From positions 248,001 to 312,000 of the forward strand of contig CAOLHI010000623.1 of assembly GCA_948474755.1 (NCBI GenBank): a stretch of 64,000 nucleotides of DNA, written 5' to 3'. A program made the translations under genes and the position numbers. Position 1 is the first letter of the stretch. Each line of letters opens with the position of its first letter. The notes under the pieces are model-generated. The model had not been told where the DNA came from. It searched no databases and saw nothing but the letters and a program-made list of their open reading frames with translations. Shown one piece after another: positions 1 through 64,000 of the stretch. Source of the stretch: Ctenosaura bakeri (taxonomy: Eukaryota > Chordata > Lepidosauria > Squamata > Iguanidae).

Positions 1-3000
1 ACACTGGATTTTTTCCAAACAGATTTTTTTTTCTCATTTGACCTTTTCTCCCTCCCTCCTTTTTGTTTGCCAATTCATATTTTTTGCCAATTCATTAAAA
101 CAGTTGGCATCTGTCTTTTGTTGTGGATATGGCAGCCTTGTTATAGGGGCTGTACATTTCAGATACACTTTGAAAATTGCTGGGCAGGAGCACTGGATAC
201 CCAGCACTAGAAACTTAAGTCATTAGTAAACATTTTTCTTCATTTCAATAATTGCCGTTCTACTGTGCTTTTTAACTATAATTAATTTTCTTAACTATCT
301 TATTCATTTATATAACAGTCCAAACATGCATTTGCCACCAGCCATTGATTTTATTCTGTTTACCATTCATTTCCATCTTTCTGTCTCAAAATATGGACCT
401 AGACAATGCAGCTGGATTAATGCAAGAGATATTGAGGTAAAGATGTATTCAGCTGAAAACATAATCCTACTCTTGGGGAAGAATGAAATGCTATCATAAA
501 ATATTAATCTGGTCTAATTTTCCTAGTTTTCCACCATATTCATTCTCCCCTTTGTAAACTACCAGCTGCTTCTAAGTAAATGGGTACTCAGGATTCTTTC
601 AGGTTCTTGACATGTGAGAGTTAGAAAAAATTTGCTTGCTAATGTAGGCCTTTGATCCCTTTACTTCCTCCCTTGCTTACCACCCTACTGTGATGTATTG
701 GTGGAGCTATTACTTGAACTATATAGGGCTGGGAGGGTATGTACCAAAGAAAGTGATGCCCAGCGCTTGACTCTGGACTTGTTTTGTACGCATGTAGAAT
801 TTCTTTTAACTTATTTTATAACATGTACATTAGAAAAATGTCTAGTGCTATACTAATTGCACTACTATAGGATTTAAACTCCAGAATCTACAAAAGGTGT
901 CTGTTAAGACTTTATCTGTCTTATAGAGTTGCATAGTCTTTATGCAAAAATTCCATCCTAAAGAGACAGAGAGAATCTGCAAAGATCCAAGTGCATGTTT
1001 TCCACTATGGGGTGGAAAGGGGGCATGATGAAGTAGAAACCATCTAAAACTGTTGGACTTACAGAGGGAGCACCTGGATTGGGCATTAAAAACATCCTTC
1101 TCCCCCACTTCCCCCAAAATTTCTCACAGGACACAGCTGCTGTCAACACAGTGTCCTCTTCTTCCCCCTCCCCCATGTTTCTCCAAGGGATCGCAGATAA
1201 TCTAGGCTTGAATGCTGATGCCTTAATCTGAAATCTGATTTACTTGATATGAATCAAAGCTGATTCAAAATCTCTTGGCATGTCTTAATGTGGAGACAGC
1301 ACTTGGAAGCATGGGAAGAGGCACTCCAAAGACTATTATGAACCAAGAGGTGCATGTGGGAAGTGCTATGCCCTTTCCCCTTTCATCTCATCTAGTTCCT
1401 TGGGCTTCCAGCTAAACATACCTCTGCCAATACTCCTTTATTGGTCTCTTCTTTCAAATCCCTTTTTTTTTTTTTTGGTGATTTATTTGCCTTTTGCACA
1501 ATGACACACAACCAGGGTAGCTCCTTACAGCTAAGGCTGCACGGAGAAAGTGGTTGGCATCCATACAAACAAAAAGAAACCCTTATACATGGCATTGCCA
1601 GCTTCTCATTTTTAAATTTTCTGTGGCTAGTCTTATTTATACAAATACAGAAGGAAAATGCCCAGGATGTCTATTTGTTATTGTATCTCCCTCACTTTAA
1701 GAACTAGGTGCCAATGTCTAAAAAAGATCTCCTGGAGTGAGCTGTTGGGCCTCAGAAGTTACTTTTAAACTCCCAGACAAAAGCTATTGTATTTTAACAG
1801 CTATGATGCCATTTTATCACAGTGTCTTAGGTTTTACCATTCCTGGACCTCCCCTGATTTTTTTACTTTAGCATGAGCCAAGGGAGTATTCAAGTATATG
1901 GGAAAAACACACTCAAACTGATGGATGCATAGATAACGGTATTGCCATTCCTGAGGTTACTAGAAACAATAGCAATAGTGATACACTGTACATCCTAAAG
2001 CGCTTGCCTTGAATACAGAGTTCTATAATACAGAAGCCTCATTTTGTCAAGGCGTTGAAAAGGGCTGGAAATAATGCCTTTTTAAAATTACTGAAATCTT
2101 TTGATTTGGGTGAAGCAAGCTGTACCTCCAGTTTGAACCATTCCACCTCTTTGCAGCAACAGCTTAAACAAAGTCATAGGGTTTTTTTTCCTAGAAATAT
2201 TGGATGATTCTTGCTTTTTTTACAGTAGAAAAGTAGAATCTGGGGGAATCATTCATATACTCTCAAATGCAAAAAAGGTGAGCACTTATTATGAAAATAC
2301 ATTAGAGTATCTCTAGTTTGCCCTGAGAGGTTTTATGTTTGCACCCTTGTGAAAACATACAGCATATGTTTAAAATATGCTGTTGTTTCCTAGAGATTTG
2401 TGAGCTCCAAAGCACGAGTTTATATATCTGGGTGAGACATGCTTCATATTTGGTATCCTTTTTTGATGCTATTGAGATAAGGGAGTGACATTCTGTATAC
2501 ACACACATATAAGTTACATGAAGATGTGGCCTTTAACTTGGAGTCCACTGAGGACAGTGGAGAATTGTCCTTTTTTTACATCCTAGTTCAGATGGAGTGT
2601 TGAAGCAGCACAGGAGGTTTGAGTTTCAACACATGACAAAGATTTGTCATTCTTTGTCCTGAGATACACTTGAATTATTTTATGTCCTGCAGAATTCATG
2701 TTGGAGATGAATATGGGACCTGACAATTTTGGGCCTAGAAAAGAAACCACTCACAGCACCGCTAGAAAATATGCGTTGAGTTAAATAGATTCCTGTTGTT
2801 CCCTTCTGAGATCAAGGCAAAGTAAATATTACGCAGAAAAAGCAACAGTTCTTCCTGTAGAATTGTTCCTGATTGCTAAACCTTTCCTGCAAAAGTCCTG
2901 TTTAAATAGGAAGGGGTTAGATAAGAGTGCAACTGTACTCATTTATAATTCCCATTCATTTCAAAAGAGATTTGGAAAGGAAAAATTCCCAGTGCATTGT

Positions 3001-3540
3001 GTCCCTTAGGTTTTTCACTATCTTCTTGGAAAACAACAGTAAGGTTTTGTGGCCTGTTTGGTATGGGTGAGGAGAGGACCCATTGATGATCTTTGAAAAC
3101 GTGGCCTTAACATTTTTTGCAATACTTGAATAAAAGTGTGTTCACTAAAGAAATTCCATAGCACAGCATTCAGAGACCATTGAAGTAACTGCACCACAAA
3201 TATTTTTTCACTCACTTTTGGTATTTTAACAGAATTGAATACTTAAGTTCCAGCAGCAAAAACAATTGACACTTGCAAAGTGTTTCTATGTAAACTATAG
3301 GAATTTGTTTTTTGTATTTACAAACACTGGTTAATATGGATAAGCAGAACTCTCAGCTAAAATAATTTGACATCTAATGTAGAAAAGGAAACAAAGGTGG
3401 AAAAACTGTACTGTAATACGTTGAAGTAAATAGGAGTTTTTCCTTTGATTTTTGCAGAGCCTTTTTATATACATTTGCCGAGCCGTTTTGGGGAGACCCT
3501 TTTTCCATGTGTAATATATTGTGCAGATACTAAACTGCTT

Positions 3541-3554
3541 GTGTGTGTGTGTGC

Positions 3555-3587
<33 letters not shown>
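3541..3587. repeat. (GT)n microsatellite
   Basis: About 23 GT units with two GC interruptions, lying near the end of the presumed 3' UTR. Confidence 0.95.
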
Positions 3588-3589
<2 letters not shown>

Positions 3590-3772
3590 AATTACCTTGT
3601 CATACTGATTCCTAGGTCAGTTTCAGCCAATAATCACACATCCCTGTGCAGCACGGCTCAGTAGATTACAGGGTGTTAAGGTTCTTGTAATTATGGACTG
3701 TAAAATAAGACAGGGTAGTCCCTGTGTACACCAGTGTAAATATCTTTGTTCATTTGAGATGTACTTTAAGAG

Positions 3773-3791
3773 AATAAAATCTGTAAATAAA
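3773..3791 (+). terminator. Tandem polyadenylation signals
   Basis: AATAAA occurs at 3773-3778 and again at 3786-3791. A T- and GT-rich stretch follows (about 3810-3900). LINE sequence starts right behind it, so this is the likely 3' end of the transcript covering the repeat-free block. Confidence 0.5.
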
Positions 3792-3897
3792 CTGATTTAT
3801 AAATTATTTAGTATTCTGCCATTCTTTGAAAACAATGAAAACATTCTTTGTTCTTACAGTGCTACTTCTGTATGCTTCTTAGTCTTTTCCATTGTTT

Positions 3898-5450
3898 GTT
3901 AATTTATTTTATATCCTACCTTTCTCCCAGCATAGGATTCAGTGTGGCTTACAACCACTTAAAACACCGTATAACTAAAAAAAATTAATATCAAAGTTAA
4001 AATACAATTAAACCAGACTTCTACTTAAAAAAACACAAGTTAAAAACACAAGTTAAAAGCAGTTTTAAAAACATATTTAAAACATACACCCATTAAAACT
4101 ACCTCTGCTGCAACATATTAAAATCCAAATGCCTCCGTAAATAAAAAGGTCTTTACTTGCTGATAGGAAGGCAGCGGGGAAATGGACCAACCAAAACTTC
4201 AAGGATAGGGAGATCCACAAACTTGGGTGCAGCCACTGAGGTGGTTTCCCTCCGTGTACTCACTAAAACTGCCTGTGATGGTGGTAGGACTGAGAAAAAG
4301 CCTTCCCCAGAGAATCTTAAAATTCATGCAGAGAGAGACACAGCCTTTCAGATAGTCTGGACCAAAGCCATGTAGGGTGTTACTTTGAATTCTGCCTAAG
4401 AACAGACTGGCAGCTAGTGGAGCTGCTTCAGCAATGGTGTTATATGCTCACTCTAACCTGCCCCAGCATTTTGGACGTGCTGAAGTTTCCAAAGACAGAC
4501 CCACGTAGAATGCATTACGGTAATCCAATGGGATGTAGTCAAGGAAAAGGCACAGCTGGTTCAGCTATGCAAGTACTCCTGGCCACTGCTGATATCAGGG
4601 AATCAAGGCTCACCAGCTGAGTCCAGGAGTGTGCGCAAGCTGCAAACCTGAGGTTTCAGTTGGAGTGTGACCCCTTCCAACATGCTGAGTTCCTATTCCC
4701 CAGTCTGCCCCTTGACTGATCAGAAACATCTCTGTCTTGTCTGAATAAGGTTTCAGTCTGTTTGCTTTCATCCAGTCCATAACTGGCAGAAGACACTGGT
4801 TTAGGACAAAGAAAGTTTCCTTGGAATTGGGTGGAAAGGAGAGAGTGAGATGCTGTTACCAGCATATTAGTGACACCCAACCACAAAACTCAAGATAACC
4901 CTCTACAGTTTCATGTACGGTAGATATTAAATAGCACAGGAAACAAAACAAAGCCCTGAGGAACCACACAGGCCAATAGCCATGGTGTCAAGCAGGGATC
5001 CCTTAGCACCATCTAAGTTTGTCCTTCCTAGAAGGACTACAACGACTGCAGAACAGTGACACCAAGTTTCATCACAGAGTGACAGTTCAGAAAGATACCT
5101 TGGCTGATAGCCAGGCCTGAAGACTTACTGAAATGGATCTAGATAATCCATTTCATCCATGCACCCCAGAGCTGTGAGGTCTCTGCACGCTCTAAAACCT
5201 TGCTCCAAAAAGGATAGTGGAGACTGAGCAGTAGTTATCTAGTGTAGTTGGATTCAGGGAGGGGTTTTTTGTGTTTTTCTTTTTTGTTCGTTTTCTGTAG
5301 AGGCCTTGCCACATTTTCTTTTAGACAAGATTGAACTCTTGTGTTGCTGCAATGAGATATTCACTGCTCTCATTATCTGCTCAGCCAGTGCCTCACCAGC
5401 TGCTTTTATAAGGGTCTAGTGCGATCAGGTCGTCCTCCTCAACCTGCACA
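3898..5450 (-). mobile_element. CR1/L2-group LINE remnant with decayed reverse transcriptase
   Basis: Non-LTR retrotransposon copy read on the - strand. Its 3' end is at the left: the boundary resembles the squamate LINE tail with a pyrimidine-rich motif (CCTTTCTCCCAGC near 3920). Further in, translation of the - strand in shifting frames gives the RT motif PQGxVLxPVLFNIY (near 4930-4960) and a broken YADD box (reads YAG, near 4865), followed by a DW/GLD-like segment and LxxTRQ. Frameshifts and stops occur throughout, so it is dead. Length and order fit a 5'-truncated copy. Confidence 0.75.
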
Positions 5451-6187
5451 AATGTAAATGTATCCAATAACATGGGACACACAGGAAACAACTTTACATC
5501 ACGGACCTGCAGAAACCACAGCATTGAAGTCAGAGTTAAATTTTATTTTTAAAAGATTTACTTGGTGCAGAACACTGTTTAATATAGGAATTCACTTTCT
5601 TTAGGAAAATAGGTAACAAATCCAGCATTCTGTTCATAACAGGAAGCACTCAAATACTTCTAAATTCTAACGTGCAAACTGAAATGTCAAATGTCCTATT
5701 TGGACTCAGCACCTAAAAAGGTACATTTCTTTGGAACATGAAGATCTTCTGTGGCTGCTAAGGGGAATAGGCTTTGACAGACATTGTGAGGTCTCTCTCT
5801 TAAATTTTAGCAAGCAGCTGGAGGAGATGGGCAATTTGAATTGGTCCACAACACTGTAGGAAGTGAGAGAATCCACCATAAAACAATACTTCCTCCTCTT
5901 AAAATCCCTTCCATGGCCACTATTTGCCCCATTGGGGCAAGCCTAATGTACAAGCCCGTTTGTTTTCTCTTTAGCAGCTCAGGATAGGAGATGCAGGCAA
6001 TAAAAAAAATTCTCTAAGAAACAGACCCTCACCAACAAGAAAAGGTTTCGGTGGCTTAAGAAAAATGAGACCCCTTGGATCTCTTGGCTGGAGGGGGAAC
6101 AATAAAAAGCAGCGTCAACACCTTTCTGTAAGTGAATGCATTTGCCATAATCTTCCTCTTGCTGAAAACTCAGCATAGCTATGCTTT

Positions 6188-6775
6188 GTTATTGATAATT
6201 GCCATCAAATCAGTTTTGTCTTAGGGCAACCCTAGGAATAAAAGATTTCCAAGACACTTTGCGATTTAACAGCTCTGCTCAGGTCTTGCAAATTCAGGAC
6301 TGTGCTACTTTGACTGACTCTATCTACCTGTAATGCAGTCTTCCTCTTTTCTTAATGCCTGTCTCTTTACCAAGCATTATTGTTTTTTTCTAATAACTCA
6401 CGTTGGCTCATGGTATGTCCAATTATGATAGCCTTAGTTTAGTCATTTTAGCTCCAAGGGAAAATTCAGGCTTGGTTTGTTCTCAGACCCATTCATTTAT
6501 CTTTCTAGTAATCCACGCTATTTATCTTTAGAACTTTCCTCTGGCATCACATTTCAAATGAGTTGATTCTCTTCCTTTCAGCTTTTTCATTGTCTAGTTT
6601 TCATGTACATAGAATTATAGCACAGACAGTCCTGACTGTGGTATTAAATAATATGACTTTTCACTTGAGGATCTTATCTAATTGCTTCATAGCTTCCCGT
6701 TCAAGTCCTAGTCTTCTGATTTCTCGACTACAATCTCCACTTGGATTCATGAGTGAGCTAAGATAGAGAAAATAT
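6188..6775 (-). mobile_element. Bov-B (RTE) LINE fragment
   Basis: The segment carries the antisense Bov-B phrases well known from squamates, such as TTTCAAATGAGTTGATTCTC, GGATCTTATCTAATTGCTTC and TTTCTCGACTACAATCTCC. The RT coding strand is therefore -. It is heavily decayed and truncated at both ends. A second copy of the same part of the element is at 53424-54125. Confidence 0.8.
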
Positions 6776-6810
6776 TTTAAGTATTTTAGTTAAAATATCT
6801 ATTTTAGTTA

Positions 6811-6898
6811 GCCCCTCTGTAAACTGCAAACCCCAGGATTCCATAGGATGTTGGAAAGTGGAATACTAGTTCTACAACAATCTAATGCAGAAATGGCA
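6811..6898. mobile_element. FB3 foldback element, right half
   Basis: This is one arm only: AAACTGCAAACCCCAGGATT, then CATAGGATGTTGGAAAGTGG, ending in GCAGAAATGGCA. The left arm is missing, so no target duplication can be read. Confidence 0.8.
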
Positions 6899-7897
6899 TG
6901 GGTAGTTCACCTTAGCCATTGGCTTAGTCAGCTCAGCCTATCTTTGATCATCTGCAACTACAGTGATTCTTTTTACTCACTCATAATACTCTTTATTTGA
7001 GGCAGTCAAATTCAGAGATAATAGAATGAAGTATATCCTTTCAACCAGCATTTTCCATACTCCTATAGAAAACACTATGTGCAAGCAGGAGATATTTACA
7101 TAAGAAGCATTAAATATGATGTCTCACAACTATTGATGTAATGATACAATCCATCCTATCACCTCATTCTATTGGATCAGGCTAGAAATGCCAGTAACCA
7201 GTGAGAGGACAAAAGAAGGTAATCTGAGCCTGGTTCTCTTTAACAAATCCTCTCTGCCAAATCCCTTTCCAACTTATGTGCCATTGCAGGTAATTACACA
7301 ACTCAGTACAAAGAAAAAATCCCTAATGTAAGTACTAATGAGTAAGTACTAATGAGAGTCAGCCTCCCACACAGATGCAGCTGTTTACAACAGGACCAAT
7401 ATGCTGTTCCTGGCTGATAAATACCCAGACAATGCTGGTAAGGGAGAGGAAGAGAATGCCTCTGATCTCAATTACTGATGTAATTCCTATCTGAATAAAT
7501 AAATGTCTTTTATGATCATAATAGATGCCTACTATGTGTGTGTGCGTGTGCATGCGTGAACACATACATGCATGTATATGCATTTGTGTGTAACAGATGC
7601 CAGTAGGTATAGCAATGCCCATGGAATAGTATTTCCTATGGATGTCTGTGTGTTTATCCACAGACATTTAGTTTAAGTTCATCTATGTGTTAAGTACAAA
7701 GATGCCTGTTGGGAAGAATATAGAGAATATTAAGAGGCAGTTCCTTATGTCTCTAGTAAAGGTTGCTGAGATGAATTTAAAAGAATTTGATGATATAAAG
7801 TTTGCTGCCTTGCATTAGATGTAATAGGAAACTGGTTAGCTATTGCATATAGCAGATAAAAGTTTATGTTCCTCCCTAAGAGGAGTGTATATATATA

Positions 7898-8281
7898 CAG
7901 TCAGTTCTCCACATGCAGGTTTTGCTTTTGCAGATTTGATTATTCACGGATTATTTGCTGTCACCTCTGCTGTCTCCCTATGCCATTTTTAAAAGGGACT
8001 ACAAGGTTTTTTGAGACTCAGAAACTGCAAAGGAGGCTGGTAAGTCCCTTATTAAAAATGGTGTGGGGCAGCAGTGGAGCTGGCAGTGAGCCCCACCAGC
8101 CAGCCACTTCTGCCTTGTGAAGGAACCCTGATGCCTCAGAGGAATCCATGGTGGGTTGAAGATGGTGATCATACTTTTTTGTATATTAAATATGGTTTGG
8201 GAGGGCCTAGAGTTATTCACATTTTTTCCACTTTCACATGGGTCCTGTGCCCCTAACCCTAGCAAATGTGGAGAGATGGCT
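7898..8281 (+). mobile_element. Tc1/mariner (pogo/Tigger-like) non-autonomous element TgA, copy 1
   Basis: It starts CAGTCAGTTCTCCACATGCA and ends in the inverted counterpart GCAAATGTGGAGAGATGGC, flanked by TA-rich sequence. The interior (GATTTGATTATTCACGGATT, CCTTGTGAAGGAACCCTGATG, TTAAATATGGTTTGGGAGGG) is shared with the copies at 10672, 40852 and 45072. It has no transposase frame. The superfamily call rests on the CAGT ends, the TA flanks and the resemblance of the terminus to mammalian Tigger ends. Confidence 0.75.
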
Positions 8282-8850
8282 ATATATAATTGTGTCATTT
8301 TATAAATAAATAGTCTAAAAGATCGTCAGCAGTCTGCTTATTCTCCCAGGCAAATATTCTAAGATTCCAAGACGTTAAGAGCGTCTAAACAGAATGTTGA
8401 TGCTTACTGTGCCTGGTTGGATTCTACTGTTGATCACAAGTTTGGAGCCCAAATGACTAGATGTCAAGAGTCAGTATTTTGACCTCCAAGTAGATACAGA
8501 TTAGTTCACAAAAGGCAAAGAACCCTCAGTCCCTCAGTCTTAAGAGACAGAGATGAGAAACCATATCTGGATATGTATATGAATGATACAGTTCAGGCAT
8601 TTTGCTGTCTCTGCTGCATAGTAAAGTAACAGCAGCCCTCTGATGTTACAAAACTGACCAACTCTATTTTCCACATACATAAATCCACTTACAAAGACAT
8701 AACTCCATGCAGGATTCTGGCCATTATGTGTATTCCTGGTGTGATGGATTATAACAACAGCAATGTTTTGCCATGTACGGATACTTCTAATGTTACTGTA
8801 TTATCAGATCATGACGGTTTTTTTGCCATCAGTTTTCTTCTTAGTAGTGT

Positions 8851-9072
8851 TGTGTACATTCAAGTAATTTCAACTTATGGCATCCCTAAAGTGAACTTAT
8901 CGCAGGGTTTTCTTGGCAAGATTTGTTCATGGGGAGGGGCAGTCATTGCCTCCTGCTGGGGGAGTGTGGCTTCCCAAAGTCACCCAGGAGGTTTCTGTGA
9001 TTGAGTGGGATTTGAACCCGAGTCTCCCAGTGTCCTAGGCCAACATTTAAATCACTTACACCATGCTGCCTC
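8851..9072 (-). mobile_element. Sauria-type tRNA-derived SINE
   Basis: Reverse-complement copy. The + strand reads from the Bov-B-like tail (CTTATGGCATCCCTAAAGTG) through CACCCAGGAGGTTTC to the B box-like GGATTTGAACCCGAGTC and a head ending in ATGCTGCCTCT. Confidence 0.85.
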
Positions 9073-9216
9073 TCTTAGTACTTCTGAATTTTACTTTTCT
9101 TATCGATGATAAGTTATAAAGACCCATGAAAATATCAGAGGAAGCCCCAAAAAGCAGCTGCCACCTGATTCACAGGGGAGAATGCTGAGGAAAGAAAAGA
9201 GAAATTGACAAACTAC

Positions 9217-9307
9217 GGTCATTTCCGCACTAGACTGTTATAGCGCTATTATCCCACTTGCAACATTCTATGGAATCCTGGGGTTTGCAGTTTCGGGAGG
9301 GGCCGGC
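9217..9307. mobile_element. FB3 foldback element, left half
   Basis: Left arm GGTCATTTCCGCACTAGACT through GCAGTTTCGGGAGGGGCC. The right arm is absent. A pyrimidine-rich unique stretch (9308-9483) separates it from the next, complete copy. Confidence 0.85.
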
Positions 9308-9483
9308 TCTTTCTTCTGCACTTTGTCTCACTTTGTACCTACTTCACTTGTTCTTTGCACCTTTCCACAGAATCTTTCTATCTTCCTCTTTCTTGCCTCC
9401 TTTCATGCCTTTGCAATGCCTTCCTCCCTCAGCCCACAGCTTTACTTCTCTCTCCTCCTTTCCTCACCTTGCACATTGACTAT

Positions 9484-9664
9484 GGCCATTTCCGCACGAG
9501 ACTGTTATAGTGCTATGGTGCCATTTTCAACATTCTGTGGAATCCTGGGGCTTGCAGTTTAGGGAGGGGCCTCAAAGGCCCTCAAAGGCCGCCCCTCCCT
9601 AAGCTGGAAACCCCAGGACTCCACAGGCATCATAGCGCTATAACAGTCTCGTGCGGAAATGGTC
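9484..9664. mobile_element. FB3 foldback element
   Basis: Both arms are present. GGCCATTTCCGCACGAGACT pairs with the end AGTCTCGTGCGGAAATGGTC. The loop contains a duplicated CTCAAAGGCC. The flanks TAT and TGA do not match, so no clean target duplication is seen here. Confidence 0.9.
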
Positions 9665-10671
9665 TGAATTTTCTGCTGCCAGTAGAAAGTCGGGCCTTCC
9701 AGCTATATTGAGTAAGCCAATAAAAGGACCCATCTTATGCCCAACTGGGAACACAATGTGAAAATGTCTTCTGACTTTCCCGGAAGGTTTATTCATTCCC
9801 CTTATCACGAATGTAATGCCATCACTTAACTATGCACATACAGTGTTTGTGTCATCCTTTCTTAAAATGTAACCGCTCAGAGCTTCTGATGTGACTTCAA
9901 AGGAAAACCACAAATTGTATCTGTGTCCAGTTCAAGGCCAGGACTGAGGACAAGGGGATGTTGAGAGAAAGCCACAAAGTGGAACATAATTCTCACCCTC
10001 CCACACATGAACACCTCACAGACATGTGAGACCTGGACATGAGAATGGCTGGCTGGTACTATACACTCAGCTAAGCAGGTTTCTGAGCAGGACTAAATAG
10101 AAGGATGATGGAAGTAATACACTGAAGAACTATACAGAAAAGATGAAAGGATGACTGCATCCTGCAAGGAAGAACACTGATGATGATCCTGCAATTTTAG
10201 AAGATAAAGTAGAAGAGGCTCCTAAAGCATTTGGAGAAAATAAATTACTAGGAACAGTTTATGGTAGACGTGCAGTTTTGGGTCAGTCTAGATGACCTCT
10301 GGGTGTGAGGGAAAAGCAGTTAATTTCCTTTGCAATTGAAGTCCCTCCGTGTTAGAAGAAAAAACAAAGGGACCTTGTATAATGAAATGTTATCGGTTTA
10401 GTTTGACGTATTAGCTCTTGGCAGCGTTACAGAAGATTTGCAACATTTTGTAGACATTGGTGGGAACACATCAGTTTCCCTCTTGAACATGTGATGTATT
10501 TGCACTGGAAATGTATAAATTGTTGTGAATGTAAAGAGGCGGGAGTCAGTCTTTTGGGAATGATCCTACTGAGACAATAAACAATTTTCCTAAAACCGTG
10601 GGTCTCTATCTTGGTTCTGCTTACAGTTGTGATGCCAACAGAGCTGTTTCAAGGTATAGGGTCAGAATATA

Positions 10672-11166
10672 CAGTCCTCCCTCCCTCCCCTCCACATTCA
10701 AAGGTTTGACCTTGAATTTGATTATTTACAAGGCAGGTGCTTGCCTCCTCCCGCCATTTTTCTCCTTCTATTCCCTTGCATTTCTCACGCCACACATGCA
10801 AGGCTTGTGTTTAAAATGGACCTTTTTTCCTTTGGGGCAAGCAAAGTACCCCCTCACTACTGGAGGTGTGCCCTCTCTGCCATATGACTGCGCATTCCTG
10901 TGTGTAATGGCTGCTGATTGGTCTCACCCCTCCTTTTTCAAGATGGCTGCTGGAAGTAACTAGAATGCAAGAACTCTGTTCTTCTCCCTCTGAGAGGAAA
11001 GTACCCATAAGCCCTTCACCTTGTCTTCCCCCCAACACCAGGGCCAGAAGCAAAGGACTGGGAGGGGATAGCTTGGGAGGGGAATGGTAGGGGGGCTTAT
11101 TCACATTTTCCCCACTTTCATGAGGGTTCTGTGCCCCAAACTCTCATGAATGTGGAGAGGCTACTG
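10672..11166 (+). mobile_element. TgA element, copy 2
   Basis: The ends CAGTCCTCC... and ...GAATGTGGAGAGGCTACTG are each flanked by TA, as expected for Tc1/mariner insertion. The middle is more diverged and longer than copy 1. The 3' block CCACTTTCATGAGGGTTCTG matches the family. Confidence 0.75.
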
Positions 11167-11878
11167 TATTCAAATAGTTTTTAAAAAAATAACCTGCCAG
11201 CAAATATGGAAAACAAAACAATAGTTCAATATACATTCCTATCCCCAAGAAAAGGGGCAGCAGGGACTGCAGTAACCACCAGACCACTGCGTTAATATCT
11301 CATGCAAGCAAAGTGATGGTCAAGATTTTACAGCATGAACCTGTATGGAATATGAAGTGAGAAATGTCAGAAATCCAAACTGGATTTTTTTTAAAAAAAG
11401 GATGAGGCACTAGAAGTCATATTGCAAACATGCATTGTCTAATAGAGTGCACCAAAGAATTTCAGAAGAACATTAACTTACGCTTTATGATTATAGCAAA
11501 ACCTTTGATTGTGCAGATACTAAAAAAATTATGCCTTGCTCTGAGCAATGAATGTGCTCGTGAACAGAGAAGCTAGGCAGGCTTAGTTGGAGCAAGCCAG
11601 TCACAGTTCAGGGAATGCTGTGAACGGGGGCTACGCAGGAAAAAGGATGAAAAAACCTGAGGCTTGGATAGGGGACAGATGGGATAGAGATAGGGGAAGG
11701 ACTGAAGAGAGATGCAGAAAGATGGCATAGAGAGAGAGAAAAGCTGTAATATGATAGGAGAGTCAGCTGGGGAAAAACTAAGCAGGGTTTTGGGGGGCTG
11801 TGAATGATTAAATACTTCAGGCATTAATGTGTGATTCAATTGTGTATCAATCAACTTCTTGTTTATTCTTTTTTACAG

Positions 11879-12026
11879 CTGTGTCTACTTGTTCTCGTTA
11901 AGTTTCCATAGAGAGTCTGATCATGGTTACCACAGTGTACTCACTGAACAACACAGCCACTGGTCCATATAGAGATCACCTAGAGGCCCAGATACTCAAT
12001 CCCAGAAGAGATCTTGAAGGGGCACG
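11879..12026 (+). CDS. Candidate first coding exon of an unidentified gene
   Basis: The interval is bounded by a strong acceptor (pyrimidine tract ending TTTTTTACAG at 11878) and a consensus donor (CACG then GTGAGT from 12027). An in-frame TAA at 11899-11901 precedes an ATG at 11923 with A at -3 and G at +4. From that ATG the frame is open for 34 codons plus 2 nt to the donor. It begins MVTTVYSLNNT, contains an N-N-T glycosylation sequon and ends NPRRDLEGA. Reading through the donor hits TGA at once, so the open frame stops where the exon should. I do not recognise the protein. No further exon was identified: a Bov-B fragment follows. It could be an alternative exon of a neighbouring gene, a lineage-specific gene, or chance. 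Confidence 0.4.
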
Positions 12027-12379
12027 GTGAGTGACAGGAGCGCAAGGGTTAGGAATTGTGGGGCCAGGCTAGTGTGGGGATCTGTCACAGTGCTGCAAGA
12101 TTGATTATCCTGATGTGTAAACTCTCCTCTGGACAAGAGACCACGGCCAGGACAGACTATGCAGAAACAGAATGGTTCCCAGTTGGTAAGGGGGTCAGAC
12201 AAGGTTGTTTTTATCTTCTTGTATAAAATATACATAGAACTTATTGTAGACAAGAGTAGACTCAGAGGAAGGAGGTATGAAAACTGTGGGGAAGAACAGT
12301 ATACTACCACAAAATGACACTACACTAGCATAAAATAGGAAAGACCTGAAGTGACCACTGGTAAAAATTCAGTGCAACA

Positions 12380-13005
12380 GCGGAATTACAGCTCACTATG
12401 AAGAAAACAATAATGACGATGATGTATATACCTTTAAAGTGGGAGATGAACCCGCTAGCATTGTTAAAGATTTCCTATTGCATGGCTCAGTCAAACTCAA
12501 AATGGAAACTAATCAAGAAATCAAACTAAGGCCATTTCTATCCTACACCATTATAGTGCTATTATTCCACTTTCAACCTCCTGTGGAATCCTGGGGCTTG
12601 TAGTTTAGAAAACAGCCTTTAGAATTCTCAGCCCGAGAGCTCTTTGGCCTCAATAAACTACAAACCCCAGAATTCCACAGGAGGTTGAAAGTGGAATAGT
12701 AGCACTAGTGCAGAAATGGCCTAAAACCCTGGCCGCTATGAAAGAAGTAGATGAACTCCTCAAGTGTGAAGATACATCACTGTATGCCAAAGTCAGGCCT
12801 ATCTATACCATAGTACATATTTCCAGTTTCTGTGTATGGTTGTGACCGACGTACCATCGCGTAAAGAAATCTGACAGGGAAACAAATGAACTTCATTTGA
12901 ATGTGGTGCAGGAAGAGAGTCCTAAAGATACCACAGACCACCACAATAACAACCACAACCACCACAATAATAGTGTCCAAGAGTAAGTGAAACTCAAAGT
13001 CTCAC
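12380..13005 (+). mobile_element. Bov-B/RTE LINE fragment, split by an FB3 insertion
   Basis: The + strand keeps the C-terminal RTE signature in decayed form: F/PVSVYGC-like near 12825-12845, then a KKSDRE-like stretch, and the FExWCWRRxLRxPWT region degraded to LNVVQEESPKDTTDHH near 12890-12945. An FB3 copy (12530-12721) interrupts it. It ends in CCACAATAAC repeats. Confidence 0.65.
12530..12721. mobile_element. FB3 foldback element inside Bov-B
   Basis: Ends GGCC...GGCC with a perfect 3-bp target duplication TAA on both sides. Both arms carry the variant CAACCTCCTGTGG, rather than the usual CAACATCCTATGG. Confidence 0.9.
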
Positions 13006-13029
13006 AAGAAGACAGAACGACTAAACTGA

Positions 13030-13209
13030 GGCCATTTCCGCACAAATCTGTTATAGCACGATGATTCCACTTTCAACCTCCTATGGAATCCTGGGGTTTG
13101 CAGTTTCGGGAGGGGCCAGGTGGCCCCTCCCGAAACTGCAAACCCCAGGATTCCATAGGAGGTTGAAAGTGGAATCATCGCGCTATAACAGATTCGTGCA
13201 GAAATGGCC
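13030..13209. mobile_element. FB3 foldback element, best-preserved copy
   Basis: Two arms of about 88 nt, nearly perfect complements, meeting at GGGGCCAGGTGGCCCC. The target duplication is TGA on both sides. Both arms share private variants (ATCTGTTATAG, GATGATTCC, CAACCTCC) not found in most other copies. Confidence 0.95.
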
Positions 13210-13367
13210 TGAGGCTATTTTACTGTGAATGCATCATGCTTTAATTTGATTTGACAGATGCAGGTAGAATGCGTATTAGTTGTAACAAAAGCTAGTATTC
13301 AGAGACGGTGTCTTGAGTGCAGAGGCCACAGACAGACAACATTCATGTGTGTTGTTTTCTTCATATA

Positions 13368-13849
13368 CAGGAAGCTCCCCCTCTTTTGACACTCCATTAT
13401 CTGACAATTCACTCTTTTGACACTTCCAAATTGAGAACAATTTCCACTAACTTGACATGGGGCCAGCTTTTTTGTCAGTTCTTCTTGCCCATGGAGGCTT
13501 GCTTGTAAGTGTGCACAGTGCCAAGTCTTGCCTATGGTAGGAGAGGATTCCCTGACTGAATTAATGGAACTTGTCTGTACCACAAACATCGAAACAGTGG
13601 GCTCCAGTCAGTTCTTCTTGCCTACAGAAGTTCACGCATGCACTGTTTGCAAAGCAAGCTCAGAAGGGGAAAAACAGCACCAAGCCAGCTGAGAGATTTT
13701 ACAAGTGGTGTGTGCATGGTTGGTCAGTCCCACGCAAGCCTCCATAAGTCCTTCATGTTCCCTACGGTAGATGGGTTCCACTTTTCAATTACTTCCACTT
13801 TCTGACAGTACTCCAGTCCCTGATCAGTCAGATAAGCAGGGGAAGCCTG
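13368..13849 (+). mobile_element. Tc1/mariner-like non-autonomous element TgB, copy 1
   Basis: It begins CAGGAAGCTCCCCCTC and ends AGGGGAAGCCTG, flanked by TA. The same element in reverse orientation occurs at 40560-41372. It includes the phrases CAGTTCTTCTTGCC (twice) and TTTGCAAAGCAAGCTC. There is no transposase frame. Confidence 0.7.
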
Positions 13850-13974
13850 TATACCAAGTCGTGAAGACTTGTTTTTCAGTGTGTTGTCAATGTCATACTT
13901 CCTCCTCTAGGGGAGGCTAAAGAAACTTGTTAAATTCCTATGACCAAAACACTTTAATAAGGGCTCAAATACAC

Positions 13975-14182
13975 TAAAGGCAGCAGATCCCATCTGATCT
14001 TGGAAGCTAAGAAGAGTAAGCCCTGGTTAGTACTTGGATGGGAGGCATGTACTGAATACCAAGTACTATAAGCTATATTTTAGAGGGGGAAAATGGCAAA
14101 ACCACCTCTGAGTATTGCTTGCCTAAGAGAACCCTATGAAATTCAGGAGGGACGTGAAGGCACATACACACACACACACACC
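13975..14182 (+). mobile_element. 5S rRNA-derived SINE with Bov-B-like tail
   Basis: The head is an unmistakable 5S rRNA gene derivative: CATCTGATCTTGGAAGCTAA, then CCTGGTTAGTACTTGGATGG, matching the internal promoter region of 5S RNA. The body (CCACCTCTGAGTATTGCTTG, AACCCTATGAAATTC) leads to a GACGTGAAGGCACA tail of Bov-B type and an ACACAC run. Not a functional 5S gene, because the 3' third is altered. Confidence 0.85.
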
Positions 14183-15043
14183 CATTGAGGTTGAGCTTGC
14201 CTAATTACAGGCATTTTTGTGATCACTTAACGGGGCTTATATACTGTCCTCCCTTTGTTTGTTTTTTCTGTTTATAGTACTCAGTTTCGTAATAATTCAT
14301 TTATTACAATTCCTTTCAATATTGTTTCCTATTTGAGTTCATTGTCCTTGTTAATTTAATATAATGCAGTCTGCACTTTCACTGCTTTGTAAATAAAAAT
14401 AATTTAAAAAATTACCTTCAAGTAGGCAAAATTAACAACGGTCTGCTTGCCAATGGTAAGCTTTCCCCACTTTAAAAACAGTTTTAGGATCCCTGTTTGT
14501 GGGACGTGATGCCAAGGTTAAAATCTGCAGAGAAGAAGGAACAGCTACAGCCAGGGTTTCCTCCCGCTTTGGAATGTGTCTTGGACAGAGACCAGCTAGA
14601 GATGATGGAGCAGATGGAATCCATTTGGATTAGGCAGCTGGATAAGTGATTTTTTATGATTTTGTCAGGTTGTGTAGATCCTACAGTTAAATGAAAATGT
14701 GGCTGCTATGATGCCTAACTTGACTCAAAACTCCCAGAGAAGGTCCTTTAAAATTGTTGGAATTATATCCTTTCTGTTTGTTTGTTTGTTTGTTTGTTTG
14801 TTTAAAATGTGTATAGTCTACTTCAGTCTGGAGGTTTCAAACCCATGTTCAATAACTAACATCAACAAAGTACACAAAATACAACATTGACACAGTCCTT
14901 TAAAATAGATGGTTGGCTGAATTACATAGGGAAAGCTTGCAAAAATAGGTATGATTTCAATATGCATCTGAAACAATAAGTTGTTAGAACATGTCAGATT
15001 TCTAAGGGAAAAGTGTTTCACACAATTAGGGCTATCACGCTAA

Positions 15044-15244
15044 GGCCATTTCCACACTACACTGTTATAATACTATTATTCCACTTTCAACATTCTGTGG
15101 AATTCTGGACTTTGTAGTTTCCTGAGGCCAAAGGGCTCTCTGGCTGAGGATTCTAAATAACTTTCCCTAAACTACAAACCCCAGGATTCCACAGGATGTT
15201 GAAAGTGGAATAACAGCACTATAACAGTATAGTGGGAAATGGCC
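15044..15244. mobile_element. FB3 foldback element
   Basis: Full copy with a GGCC...GGCC structure. The flanks TAA and TAT agree at two of three bases. It belongs to the subtype with CTGAGGCCAAAGGGCTCT in the loop. Confidence 0.9.
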
Positions 15245-15377
15245 TATATGTACTGCTCTGCACAACTGTGAAGCAGAGCTCAGGACCATGTGGCACTATC
15301 AAGAGGGCTGCTGTCGGTGACTTCAAGGCCCAAATGAGTCTATCAAGGAGGTGGTGGTCTCTCAGTTAAACAGGTCC

Positions 15378-15512
15378 CAAGTTGGTTGTTGTGGTGTCCC
15401 CTCAAGTTGTTTCCAACTTGAGGTGACCTTAAGACAAACCTATCCTGGGGTTTTCTGGGGTTGAGAGTGTGTGAAGCATCCAAGCTAACCTTGTGGGTTT
15501 CAGCAGGCAGTA
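15378..15512 (-). mobile_element. Sauria-type SINE fragment
   Basis: Reverse-complement tail GTTGTTGTGGTGTCCCCTCA..., then CCTATCCTGGGGTTTTCTGG and a decayed body. The tRNA-like head is missing. Confidence 0.75.
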
Positions 15513-15524
15513 CAATTTCTTCAG

Positions 15525-16480
15525 CAAAGGCATTGTGCAATCCTGGAAGGTCATCTCATTCAGAAGACTAGCTGAAGAACTCTGCTGCAATTATAAATTC
15601 CAGGCTGGCCTACAGTTGGCCCCGAATACAGCATATTACAATAGTCAAACCTTGAGGCTTCAGCTGTGTGGACCACTGTAGCCAAGTTGTCCCTGTTGAA
15701 GAACAACTAGAGCTGGCTTACTAGATGAAAACTGATGAAAAGCACTTTGAGACATCAAGGTCAGTTGAGCTTCCAGTGACAATGATGGATCGAGGAGTGA
15801 CCCCAGGCTGTAAACTTGAGCCTTCAAAGGGAGTTCAGCCTCAAGCAGAACAAGCAGTGTATCTGTCTCTTAGACATGGGAATCACTCACTCACAAAGTC
15901 TTCATCCATTTAGGGTTCAGTCCCAGTTTATTAGTTCTCATCCAGGTCACCATCAGATGCTGATCCAGAACCTGCATGGCTGAGATTAATTGAGATATGA
16001 CAAAGAAACAGCGTTGAGTGTAATCAGTACTTGCCTCCAAATCTCTGGATTACCTCTGCCAATGGCTTGATATAGGTATTAAGCAGTATGGGGAATAAGA
16101 GGGTAGCACAGTTGCCAGATGGCTGAAAAATAATCACCCAGTGCTAGTCTGTGGAACCTGCTGTGTAAGTAGGGCTTGTGCCAGGCCTATTCTGCCAGCT
16201 GTAGTCAGCCAAGAAGTTTAGAAATCAAGTATGCACGCAGTAGGCCTTCATTCTTCGAGAACTCTATGTCCTCTGTTTGAACAAACTGAAAATGATCTTG
16301 ACAAGCAGAAATCAAGGGAGCATCCAGCAGCATTTAACCTCCCCAGGCAAGTTACCCTGGAGCAAGGGGTTCATGGAGGCAATGAGCCAAATAGTGAAGA
16401 TGCAGCTGAAGAAGAGTATGGAGCCACATAAGGCCCTTATGTCCATTTGCTCAGGAGCCACCATATCTTGACAATGTCCC
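15525..16480 (-). mobile_element. Decayed LINE remnant (CR1/L2 group likely)
   Basis: The wording of the segment (CAGCATATTACAATAGTCAA, GGCTTCAGCTGTGTGGACCA, AGGTATTAAGCAGTATGGGG) parallels the antisense RT region of the element at 3898-5450. It is strongly degraded. The right boundary is uncertain; sequence after about 16210 is less similar. Confidence 0.5.
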
Positions 16481-17800
16481 ATGCCAGCTTCTTTCTCAAA
16501 GATTATTTGTAAATAAATGGATTAAATGGGAGGAATGACAGATAGGAGGAGATAGAAAAGGACCAATGGTTATGTTGGTGTACGTTGTCTTGATTTGTGA
16601 TCATTGAAAGTGAGGAACGAAAGACACTTCCGTCTTTGCTCTTACCAAGTGGTTAATCCCATATGAGAAACCTAGAAGAAACAGATTCCGTTTGGCAGAA
16701 GCCTGCTGAAAAGACACTTCACAAGAGAATGTGAATAAATGCTTGTCAATTAGCAGAGAGTGAAGACCAGCATGAAATTCAACAGCTTAAAGGAGAACTG
16801 CAGCCATTAGGAGAACAAGGGCCAACACCACCCTTTTTACTGTGCTCCCCACCACACCCTTCCCTTCCAGGTCACTTCCTGTTGGAAAAAATGTCTCTCC
16901 TGGGCCTAAAACAGCCTGGAGTGAGCCAAAATGGGACCAAAATGCCCCATGCCCCCAGAGGGCATTTGGAGGCATAATTTGATTTGAATCTGAGGGAGAG
17001 GGGCAACCCTCCAAGGTTCTCTGGGGAAGGCATTGCAGCTTCTGAAGCCACAAATGTTGCCCACTCCTGTCACAGGAACAAGAAATGCACCCACCATAGA
17101 AGATGGATTTGTAGGATTTGCTCTCTGAGACAGAAGTATCTTGATGATGTGAAGGAAGTTCTTCATTTGTCTGTCAAAAAGAAGGAATTTCTCATTTAAG
17201 TAGTAAGAGGGAAGAACATACTAGAGAATGAAGAATTGTTATGAGCCAATAGTACCCAAATATCTGACCACCCTCTCCCTATAATGGCCTGTCCTCTTCA
17301 CACCACCTCATCAATACCTGTTCCATACACTTGGAAATATGGGTACCAATTCTACTGTCACTCCCTGTTCTGCAAAAAAATTTCCCAGGCATTTGCACAC
17401 AGTATAAAAAAACAAAAAACAAAAAAGACAAGCAGTGGCAGGACTCCGGAAACTGCTATAAGTTACACAGAAGGAAAATGAAAGACAACCATACTCTTTC
17501 ACAGCAAGACTGCGTTTACCTCCTGTCAGGCAAGGGCAAAGAGAACATGGCAAAAAACTGGACATCAGATCCCTCAGAGATAGGAGTTTGCCCTGTCAGA
17601 CTGGACAGCTAGGATTCACTGAGGACCTACTGAGAAGGAGTGTGACTGACACCACCCCCAGAAATGGTGGCTAAAAGAAGTATTCTGAATTTTTGAAAAA
17701 CATGCATAATTTCAGCAAATGAGCAACTAACATGATTTCCAGACATAACACTGATGTAATAGTGGCCATTAGGGAGAGTGAAGCAGCCGATCATGTCTTG

Positions 17801-18013
17801 GGCCATTCGCACAACACAATTATAGCACTATATTTCACTTTAACTGCCATGGCAACATTCCTTGGAATCCAAGGATATGCTGTTTAGAGAGGAACATTTA
17901 GAATTAAAACCTCGGATGCCTGACCAAACTACAGACCCCAGGATTCCATAGGATATTGCCATGGCAGTTAAAGGTAGAATATATCACTATATTTGTGTTG
18001 TGTGAAGGGGCTC
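17801..18013. mobile_element. Foldback element related to FB3, divergent subtype
   Basis: The arms begin GGGCCATTCGCACAACACAA and end GTTGTGTGAAGGGGC. They keep the FB3 core (GGAATCCAAGG..., CCCAGGATTCCATAGGATAT) but insert CTGCCATGGCA in both arms. It is thus a distinct subfamily whose two arms changed together. Confidence 0.75.
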
Positions 18014-18879
18014 CAGGTTCCAATTTCTCGCATTTGAGAGCATAAAATCCTGTTCACTGGCTGTACTTCCACATTTGAAACCTTTCTGCACAAAATGTGA
18101 TGTCTGCAATGTTTAGATTTCCTCTTTTTCTGCCATCCTTTCTCTCAGAGTTATTTCCTAACTTTCAGTGGTCATGTATATGTTTTAGGAAACATGTAGG
18201 CTACAGGCTGCATGGGAAGCAAGAGCTTTGAAGCCTAGGTGGAGTTTCTGTCCAACTTCCAGTTCACTTCAGTATTAAGGAAAGCTCTGTTTGCTCAGGA
18301 CCTGGCATGGGGGGCACAAGCACAGAGCTGTCTCTAAAAGAGAAACAAAATGACAGTCCCCTTGCTGTCAACTAGGATCGCCCAAGGACACAAGAAGCTG
18401 CAACACTAGAAGTGTCAGGGAAATCAAGGGGCAGAGTTCCTGTGAAATCTACATGGTTACTCTTAACAATAGCAGTTCAGTTTCCTTTCCCTTGTCATGG
18501 ACCTTCCTAGTCAACATGTTTCCTTCTTAAAGTACAGCTCCTTAATCTACAGAACTCACTGGGACTTCCAAAACAAACAAACAAACAAACAAACTTACGT
18601 AATGGGCACAAAGCAAGCAAACTGTAGAAGTACTTTAAGCATGTTTTTGAACACATACCTCAAGTTTCTTTTATCTTGTTTATTTGTGTTTGTATATTCC
18701 TCACCCAGAAGGCGCATTTGGGGAGAGGTTGAGTACTGTTCATTCAGGAATGCTTTTAATGTTCTGCGTGAGAGGGGTTTGAGTAGCCCTCACAGGGAGC
18801 CTACAAAGCCCTGCTGCTTGATACCGATATCACCACCACCACCAGCAACATGGATGCAGCAATGGGAGGTGTGGGTGTG

Positions 18880-19155
18880 AAACTGCTCCCTCATTTGGAA
18901 ATGAGGGAGCAGTTTGGGCTCATGCGCACACACACACACCTTCTGCCATGTACCTCCATGCCTGCGCCCCCTGCTGCCATGTCTCTGATGGTGGCAGCCG
19001 TGTACATGCATCCAAACTGCTCTCTTATTTGCAAACAAGGGAGCAGTTTGGTTGTGTGCACACGCCTTCCACTGTATACCTCTGCACCCACACCCCCGCT
19101 GTCGCTTCCCTGACAAAAGGAACATGGCAGCAGGCATGTGCAGATGCACCCAAAC
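18880..19155. repeat. Tandem ~135-bp units, each carrying a perfect hairpin
   Basis: AACTGCTCCCTCAT faces ATGAGGGAGCAGTT at 18881-18915. A second version, CCAAACTGCTCTCTT facing AAGGGAGCAGTTTGG, starts near 19013. A third CACCCAAACT start lies at 19148. Spacing is 133-135 bp. Each unit also repeats TGCCATGTxCCTxxG and a CACACAC stretch. Confidence 0.8.
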
Positions 19156-19156
19156 T

Positions 19157-19312
19157 ATGACTCTGGAGACCAGGGTTTGAATCCCATTTCAGCTGTGTAA
19201 ACTCACTGGGTGACCTCAGGCAAGTCACATTCAGCCTCAGAAAAAGGCAAAGGTAATAAATCTTGCCAAGAAAACCCCCCTGATAGGTTTTCCTTAGTGC
19301 TGCCATGAGTCA
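19157..19312 (+). mobile_element. Sauria-type SINE within the composite hAT
   Basis: GACTCTGGAGACCAGGGTTT, then CTCACTGGGTGACCTCAGGC and CTTGCCAAGAAAACCCCCCT. The head is truncated, and the 3' side ends at CTGCCATGAGTC. Confidence 0.85.
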
Positions 19313-19389
19313 TTTTTCAAAGGGGAGAGACATGATGGCTATTATTTTTGGCTTGTTTGTTCAGAGGGTGTTTGTCTTTGTTTGTCTTT

Positions 19390-19555
19390 GGCCATTTCCG
19401 CACAAGACTGTTATAGCGCTATGATTCCAGTTTGAACATCCTATGGAATCCTGGTTGCAGTTTTGGGGGCTCCTCCTGAAACTGCAAACCCCAGGATTCC
19501 ATAGGATGTTGAAAGTGGAATCATAGCACTATAACAGTCTCATGCGGAAATGGCC
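19390..19555. mobile_element. FB3 foldback element inside an inverted SINE
   Basis: Perfect TTT target duplication. It splits a - strand SINE whose halves are about 19345-19389 and 19556-19640 (CTCTGAGGCTGAGACAATAT on the right). The right arm and left arm share GAGACTG/AAGACTG next to GCAC/GCAT. Confidence 0.9.
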
Positions 19556-21067
19556 TTTTCCTTCCTCTGAGGCTGAGACAATATGAATTGCCCAAGATCA
19601 CCCAGTGTCTGAGTGGGGATTTGAATGCTAATCTCCAGAAGCCTTAAATAAATAGATAGATAGATAAATACATATGTGAATATCTAGATCTAAATTTAAA
19701 TATTTAAATCTAAATTTCTATATTTCAATCTTGATTTAAGTCCTGGGGTCCTCAGCAACAAATTAAATTTACAGTGGGTCCCCAAGTAAAGAAAAGGTTA
19801 AGAACTACTGTTCTCCATGATTCTTTGTTGTTTTGGTTCAGCTATCAGCTGGGCTTATTTGAATTCTTCTTTCGACTCTTCTCTCATTTCCCTGGCGAGA
19901 TATGAGTTTCTATTGTCCATAAAAGTCTGGAATATGTATACAGTATTCTCAAATTCCTCAGTGCTTTGTCATTTTGTAAAGCTTGCCCCCATTCCTGAAC
20001 AGCTTTGATACATCCTGTAGTCAGAGAGCACTGGCTGGGACTCTAGTACAGTAATTGCCCATTAAAGGCATTTCATCTTTTGTAGACCGTCTCTGGCTGC
20101 CACAGTCAGCTGCAGGAGGCCACAGATTCTGCTTAATCTTTTGTCAGCTTTTGGAATTTTAATTGCCACTTACCAATTCTGTCCCTACTGCTAGCAGAAC
20201 CTGTTGTTCTGAATGTTCAGGTGGAGTCCTGGGAGGACAATAGGTCCAGTCAATAAACAAAGATGCAATGAACACAAGCATGTTAACACCACTCAACACC
20301 TCTTAGGAGCTCACTAATTGGGAGGAGCAGTATGCTGAAAGACTGATTGCGGTGCTAACTTGACCTGTGACCCCAAGTGTCACTGTCACCCATTGCCTTC
20401 CAGAGTGTGCAAGCCCCACATGAGGTGTTGCAGTTTGTAGTCCAGGAAACTGAATGAACCACAGGTGTCCTAGTGAGTGAAGTTTATGACAAGGGAGGGG
20501 TCAGGACCAGATACAACTGATAACCCTGCAAGAATGTAGTCACTAAATTTAGCTAGTTGGATGTCAAACCATTAGTCTCAAATCCTATTTAAAAACATCT
20601 ACGTGGCACAAGCATGATAAAAATGCAGAGCAATGGATCCCCTTTGTTAGTTAAAATGTGTCTAGTTGTTTACAGGCACTAAATAAATGCATGAGGGAGG
20701 TATGTGAAAGCGACACAAGGAATATTTTTCAAAGAATCATTTGTAAGAAATATTTTAGAGGTGGACCAAATGTTACAACCAGAACTAGAATCTCTTAAGA
20801 GGAGCAGACCTAAGAAGCTAACCATGTCCGCATCTTCTGAGGATCCTTCTCTCCCCTACGCAGGACTTTACCCCCCCCCACCTCCATGTTTTCTTTGTTT
20901 CTCCTTTGTGTGATTGCCAACTAGTCTAGGTTAATTTTACTGAAGAAATGGGAAACAGAAACAGTTGAACAATAGATGCCAAAGTTTGGACTGGGCTGAG
21001 ATCCAATACACAGCTGTTAACTGACCTGCCACAAGTATTCAGCATCCTCATTATCAGCAGCCACTGA

Positions 21068-21229
21068 GGCCATTTCTGCACTACACTCTCATAGTGCTAT
21101 TATTCCACTTTCAACATGCTAGGGAACCCTAGGGTTTTCAGGTTAGGGAGGGGTCTCAAAGGCCCCAGGATTCCCTAGGATGTTGAAAGTGGAATAATAG
21201 CACTATAAGAGTATAGTGTGGAAATGGTC
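21068..21229. mobile_element. FB3 foldback element
   Basis: GGCCATTTCTGCACTACACT ... AGTGTGGAAATGGTC with TGA on both sides. Both arms carry CTCTxATAG or ATAAGAG in place of the usual CTGTTATAG, another paired variant. Confidence 0.9.
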
Positions 21230-21307
21230 TGAGTCCTACACTCTTTGCCCTTCTTCTCTCTGCCTATCCAAGCTTCAGACCTAGGAAAATTCTCTCACAG
21301 AACCTAC

Positions 21308-22090
21308 CAGTGATGCATTTAAGTCTTTTACTCAAGTCAAATCTTAAGTCTCTACCTTCAAGTCTCAAGTTGAGTCTCAAGTCCTTGCAAGATACTTTCA
21401 AGTCTGGGAGCCAACTTTATACCCCAACCTGTATTCCAGAATTTCTGGACAGAGTCAAATAAAGTCAGTTTTAACAGTTTAAGTAGAGTTGATCCTCTAC
21501 TTTTGTGATTTTGCCATCTACAGCTTTGGAAGTGGGGATAGGATCCTTCTTAGTTCCCATTTGCAAAACTGGAGGCTTTCTCAGAAGTGAGGAATAGGAT
21601 CCTTCTTGTTCCCCATTACTGAAGCGTCAGGAGCTTTAGAAGGAAGGATCCTTCCTCCTCAAGCCCATTGCATAACACATTTTCTGTTCCCCTCTGAGAT
21701 ATGTGCCCTGCACTCTGGACACAAGTCTTGCCTTCTGCTCTTAGGAAAAAGTTTTAGAAAGCTCTTCCTACATGTAGCAAGGATAAGCTATTGAGCAGAC
21801 TGCAACCCCACTTCAAGCCCATTGCCTAACCCATTTGCTGTTTCCTCTGAGAAATGTGTCCATACTTTGGGCTTGAGACAAATTGTCACGGGACCAGTGA
21901 GTTGTAAGGTTTCTGGATGAATGTGTTATGTTATTGAACCAAGTGCAGCAAGTCAGTCACTAAAAACATGCAAGTCTCAAGTTGAGCCAAATCAGTGTGT
22001 AATTTTTGCCGAGTCAAGTCCGAATCGAGTCACTGAAGCGACTTAAGTCTGACTTGAGTCCGAGCCTATCGACTAGACTCTACATCACTG
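21308..22090. mobile_element. Non-autonomous hAT element built of AAGTC-type repeats
   Basis: The termini CAGTGATG and CATCACTG are flanked by an 8-bp near-perfect target duplication (GAACCTAC / GAACCTAA, 7 of 8). Both subterminal regions are arrays of degenerate AAGTC/GACTTGAGTC motifs, as in CTCAAGTTGAGTCTCAAGTC on the left and GACTTGAGTCCGAGCC on the right. Subterminal motif arrays are where hAT transposases bind. There is no coding frame. Confidence 0.85.
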
Positions 22091-22610
22091 GAACCTAACA
22101 CTCTGCATTGCATGGGAGAACCACAACTGGATCCCCTGCACTTTTCCCCGAATGAAGTGAAGGAAGGAGCCAACAAAGAAAGGAACAAGAGACAAAGAAA
22201 TCATCATAAACGGGAAGCATTGCCTTTATGTGAAGCATCATAATTACAGTTGTGTGGAGCACAAGTAGAACTGGAAGTAATTACTCCTGGAAATTAGGCA
22301 GTGCTGACAACGACAACGCAATTTGTTCATTCAGAATTACAGTAAGAGTAATAATTGGCCACATTCAGTTCAGAATTATGTATGCCTAAGCACATGAATG
22401 TCCATGGATGTAAATGTGCCTTCCTATCGGATTCCTTTAGCACCTCAAAGCTAATAAATTCAACTTTCAGTTAATCTTGTGGTTACTAACCATTTATACC
22501 CTCTTTAACCCTCAGAGGAAATACACAGTATTACCAATATTGCTCAAGTTATGTTCTCATGCTGTAGGCCAGGAAAACAAGAGGAATTCCACCGTCACAA
22601 AACACATTAA

Positions 22611-22812
22611 GGCCATTTTTGCACTATAATGTTACAGTGCTGTTATTCCACTTTCAACATCATATGGAATCCTGGGGTTTGCAGTTTAGGGAGTGGCCTT
22701 TAGAATCCTCAGCTGGAGAGCTCTTTGGTCTCAGTAAACTACAAACCCCAGAATTCCACAGGATGTCGAAAGTGGAATAAAAGCACTATAACAGTGTAGT
22801 GCAGAAATGGTC
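22611..22812. mobile_element. FB3 foldback element
   Basis: TAA on both sides. Loop of the TGGAGAGCTCTTTGGTCTCA subtype, shared with 12530 and 15044. Confidence 0.9.
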
Positions 22813-23374
22813 TAAGTAAGAGACACAAAATCTGAACTAAAATAATATTTGGTAAGAGGAAATTGGTTTGTGTCTCATACATATTAAAATTGCTCAAAGG
22901 ATTTTCTGTCTTGCATCAGTGCAATTCCTCACGTTGTGCCTCTTTGTCACAGCTGAATAATTTCAAAATACATGCCTTCTGAAATTGGTTTAGGGAGGAA
23001 ACTAACATTGGGAGGAAAGAACTAATGGCATCAAGTCTCAAAAATAGTTTGGCCAGTATGAAAAGCTGCAGCTGTGCTATAGCATTTGTAGTCTTTATAT
23101 TCACTACAGAATACCAAGAGATTTTTTTGCCATTAAAAATCTGAATTTTACTGGTGCCATATTTGTGATCCCTCACCCTCAACAGTACTATTGAAAGATA
23201 CTTCCCGCAAACAGTGAGGCCATTGGCCAGAGGCAGATAGTTTGTTCCTTCTCTCTTAGAAGTATGGGGCTGGGGAACATTTGCTAGGTAGGGTAAAGAA
23301 GTATGGTACTAGCACTGTGGGTTGGGATTTATTCAGGGATGGTAGACCCACTGAAGGGCCACTCTCTTGTCCAA

Positions 23375-23511
23375 GGCCATTTCCGCACTGGACTGTTATA
23401 GCGCTATGATTCCACTTTCAACATCCTATGGAATCCTGGGGTTTGCAGTTTCGGGAGGGGCCGGTGGCAAGTAGAATAATAGCACTATAACAGTCCAGTG
23501 CGGAAATGGCC
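23375..23511. mobile_element. FB3 foldback element, shortened right arm
   Basis: CAA on both sides. GCACTGGACTG in the left arm is mirrored by CAGTCCAGTGC in the right arm. The right arm lost its inner half. Confidence 0.9.
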
Positions 23512-24169
23512 CAAATGTCAGTGGATAATAGGAAAAGGAGAAGAGCATTCTAGGTGATGGCACCCAGCTTTGGAAATTTATCCACCAAAACCTAATCCAA
23601 GCTATTGTCTGAATGAAAAAATATAGATTGTTCAAAAATGCCAATATTTAATTGGCAAGTGGCATACTTTACTCAGCTTCTTGCATATTATTTTCATTAC
23701 CTTGTTATTAGTAAACAGCCTTCTGGGCCAGAGCGATACTAGTCAAGTCTGAAGTATATGAGGGAGGTCGTTTCTGTGCTCTCAAGTACATGTGCATCCC
23801 CTTAGGCCTTAGGATATTGGATCTTTTGGACAGCTTTTCCTGGTGTTTCAAAAGACACAGAATCACTTTAACTGTAGCTCCTAGCGGCCCTCTCAGCCAC
23901 TACTTCATTGTGATATGGAGGGAATGTCTCTATCACATAGCACATTGCTAGGCCTGGCCTTTGTTCCCTAGGTGGGCCTTTCAGGAGGAGAAGCTACCTC
24001 ATGCAACACATTCAAGATGGAGTGGTGGGATCTCCACAGCTATTGCTGCACTGAAGATGATTGGCAACAACTCAGGCAACAATGGCATGGGCGGCATTCT
24101 CAGATTTGGCCTCTGCAATGCCACCTTCCACGTCCCTCTTTCCCCTCACCTGAGAGAAGCTTGTTTTAA

Positions 24170-24240
24170 ATCATGGGTGGGCAACTGGCAGAAGTTGGAG
24201 GACCATGTTGGAGGGCTGCATGAGCAACCAGGCCCCCACC
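24170..24240. mobile_element. hAT-type element fragment
   Basis: CATGGGTGGGCAACTGGCAG and GTTGGAGGGCTGCATGAGCA match the usual end of a squamate hAT element (TGGGCAACCT...GAGGGC). Only this part is recognisable. Confidence 0.4.
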
Positions 24241-24645
24241 ACCAGATTTTTTCGCATTTTATTTTAATTTGGTGCTAATTTGGGATGTGTAGAATTTTGT
24301 TTGGCTATTTTAGGGCCAGGAGAGAGGTTTTTAAAAAGAGGAATTCACTTAAAGGTCGACTTCTAGATCACTTTGCTTCCAGTTGGCTTAATCAGGCAGG
24401 AGAACAGCACTAGGAGACAGGCAGGAGGAGCTGGTTAGGAGATTCTGGGATTTCCAGCCCTTAAAAGTTTTTTTTTTCCTCAAGATGTGGACTGTTTTAT
24501 ATCATTGCCAAATTACAAGCCTTCCTGTTTTTTTCTTAGTCACCCTCAACATTTTTATTCTTATGTCATTTGTGTCACCCTTTGCTGCAGCTTGATTAAC
24601 CATGTTTTAAAATATGCTAAACTGCCCTGAGCCTATGGGAATAAA

Positions 24646-24840
24646 GGGCCTTTCTGCTCTACACTGTTATAGTACTATTATTCCACTTTCAACATCCTGT
24701 GGAATACTGGGGTTTGTATTTACTGAGGCCAAAGGGCATTCTGGCTGAGAAATGCCCCTCCCAAAACTGCAAACCCCAGGATTCCATAGGATGTTGCAAG
24801 TGGAATAATAACACTATGATAATGTAGTGCTTAAAGACCC
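24646..24840. mobile_element. FB3 foldback element, GGGCCTTT-end variant
   Basis: Ends GGGCCTTTCTGC and AAAGACCC with AAA on both sides. The terminal change (ATTT to CTTT) is present at both ends. Confidence 0.85.
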
Positions 24841-24946
24841 AAAGATTTGGTTGATACAACAATCTTGTATCAGACTCTGACAAAGGTATCGTTCCCAAGC
24901 ACCATTATGAATTAATTATCTTACATTACAATGCAATACAGTGCAA

Positions 24947-25083
24947 TGGGTGGGGAAAATATCTCTCCAGATGTTGCTGGGCAAGAATTCCCAGGTCCCT
25001 CGCCATCACCTATACTAGCTGGAGCTGATGGGAACTGTACTCTAGTAACATCTGAAGGACCACAAACTCTCCACCCCTGTAAT
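24947..25083. mobile_element. hAT-type foldback MITE
   Basis: GGGTGGGGAAAATATCTCTC, CCAGATGTTGCTGGGC and the mirrored AACATCTGAAGGACCACAAA ... CCACCCCTG. This is the familiar amniote hAT MITE motif (CCCTCCAGATGTTGTTGGAC). Similar copies are at 38955 and 63217. Confidence 0.75.
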
Positions 25084-27050
25084 TCAACCATGAGTCTTCA
25101 GGGTATTTGTTTTTGTAGATTCCTAGACAAATTTCAGAGAAGGAAGGTGACATGGTAACCTATGCTATTCCTGCAATTCCAGGAAATCACTCACTTGAAA
25201 GTTAGAACATCATACGCAGACATGGGAGGTACACTAACAGCATGAGAAGGTGGGTAGGACCAGGCAGAGCCAGATGAAGGCACCACAAACAATGTAAATT
25301 AAAAACCACACCAAGTAATATATGGATGCAGATTCATCCTTCATCTCTGACACTGACTCAGTAGAAGGGCCTTGGGTGGGTCCCTTAATCTTTGCCTCCA
25401 CATTTAGAACACAAAGAGTAATAATACCATTCTCTTTAAAAAAATGTGCTGAAGCATGGGGAAAAATATGTTTTGCAATGGCAAAGCATTAATCATAATG
25501 TAGGCTTCTTTTTCTTCCTGATTGTGAAGGTTCCTTTAACAACTATTCTTCTGTTGGATTACTTCATTACAATACCAATAATCTCTACTGCATATTGTGA
25601 AATTGAAAGCAAAAACAATTAAGAGTTCCATGGCATTTTAAATGCTAATAAATGTAGGCTTTAGTTTAATACCTGCTTAACTATGAGTAAGCCCAACGGA
25701 ACTCAGCTGACTTACTTTCGTGGCAATATGTATAGAGTTAAGCTGTTAGCATACCAGGGGAAAAAAGCAGATTTTCCATAGAGAATAATACAGCTCTAAT
25801 CCAACCACACTGGATGATATATACTGAGAGAGAGAGAGATTTACTATGTGACTTTGTAATTCTAGCTTCCATAGCAAGCTCTTTTCCAAGTCCCAAAATA
25901 TTGTTGCCTCAGCACCTTTTTTCCTTGGCCACATCCTTCTTCATGCCAGTTGCTTCCTCCCCTTGCTTCTTTCTGCCAACATCATACAGCTCTCCTGTTC
26001 TGAGTCCTTGTGACATTTTATCACCACCACCTTTTTCTCCACAATTCTCTGACTCTCTTTTTTTCCCCCTTCCCTTGCCCACCAGCCTTTTTGCTCTGAT
26101 ATCTATTGTCTCTATCTTGTGTGATTCATGTTCTTGTTTCTCACTCCAAAGTTTCTTCTGTTATTTTGGGTCAGGTTTCTAGCCTTTGGGCTATCCCATG
26201 CAGCTTCTCCTATCACTAGAGTAAGGATTGGGTAATCCAAATTATCTGGGGTCTAAAGCATGTTTCCTATCAGGAAATTACACAGCATTTGAGGATTTTT
26301 ATTTTAGGAAAAAAGCAATGAAAAAGCGATGACAAAGCAAGAACAATGAAAAAAAGCAGTGACAAAGGTCTGTAAAGTTAGATGTGGTGTGGAGAAGGAG
26401 AAGAAAGGTTTTTTTAGTTTGTAGTTTATAATACCAGAACATGGTGAAACTGATTGATGGGAGACTTGAAGCAGACATAAGAAAATGGAGTTTATTGTGA
26501 AGCAATACCACTGCCACAGGATATTGCAAGGCACATTAGCTTAGGTCAGTGGTTCTCAACCTTCCTAATGCCACGACCCTTTAATACAGTTCCTCATGTT
26601 GTGGTGACCCCCAACCATAAAATTATTTTTGTTGCTACTTCATAACTGTAATTCTGCTACTGTTATGAGTCGTAATGTAAATATCTGATATGCAAAGACC
26701 AATCAGCATCCAGATTAAGTTCCCATGGTACAGATATATATATTTTTTTGCAGTAGTTGATGATTTTACAGTACATTTTACATTTACCCAGTAATTATAA
26801 TTCATGAAGTGTCTTTTTACCTCCAATACTGCTGCTTTCAACACAGTTGAAATTTTAGAGGCTGTGGCCAAGTGAAAATGACTCCTACCATTCAAACTTT
26901 CTAGTGAGGAGCGAGGCAGCCCACCCTCAGTCCCATGGCACTGGTTGAACCAACTGATTGTGCTACCTGTAGCCCATGACACATGTAGCGAAGTGGCCTC
27001 TCTCTGACCCACTGATGCTTCTACCCCAACATCCCAAAATACACAACACA

Positions 27051-27213
27051 GGCCATTTCTGCACTGGACTGTTATAGTGCTATTATTTCACTTTCAACAT
27101 CCTATGGAATCCTGGGGTTTGCAGAGGCCCTTCACTAAACTGCAAACCCCAGGATTCCATAGGATGTTGAAAGTGGAATAGCAGTACTATAACAATCCAG
27201 TGCGAAAATGGCT
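27051..27213. mobile_element. FB3 foldback element nested in the SPIN cargo
   Basis: Perfect ACA target duplication. GCACTGGACTG is mirrored by CAATCCAGTGC. It lies in the captured, presumably intronic part, so it is younger than the capture, or was carried along if it was already in the donor gene. Confidence 0.9.
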
Positions 27214-27362
27214 ACAGTCGCACACATCCCTCTGGAAAACGCTCAATCCTCTTCCTACATGCATCTTTTCACCGAGGGAAAAAAAAATCAGAGGAATCCA
27301 ACCTAAAAATCTCCCCACTCTTCAATTCATTGGAGCGGACACACTACAGACAATAAGCTGAT

Positions 27363-27450
27363 GGCTTCAGGCTGCAATCCTATGCACGCTGCCCAGCAAG
27401 GAAGCCTCCCTGGAGACTTACTGCTGAGTAAACATGCTTAGGACTGGGCT
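27363..27450. repeat. Squamate interspersed repeat fragment in the SPIN cargo
   Basis: GGCTGCAATCCTATGCACGC, TACTGCTGAGTAAACATGCT and TAGGACTGGGCTGT follow the common squamate motif also seen in pieces near 25680, 35370, 41400-41475 and 43090. Family not named. It sits in what would be HNRNPLL intron 1. Confidence 0.5.
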
Positions 27451-27563
27451 GTGAGGCGGGTGGGCGCAGGTGCGCTCGCCACCATCCCTCCTCGTTCCCA
27501 GTCCGTTTCGTGAGGGAAAGGGCTCCCAAGGCTGACCGCACAGGACCCACTCTCCTCTCTTAC

Positions 27564-27743
27564 CTCTCCGTTGAAAGCGCCACTGCGAGAGGTGGCCTTC
27601 TCCCTGCAACTCTCTCCCTCCTCAGCCTCATACTCGATCTCCCCCTCCTCCGTGACGGCACTGGGCTTCAGCCGCTTGGCCTGGCTCTCATACGCGCCAT
27701 CCTCCTCTTCCTCGTACTGCTCCCCAGACGACAGGGAGGACAT
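27564..27743 (-). pseudogene. HNRNPLL: Captured HNRNPLL first coding exon (intact 60-codon exon, no other exons)
   Basis: HNRNPLL is an RNA-binding splicing regulator with several RRM domains; this exon encodes only the acidic N-terminal leader. From the ATG at 27743 the - strand reads MSSLSSGEQY, then YESQAKRLK, EEGEIEYEAEEGE and REKATSR. These match the vertebrate HNRNPLL N-terminus in order and spacing (MSSSSS..., YESQAKRLK, EEGEIDY, AEEGE, RREAT). It is open for exactly 60 codons and ends at a consensus donor (GAGAG then GTAAGA, boundary at 27564), phase 0. The start was chosen by homology; the frame also stays open upstream to an ATG at 27809. No RRM exon lies nearby and both sides are bounded by SPIN ends, so this is a transduplicated fragment, not the parental gene. 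Confidence 0.85.
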
Positions 27744-28220
27744 GGCGGCGGCTGGTTCACCAATGGGGTGCAGGTGGGCGGACGCTGGGGATTCACAACC
27801 GGCACGCAAACCCCCTGTGAGGAGATGAATAAATCAAGCAAACAGGCCCGTCAAAGATGTTCTCGGAGACCAGCGAAGACAAAACCGCAACTGCCCCCTT
27901 ACACACTTGTGTGCGGTGGGGTGGTAAGGGCCTTGCCCTGCAATTGGTCCAATTGCTAGGTTTGAATACCATGATTGGTTGAAGGGGGAGTTTCCCCCCA
28001 AGCGATGGGTCGTGCAATTTGAGTAAATCGACGTCCGTCATGTCCAAACAGCCCGTCCCTTTCTTGAAGGTTCTTTCCCTGCCCCATCGACTGGCGCCAG
28101 ATCCATTTACTCGAGGGAAAGAGGAGGAGGGAGGAGTGCAAAAGGAGTGTGAGCGGGCGCTGTTGCCAAGGGCAATGGACATAATGCCTCTGTGACTGAG
28201 CTGGAGACGGATAGAGGAGC
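27744..28220 (-). promoter_or_regulatory. Captured HNRNPLL promoter / 5' UTR region
   Basis: This is the sequence upstream of the captured ATG up to the right SPIN end. It is GC-rich and keeps many CpG dinucleotides (for example ATGGCGGCGGC at the start, AAATCGACGTCCGTC, GAGCGGGCGCTG), unlike the CpG-poor surroundings. On the - strand it has CCAAT boxes at 27974-27978 and 27943-27947, about 200-230 bp upstream of the ATG, plus an ATTGG at about 27760. No TATA box was seen. Whether it is active here is unknown. Confidence 0.55.
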
Positions 28221-31200
28221 AGTGTCTCGGTTCCTAAGACCATCGGAAATATGTGTTTTCTAATGGTCTTAGGCGACCCCCGTGAAAGGGTCATTCGACC
28301 CCCAAAGGGGTCGCAACCCACAGGTTGAGAACCGCTGGTGTAGAGGCTCCAGGTCTGGTTCTAATCAAACAGGAGAACTCGTAGAAGTCCTGCATTTCAT
28401 GACTGAAGAAGGGCAGGATACAAATCTTAGAAACAAAGGAAATGTGTGGGACAAAGGGCTCCCCAGAGCAGACTTTGAAAGCCACAGCTTTTTGAACACA
28501 TACAGTGAATGAGCATTTCACATTCCATTTGCTCAAGTAAGGAAAGTTAAGGAGCAACATAGGGCCTATAATAAAATTTTATAATGTGGGATGCCTCTGT
28601 TCAGAGTTCAAGGCAGCCAGTCATGCCCTCTTCTAAGATACTGTGTTGCACCCGCACTCTAAATTCCTCACCCAACAGTCAGTTGGCATTCTGTGGGTCT
28701 CTTCCCCACTTTTCACCCACTCTATTCCATTCTCCCTACCCCTTCACCAAATTGTCAGAGCTTTCGCCCACATAGTGACGCAACACTCAGGGACATTTTT
28801 GCATACTTAACATTGGAGTTACTCTCTGTGTGCTAATGCCTGCTCAGTTGTGCACACAATCTGACTTTTGCTCCTGTAGCAGCAAACATAAAGAGAAGGT
28901 GAACCGGTGTTGGAAGGAATCAAATTGTTGCTGGGAGGACCATGAATCCCTTTAGGCTGAGGCTGGAGAAAGCCAGAGCACTGGAGTGCTTGCAGTCCCG
29001 TGGCTGCTTGTTTTTTTCATGGCTGAATGGAGTTCTGTGACTGCTGTGTTTGGTTTCACTCTGAAAAGTATACACAGATAATGCTGGCAGGAACACTGTT
29101 TCGTCAGGGTAACAGGATGTGATAGGAATGTAAACAGGTTTCACTGACAATCTGGAAGGTTGCCAAGACAGAGTCCTGCTTTTCACCAGAAGTGAACTGT
29201 GGACAGCGAATGCTGTGGATGGCAAAGTAGTGCTGAGGTAGATGTTGCCTTTAAAGCAGCCACCTTGCAAATTGGGGAACCCAGGCATGGGTCTTGCTGA
29301 GTTTCAGCTGAAGCCTTAACAGTTAACACTCAGCACTCCCTTTAAGAGTGTTCAGAGTGCTTCCCATCCTCTTGGTCATCCTAACAACAGTCCCGTAAAG
29401 CAGGTCTAGTATAAAAATCCTATACTGCAAATGATGTTACAGGAGCAGGATTTCTGAAACTGGACTAGAGTTGCCTAAGGAAAAAAGTATTAGTGGATCT
29501 CCCAACATTTGTTTGTTTTTTAAAAAACTGTAAAGAAACTTTGATAAGGAGGGAAGCTCTGTCTTTTCACTGGAGCATCATTGCTGGGTGAGACATGTGA
29601 TTCCCTCAGTCAAAGCTTGGAAACATTAGTGTTTGCACTAACATGTTAATAACACATTGTTAAAGATGACCAGTAACAATTTAAGAAAGAAAGAGCACAA
29701 AAAACTGGTGAGCATCCAATGAAGTACATAGGAGGAAAAAAATTGCAACAAAAAGCCCAATATATTTCAGCTTGTAAATGCTCTTAAGGTCTTCTGTAGA
29801 GACACTGATCTTAACACAGATGAAAACTCCTAGAGATTGTTTTAGGTCAACACAAGAAACTGAACTTTTGATCTCCCAGATGCTGCTACTGAAACTGTCC
29901 TGGTGAGAGGCTGGACTTTAAAATTTACTCTTACCTCATTTTATACAATTGACTCTCACCCAACACTCCACTAGTTTCTGATGGATAAAAGAAGCCCTAC
30001 TGACTCAAAGGGAAGAGACAAAACCTGCTAACATTACAGGAGAAAGAGGTAACAAAAAGCATGTGAATAACAGCTGAAAGTTTTCTTCCTATGTTATAAG
30101 TAGTGTTAGCAGGTTTTCAAAATAGCAATAAGGGACAGTTGAAACTCACGACAATCAGGAAGTAGCCAATGAAAAGTTTGTGTTCTACCTAAACATCAAA
30201 TGAAAGTATTGATTTCAGTTAACTTCACATGTTTCTCTGTAAAATTAACGTGTGATACACCTTCAAAAGTTACATGATGTATACATTTCTGTCTGTATGA
30301 AGGGTCCACACCACAAAATACAGGGTTTTCTTTATTTTCTGGCACCAGTCTATATTAAAGGAGAAAACTTTCTAACTCTTAAATAAAAGACTTCCCTTAT
30401 AATAAGAGACACTTGGCAAACCTGCTTATAAGTAAATGGTAGAAAAAATAGAGATAACATTCAAGGGCATACAGCTTTATTTAGGCTAAAAGGAAAGGGA
30501 CTATATGAAAATTCAAGAAATTTTTACAGGAGTGGAAGATAGTTAAGCTCCGTGTTTAGACCTGAAGCTAAGTATTTTAAGATCCACTTCATCCCTTTTT
30601 TCAGCAGAACCCTCCCTTCACTAGAACTCGCCCTCTTTATTGCCTGAAATCTAAAGGCAATAGAATTGTGTTGTTCCAAGAAGTGGCTCACCAAGGGAGT
30701 ACCTGTTTTGTTGCTGTTTTGATATTACAGAAGTGTTCCTGCATAAGAGGCCTGGTTGTTTTCATCCCATACACCTTTTGACACTTGTACAGCACAACAT
30801 AAATAACAAAATCACTGCTACGGGTGGTGAAATGATGCAAAGTATGTCCTTTTGGTTCTCATAGTATAAGAATTCTGTTGTCTTAAGAGGCCTAATTTAT
30901 GTGAGATGTGTCTGTCCCTAACCCAACCCTAGTAAACAATTAAAGTAAAAAGAAAGTTGCTGCTCAAAAACATTGGCACTTAATGAGTAAATAACACATC
31001 TCATACCCACTGTCAGAATTTGTATTGAACTGAAGTAAATAATTAATCTTCTAACAGATTGTTTCCAAGGTCTATCCAGTACTCTCACCCAGCATGTTAC
31101 AAGCAAGTCTGAAGCATAGAGACTAGCCCTGTGGGAAGATGATAATTTTATTTGAGACCAGGGGACCAAGAGGGGTCTGGCTTGGGGCAGTTAAAAAAAA

Positions 31201-31224
31201 AAGAAAAGCCAGATTGTAGACATA

Positions 31225-31368
31225 GGCCATTTCCGCACTAGCTTGTTATAGTGCGATGATTCCACTTTCAACATCTGGCTGGCCCCTCCCTAAACTGCAA
31301 ACCCTAGGATTCCAGAGGATGTTGAAAGTGGAATCATTGCGCTATAACAGGCTAGCGTAGAAATGGCC
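31225..31368. mobile_element. FB3 foldback element, shortened left arm
   Basis: ATA on both sides. CTAGCTTGTTATAG on the left is mirrored by CTATAACAGGCTAG on the right, and both arms have GCxATGATTCC variants. Confidence 0.9.
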
Positions 31369-31427
31369 ATAGATTATGCTTGAGGAAGTTTGTGCAATTT
31401 ACCTTCCTACATGAACAGTAGGATTAA

Positions 31428-31655
31428 GAGAAGCAGCATGTCAAAGTGGTTTTAGTATTTGATTGGGACTCTTGGACACCAAGGTCTGAGTCTCCTTTCA
31501 GCCATGAAAACCCACTGGGTGACCTTGGGCAAGTCCCTCTCTCTCAGTTTCAAAGGAAGGAAATGCAAACCTCCTCTGAGATATTTCCAAGAAAACACTT
31601 TATTAGAGTTGACATAAACTGGAGTTGGACTTGAAGGCACATAATAACAACACAG
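31428..31655 (+). mobile_element. Sauria-type SINE
   Basis: GAAGCAGCATGTCAAAGTGG head, ACCCACTGGGTGACCTTGGG core, TTCCAAGAAAACACTTTATT, tail CTTGAAGGCACATAATAACA. A nearly full-length copy. Confidence 0.85.
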
Positions 31656-32489
31656 CAAGATTCCAGATATTCTGGGATTTGCTGGAACCAATCGGCAGAG
31701 TACGTACTGATATTTTGAACTGTGAGCAGACAGCCTCTCCGGGCCCCCTTCTATAAGAGAAAGGGAGAAAACACTTTGTACTCATCAAACAATGGAGCTT
31801 TTTTTATGAGACAGACACACACACATACATACAATCCTTGAGTTTCAGAACTGTATTCACATCAGCTTAATTGGAACACAGTGGTACCAGGTGGCTTCCA
31901 TGTCAGCGGTGGTGAATCTTTTTGACCCAATTTTAAGGAAGCTATCCAAGATTCTGAACTTATTTAGGGAAAGTGCACATACCCCAAGTAGCTCCTTTAA
32001 ATTTCACACTATAACCTAGATTAGATTCACTGCCCCAGCACGGAAGCCACTGACAGAACGTTTCTCAGAAATGTGGTGTTTATTTCCTGTGCAACTGAAG
32101 CCTTAGAGATAAATACATCCACATGAGCAAGTAATACACAGTAATGAATGGACCCTCATTTTAATGTGTGTTGGGGGTGAGATCCAGTGATGGGGGTGAC
32201 ACAGGACAGTTGTTCCCTCCTTATGTTTCAGACCTTGTTTTGATTATTTCACAGAAGTACTTCTCCCTTGCTGGTTCTGCACATTCACAAATGTTATGCA
32301 GTGAGTGATCCTTATAAATTATAAATACTTTATAATTATTTTAATTATAATTATTTACATTATAAAATACTGGAACCACATCTTGGATACAAATGCCAAA
32401 GATGTATTTAAACATAGCACTGGCCATCCAGGCCAACCCCCTGCTGTACAGGAACATGCAACAAAAACACACTCGAGATATGGCACACA

Positions 32490-32634
32490 AGCCATTTCCG
32501 CACTAGACTGTTATAGCGCTATGATTCCACTTTCAACATCCTATGGAATCCTGGGGTTTGCAGTTTCGGGAAGTTGCAGTTTCGGGATGCTGAAAGTGGA
32601 ATCATAGCGCTATAAGTCTAGCGCAGAAATGGCC
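32490..32634. mobile_element. FB3 foldback element, shortened right arm
   Basis: AGCCATTTCCGCACTAGACT ... GCGCAGAAATGGCC. The flanks ACA / ATA agree at two of three. The right arm lacks the CCCCAGGATT block. CTAGACT is mirrored by AGTCTAG. Confidence 0.85.
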
Positions 32635-33457
32635 ATAGTCTCTGTTTAAGGACCTCCAAGGCAGGAAAGTCCCTCCAAGGCAATCTGTTCTACTGCTGAA
32701 CAGTTCTTACAGTACAGAGGTTCTTCCTCATGTGTAGGCAGAATCCCTTTTCTTGAAAATTGAATCCATTGGCTCAGACTCCAGTCTCTGGAGCAGCAGA
32801 AAACAAGCTCACTTCATCTTCTCCACATCTCTTCAGATATTTACAGATGGTTATGTCTTTTCTTCTCCTCCAAGGTAAACATACTTCCCTAAACTGCTCC
32901 TCACATGGCTTGGTTTCTTTTTGATTACGAAATTAATACCTGTGTTGATAGTATCACTGTAATTACACAAATGAAAATAATAACAACAATGTTCCTCAAA
33001 TATATTGCTTCTTGATCATTTATAACATAATCTACGAGAGAGTCAATATTTCTGCTCCAATGTAAGCCGAACATAATTCCCGTCCAAGTAAGAAAGTGCA
33101 GGATATACAAAAATATTTTGTTTATAACTGGTATCTGTCTCCTCATTTGGTATTTTGTCATTGTAAGTTGGCTATGTCATTGTATTTCTTAAAGAATTTA
33201 TTTTGCCGAATTGACAGTCCTCCGCTAACTAGTGTGTGTGTGTATGTTTGCAGGATATGGGTTTAGACTAGCGGTTCTTAACCTGGGTCTGGGGACCCCG
33301 GGGGGCTACCAAACCCTCTCAGGAGGACTATGAAGCCCTGCTGCTGGATACCAACACCAGTGGCAGGAAAAGGGATGCAGCAGCGGGGATGTGGAGGTGG
33401 GTGTTGGACCAGCTCCCTCATTTGCAAACAAGAGGGTAGTTTCAGCACCTGAATACA

Positions 33458-33600
33458 GGTCATTTCCGCATGAGTCTGTTATAGCGCTATGATTCCGCTG
33501 TTATAGCCCACTGGCCCCTCCCGAAACTGCAAACCCCAGGATTCCATAGGAGGTTGAAAGCGGAATCATAGCGCTGTAACAGACTCGTGTGGAAATGGCG
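33458..33600. mobile_element. FB3 foldback element inside the composite hAT
   Basis: ACA on both sides. Both arms carry GAGTCTG and CCGC (GATTCCGC / GCGGAATC). The left arm is shortened. Confidence 0.9.
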
Positions 33601-33667
33601 ACAGACACCTATACCCCTGCTATGTCCCTGACCAAGGGGACCCTGTTGCAGGTGTGCACATGCTCTC

Positions 33668-33840
33668 AAACTCTGACTCTGGAGACAAGAGTCTGAATCC
33701 TTACTTGGCCGTGGAAACCCACTGGGTGACCTCAGGCGAGTCACATTCTCTCAGCCTCAGAGAAAGCCAAAGGCAACAAATCTCGCCAAGAAAACCCCCA
33801 CGATAGCTTCGCCTTAGAGTCACCGTAAGCCCGTTTCCAA
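33668..33840 (+). mobile_element. Sauria-type SINE
   Basis: GACTCTGGAGACAAGAGTCT, ACCCACTGGGTGACCTCAGG, TCGCCAAGAAAACCCCCACG, ending at GAGTCACCGTAAGCC. Confidence 0.85.
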
Positions 33841-33892
33841 AGGGGAGAGGCACGATGGCTAGAAGGAACCTCCCCCTGTCAGCAACACTTTG

Positions 33893-34035
33893 TTGTTGTG
33901 AGCCTTCAAGTCACTTCAAATTTATGGCAACCCTGAGTTTTTAATTTTTCTTTTTTTTTGAGGGGGGGACAAGATTTGTTCAGAGAGGGCTTTGCCTTCG
34001 CCTCCCCCTGAGGCTGAGAGAGGGTGACCCACCCA
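33893..34035 (-). mobile_element. Sauria-type SINE, inverted partner
   Basis: TTGTTGTGAGCCTTCAAGTC, then TTCAGAGAGGGCTTTGCC and CTGAGGCTGAGAGAGGGTGA. It lies directly against the QSOX1 promoter island. Confidence 0.75.
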
Positions 34036-34044
34036 CAGGGGACC

Positions 34045-35150
34045 TTGCAGTGCTTGTGCGATCATTTCGTCCTACAGGCCACGCTCGGGGCCATCTTGTT
34101 AAAAATTAAGAAAAGCTGGGCCCGCATTTCTCGGTTAAAGCCCGCCTTCCTCGCGCTCCAGGTGGCGCGTGCAGCCGCTTCCCGAGAGCTCTCTTTCCCT
34201 CGCGCCCGCGGTGCTTCGCCTCCAGCTGCGCCTGCCCAAAGGTCTCCCCTCCCCCCCCCAGGCCCGGCGTGCGAGCGAGCGAGCGAGCGGCGCACGTGCG
34301 AGGCGGGTCTCCTCTGAGGGCCGCGCGCGGGGAGGGAGGCGCTGGCCCCGCGCGCCCCGCCCCCGGCTCCTCCCACCGCGCGACTTCCTGACCGGCGGCA
34401 GGGCGCAGCGGGCGCGCTTCTCGTCGGCTGTGCGTTTGCCGCAGAAGGCGCCGCTGCTGCTGCCTCGCGCTCTGCCTGCTCCCCGTCCTCGTCATGCCGC
34501 GGCGGCTCCACGGGGCCCGGCCAGCGCTGCGCGGGGCGCCCGCCTGCGCCCTCCTCGTGCCCTCCTCCTTGGCGGCGCTGCTGCTGCTGCTGCTGCTGGT
34601 GCCGGTGCCCGGGGCGCTCAGCCTCGGCCTCTACGCGCCCGAGGACCCGCTGGCGGTGCTGTCGGCGGACACGCTGGAGCGGAGCGTCCTTAACTCCAGC
34701 AGCGCCTGGGTGGTCGAGTTCTACGCCTCCTGGTGCGGCCACTGCATCCGCTTTGCCCCCACCTGGAAGGAGCTGGCCCGGGACGTCAGGGGTAAGCGCC
34801 GCCCGGGGTGCTCGGAGGGCGAGCTGCGAAGGGGAGTCCCTTCAGGGTCCCGGGCGCGGACCCTGCGGTCCCCGCGTCCCCCGCCTTTCCCTCCCTCCCT
34901 CCCTCGGGGGTCTCCGCGGAAAGCACTCTTAGCGAGCTCAGAGGTGCTCTCTCCCTTGGCCGCGCTTTCGTAGACTTTTATTCGACCCTGGGAACTCCGT
35001 TGCCTCTCTCCTCCGGATGGGGCCCTGGCCCTGGGGGGAGTCTCCCATTGCAAAGAGGAGGTAAAACAAAAGAGCAGAGATCCAGAAGAGATGAACCGGC
35101 CAGGAGGCACAGCTGGGGTCGGGGGGGCAGGAGGGCGAGGGAGAGGTTAG
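34045..35150 (+). promoter_or_regulatory. QSOX1 CpG island promoter
   Basis: A sharp switch to very GC- and CpG-rich sequence surrounds exon 1. It contains a GC box (CCCCGCCCC at 34355-34363), a run of GCGA units (34271-34288) and an E-box with a hypoxia-response-like core (GCACGTGC, CACGTG at 34293-34298). No TATA box is seen, which fits a dispersed CpG-island start. The transcription start itself cannot be placed; the 5' UTR ends at 34493. Long open frames on either strand here come from GC richness. Confidence 0.75.
34494..34791 (+). CDS. QSOX1: QSOX1 exon 1: signal peptide and thioredoxin active site
   Basis: QSOX1 oxidises thiols to disulfides in the secretory pathway and outside the cell, using FAD and O2; electrons pass from an N-terminal thioredoxin domain to the Erv domain. 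The exon gives 99 codons plus 1 nt. Residues 1-44 form a signal peptide with a Leu core encoded by seven CTG codons (34578-34598). LYxPxDPLxxLxADT follows at 47-60, an N-S-S sequon at 67-69 and FYASWCGHC with the CxxC pair at 81/84. [11 protein letters not shown] (88-98) completes the helix. The ATG has G at -3. The donor is GTAAGC at 34792, phase 1. QSOX1 is preferred over QSOX2 because of the exon 2 residues (WRPA, LDCAE) and the YxPxDPL motif. Confidence 0.95.
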
Positions 35151-35184
35151 CGCCAGCCTCTGGTCTCTTTTCTTTCCCCTCTTG

Positions 35185-35315
35185 GGCCATTTCCGCACTA
35201 CACTCTTATAGCGCTATGATTCCGGCCGGCCCCTTCCTAAACTGCAAAACCCAGCATTCCATAGGACGTTGCAAGTGGAATCACAGCGCTTTAACAGGCT
35301 AGCGCGGAAATGGCC
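35185..35315. mobile_element. FB3 foldback element at the edge of the QSOX1 CpG island
   Basis: TTG on both sides. It lacks the CTTTCAACATCC block in the left arm. It lies about 390 bp downstream of the exon 1 donor. CpGs in TAGCGCTATG and AGCGCGGAAA are intact. Confidence 0.9.
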
Positions 35316-36322
35316 TTGGTGGAGCTAGACTAAGCCCTCAGCCTCAGGGGCAGCCTGTTGTCCCTCGCAGCACAATCCTGAGTGTGTTTACTTGGTAGGA
35401 TGTCTCTTTGTGTTTGGTGAGGGATTATTGCCCAGGGATTTGCATATGATTCCAGCTTTAAACGTTGCTGCCTACTCTCTTCTCGTTTATCCAATTTACC
35501 CCACACACTGGGGATGGAAACAGAAATACTCACTGCCGAATGGGCTCCTCCAACATGTAGAAGCCTTCCATTTAACTATGCCTGACATCCTTGGGTATCC
35601 AAACCAGAACCCCATGCTCAATCGGAGGGACCCTCAGCTTGGGGAGGAGAGCAGCTTCACAGTCCTTGAGGTTACAGAGAGAAAAAGAAAAAAAAAAACT
35701 TTTTAATACAAAAAATTAAAATGTGTACCAGTTGTCTCCTTGCCTTCGGTTGGTGCAAAGTATATAACAAGGGGCTTTGCAAGGGATGTTTGTAACACTT
35801 TTCCTCCTGCTTCCTTTCCCACATCTGTGCCTCATGCCCATAAACTCCCATGGCTCTCTGCTTCGTCAGTCCTGCCCTGCTGTGCACTCTTCCTGTGCCA
35901 GTGTCTTTTCTTGCTGTAATCTTGTCATCAGCTGTGCTGTTTCCACTAACCTGCATTTCTATCCCTGTCAGTAGAGACTCTGCATGCAATACATCATTGG
36001 TTCTTTGAAAGGAGAGCCTCTGGCACCACTTTATTTCTCTGCTTGCATAAGTTAGGGAAACAAGCTTTTTAACCATACCAGTGAGCTGTAACTTCCTCGT
36101 GCATCCAAGGTTTGAAACTGTGGTCAGTGGTTTTGAAATGGGCCAAAATACATTTGGTTTCTGTATCCTGGTTCATTTGGAAGGCCTTAACCATAGCCCT
36201 CTAAACATGGTTTCTCAGCGTGGAACAAGCAGCTGTAGCAGACTGCACAAAGCTGGTGTGTATCTTGATTTATTTAAGTGAGATTTGATTTTCCAAGCCT
36301 GGGGATAGTGTCTGTATAGCTA

Positions 36323-36900
36323 TAGGAGGCCTGTTGTATTTCTGAGGGATTTGTTCCAGGACCCCTTACAGATACGAAAAATTGCATGTTCTCAAGTTCC
36401 TGTGGAAAAAGTGGCATAGGGTCACAATGGAGGTCACCACTGCCATGGCCCTACAGAAGCTCCTCATTACTCTGTAAACGTTGCGGTGCTGATCCTGCTC
36501 GTACGTTCACAAGTGAGAGAACAGGGTTGGCACCACCACTCCAACAATCACAGAGCGATGAGCAGCTTCCAAAGGGACATGGCCACGGTGGTGGTGCCCA
36601 TCTTGCTTGTTTGTTTCTTCAAATCAGCCTCAAGCTTCAGGGAATAGTGATGGTGGTGGCAAGTGCGGTGTGGGCAAGTTCTCAGACACCACAAAAGACA
36701 CAAGCTCTCTTCCTGATTCCCCAACTCTGGGAAGTACATGAGACACCCAGTTTGCAAGGTGTAAGAATGTGTGCCAGGCACCCAGGCCTTGCCACTGCCT
36801 CCCCTGCACTGGATGTCAGCTAATTAAGTTTTTAAATATTTTTGCACTTTTCAGATTGCACTGGGTTAAATTTGCAAACCTGAGTTCACTGGGCCCACTG
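36323..36900 (+). mobile_element. Tc1/mariner (Tigger-like) non-autonomous element TgC
   Basis: Bounded by TA on both sides. The left end TAGGAGGCCTGTTGTATT and right end GGTTAAATTTGCAAACC... GGGCCCACTG are imperfect inverted repeats. The left part has the Tigger-type phrase TTTGTTCCAGGACCCC and GTTCTCAAGTTCC. No transposase frame. Confidence 0.65.
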
Positions 36901-38954
36901 TAGTTGTTTTAATTCTGTTCTCTTATCAGTTTCTGAGCTGAGTGCCTTTCATGCTGGCAGTGGGTGTCTCTTACACTGACAAACAATGGTTTCTAGGATG
37001 CTGTGCGTGTGTTGACAAAGATGTTAATCAGACTGTCACAAGATGTGCAGTACCAGTGGGCCCCTGGCTTTGATAGCTTTAGAAGAGGAGAAGGCAAACT
37101 TATAATACAAAAATGGGTCTGCAAATAGCCAGATGGGAGGCCCTGTTTCAGAGGCAGGCTACACCCAGTACCAGTGGCCAGGGTACAGGTTTTGCCTTCA
37201 GATCTGTCTCTGTCTTGACTTCCCTAAAGGCATCTGATCACAGCACTGTGGGGAATAGCATGCTAGACTAGCTGGGGCTTTGGTCTGAGGTGTCACACTT
37301 TTCGTTAAGGTGTTTTGACCAAGTATTTCCATCCAGCAGGCAGTTCTTCCATGTAACCTGCCTAATTTTTGCCTGCTCTGCACAGCTGTACTTTACGGAG
37401 CAATGTAACAAAAAACAGGTTCTTGCCCTGAGGAGTATACAGTCTGAATGTAGGCTTGGAGTGGGAGAGGACAGGCAGTTGAATGAAGGAGCAGCAAGCA
37501 TAACTTGGGGTGAATGGAAGCAAGTGTAGCTGCAGTCTCTGGCACTAACTTTTTGACTCTCAGTCTCTTAATTCTCCAACTGTTCTACTTTGCATCTTTT
37601 GCTGATAATCCCCTGCTGCTAGATGTTCTCCCTACCCTCTGTAAATCATTCTTTTGAATTCCTTTGTGTGAGATTCATGCAAGATACAGCTATGTGCCTC
37701 AGGCATGTCCATCAGGAGTTGATAGTGGTGTGCAAGCACTTAAGCATTTATTTGTGTCCAAGCAGTCTTTTCTTGGTATAGTCCCCCCTTCCCCAAAAGT
37801 TCTCTTGTGCTCTTGCCACAGTATTGTCTTTGCATAGCTCTAATCTGTTTCTGCATGGCTTCAGCAGGAGGAACTTGGGTCAATTCTGCGCTGCCTTTTA
37901 TGGTCTATGTACATGCTAAAGATGTACTAGCAACTCATTGTGTACTTTGTTATCTGGCTATAGTTAAGTTGCAAACAGCAGCCAAAAGCCCCCACCGTAC
38001 TGTATTTATCTTTATGTGAAGTGAGCCAGTTGTGTGTTGTTTAATGTGGTGAATTGTTCAACAGAGTATTATTGTAAAAAATGTATTCTGTAGAAAATCT
38101 TAACCACAAAACTACATGTTTTCTGCTTCCATGCATTTTAGTATGTTAGCACTTTCTACATGATTATTCCTGACATTGCTGATGGCATGGATTTTAAAAA
38201 ACACACGCACATAATAAATTTTCCTTGAGTCATTATTTAACACAAAACACTGGACTGTTAACTACTGTTTCCATTTTAAAAATCACTTTAATGTCGTTTC
38301 TCCCTCCCTTTCCTTAGGCTGTTGGTGGCTTTTCCTTATACTTAAACTGTGAGTTTCCACTTTAGCAAGCACTGGTTTGTTTAGTTGCCATTGGCTTTGA
38401 GGATTGCGATATGCTCTGCCTCTTGGCACATTATAAAATGTATTTTCACCATGTGTTTCCTAATCCTTTTGCTTTTGTCCCGGTTCATCAAGGGAAATGA
38501 ACGATTGTAGAGTTAAAGAACGCTTCAGCATGTAGGTCAGGACCCTTGTGTATAGATTACTTGAAGTTTTACATTCAGATATGATTGGCAGTGGAATTCT
38601 AAGGGGCAAGACTCCTTGCATGACAAGCAGCGCATGCTGAAATTCCCCCTTCTTACACAACCATTAAAGGTACACGAGCCCTCCAGTTTTTATTCTAGGA
38701 TCTGTAGATCATCTTCACAAAAGGGCCTTCTCTGCCTCACCAGTGTGGGGAAGAAGGTGTGGTAGGAACTCCTGAGCTATCTAACTTCAAGGAAGTACCA
38801 CCTAAATCCTTTTCTGATGAACTTCTGCCATTAGCTGTTTTCATTCATACAGCCCTTGGCCTCCTAAACTGGTGAGCTTAAATTCTAAGGAAAAATATAT
38901 AAATACTAGAAATATTGCATTTAAGAATGTTAGAATTATGTTTTCATATTATAG

Positions 38955-39092
38955 GGATGGGGAACTCATGACCTTCCAGATGTTGTTAGACTGTAGCTCC
39001 CTTCACTTGTAACTGGCATAGTCAATGAAGGGGGAAGGTAGGAGCTGAGGTTTAACAGCATCCAAAGAGCCACACATTCCCCACTGCTGTCT
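38955..39092. mobile_element. hAT-type foldback MITE
   Basis: GATGGGGAACTCATGACCTT, CCAGATGTTGTTAGACTG, mirrored at the right by TTTAACAGCATCCAAAGAGC and CATTCCCCACTGCTG. Same family as 24947 and 63217. Confidence 0.75.
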
Positions 39093-39234
39093 GTTGTACC
39101 TAAAGGGATCCTGTGGGTCAGTTCAAAATTACCAGGAAACTGTGTTCTCCTGTTCTGTGGGTGTGCTTGAGGCTCTCTTCCCTTAAGGCTATGTGGAAGA
39201 CCAGAAGCAAGTCACAGGGAATGTAGTGATGCTT

Positions 39235-39467
39235 TCTTGTTGTTGTGTACCTTCAAGATGTTTCTCACTTATGGCAACTGTAAAGCAACCCTATCACATG
39301 GTTTTTGTGAGAAGGTTTGCTCAGAGGTGGTTTGTCATTGCCTTCCTCTGAGGCTGAGAAAGTGTGACGTTCCCAAAGTCATCCAGTGGTTTCCATGGCA
39401 GAGTATGGATCCAACCTTGGTCTCCAGAGTCATAGTCCAGTGCTCAAGCCATTACACAAGACTGCCT
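39235..39467 (-). mobile_element. Sauria-type SINE
   Basis: Full reverse copy: TTGTTGTTGTGTACCTTCAA, TTGCCTTCCTCTGAGGCTGA, GTGGTTTCCATGGCAGAGTA, GTCTCCAGAGTCATAGTCC and the head end AGACTGCCTCT. Confidence 0.9.
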
Positions 39468-39675
39468 CTATAGTGATGCTTAGTCACAGATATATGAATT
39501 GAGGCTTGCAGTCTGAAGTACTCAGAGGCTCTGGGAGCAAATATACAATGTGGATATGATGTTTGTATTCCTATTTGCATTCCAGTACACTTGGGCATGT
39601 ACATCCCTTACTACTGCTCCTCTACTCTGGTTTATTGCAGGGAGCTGTGTCTGGATTTGTACTGTAATGTAAATA

Positions 39676-39876
39676 TGGTATAGTGCTTTGAGGTTGGACT
39701 TGGACACTGGGAGACCAGGCTTTGAATCGCTGCTCAGTCATGGAACCCAGTGGGTGACTCTTTTAGCTTTAAAGGAAGATAGTGGCAGACCTCTTCTGAA
39801 TAAATCTAGCCAAGAAAACTCTGGATTAGGGTCACCATAACTTGGAGTCAACTTGAAAGGCACATAGCAGCATAAT
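39676..39876 (+). mobile_element. Sauria-type SINE
   Basis: GGTATAGTGCTTTGAGGTTG head, GGGAGACCAGGCTTTGAATC, AGTGGGTGACTC, TAGCCAAGAAAACTC, tail GTCAACTTGAAAGGCACATA. It lies about 210 bp from an inverted copy. Confidence 0.9.
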
Positions 39877-40559
39877 TTGAATGCTTCTTATATCCTTGTT
39901 GTTTACATCATGCAGAAATTGCTTGGTTCACTTAATTTACCAGATGCTCTATACCAATCAGTGAGTGATCAAAGATCACTCCTACCATGAGCTGACTAGC
40001 TGGTCTCAAGGAAGATATTGTGTTTTAGCCTTTGTTTCCCATCACATTTCCTCTCCTTGTTTTTGCTGTGCGGAATACTACTGATCTACTTTATAGGGGG
40101 GTTGTAATCAGTACTGCAACAGCAGGTGTGATCTACTTTCAATAGTAGTTACAAAAGCATTCACCACAGATGCCATGGTGACTCCTAGTCTCAGTTTGGA
40201 GAGCCCAAGCCGGTAAGGATGTAACTTTAAAACTTCCCATTGTTATGCATACATTCTTAAGATAAGAGAAGTAGGAAGGTTCATGTGGGGATGGCACCAA
40301 CTACCTTCTTATCTTTGCCAGGCAGAATCTGTATTTTAGATCTCTCTTATTTTAATCTTTGTGCACAGGGAGGCAGATTAGCTCCTGATGGTTTATTTGA
40401 GCCTTGTACTTTATTTTTTATGCTGGGTTGGTATTGGCTTACTAGGTTTGCTGTGCTGGATTTCAGTGATCTGTTGACATTTCCCTTGTTCTGTTTTAAG
40501 AACTAGATATTTTAAAAGACCTTTAGTAACTGTAACAAAGTTTATTTGACCAAGGAATT

Positions 40560-41372
40560 CTGTACAGGCTTCCCTAATTTACATGACAGGTCAGGGACTG
40601 GAGCGCTAGCGGAAAACGGACTTGGTTGAAAAGTAGAATCTGTGTGCTGTACTGTAGGGAGCATGAAGAACTTGTGGAGGCTCACTGGGGACTGACGGAA
40701 GCACTGCTTGCAAAGTCAGCTAACGTAGTGCTTCCCCCCGCCTTAGCTTGCTTTGCAAGCAGTGTGTGTGTGTGTGAGCCATTCTGAACTAGTCTCCATA
40801 GGCAAGAAGAACTGATGAAAGAGTGGAACCTCCATCACATTAATGGAATTAGTCAGCCCTCCACATTTGTGGGTTTCACTTTTGTGGATTTGATTATTCA
40901 CAGATTATTTGCTGTCACCTCTGCTGCCTCCCTAGGCCATTTTTAACAGGGACGGCACGCCTCATGAGGCTGAGAAACTGTGAATGAGGCTTGTAAGTCC
41001 CTATTTAAAATGGTGTGGGGCAGCAGTGGAGGTGGCAGTAAGCCCTACCAGCCCCCCACTTCAACCTTGTGAAGGAACCCTGATGCCTCAGAGGAATCCA
41101 TGGTGGGTTGCATATGGTGATCATACTTTTTGTGTATGTTATTAAATATGGTTTGGGAGGGACTAGAGTTATTCACTAGAGTTATTCACTAACCTGCTAG
41201 GGCTAGGGGCACAGGATCCCCGTGAAAGTGGTTCTTCCACTTCCATGGGGGTCCTGTGCCCCTAGCCCTAGCGAATGTGGAGGTATGACTGTAGTCCTTA
41301 ATTTGGAAGCATCAGAAGAGTGAGTTGTCAGATAACAGGATGTCAAAAGGTAGGGGCTTCCTGTACTATCAG
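40560..41372 (-). mobile_element. TgB element, copy 2, interrupted by TgA
   Basis: Left ACAGGCTTCCCTAATTTACA is the reverse complement of the right end of the copy at 13368-13849. The right part (CTTAATTTGGAAGCATCAGA, GTTGTCAGATAACAGGATGT, GGGGCTTCCTGTA) matches its left end. TgA (40852-41292) is inserted between. Confidence 0.75.
40852..41292 (+). mobile_element. TgA element, copy 3, nested in TgB
   Basis: It starts GTCAGCCCTCCACATTTGTG after TTA and ends ...GGTATGACTG before TA. The interior is as in copy 1. It contains a local duplication, ACTAGAGTTATTCACTAGAG, and a second partial 3' end (GGGCACAGGATCCCCGTG). Confidence 0.8.
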
Positions 41373-41375
41373 TGC

Positions 41376-41475
41376 TTACCTGGGAGAATGTTCTGTTGAG
41401 CAGAATGGAATTTATTGCTGAGTAGACATGGATAGGATTTATTGCTGAGTAGACATGGATAGGATTGCACCTATC
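41376..41475. repeat. Squamate repeat fragment with internal 27-bp tandem duplication
   Basis: ATTGCTGAGTAGACATGGAT occurs twice, 27 bp apart (41411 and 41438), inside the common squamate motif ending AGGATTGCACC. Confidence 0.6.
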
Positions 41476-41808
41476 CAAGGGCTTAAATCTTCTAAGGTTC
41501 AGTATTATATAATAAAACAGAAATAAAACTCCCTTACGTGTACAGTATAGTTTCAGATTTGGCACTCATGAATTTGATTATTCAGATGTTATTTTATTTA
41601 TTAAAAAAAATCTTGCTCTATATGTTCCACTATGGAAAAAATATATTCTCTCTAGGAGTCTCTAGATCCTCCATTGTGGCTCTATGGCCCACTTCCACCA
41701 GAAGCTGACCATTGAATCATACTGGAGGACCTAGAGATTCTTAGGGAAGTGAGAGAGAAAAAGCATGTTCATTTTTATTTTTATTCATCTTTCCCCCCTC
41801 CCCACTTT

Positions 41809-41860
41809 AGTGGGAGTCTTGTGCCCCTAACCTTCGCAAAAGTGGAAGACTCATTGTATT
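41809..41860 (+). mobile_element. TgA 3' end fragment
   Basis: CCCACTTTAGTGGGAGTCTT, CCCCTAACCTTCGCAAAAGT, GGAAGACTCATTG then TA: the right terminus only. Confidence 0.65.
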
Positions 41861-42341
41861 TGTTTGAAAGAATAGTATTTTTTTTTATATCATAACAAGT
41901 TTGGCAAGAGGCAGTTGTTCTGGAGATCTTCATGTTGACAGCACTGTTGAAGGATGTGTGGCAGTTTGGTGGAGGGGGGATTCTCCTTTAGTTACTGAAA
42001 AGAGCACCTGTGTTTCTTGTTGAGCTGTGTTCATGTTCTAACTCTGTGCTGAGTCTGTTTTGTTGGTACTGTGGCCAAATGCAAAAGAGGGGAAAACTCC
42101 TATACCTTTAAAGTTGTGTAGAAGAGAATTGCAGCAGGTAAAACAGGTTGCTCACTGTGGAAAGATTTATGGGTTACTTATCTTTTTGAAAGGAAGGTAT
42201 TCTTATTGTCTGTTAAAGACTGTAGAATTACATGAATATTTATAATATTTATAATTTATTGGATTGTAAGAATTTAAAGGTAATTGCAGCCAAACAAATG
42301 TCAAAATTGTATGAAATTTACTGTGGTATTCCTAGCTGAAG

Positions 42342-42572
42342 AGTCAGTGTAGTATAGTGGTTTGAGCCTTGAACTATGACTCTGGAGACCAGGGTTTGAA
42401 CCGCTGCTCAGCCATTGCAATCCACTGGTTGACCTTGGGCAAGTCACACTCTCTCAGCCCCAGGGGAACAAAAAGGCAAGCCCCCATCTGAAGAATCTCA
42501 CCAAGAAAACTCTGTGTAACTTCAGCTTATATTACCATAAATCAGAAAGGACTGGAAAGCTCACAAGTATTG
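42342..42572 (+). mobile_element. Sauria-type SINE
   Basis: GTGTAGTATAGTGGTTTGAG head, ACTCTGGAGACCAGGGTTTG, GACCTTGGGCAAGTCACACT, CACCAAGAAAACTCTGTG, tail ATCAGAAAGGACTGG. Nearly full length. Confidence 0.9.
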
Positions 42573-43157
42573 TTGCAGGTTTCTGTGTTGTTCTGTCACA
42601 TGTTGCCAAAAAACTCTCAAAGAAGTTATGAAGTGCCCATATTGATAACAGTTAGTTTATCTGTTACTCTAACATGATACCTTGTGGAGAATTTCATCTG
42701 TTAAAATACCAGGCATTTATGTTGAAATTATGCCAATGCAATGCTTTTAGCAAATACCTGTTTTTCTTTGTTTGAAGAAGGCAGCAGTTTGATGTTGTCT
42801 AAAAACTTAGTTCTGGGATTCATTTATGCATTTGCATTTAATAAGTGATTTTCCTGAATTGCAGCATATTAGGGCTACAGGTGGAGGCTCATCCATCTGG
42901 AACATTCCCCGTTTCTTTCAACGGTCTTGCAGTATAGCCTTTTCACTGATTTATTCATATTCTCTGTGAATCAGAGCTGCTAGGATTACAGTTATCTGCT
43001 CAGCATTGCACTCATTGGAAGAAAGCTGGGATAGAAATATGAAACTCAAACTGTTTATTAATTCTTTATAAGTTGCAGCTCCAAGCACAATGACTGAGGA
43101 ATAAGCCCCACTGAGATTGACAGTATTTACTCCTGGGTTTCAAGAGCCATGTTGCAA

Positions 43158-43380
43158 GAGCTAGCATGCTGTAGTGGTTTGAGTGTTGAACTAGGGCTCT
43201 GGGAGGCAAGGGTTCAAAACCCTCTTTTGCCATGGAAACCCACTGGGTGGCTTTGGGCAACACCATTTTAGCTTCAGAGGAGGCCTATGACAAACGTATT
43301 CTGAATCAGTCTTGCCAATACAACTCTGCAGTAGGGTTACTGTAAGTCAGAAAGGACTTGAACATATACAACAGCAACAA
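43158..43380 (+). mobile_element. Sauria-type SINE
   Basis: GCTAGCATGCTGTAGTGGTT head with A-box-like sequence, AGGGTTCAAAACCC, ACCCACTGGGTGGCTTTGGG, tail AGAAAGGACTTGAACATATA and AACAGCAACAA. Confidence 0.9.
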
Positions 43381-43971
43381 ACTGTGCTTCAGATAGTATA
43401 TTATCTGAGTGCTCTGTACTCCCCTCCACACCAAAATTTGCTCCTGTTCATACAGAATGGTAGCTGTAGGTCTAATTTAAGAATTGGCATGTCCTTCATG
43501 CCAGTTAAGCACTGGTAGTGAGCTTCTTTATGGAGTGGCAAATTCCATAAGGGCATACGTTTGTATAACAGTTGTTTTTCTCTGCACCAGTATGTGTGTG
43601 TATGCTAATCACTGAGGTTTGTTTTTCTGCTCGGCTGCTGAAATAATTGTTTAAATGAGAAGACTGATGTAGGTACAAAACAGTTTTTCAACCTAGAGTA
43701 TAATCTGAATCAGAGGCATACAGACACAGCAGTCTTGCAAATAATTCTTCATAAGGGCTTGCCTCTGCACTTTATTCAAAGCTTTGAAGATGACTTTTGT
43801 CCCTGCTGTATGGAGAACTCTGGATGTTATGATCCAAAAATGTAACTTCTCCAATTTCTGATTCTGTTTGCATTATTCTCTTACTGCCCCCCACCTGCAA
43901 CTTGTGGTTTAATTCTTTCATTGGGTCTATACTGGAGCTTTGAATCTGTGGCTGGCAGCCCGCTAGACATA

Positions 43972-44130
43972 GACCATTTCCCCACGAGACTGTTATAGCG
44001 CAATGATTCCACTTTCAACATCCTATAGGATCCTGGAGTTTGCAGGATTGTGCAAACTGCAAACTCCAGGATTCCATAGGATGTTGAAAGTGGAATAATC
44101 GCCTTATAAGAGCGTAGTGCGGAAATGGCA
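43972..44130. mobile_element. FB3 foldback element
   Basis: GACCATTTCCCCACGAGACT ... GTGCGGAAATGGCA. The flanks ATA / ATC agree at two of three. Almost perfect central palindrome around TTGCAGGATTGTGCAA. Both arms read TGGAGTTTGC, a shared variant of TGGGGTTTGC. Confidence 0.9.
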
Positions 44131-45071
44131 ATCGTGTTCTGGTCATAGTCCATTTTTTCTGCCTGTTGGCCTTGAAGCCTAGTTTTGAACCAGATAAAAT
44201 CAGTGTTTTATCATATCGAAGCAGAAAGTCTTCATTCAGTTCATTAATTTTAATTATTTCCCTTTGTTCCTCCCTTAACTCTGAACAAAATGACTCTCAT
44301 AGACTGACACTGCAGTTATAGCATGTGCCATTTAAAAATGCTGTTTGAAGACTGTTGTTTTACAAGGCCACACTGTCAGAATGTGAGTAAGTAGATTTAT
44401 TATAACCACAGGTCATACATAACATGTACAACAATGTATTTTTTTAATTAGTGCAAATCTCATAGCTTGCTATATCCTGCTTTGTTATTAATTTTAAGTT
44501 TTTGGTATGTTGGATCTGGCAGTTCTTACAAGAGCTGAGTCACATTTGTAATTTTTATCTTTTTACAGAATGTGATGAACCTTAGGGGCGTGTGGCTTAG
44601 TAGAGCAGCCTCATAACAGAAGGTGTCTAATGTGATTGGCTCTCTGACTGAAGAACCCAACCTTAACCGGAGGGAAGGGCTGTGTGGGTGAATCAGCAGA
44701 ACAGATATATATACCAGGAACTGGATCTAGGAAAGGATTCCTTCAGTGAGATTCCAGGGAGAGTGTTGAGAGAGAGAGAGCTTGTCAAAGTATTAGTGTT
44801 GGTCTACTCAAGAGTCTAGAGAAAAAGACAGAGAAGAGACCAGACTAATGCTGAGTTAGGTCATAAGGTTTGGTCTGTACTTGGAAAAACAAGCCTATGA
44901 GTGGAAGGAAAGCCGAAGGCCTGTGAATGTATGGAACCTCTATGCCTATGTACGTGGAGTTCAATTCTGTGCTGTTTGAAATTATTTATTTACCCAGTGC
45001 ACTTCCCATGCAGTCCCAAATGCAGAACGTATGTTGCACATAAAACTCTAGAAAAATAGTTTTGTATTTTA

Positions 45072-46225
45072 AGAGTACAGCCATCTCTCCACATCGGCTA
45101 GGGTTAGGGGCACAGGACCCCCATGAAAGTGGGAAAAAACATGAATAACTTTAGGCCTTCCCAAACCATAATTAACACACAAAAAAAGTATGATCGCCAT
45201 ATTCAACCCACTGTGCATTCCTTTGAGGCATCAGGGTTCCTTCACAAGGCAGAAGGGGGTGGCTGGTGGGGCTTACTCCCACCTGCACTGCTGCCCCACA
45301 CCAGTTTTAATATGGACCTACAAGCCTCGTTTGCAGTTTCTCAGTCTCATGAGGCTTGCAGTCTCTGTTAAAAACATCATCATCATCATTATTGTTATTA
45401 TTGTTACTACTATTATTATTATTGTTAATATCCCGCCTCTCCCAACGGATCGAGGCGGTACTACAGCAATACATCAAATACATTAAAAGCATTAAAACAT
45501 AGCCCATCCTCCCCACCCATCAACCCGTCTAAAACTCCCTAAAACACATTAACTATTAAAAACAAGAGGACAGTTGGTGGGAGGCAGTGGAGTACTAGTC
45601 TGGGAAGGCCTGTCAGAAGAGAACAGTCTTGACTGCTTTTTTAAAGCAGTCAAGACTGGTAATATGCCGGGTCTCCTCCGGCAGGCCATTCCATAACTTG
45701 GGAGCGATAGAAGAGAAGGTCCTCTGGGTAACTGCAGCCAACCTAGTTCTGACTGGCTGCAGTAAATTCCTCCCAGAGGGCCTTAGTGTGCTGGGCGGAT
45801 TATATGGGAGAAGGCGATCCCGCAGGTAGGCTGGTCCCGAGCCATGAAGGGCTTTAAAGGTAAGAACCAACACCTTGTACTGTGCCCGGAAACTAATAGG
45901 CAGTCAATGCAAAGACTTCAGAATTGGTGTTATGTGGTCAGTTTTAGATCTTCCGGTGACCAACCTGGCTGCCATATTCTGAACTAATTGAAGTTTCCGG
46001 ACTAAGCACATGGGTAGCCCTATGTGGAGTGCATTGCAGAAGTCAAGCCGTGAAGTTACCAGCACATGCACCACTGTTTTTAGGTGTTCAGGTCCAGGAA
46101 GGGGCGCAGCTGGCGTATCAGCCGAAGCTGATTGGCGCAGGACAGCAGCAGAACTGTCATCAAATAATCTGTGAATAATCAAATCCACAAAAGTAAAACC
46201 TGCAAAAGTGAAGGTCTGATTGTAT
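45072..46225 (-). mobile_element. TgA element, copy 4, split by a LINE
   Basis: Reverse orientation. Left piece 45072-45372 (GGGTTAGGGGCACAGGACCC, GAGGCATCAGGGTTCCTTCA, TTTCTCAGTCTCATGAGGC). The right piece from 46139 (AATAATCTGTGAATAATCAA, CAAAAGTAAAACCTGCAAAA) completes the 5' end. Confidence 0.75.
45373..46138 (-). mobile_element. 5'-truncated CR1/L2-group LINE, 3' end of the RT ORF
   Basis: The - strand encodes the C-terminal part typical of this group: RLDFCNALHIGLP, LQLVQNMAARLVTG, ITPILKSLH (46060-45905), then VLVLTFKALHGSGPAYLRD, RTRLAAVTQRTFSSIAPKLWN and GLPEETRHITSLDCFKKAVK (45870-45620). A short 3' UTR follows, with CCGCCTCGATCCGTTGGGAG, and an (AAT)n/(ATG)n tail at 45373-45430. 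Two adjoining frames are needed, so at least one frameshift is present. It sits inside TgA. Confidence 0.85.
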
Positions 46226-46637
46226 ATATTGTTTGCCAAAATACATATGGCAACAATTCAGTGAGTTCTGCAGTCATTGGAATATATTGGTATACAATAG
46301 AAACCACATTCCCAGTGCTCAGTAGAGTCTAGCAAAAGGGCAATGGTGTTGCCAGTCGTATGTTCTTGTTAGTTCTTTCTTTTTCCAAATAAGCCAGAAA
46401 TTACAGTTTATATTCCTTGCTTTATAGGTAGGTGTTTGGTGGTCAGGATTGTTCTCTGGGCTAGGGTTTTTTTATTTTTTGCTTCCTAATTTCTTAACAA
46501 AGCTTTTGTTTTTCAAACCATCAGTTGTACAATATAAGTTCTTTTCTTTATTGGTGTATTCAAAATAAATTCTTTCTCCATAACCTGCCACTCTTTGGCT
46601 TAGTTTATTTCTCCATATAGAATAATATAAACTATTA

Positions 46638-47523
46638 CAGGTGTTACCCACTTATTCAATCGGTTAGGGACCAGGGCACTGTCAAAAAGTGGAAATTATT
46701 GAAATGTAGAATCTATAGTGCTCTGGTCCCTAACCTGTTGAATAATCGGGAGATCCCTTAATTGGAGGGAAGGATTGACAGGGAGAGGGGCTACCCACTT
46801 TCAGTGACTTATATTCATAAATTTTGCTATTTATAAACAGGCACCTCTCTGTCATCCCTTCCATCTCTGCTGCCCTTCCCAGGTTCACCTTCCCACAGTT
46901 TCCCTTTTCCTTTCCACAGACCCCCCTCCCGCCACATTGTCTCTCCTTTTGTGCCAGGCTCATCTCAATCCTTCCTTGCCTTTCAGAGCCACAGGGAATA
47001 AATGTGTTTGCATACAGAACCTACAGCGCACCTCAGTTTGTCCCTCGCCCCAGTTTTCTTCTTTTTTCTCCCCTTCCACGTGCTTATCAGCAAAGCAAGC
47101 TGGGATGCTCTGCTTGCTCCTTTAAAACTGTTTCTAAACTTCCCCAGTCACTTCCAGGTGCAGCCAAATATCTCTCCCAGCCATTCTCCCTGGCATCAGA
47201 GGAGGTGAAGAACAAAGAGATGGCAGCAAGGTTCATTGTACTGTATGGTACACAGATGGTGCCGAGTTGGATAAAAAGCAGCACAAGGTCACAAAAGCTT
47301 TGTGCAAAGTGCCATCTGTTTGTTCAGTCTGAATACAGTGGTAGTTGCAGCCACTGAACTGCTGTTTCTATGCTTTTAAATTATACATAACTGGAACAGA
47401 TTGATATGATGTGTGGTTGAAAGAGTGGACCATGAATTGTGTATATGGTTCTGGGTAGTATTTTAGAATGCTTGAAAGAGCAGGTTGTCGAAAAGCAAGG
47501 CATCAAAGAGTGGGAAGCACCTG
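46638..47523. mobile_element. Tc1/mariner-like element TgD with an internal foldback
   Basis: It starts CAGGTGTTACCCACTTATTC and ends AAAGAGTGGGAAGCACCTG, flanked by TA on both sides. Near the left end CGGTTAGGGACCAGGGCACT pairs with AGTGCTCTGGTCCCTAACCT. The ends resemble TgB. A 177-codon open frame inside (46824-47357) shows low-complexity, non-protein-like composition and is not called a gene. Confidence 0.6.
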
Positions 47524-49036
47524 TACTCAGATAAACTGTTTTTCAGATGTTTGAATATTTTTATGTTCTGGTTTTAAATCCTTATTACCTTTAGAAAGCA
47601 GATGAATCTAACTGAAATTGGAGGAAAAATCCAAACATAAAACTTGACACGTCTTCATTTAACCAAGAAGTTAGTACCAGTGGGTGGCATCCTGTTGTTT
47701 AGAGCCAACTAGAATTGGTTGTTGAATGATGAGGCAAAATCTCATTGGATCTGCTCAGTTAGGATTAAAAATAAGATTTAAATCAATGTCATTAGTACCA
47801 GCCAAGACTCCAACAGAAAGAAAGAAGCAGGACAGATCATTCTTTGAGTCTGGAGAAGATTCCTTTTCTCTTGGATAATGATTGTGTGTCTGAATGTGGT
47901 AGACAGAACATTTGTTCTTAGCTGATCAGAAATGAAAGTTTGGTGTCACCAATGCCCATTGTTGAATAGTTTTCAATGTATTTTGATTTTGTTCTTTACT
48001 TCTAGAGTTTGTAAACTGATTTAGGGAGATGATGAAAGCCATGATAGTGAATTTGCAGCAGAGGCTGAAAAGTCTTTTTACTGACTGATGGTCACATTGG
48101 GCCGTTCTCAGGTAGACTTCTACCATTGATTGGCAATTGATGATAGATCTCTCCTTCTCCTGCCCCCCTCCATATGCACATACAGTATATAGGCAACAGG
48201 CCCCCTCCTGAAATGGTGCTAAAGATGGATAGATGGAACTATATGTTCAGGATAATACAGGCGGTAGAGAAAAAACCGAAAAGTTTTTTTCCAGAAAATT
48301 GCCTCAGAGTCTGTACAGTTATTGTAGCAGTGAATGACTAATATTTTATTTTCTGTGCAAGTGGGTTTAGTGTGGATTTATTATGTTGTCAGCTTTTTTT
48401 ACACATGTCTGCTGAGGAAGAATCTACATATTTACAATGCTGGTGGGAAATTTGGATATTTTTTCTTTACTTCTTCCATGGTAAATTAAATAAATCTGAT
48501 GTGGCCTAAATTTCCAGTGTTCTTCCATAATGGCTTAAAAGGACTATGTCTCTTTTGTGTCAAGGTTATCTCCTGGAATACATTATGGTCTTTCTGCTAA
48601 ATGATTGTGGCTACAGAAGTTTCGCAGAGATACAAGGCTGTTGCCTCACTGGCTTAAGAGGCAGGAAGTATGGATTGCATGCATTCTTTTAAAGCCTCCA
48701 GAGCGAATTTTAGTTGTTTTGTCTTGGCTCCAAGTTGGAAGTGAATGAACCACTCCCCCATTCTCTCTGCTGGAAGTAACATTCATTATTGTACTTTAGC
48801 AGTAGAGTAGAACATCCATACTTGGGAACAGCCTCGGTTTTGGAATGATTCTTGTTTCTGTCAACCAGTATTGGTCAGAATTCTTATGTGCATTGCAAAA
48901 GCTTCTCTGTCTTTCTCTTCACTGTGAGCAGTGATCAGATCTCAACATAAATTAACAGGCAGTGGAGACTGAAAAGTCCTTAGTTTCTACCTTCCCAGGG
49001 CAAGAATTTCCCATCTTGATTTTCCTTAAAGAGTGA

Positions 49037-49167
49037 CACTATTTCCAGAGACTGTTCGAGCGCTACGATTCCACTTTCAACATCCTATGGAATCCTGGGG
49101 TTTGCAGTTTAGGGAGGAGCCGGCTCCCTAAATCATAGCGCTAGAACGGTCTCGCACGGAAATGAGG
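49037..49167. mobile_element. FB3 foldback element, degraded and shortened
   Basis: The core CGCTACGATTCCACTTTCAA, TGGAATCCTGGGGTTTGCAG and end GGTCTCGCACGGAAATGAGG. TGA flanks both sides if these ends are right. GAGACTGTTCG is mirrored by CGGTCTC. Confidence 0.75.
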
Positions 49168-50794
49168 TGAGAAGGGGCAACGTGTGGCTATTCAGAGTTG
49201 TTACAGTATAGCTCACATTGTTCCTAGCAGTTGGTAATAAATCAGTTCAGGGAAGGAGGCCAGATATTTTTTCCACTTCACAGATCTAAAAGAGAACAAG
49301 GTGGAGAGTTGATCTAAGGCATCTACCTCATGAGTTGTATAACTTCTTTTCAAAAAATGTGATTCCCAGAGAGAGCATGGAAAATTACTGCCCAGGTTTA
49401 GCATGGGTAAATGCTATGGGTAAAGGTTTATGAATGTTGCTTTGGGCATGAGGAAGGAAGTTCTTTTGATAAAGAGACAGTTAATTTGTGGAACTTGCTG
49501 CTATGTGATGTTGCAAAGGGTGTAATTATACATTGTCTCTGGTTTTTAACATATGACACAAGTCTATGAAGGGTAGGCTTATTAACGTTTTTCCAGTCAG
49601 GATACTTAGGGAGTTGGTTTCTGTTTTATTGGCTCCCTGATCTAAGGAGTAGAATCAGGGAAGAAAATTAAGTCATTCAGTGTTCAATCCCAGTTTATTT
49701 CCCAGCTGGTGACTAGTTTTTAGACCATTGCTATTTCAGAAATTATGTTTTACATGCTAGTACTTATCTAAGATCACAGGCAAAACATTTTTCATACCTC
49801 CTCCGGTCAGCTCAATTAACTAAATTCATTAAAACATATAATCCAGTTGTCTGGGTACACTTAGAGAGACACTTAGGGGAAACTCCATGTGATTCTTTAA
49901 TCCTTCTATCTAATATTTGCATTTAATGTGCTAACTGAATAAATCCATGCAAAAGGGAATTGTTAACTATCTGGGAAAAAATACAGTGTATTGCTGTTTC
50001 CACCTCTTTCTGCACTCTGTTCCTTTGTAGAATATCCAGATTTCAAACATAAGGACAAATATAAGCAGTTTTCTAGATGGAAACAGGCAGGCATGCGTAA
50101 GATCATCTATATTTTTACCTCTAACCAGCTTCAGGGAAATTAGAAGAGCTAAGACCACCTTGTTTTCCTATTGTTCAAGTAATTGAAGTTGCATAATACA
50201 GTATATAGAGAGATGCTCAGGATCACTAAGAATATTAACCACATATGAACAACATGTATAAATAATTCCTATAAACCCAGGGGGCTTGTCTCAGACATTT
50301 ACAAAACCATCACAGAATTACCCACTTGGAACCCCAAAATGGGCAAAGTTAATTTGGTAGTCAAATCTTTAAAAATCTGTTCCAGATGAGAATTGGGAAA
50401 ACATTTGGACTACTTCAACATTCGAATCAATTTCCATTCTCTCTAAAGACTTAGCGTACAAAACAGTTCAGAGGAAGCACTGAACACTTTTAAAATCATG
50501 CAGAATTAACAATGCAGTCCCACAAAAATGTTGGAGACTGTGGGGTGTTGGTATGTGTGGGTCTTTTGCCCTAAAGTTCTAGAATTTGGAGATAAAATTA
50601 TAAAGTGGTCAAATCAAAAGACTGGACAAAACATTACTTCCTCAGAATTGTTATTAATATGTTTAATCTTTGATGGGAAAGTGTAGAATTGCCACATAAC
50701 TGGTTAAAATTTTCATCAGAGCTGCTACAGCTAAAATCCTTTGATTGTGGAAAACTACAGAAGGAATATCTAACACAGGTTAGATATTACTATT

Positions 50795-51370
50795 ATCATT
50801 TATTACTGCTACTATTCATTTTTATCCTGTCTTTCTCCCAATAATAGGACTCAAGGTAGTTCACAATATTTTTAAAATAACACAGATTTAAAAAAAAAAC
50901 TATACAAAAAAATTGAGAAACATAAATATGAAAGTTAATTAAAAAGCAGTTAATTTATAAAGTTAAAGCATTAAATATTAAAAACATTAAACTTCATGAA
51001 AGGATTATACATACCATCATTAACATCATTAAAAGCCCACCCCATTCAATTTCTAAAGTCTAGTGGCACAAGAATCCTTTCAGTTGCTGATGTTAGGAGA
51101 GCAAGGAGAAGAAACATCCTGGCCCCCTATGGAGGGAGTTCCAAAGATGGGGAGCAGCCACTGAGAAGGCCATCTCTGTTATTCCAACCAAATTAACTGG
51201 AGAAGGTGGTACGAAAAAGAGAACAGTGTTTCCAGAGTATCTTAGAGCACTAGTGGGTTCAAATAGCCTGGACCCTAGCTGCCTAGAGATTTATAGGTCA
51301 TCAACACTTTTGAATTGTGCCCAGACACAGACCTGTGGCCAGTGAAGCTCCTGCAACAGGGGACTGTTTT
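50795..51370 (-). mobile_element. CR1/L2-group LINE 3' fragment
   Basis: The 3' end is at the left (CTGTCTTTCTCCCAATAATA). Further right are GGAGGGAGTTCCAAAGATGG, GCAGCCACTGAGAAGGCC and TTGAATTGTGCCCAGACACA, the antisense of the conserved C-terminal ORF and 3' region. Same family as 3898-5450. Confidence 0.75.
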
Positions 51371-51735
51371 TGCTGAAAAATGGGCAGCAGAAGCTTCATT
51401 AGTGAGGGGAAAATTAACTAAAGACAACTTTGTGGTGTATGTTCATGTCTCACGTTTGATCTCTGGCACCATACCAAAGCCCACTGCAGGTGCTTGTGGC
51501 ATTTTGGAGCAGTCCAAGAGTATTGAATATAAAGATTGTCTTAAAGTAACTTGTTCAAATGAAACAGTAGTCACATAAACCCTTGAATTTATATGTAAAA
51601 AAGTTTTGTCATAGAGGAAAGGCCATCTACCCCCACTACTTCCTAACAAATATGTGGTTGTGTGGTTAGTAGAAGCACTAGAAAAAGGAACTGGGACATT
51701 TACTCGGTTTTTCAGTAAAATGCAAAATACAACTT

Positions 51736-51915
51736 TTTTTGTGCACCTTCAAGTTGTTTCTGACTCATGTCAACCCTAAGGTGAACTTATCATGGGGTTT
51801 TCTGGAGCTGTGACACACCCAAGGTCACTCAGTGGGTTTCCACAGCCAAGCAGGGAATTGAACCCTAGTTTCAGGTGTTGTGCTCTAATGCTGAAACTAT
51901 ATCACACTGGCTCTC
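51736..51915 (-). mobile_element. Sauria-type SINE
   Basis: GTGCACCTTCAAGTTGTTTC, ATCATGGGGTTTTCTGGAG, CTCAGTGGGTTTCCACAGCC, ACACTGGCTCTC head. Confidence 0.85.
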
Positions 51916-53423
51916 CATCTTGTCCTTGCGCTATTTGGCCTGACCTCTGGACATTTCTGCTTCCAGGCTAAACAATCAGCATAGATAACCTGATCTCTTC
52001 CTAGCCTTACTTCAGCCAATTAATGTGTTATCTGCCAGACATGCCATAAATTTGGCATTTAGAAAATCTTTGTCTTCAGTGATGCAAACAGGTAGGAGTA
52101 TTCCTGATAAGGAATGAGCTCAGTGAACCCAGCCACCTGGATTTAGAAATGATTAGTTTGAAAGGCATTTAATCCATTCAAATGTCTGTGATTGAGCTGC
52201 AGAGGTTCATTATTGAATTATTAAAAGTTAATTTTAATAAAGTATTTAAAGTACTGCTGGTGGTATCTGCAGCCTCCCAAGGGGCAAAATTCTCTTCTAG
52301 GATAATTCCTGTTGTAAAAGTTGCAAGTGACTGAAAAACAAACTTTAAGATACCTATTCCTTCAGAATGCTTCTCTCATTTAAATCAATGGGATTAAAGT
52401 GTTAAGAATTAGAGATTTTGATGCTTAATGTTATCTAGGTCTTATGACCCACACAAAATCTCTAATGTTCCCAGGAGCTGTGGATACATGCCCTCTCATT
52501 GGCCTAAATCTGTCATATCTGTTGTGCTGGTGGTGTTCATTCTCACTCACTTGTCTTGTATTTTTACAGTCACACATTCATTCTCTGTGATTGGCTGATG
52601 CTGAACTGTTCTTTGCCATTTGGAGACACAGCATGAAATAATTCCTTCCTCTCCCTGATGTCTGTCTCGTGTGTTTTGTGAAATCACACTTCCTTTGCAG
52701 AGGAAATAAATAAACCATGACTGGATTACAAACTAGAAGTGAAGGTGCATAACTAATTGACTTCCTTGTGGGAACTTTTCAAAGTTCCTTATACTGGGAT
52801 GCCAACTGAACTGGGAGATCAAAGTTCTGATGAAATAGTTTCCCTGCTGTTTGCTCTTTCCTTGCTGTGCTCAGATTGCTCTTGGCCCTTTTGAGTTAGT
52901 CACATATTTCTCCAGAGAGAGCGGGATATTTTCTCCATCGTTGCAATTTCTTTCTCCCTCCAGTCATAATTTAACCCTAGTTGCAGACACTGTATCTTTG
53001 GTTTTATTCAAAAAACAGAAGATAGTCCAATGGGGAATTCCTTCTCCATTCAGCAATACTTTATAAATAGGAGCTGGAAATCGTTTTGGGATTCAAATTC
53101 TTGCCAATGCTGATTCTGAGTATTTTTAAATTGAAGACATATGAGGGGAGAGATTAGCTTGCCAAACGTATCTTGTGTACATTCTGTGTGAATTAAAAAA
53201 ATGTTACTTTAACACAGGAAGCTTATTTAAGGGTAATCTAGATGCCAGATACCTGTATGCCATGGATGAGTTAGATGAGTGTGTGTGCTGAATTTGTCGT
53301 TGTAAAAGCAAGTGGTGATTAAAAGTGATTTGTTATTATGTTTTGCTGGAAAGTTGATTTTGATGTTTGACTTTGACCCTATGAATGAGAGACTTCTAAG
53401 ATCCCTTGCTGCCAACTGCCCTG

Positions 53424-54125
53424 CTCACCTCTTTGGAACTCAAGGTCATGGCTTCCTTGATTGAATCAATCAAGAAATCACCTTCTTTTTCCTACTTCCT
53501 TCTGCTTTACTGAGCTTTATAATCTTTTCTGATGAGTCGCATCATTTCTTGGTATGTCCAAAGTATGGCAGCTTCAGTTTAGTCATCTTCATTTCTGGTG
53601 ACAGAGTTAGGTTTGATTTGCTCATTTGTCTTTTGAGCAGTCAATGTTATCAGTAGAACTGTCCTCTAGCACCACATTTCAAACAAGTTGATTTTCTTCT
53701 TGTGGGCTATCTTCATTGTCCAATGTTTACAACCATATGTAGAAATTGGAAATATGATGATGTGGACAATCTTGACTTTGGTATTTAATAGTACATCTTT
53801 ATATTTGAGAATCTTATCTAATTCCTTCTTGGCTTCCTTTCCAAGTCTTAGTTTTCTTTTGATTTCTTGACTACAGTCTCCATTTTATTAATGTTTGAGC
53901 CAAGGTATAGAAAATCTTTAACCATTGCAGTGTCTTTGTTATCCATTTTAAAGTTATGTAAATTATCTGTTGTCGTTTTTGTGGTCTTAATATTCAGCTG
54001 TACCCCTGGTTTTGCACTTACTCTTACCTTTCACCAGTAGTTCTTCCAGGTCTTTGCTGTTTTCTGCCAGTACCAAAGCACATATTCCCTGCAAGCCATG
54101 TTTAGGAACAGGTCTGTGATTCTGG
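53424..54125 (-). mobile_element. Bov-B (RTE) LINE fragment
   Basis: Antisense Bov-B: ACAACCATATGTAGAAATTG, AATCTTGACTTTGGTATTTA, GATTTCTTGACTACAGTCTC, GAGCCAAGGTATAGAAAATC, AATATTCAGCTGTACCCCTG. It covers the same RT region as 6188-6775 and is better preserved, but has many stops. Confidence 0.85.
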
Positions 54126-54479
54126 GGGGGCTTTCAGGATGTGACTACTTGCAGACAATCTGTGAGTAGGCTGGTTTGACTCAAGACCTAGAACATGTCT
54201 TCTTAAACACAGGGCCTCTGACAACAGCTCAAATACAGGGGTTATCTCAATTTTCTACAGTTTTAAAAATGATGAGAAAGCCAAACAGGAAAAAAAAAAT
54301 CCACACAACTATAACAAGGGCAAAATAGGTTTTGCAAGTAGCAAAAATAAAAGTAGCAGAGGTTTGAACTACAGCTTTTGTGTTGATGATACGTCTTTAT
54401 CATTTTTATACTATGCTCAGTCATACCAGAGGACTCCTAACTGATGTGTTTCCCATCCCATCCCATCCGGCTATTTAAT

Positions 54480-54612
54480 ATTGTGGATAGGAGACCAGGA
54501 GTCACTTCTTCAATTTAGCTCTGATGTTCACTGGGTTACCTTGGGCAAGTGATTATCACTCAGCCTGACCAAACTTATGGGGTTGTTTTGAGGATAAAAC
54601 AGAAAAAGCCCG
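54480..54612 (+). mobile_element. tRNA-derived SINE fragment, second squamate family
   Basis: AGACCAGGAGTCACTTCTTC, CACTGGGTTACCTTGGGCAA and the tail GGGGTTGTTTTGAGGATAAA, unlike the Sauria/Bov-B tail. The family was not named. Confidence 0.6.
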
Positions 54613-55690
54613 TGTATGTCATACTTGGAGGAAAAATCTGTCAAAAATATAACAACCCTAAAAATCTGTTTCTCTAACATGCTAGGGTTTTTTTATGGAC
54701 AGATTTTTTTTTACCCATATACATAAATAAGTGCATTTAAACATACCTTACCACCAAATGTAGCATGAAGTGGCACATGGTTCAGGGAAAATGCTGCAGT
54801 TTGATTCTGCTGATTGTGTAACCTAGGTTCATAGTGTTCCTTATTGCAAGATTTCTTCTAGGAGCAGTTCCTAATCTTTGAAAGGACTTGGTGACATTCC
54901 CCCAGTTCGCTCTCAAGGAGACAATTTGTTTTCTCATTCATGTGGAATGATGATCGCCTTGTGCCTGAACGTTGGCAAATCCCTAGGTTATGACTGGTTG
55001 GGGGTTTTTTTTTTGGCAGCACTTTCAAATTCCCTTGTTTTGCTTGCAGATTGTGACAGTAGGAGTTTCCAGTGCTACAGGACAGCATAAGCCAAAATTT
55101 CTGTGTGCCACATTGAAACAGTGCCATTTATAAGGGGAAAGAGTTTTTTCCCCCTGCCACTGTTGCATCTCTGAGACCTGTTTGAACCTCAAGTTCTGGA
55201 CTGACATGAAGTTATTGGAGACGGGCAGCAGGAAATAAAACATATGGATCATTGCTGATTGTCTTTGTAACCACAGCCTTGATCGTTGATTAGACTGCAT
55301 GTGCAGAAAAAGGGGCGGGGTTGAGATTGTGTTTCATTGTTCAATTGATTTTTCACCTCTTCTCCATTTTCCCTTCTCTACCAGTTTCCTGCTCAGAAAT
55401 GAGATTCTGACCTAAGCTGCTTGGGCTCAAGTGGGCATGAATCCTGGAACAGCAGGATGAGGAAATACTGCAGCTTCTTTTGGTGTTAAGCTGGAAGCTT
55501 TGGGACCTAGTGCCTGTCACTGGGGAAACCAGAATAGCAAGTCCAGAGCATTTCTAAGCTGAGTGGCTTCAGGACAGTTTGTTTAAGTACTCAGGTGAAA
55601 ACAAGGCCAGCCATGGGTCTGTTTGCCAAATGGGAGTTCTTCTAGTTCTACTAGTTTTCTAGGCTTTGGACCTTTTGTCTGCTGTGGCAA

Positions 55691-55800
55691 ATACAGCTGG
55701 CCCTCCACGTTTGCGGGTTTCACTTTCATGGATTTGATTATTTGCTACCTTCTACAGCCCCCCCCCACTTCAGGTGCTTCTTTTCTGGGGGAACCTTCCC
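55691..55800 (+). mobile_element. TgA 5' end fragment
   Basis: ATACAGCTGGCCCTCCACGT, TTTGCGGGTTTCACTTTCAT, GGATTTGATTATTTGC, then unrelated C-rich sequence. Confidence 0.75.
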
Positions 55801-55818
55801 TCTAGGCAGCTCCATCTA

Positions 55819-55898
55819 GGTTTGCAGTTTACCCCAGGATTCCAGTGGATGTTGGCAGTGGAATAATAACACTATAACAGTCTAGTACAGAAATGGCC
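55819..55898. mobile_element. FB3 foldback element, right half
   Basis: GGTTTGCAGTTTACCCCAGG, GGATGTTGGCAGTGGAATAA, ending CAGAAATGGCC. The left arm is lost. Confidence 0.75.
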
Positions 55899-58800
55899 TC
55901 AGATAATATTATTTGCCTGTATTATGCAGCTGTTGTGAGGAATACTTCATGTATTCTGGATCATTGCTTACATGCTTAATGGTTGTTGTTAAAAGAGGCA
56001 TTTGAGAACAGTTTATACAGTTAACCATTTCAAAAGGTAAAAGTTTTCTGAATTTTCTTTCTTCTGTCAATGAAGTGCAGGCTTGGAGTGACGGGGAAGA
56101 AACTTTTTTTTTTGGCGTGGCAGAGACAAAAATTGAAAACAAGGCAAACCGTTTCTCCTAGCTTTTTTCCTCAAAGATTTGTTTTTCTTGAGAAAATCAG
56201 GTGGTGATATTTTGCTCAATAATGTTCTCAGGCCTTCAGATAATTGGTTCTAAGTCATATGTCCTTCATTATGAATTAAACCCAGTTTTAAACATCCAGT
56301 AGAGTCCAGTAGTATGTGATTTTCTGGACCTGCTTTGGCTTTTCCCAAACTCAGATGAAATTGCACATTTTTCTATAACACACACACTCCTTTCCACTGT
56401 AGCAGCACAGGTATAGACTTCAAAAAAGGTGCTGATGGGCAAGAGGGAAGGTGGCAGCATCTAACTTAGGAAAGCTGGATCAAAGAGGCTGTGTTGAAGA
56501 GAGATGTTGCCTAAACGAGGCAAATTCTATTTTTGCACCTCTGAAGCAGACCTTCAGTAAAGCAAGCTGGGAGTTTTAATTAAAACTTGATCTCTTTCTC
56601 CAGTAGCCTCTTTCTTTTGGGTTCTTAGGATTTCCATTTGTATGCAGTAGTGTGGAGTAAATTTTAAAGTGTAAGCCTTCAGCACGACTGTTTCAGTCGC
56701 AACACTTGCCAAGAGACTCCAAAAGTTCGGGTGGTAGTGTTGATCTAAAATAACCACTTACAATTTTTATCTGTACTAGAATCAGGCCTTTTGTAAAAAC
56801 TCTGCAAATACCTGGGGTTACAACAAAGAAAGCTCATAACGATACTTCATTGTTGGGGAGATCCATTTTTCTTCCAATTTTTCCAGTTATACTCAAAGGA
56901 AGAGAGCAGCAGATGTTCTCATCTTCCTTATTAATTGAAAACATCCAGAACTTTGACACCGTGAGCCTGGCTTTGCTATACCACTGTTTGAATGTACCCC
57001 TCAAGTCAAAGATTGCCTGAGGAGGGAGGAGGTGACATATTGTATTCAGATAAACAAATGTAATGGTGAATTTCAAAGTCTTTTTTAGTCAGAAGGAGCC
57101 ATTATGATCATTACTGTTTTGTTAATGATGAAAAAGATAGGATTTTCCCAGCTAAGTCAGTGGCCAGGACAGAAAGGCAGGGGAATGTCCTGTATGAGGT
57201 AAATATTGTCTTGCTCTGATATAGAAGAACTGTCTGTGTCCTATATGAAGTATGAGAGTGGTTTTTTAAATATTCCCACACTTAGCTCTGTTACCCGTTT
57301 GTCTTTCCATTCTTTCTCAGATTTCCTTCATCCACCTCTCTAAATATGGTTTGTAAGCACCTTAAGGGTAGATGCCTGTCTTTTCCTAAGTAATACTAGT
57401 TATTCCTGAGAATCTTTTCTTTAGACATCTGCCTTTTATTATTACAACTGTGCATTTGAAAGTGTAACAGGATTTGTAAGGGAATCATTTAAGAATGAGG
57501 TGGTTTCTAAGTGTTAGTGCTAGTTGAAATTCTTAATCAAGGACGTCTCAGGCTGGAGGAGAAAAAGTTGCCTTTTGCAAAAGATTTTGCAAACCAAGCA
57601 GTGCTATGCACAGTTTATCAGCTTGTGTGCTATAATTTGGTTACAGTTTGGAATTGCAGTAGAGTTGCAAGGTCTCTTTACAAGAGTTTCTGGCCTACAT
57701 ATTTTCAAACATGCCCCTAAACTTAGAAGAACCAGAAAACTCTTTAAAAGAAAAGAAAAAGAACAGGACAATCTAGCAGGCTACAGTCCACAGAAAGTTA
57801 TTATGAAGAAAATTCATTTGTCAGTCTTTAAAGGGGTTATAAGGTTCTTTGTTGCTGTAAGCAGACTAATACAGGTACTCATCTGAAACAAGATACTGAC
57901 AAATTTGTTCCAGCTGCTTTAAGGTGCACCAGATGTTAGATTCTACAAGAGTTTGCCATGTGAATGTGCAGACATAACCACCTTGCAAAAAGGCGAGATA
58001 ACATGGGTTCAATCAATGTGATACGAACCTTCAAAGTGATTCAGTATATAAGAGCTATTCAGTGTCAGTTCACAGTCCCATACAGTCCAGTGTTCTGTTC
58101 CCACAGTGGCCAAACAAATACCTGTAGGAAATTCACTTGTCCACCAAAAAAGTCAACCCATAAGTGTAACAGTTACTTTATGCTTCTGTTCCCTGATAAC
58201 TAGTGTTGTTGTACACAGTACTCCATAGAATAAAACTGTAAAAGATAGACAGCTGTCCCAAAAGCATGGAATCTAACCCAAGGAAAAGAAAGAAAAGAGA
58301 GAAGAAAGAAAGGAATATGGAGAAGGAAAGAAGTAATGCAGTTATAAAACCAGTGCTATACAATTGTAATACAAACTATCCAAACAGAAATAGGTAATAT
58401 ATAACCTCCATGACTTGTAGCCATTGATAGGCTTTTCTTCTATGAATTAATTCCCTTTTAAATCCATCTATATTGGCAACCTTCATGCCATCTTACAGAA
58501 GTGGATTCTGTGAATTAACTATCTGCTGCCTACCAAATGGATCAGATGTGGATTCATAAGATTCATCACTCTTCTCTTTTACTTCTGTAATTCATTCCTT
58601 TCATTTAAGCTGGTTTAAAAAAATTGTATGCTGTCATCTTCACAAAGCCCTGTAGTATTAATTTAAAAAAAAAACTTTGTAGTTAAAGTATGCAAGAAAG
58701 TTAAATACAGGCAAATAAATGGTTTTGTCTATGTTTGAGGGGGAAAGAATGCCTTTATTTGTATTCTGATTTCATTTGGGTGTTTCCATAGCTGTCCCAC

Positions 58801-59714
58801 AGCAAGAGGTTTTCTGGATGGCTCACAAACAAGTAAAATGTTAATTTACAGTGTAAGACAGTTAAATCTAAGAAAAATGTTAAAACCATGCTGAAATTTG
58901 TATGTTGTTTAAAGGACCTGGGTGAATGAAAAGGTCTTTGCTTGAGGGGGAAAAGTCTGTAAAGATGATGCACATGTGCATCTTTGGGAAGGCTACTCTT
59001 AAACCTGGATTCTATCATGAACAGGTCCTCTCCCTCTGACCTCATTTGAAAAGGCCCTGAAGATTTTAAGTTCAGGGGTACTGATTAGATAAATCAGTCT
59101 TTCATGTGACCAGGTCTCAAGAGGTTAAGGTTTTACAGATTAATATCAGCACTTTGGCTGGGCTCAGAAATGACCTGAAAGCCATTCTGGTTACAGTTCA
59201 GGTGTAGGTGTAATATGGCCTGACCTTTTTGTTTCTTTCCCCATCCCTGTTCGTTTTAACAATGTAAACTGATGATGTATTCAGCAAAATATGAAAGCTT
59301 TAATGCTGTTTCAGGGTGTTTTGATTGAGTATAAAGATAGACTAGATTTTGGATTTCAACTATGAAGTCTGGGATGGAGCTTTGAGTAGACTGTGGAGTT
59401 TTGATTACCTATAATTGTTACCATTGTTTTGTTTTTAATTAACTACTTGGGAAGAATTCTTTGACATTCAAAGTAGAATAACACATTAGAGTGACAGAAA
59501 CACACTGAGCATGGGAAAAAATTACAATCTGCTGCCTGTCACTTTTCGTCATGATAATCCCATTAGAGATGTTTCCATTGATCTGTATTTGAAAACACTG
59601 AATTTATTCCCAACTTGTATAGCTCTGCCCCCAATCTTCATGTAATTTATCTCATATATATGTCTATGTAGTAGCAGGGAAACATCTGGGAATTTAAGGT
59701 GGTTTAGGGCTAGT

Positions 59715-59769
59715 AGAGGCAACAGAGAAGATACTGGTCAACAGAGGCAACAGAGAAGATACTGGTCAA
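59715..59769. repeat. 28-bp tandem duplication
   Basis: AGAGGCAACAGAGAAGATAC followed by TGGTCAAC, two copies. The second starts at 59743. Confidence 0.9.
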
Positions 59770-60589
59770 AAATTACAGAAGTCATGGAAGTGGATTTAAG
59801 CTGTTCTTTGAAATTCTCTCCCTGTCTTTGTTAGCTTTCCCACGTGTTTATCCATATTTTCCATAAATCTCAAATCTATCATGTACACAATTTTTGAGAT
59901 AAAGTTGTAAACCAAGTAGAGATCTTTCTGAAAATATAGTTTTGCAGACTGTATGAAGCATAACAGTTCATCCAGATTTAATCTGTTTGTTTCATTTGTG
60001 ACTATAAAACTGGATTTGTGACTATAAAACTAGAAAGTTTTCAGTGTGGAGTTTCAAAACCTCTGTATGTACAGTCGGTTTAGTGACATTGTATGAATGG
60101 AATAATTAAGGCCAAGAGGTGGTGCATAACCGAGACCATCCTGGTGAAACTTTGGCAGAGCTGGTATTTGACCTCTGACCTTATAGATCCATCTGGCAGT
60201 TCTGCCCTTGTAAGCATCGTGGGTTTTGTGACCACAGTACTATCATTAGCCAAAAAGGGCGGGCACCTTTTTCCTATAGAATAAAGCAAGGAGTGGCTGG
60301 GAATGGTATGTTAACAATGGTTACTGTGTGCTGTTTAATCTCTTCTCGTGGTGGCACGTACCAAAAGACAAGGGTGGAACAGCTGGTATGTTGGCAGCAG
60401 TCACAGTTCTCTGTGAGGGTGGTGGCTGGGAGTTTCCCTGATCCAGAGGATTTGCAATGTGCTGCCTGGAAGGTGATCTTTGTAGAACCACCCAATTGTG
60501 GTGCTACAGCACAGTAGGGAACAAATCAGTAGCTTCTTCCTTCTCTCTATAGCCATAGTGTGGCAGAATCCTCATTCTAAGTTTTTTTT

Positions 60590-60815
60590 AAAATTATTAT
60601 TAATTACATGTTTATATCATCCTTTTCCAAAGGAACTGAAGTGGTATACGTAGGTCTTTGCATTTTATTTTTACAACTATCTTCTGATGGAGGGAGGTTA
60701 AATTGAACTGGCCAAAGGTCAACTAGAGAATGGCTGAACATGGGTAAATAGGAATTAGAATCTAGGTCTCCCCATCTTTAGTTGAACACTCGAACAGTAC
60801 ACCTGGCTGACTGTT
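60590..60815 (-). mobile_element. SINE of the second squamate family with LINE-like tail
   Basis: Reverse orientation: CATCCTTTTCCAAAGGAACT at the left, CTGGCCAAAGGTCAACTAGA, AATTAGAATCTAGGTCTCCC, head end ACACCTGGCTGAC. Strongly diverged. Confidence 0.5.
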
Positions 60816-61095
60816 AGATTGGTAAGTTTGTCTACCTTTCCATAGAGGCATTCATGCACAATTTGAGATCCATAGCACCTTACAAGGCCAAACATGAAAA
60901 GAGTCCTATGAGGTCAGGCCAGTTGGCCCTCAGTACTGTTATTCGTCTTCTAATAGACAAGTCTTTGATACTTGAGGAATTTTTAACAGCACTGGGTAAA
61001 TGTAGTGTAGTATCTTTATTTCTTGCCCCTCTGCCTATATGGAGAGCAGTGAAATTAGATGAAGACCTGAAATGAAACATTCATGATAATATTAG

Positions 61096-61240
61096 TGAGA
61101 TACTTGGCCATGGAAACCACTGGGTGACATTGGACTCATTGCACTCTCTCACCTCCAGAAAACCCTGTGATAGGTTCACCTTGGGGTTGCCATAAGTAGG
61201 AAATGACTTGAAGGCACGCAACAGCAACAGCAGAAGCTAG
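61096..61240 (+). mobile_element. Sauria-type SINE, 5'-truncated
   Basis: CATGGAAACCACTGGGTGAC, CAGAAAACCCTGTGATAGGT, tail GAAATGACTTGAAGGCACGC and AACAGCAACAGC. Confidence 0.9.
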
Positions 61241-61710
61241 TGGCCTGTTCCAGATTGCTCAGGTGTTCTATTTATTTGTTTGAAAATGTTTTTACTATCC
61301 ATCATCAGCTTCTGGAGGAAATCCCATCATTGTAGGTTGTTGTTGGTTTCCAGACCTTCCCTGTGAATTACAAAATGGTTCATGGGTATCTTTTATTAAT
61401 AAGATTATTTTACCTCATATGACTCATTATTAAATCATTGTAATGTATTGTTGGCAATTGCTATTGCACCTCATGGAGAGTTTTTATCAGTTGGTTATGC
61501 ATACAATGGGTGACAGGCATGAAGAAGCATTCAGCCAAAAATGTGGGTGTTCATTTCCATATGAATTTTACCTTTCCTCTCTTTTGTGATACTTGACCAT
61601 GTGTAGCCCTCTTCTGTGCCATTTGTCTCTCATTTTTCTTTTTCCTCTTTGATTTTACTCTGTGACCCTGTTCCTCTTGACTGTTCCCTCTTGCAGTCTT
61701 TTCCACTAAC

Positions 61711-61772
61711 TTATTTATTTGATTTATGTTATGCTTTTCTCCCAGTATGGGACCTAAAGCACTTCAACACCT
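61711..61772 (-). mobile_element. CR1-type LINE 3' tip just upstream of QSOX1 exon 2
   Basis: TATTTGATTTATGTTATGCT, TTTCTCCCAGTATGGGACCT: the short terminal segment shared by squamate CR1/L2 LINEs. It ends about 125 bp before the exon 2 acceptor. Confidence 0.55.
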
Positions 61773-61896
61773 TTTGCCAGATGCCATACAGGCTCTCTGT
61801 CCCGTTATGACGTCATGCAGGCCTTGATCATACTAACACGTTCATTAAGAGAATGGACGGATATTCATGCTTCCTGTCTTTGTCTCCCCGTCATAG

Positions 61897-61997
61897 ATTG
61901 GAGACCTGCTGTGATGCTGGGTGTGCTGGACTGTGCTGAGAAGTTCAATCAGAAAATATGTTCAGACTTTGGAATCACTGGCTACCCTACTTTGAAG
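61897..61997 (+). CDS. QSOX1: QSOX1 exon 2: second half of thioredoxin domain 1
   Basis: 101 nt, entered in phase 1 so that the last G of exon 1 plus AT makes Asp100. It encodes residues 100-133: DWRPAVMLGVLDCAE, then NQKICSDFGITGYPTLK. The cis-proline of the thioredoxin fold is Pro130 (GYPT). Cys112 and Cys121 lie 31 and 40 residues after the first active-site Cys, the same spacing as the structural disulfide of human QSOX1. It ends AAG then GTACAG (61998), phase 0, matching a next exon that should start with the conserved FFKAF-like segment outside this window. The acceptor is TCATAG at 61891-61896. Confidence 0.95.
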
Positions 61998-62180
61998 GTA
62001 CAGTTCCCATTGGGGAGGGAGTGGGCAAGCTTGGTGATAATAGTTCAGAGTCTAGTTTAGAGAGATTTTTCTGCTTCAGTTGGAATTGACATTTAATGCC
62101 ATGCTCCTCAGGTAGCGCATGTTTCCTAATCATTCTCTTGATCTGCAAGCTGTGAGGCTTTGATGGTGAGCTATGTAGTC

Positions 62181-62240
62181 TATGTAGCTATGTTATGGTT
62201 CACTATTAGCTATGTAGCTATGTTATGGTTCACTATTAGA
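62181..62240. repeat. 30-bp tandem duplication
   Basis: TATGTAGCTATGTTATGGTT followed by CACTATTAG, twice in a row, differing at the last base. Confidence 0.95.
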
Positions 62241-63216
62241 TCTTGGCAGGGGGATGTTTTTCTTTCCCCGAGAGGGCCAGTAGGACTGTGAGGAGGCAGA
62301 CATTAAAAAGACTGAGGTGACTTTGAGAAGAGAGAAAGAGAAAAGGAAAATTCAGTCCAGAGAGTGAAGACAACTGTAGACTTCGTACATGGTACATCCA
62401 TCCCACAGATGCTGCCTTATCCTTGCCTAGTTATAACTGCAATGGCAATGCTAGAAGGCAAGAACAATGGTTGTTCTTGCTACAGCCTATCTTGTTCTTC
62501 TGGGGGGAAAGTGGTGGGGGGAACACCTTTTTCAAAATGACACCTGTCACCCTGCCATAAACTGTTGCTTGGAGTTTGGGCTCCAGTATGAAAATGCTCC
62601 CCCTCCAGCACTTCCAAGTCATGAATCCAAGTTGTGGGCATTTTGTTGAGGGCTCATCAGTGGCCAGGAAGCCACGCTTGGCTCAGTTAGGGTGAGATGA
62701 GACGCAAAGAAGCTTTATTTATGGGGAGAGGAGTCTGGGCCCCATACTTGTGCGCCATGGTCTGGGGTATATAGTGCCACTAGTGCTGTGGAAGTGGATG
62801 CTTCTGGCATCCTTGCAGCCATGAAAGCTGAGGAGAGTGGGAGGGCATGAGTTTAAGGTTCATGCTGGCTGAAGCAGGAAAGTAAGTGTCTTCTGTTGCA
62901 TCTTAATTGAGACTTTTGGCAATCTTATTGAAGCAGGTTAACCTGAGGCATCTGTTCTATATTTGTGCTTGATTACAAGGGTAACATTTTAGGAGAGGTG
63001 AAGTCTAGTGTGCTGGAAACTGGCTGTTAACTGAGGCCCTTTTTCACTTACCTTATCTCAGTAATGGGCCCAGGTCCCACACTTCCCTCATAGCCAGTCT
63101 GATGGGAAAAATGAGGTTGTGTGTATATTCCTCCAGAACTTCTTGGTAGCTGTTCTTAAACTTCCTGACAGCTGCTCCGCTAGGTTGGTCCTGGCTCATG
63201 GACCTTCTTTAGATCA

Positions 63217-63355
63217 GAGATGGGCAACCTCTGCCCTCCAGAGGTTCCAGACTACAACTCCCATAATCCCTGGGCATTAGTGCTGGCTACAGTTTATTTG
63301 AGCTGGAATTCGAAACTTCTATAGAGTACCAAGTTGTCTCTCCCTGCTTTAGATA
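63217..63355. mobile_element. hAT-type foldback MITE
   Basis: CAGAGATGGGCAACCTCTGC, CTCCAGAGGTTCCAGACTAC, AACTCCCATAATCCC, and a degraded right end TCTCCCTGCTTTAG. Confidence 0.75.
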
Positions 63356-64000
63356 ATGTTGTGTCTATGATGAGAGAGCCACTTTTAAGTGCCATTCTGA
63401 AAACCTATCCTCGGAGCAACTCGTAAAATTTGTTTGCCTTCCTGTTCATTTGTACCGAGTTAGCCATTTGTGATATGATGGCTGCTTGAAAGATAGTGCA
63501 GAGAGACAAGTCAGCTTTTTTTCTGGTTTACAGAAGCTTCCCTGACAAGCAGCCTGGGGGTTATTCTTAGTTCACACAGGTGACTAAACAAGGTGGGTAT
63601 TTTACAGGTTTTGTGTTAAGAGGGCAATTCAGAAGGTGAGAATAGCTGTGCTGAACACAGATTTGACCCACACATACAAATGGATTTGTTTAGCATGTCT
63701 GGAAGCCAAGGTCATCTCAAAAGTGACCATTGGCTTTGCTCAGCCTGATTTGCTTTTTAGATGTCTTTACATAATCCTGTACCCAGGCAGAATTTTGGGA
63801 AGGGAGAGGAAGGGAAACCTGGCGTTTACGTGCCGTTTGCAAACGTGTTTCAAGAAGCTCCTTTAGGAAGCAGCTCTGGCTTGGGTGGTAGAGCTTCTTT
63901 TTGAGCCTTAGGTTCTTCAGCCAAGAGCTAATTGAATAAATAGCTGAAGTAGTCTAATACTAACAATCCCCCAGCCAAAGAAAGCACAGAGCTAAAACTA

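Follow-up and report, generated by a model that had tools for sequence, protein, structure and literature searches.

How did the 5′ end of the host gene HNRNPLL come to lie between two transposon ends in a 64,000-nucleotide stretch of Ctenosaura bakeri DNA (the window), and has it moved together with them? Ordinary SPIN copies contain either a transposase or an interior that is short and non-coding, and are not known to hold a host gene piece, whereas the element in the window carries an HNRNPLL cargo between SPIN-like ends. It resembles SPIN elements, the hAT transposons of tetrapods reportedly described by Gilbert et al. in 2012, in these end sequences and in an 8-bp target-site duplication (TSD). 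The evidence below makes it very probable that this is a SPIN-like, non-autonomous hAT element that carries exon 1 of HNRNPLL with its CpG-island 5′ flank and the start of intron 1, has moved and multiplied as a unit, and likely originated by template switching. Among the listed titles and abstract openings of open-licence papers, no report of a SPIN element with host gene cargo was found.

The element is near-full and occupies window positions 26547-28337 (1.79 kb, non-autonomous; 1791 bp in the element numbering). Terminal inverted repeats of 16 nt, 94% complementary, form its two borders (26547-26562 and 28322-28337), confirming the earlier note's claim of two transposon ends enclosing a cargo; the adjoining 8-bp flanks are GCTTAGGT (26539-26546) and GTGTAGAG (28338-28345). 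From left to right, the element consists of a SPIN-like hAT end with its inverted repeat (26547-26694, plus strand; element 1-148), which is also matched alone at some genomic places (e.g., on contigs C210 and C127, 98%); a 159-bp stretch between this end and the HNRNPLL piece (26695-26853, plus strand; element 149-307); a piece of HNRNPLL intron 1 from downstream of exon 1 (26854-27563, minus strand), containing an older hairpin repeat (27052-27212; element 504-667); the coding part of HNRNPLL exon 1 (27564-27743, minus strand), with 60 codons encoding MSSLSSGEQYEEEEDGAYESQAKRLK...EEGEIEYEAEEGE and then a GT donor; the HNRNPLL 5′ UTR and CpG-island upstream region, likely the promoter (27744-28203, minus strand); and a second SPIN-like hAT end with its inverted repeat (28204-28337, plus strand; element 1658-1791). 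Scanning the window for tRNAs and for Rfam families (gathering thresholds) gave no matches.

The cargo has a parent in the same genome. Its alignment to the host HNRNPLL locus (L029, on contig C1322) spans element 308-1657, with element 308-872 corresponding to L029:1339-1902 at 92% and the match going on over element 871-1657 at 82%. Parental exon 1 lies on the minus strand at C1322:154742-154900; further exons, on the same strand, follow between about 150195 and 138835. The captured exon aligns with human HNRNPLL at 61% over 59 columns (E = 0.80), which is weak by itself; it is identified as HNRNPLL because it matches the genome's own HNRNPLL gene and three unnamed database proteins (E = 8e-19 to 2e-14). 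The minus-strand exon with its donor had been read in the earlier note as the HNRNPLL N-terminus, and the parental gene bears this out. Two contrary readings raised there are countered: an interior equal to a known full SPIN consensus, by the alignment of element 308-1657 to host HNRNPLL, and an exon belonging to a resident gene, by the location of the gene with RRM exons on contig C1322. No convincing RRM exon was found within the window, where other matches had E-values of 1.9 or worse. Capture at the DNA level, also proposed earlier, is upheld by the retained splice donor and intron stretch and by the hairpin repeat, which sits at the same place in the parental gene; with ∼0.7 kb of intron 1 kept in the element, a processed retrocopy is ruled out. 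Two repeat insertions in the parent bracket the capture, one common to the cargo and the other found in the parent only.

The HNRNPLL part of the cargo thus duplicates host sequence with a parental copy elsewhere; the exception is the 159-bp stretch. This stretch was matched in 19 of 20 places fetched from the genome (in two pieces in L019 and partially in L020), the remaining place, L025, beginning later, and had no match in C1322:148501-157500, around parental exon 1. Since it derives from neither of the transposon ends nor the fetched parental locus, a simple two-break capture will not account for it unless the parent has since changed.

At least 12 near-full copies of the window's form (form A), the window copy included, are present in the 1.9-Gb genome, each with at least 1700 of the 1791 bp and 88-100% identity; the count is a lower bound, as 40 of 7029 candidates were scored. 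Further copies with the same SPIN-cargo junctions, which the earlier note had made a check of its proposal, therefore exist (at least 11 besides the window), and with them the distribution of the HNRNPLL 5′ end through the genome by the element is established. The majority sequence of 14 copies (the window and L009-L021; form B copies, described below, L022, and L025 lie outside this set) differs from the parent by 6.2%, or by 4.9% outside CpG-type sites. CpG observed/expected over roughly the promoter region is ∼0.62 in the window copy, 0.94 in the majority sequence, and 1.00 in the parent. Capture of the cargo in another species, followed by horizontal transfer of the transposon, is improbable on these data. 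SPIN has reportedly colonised many squamates (cited in PMC11008031), and in the shared left part the parent differs from form A copies by a mean of 8.8%, against 7.3% among the copies themselves; however, this excess is small, a host intron repeat occupies the same place in cargo and parent, and the majority exon departs from the parent by seven substitutions, all silent, and one 3-bp indel. With a parent in the same genome at 6.2% from the majority sequence, transfer between species is not required.

The exons of the same 14 copies contain 70 synonymous, 111 non-synonymous, 2 stop, and 1 unclassified substitutions, and the neutral expectation for these exons is 66.0 synonymous, 109.7 non-synonymous, and 2.5 stop. 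The ATG is kept in all 14 and GT at the donor in 13, features that would suit functional HNRNPLL-like leader exons under selection; that reading is nonetheless very unlikely, given that only nine exons are free of stops and frameshifts, that the other five carry a frameshift, stop, or truncation, and that the substitution classes fit neutrality, which disfavors selection for the family, although a single copy may have been exapted. The same agreement with neutral expectation marks the exon as a passenger and not a maintained protein, and indicates that the copied exons decay neutrally.

Perfect 8-bp TSDs flank 12 of 16 copies, 11 directly and L017 after a one-base correction of its end, whereas comparing the flanks of one copy with those of another gives a mean agreement of 3.9 of 8 positions. 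This count leaves out L015, L020, L021, L022, and L025 of the 20 fetched places, in which an end is missing or displaced; the flanks of L021, GTTTAAGT and GTTTAAGC, agree at 7/8. Of the 12 perfect TSDs, 11 have TA at places 4-5, the nnnTAnnn form given for Buster-group hAT elements (PMC3517528). Imperfect cases include L011 (6/8), L028 (2/8), and the window copy (4/8); the left flank of the last shares the TA at places 4-5 with the majority of TSDs in the other copies. For L023, one of the 16 copies tested, a paralogous empty site was found, in which five repeat copies (68-73% identity) run uninterrupted across the joined flanks. Shared junctions, TSDs, and this empty site together show that the element moved as a unit, and the family has multiplied and moved as one unit.

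Two independent SPIN insertions on either side of a displaced HNRNPLL exon, with nothing moving as a unit, could explain the 4/8 agreement of the window copy's flanks, both of which fit the hAT target preference, but this is extremely improbable and is refuted for the family by the TSDs, the empty site, and the 11 or more other near-full copies that span both junctions, which also disposes of the earlier note's worry over two unrelated SPIN halves. It is equally far-fetched that the family spread through segmental duplication or as a rolling-circle Helitron in which the hAT ends hitch-hiked. Helitrons are not known to have TSDs or terminal inverted repeats; both are present here, and a Helitron of the HelibatN3 type is ruled out. 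A bat Helitron is known to have captured a promoter, first codons, and a donor (PMC4778049), and for 6 of 16 copies the joined flanks find a match in other sequence examined; however, most copies start and stop at the inverted repeats, their 8-bp duplications differ, the joined flanks of the other 10 match nothing else in the sequence examined, and the match of L023 is a repeat.

The SPIN-like element carrying HNRNPLL also has a sister form, form B (∼2.77 kb), which goes beyond the earlier note. The left 1077 bp are kept, but the HNRNPLL promoter region and the greater part of the exon give way to ∼1.5 kb of sequence from a tandem cluster rich in GC. At least 18 near-complete form B interiors were scored, five of them read with both ends, again a lower bound (40 of 216 candidates scored). 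The majority sequences of the two forms are 99.0% identical over element 1-1077 and 98.3% over the last 121 bp, and the right end common to both begins at about element 1671. The second piece has long matches of 72-79% in a cluster on C4761; its three predicted peptides had no Pfam match, and no homologue was found for the joined peptide. A tree built from element 1-1077 places the parent next to form B copy L028 (support 0.89) and not apart from the copies, a point against the reading given at the outset. Form B is a second host capture in the same element lineage.

Host sequence whose parent lies elsewhere has been duplicated between hAT ends, and the copies have their own TSDs at different loci, which makes the family a multicopy Pack-TIR (hAT) of the kind described by Tan et al., 2021 (PMC8277862). 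Cut-and-paste elements that capture genes are well known in plants, but the survey of 100 animal reference genomes in that paper yielded only four multicopy Pack-TIR cases, among them a 291-bp piece of the CAPSL 5′ UTR in hAT-N8_XT on three chromosomes of the western clawed frog. Recurrent transposition and GC-rich cargo are further points in common with Pack-TIRs. The present family differs from the frog case: it counts at least 12 near-full copies of form A and at least 18 near-complete form B interiors, its cargo of ∼1.5-2.5 kb comprises an upstream region, an exon, and a donor, and its lineage made a second capture. Plant Pack-MULEs likewise hold host gene pieces in a cut-and-paste element, but belong to a different superfamily and kingdom (PMC8277862). 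HelibatN3, with the NUBPL promoter, is alike in having dispersed a captured promoter together with a coding start and a splice donor across a vertebrate genome; it differs in being a rolling-circle Helitron with six captured codons and assayed activity, whereas the present family is hAT, has 60 codons, and is known from sequence. Excerpts of PMC4778049 report demonstrated chimeric transcripts for HelibatN3 and, for bat Helitrons, promoters of 15 genes amplified to 4,690 copies.

The element likely originated through a template switch to the HNRNPLL gene during DNA repair or replication within a short SPIN element; the junctions, inspected by eye only, revealed no long homology. A full-length relative would have supplied transposase in trans to mobilise the element, and the copies may have arisen in a burst. 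A fresh copy is predicted to present an outward-facing promoter, leader exon, and splice donor, directed in form A toward the left end, and could start chimeric transcripts in genes in which it landed, as HelibatN3 does in bats; by this analogy, copies are predicted to be able to act as travelling promoters. We regard as rather doubtful the bolder suggestion that the lineage is a serial promoter shuttle, in which a CpG-island promoter, exon, and donor were taken and multiplied, after which another host promoter, pointing outward through the opposite end, took the place of the first and was multiplied in turn, with the unmethylated promoter cargo perhaps helping the element to remain active and to rewire genes where it lands. 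With ∼30 scored copies in two forms, one capture following another, copies that can be dated, and a parent within the genome itself, the family offers a vertebrate system in which to test how host DNA is taken up by TIR elements and whether, in elements other than Helitrons, relocated promoters give rise to new transcripts.

One minor observation concerns the parental locus itself, where a short SPIN-like element, inverted in orientation and not claimed as the donor, lies ∼1.07 kb upstream of the captured segment (L029:3941-4222).

In the window (C623:248001-312000), the element at 26547-28337 (1,791 bp) is bounded by 16-nt inverted repeats that are 94% complementary, and its end sequences are what we take to be those of SPIN. 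Searching the whole host genome (1.905 Gb in 8,006 contigs) with the element returned 90 matches; at least 12 places, including the window, span at least 1,700 of the 1,791 bp at 88-100% identity, and the remaining places are partial. These copy counts are lower bounds, since only 40 of 7,029 candidates were scored. The further copies raised as a possibility in the earlier note therefore exist.

Twenty places were taken with 3 kb around the match, and flanks were compared in 15 of them together with the window (16 copies), the other five having an end missing or displaced. A perfect 8-bp duplication borders 11 of the 16 copies, and a twelfth (L017) once its start is shifted by one base; agreement is imperfect in L010 (7/8), L011 (6/8), the window copy (4/8), and L028 (2/8). 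Flank pairs between different copies agree at a mean of 3.9 of 8 positions, which is read as target bias because TA occupies places 4-5 in 11 of the 12 perfect duplications, the rule stated for Buster-group hAT elements (PMC3517528). For L023, a copy of the sister form described below, five repeat copies (68-73% identity) run uninterrupted across the joined flanks without the element and so represent an empty site; none was found for the other 15 copies tested within the small amount of sequence compared. The element moved as a unit, and the window copy, given its family membership and 4/8 flanks, is a member without a recognisable duplication of its own. Copies of the repeat that houses the L023 insertion site lie in the window at 6339-6603 and 53482-53754.

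The parental HNRNPLL locus supposed to exist in the same genome was located on contig C1322 as a multi-exon gene, where an hnRNP-L/PTB family model returned seven matches to exons, all on the minus strand. With human HNRNPLL as the query, exon 1 (64% identity, E 7e-10) was placed at C1322:154742-154900 and exon 2 (89%) at ∼150058-150195. Later exons matched at 68-100% per stretch, the low values being stretches that run into intron, and the mapping covered all but the last exons. Numbered from the left end, element 308-872 corresponds to 1339-1902 of L029, a piece of this locus, at 92%, and element 871-1657 to L029:2084-2883 at 82%. On these matches, the cargo is read as the HNRNPLL 5′ end taken as DNA, comprising the beginning of intron 1 together with exon 1 and the CpG island upstream of it; capture at the DNA level, as the earlier note had proposed, is upheld by the intron 1 sequence within it and by the match of element 308-1657 to the parent. 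The 159 bp at element 149-307 had no match within C1322:148501-157500. A hairpin repeat at element 504-667 occupies the same place in the parent, and a second copy of it is present in the parent only, which dates the capture between the two insertions. A hairpin MITE family related to 27052-27212 has many copies in the window (e.g., 19390-19556, 21060-21234, and 43967-44129), some matches being longer or broken. A short SPIN-like element, flanked by GGTTATGG and GGCTATGG, is present at L029:3941-4222 in the parental HNRNPLL locus, where it lies upstream of the captured segment at a distance of ∼1.07 kb.

Five places (L023, L024, L026, L027, and L028) hold a sister form, form B, in which element 1-1077 is followed by ∼1.5 kb of other GC-rich DNA and then by the final 121 bp or close to that; in L026 there is an additional insertion. 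Between the majority sequence of form B and that of the form seen in the window (form A), identity is 99.0% over element 1-1077 and 98.3% in the segment shared at the opposite end. The break between them falls within the HNRNPLL exon, so that form B retains the exon's final part and its donor but not the HNRNPLL upstream region. Because the HNRNPLL sequence in form A continues across this break point as it does in the parent, form A is probably the older. The replacement contains, on the plus strand, a putative TATA-like box, ATG, GT donor, AG acceptor, and another donor, pointing in the opposite direction to the HNRNPLL cargo. Used as a query (40 of 216 candidates scored), it was covered essentially in full at 84-100% by at least 18 places including L023, counted as interiors, eight of which also lie beside all or parts of element 1-1077 in the element search; a tandem cluster on C4761, together with relatives on C7286 and C6546, matched it at 67-82%. 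The cluster (L061 and contig C4761), of which one copy was read, is GC-rich with tandem units in both orientations, and is the family from which the second captured piece came. Among the matches listed, a shorter derivative without element 104-516 and with an identical break (1-103 joined to 517) occurs on C991, C3428, C52, C2761, and C690; four of the five run on into the second captured piece, and that on C690 into form A sequence to position 1122. C4607 and C5159 share a rearrangement that places a 1-148 end ∼220-240 bp from element 871-1791.

Divergence of the 14 form A copies from their majority sequence is 4.1-6.4% when all sites are counted and 1.2-3.5% when CpG-type sites are set aside; the corresponding values for the parent are 6.2 and 4.9%. 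The majority sequence has 109 CpGs and the window copy 59, which indicates loss after insertion. In a tree of element 1-1077, inner branches are short, as after a burst; four of the five B copies form a group that also contains a single A copy (L019, support 0.97). The parent is placed next to the B copy L028 (support 0.89), so the tree alone fails to separate copies from parent, a separation provided by the common junctions. Exon changes in the 14 copies (70 synonymous, 111 non-synonymous, and 2 stop) compare with 66.0, 109.7, and 2.5 expected from the substitution spectrum outside the exon. The ATG is kept in all 14 and the GT donor in 13, and nine are free of stops and frameshifts. The majority exon peptide is that of the parent minus one glycine, despite seven substitutions; since few changes are expected before the burst, this likeness is not taken as selection.

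Most likely, a short SPIN element acquired a copy of the HNRNPLL 5′ end through template switching while it was being repaired or replicated, a route termed FoSTeST in PMC8277862; transposase in trans would then have mobilised the product, and one descendant would have had a second such event. The 159-bp stretch, the HNRNPLL piece, and the later second piece together would fit serial template switching. At its landing site, a fresh copy is predicted to behave as HelibatN3 does: the promoter and donor captured by that Helitron give rise to chimeric transcripts both in cells and in bats (PMC4778049). In the features tested, the element matches a multicopy hAT Pack-TIR. What sets it apart from the animal cases described in PMC8277862 is its copy number, the combination of upstream region, exon, and donor within one hAT element, and a second capture; no earlier description of such an element was found among the open-licence papers searched.

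Approximately 6.2 kb to the right of the element, from ∼34494 on the plus strand, lies the first coding exon of a sulfhydryl oxidase of the QSOX type with the thioredoxin motif WCGHC, the best solved relative being human QSOX1 (8e-22).
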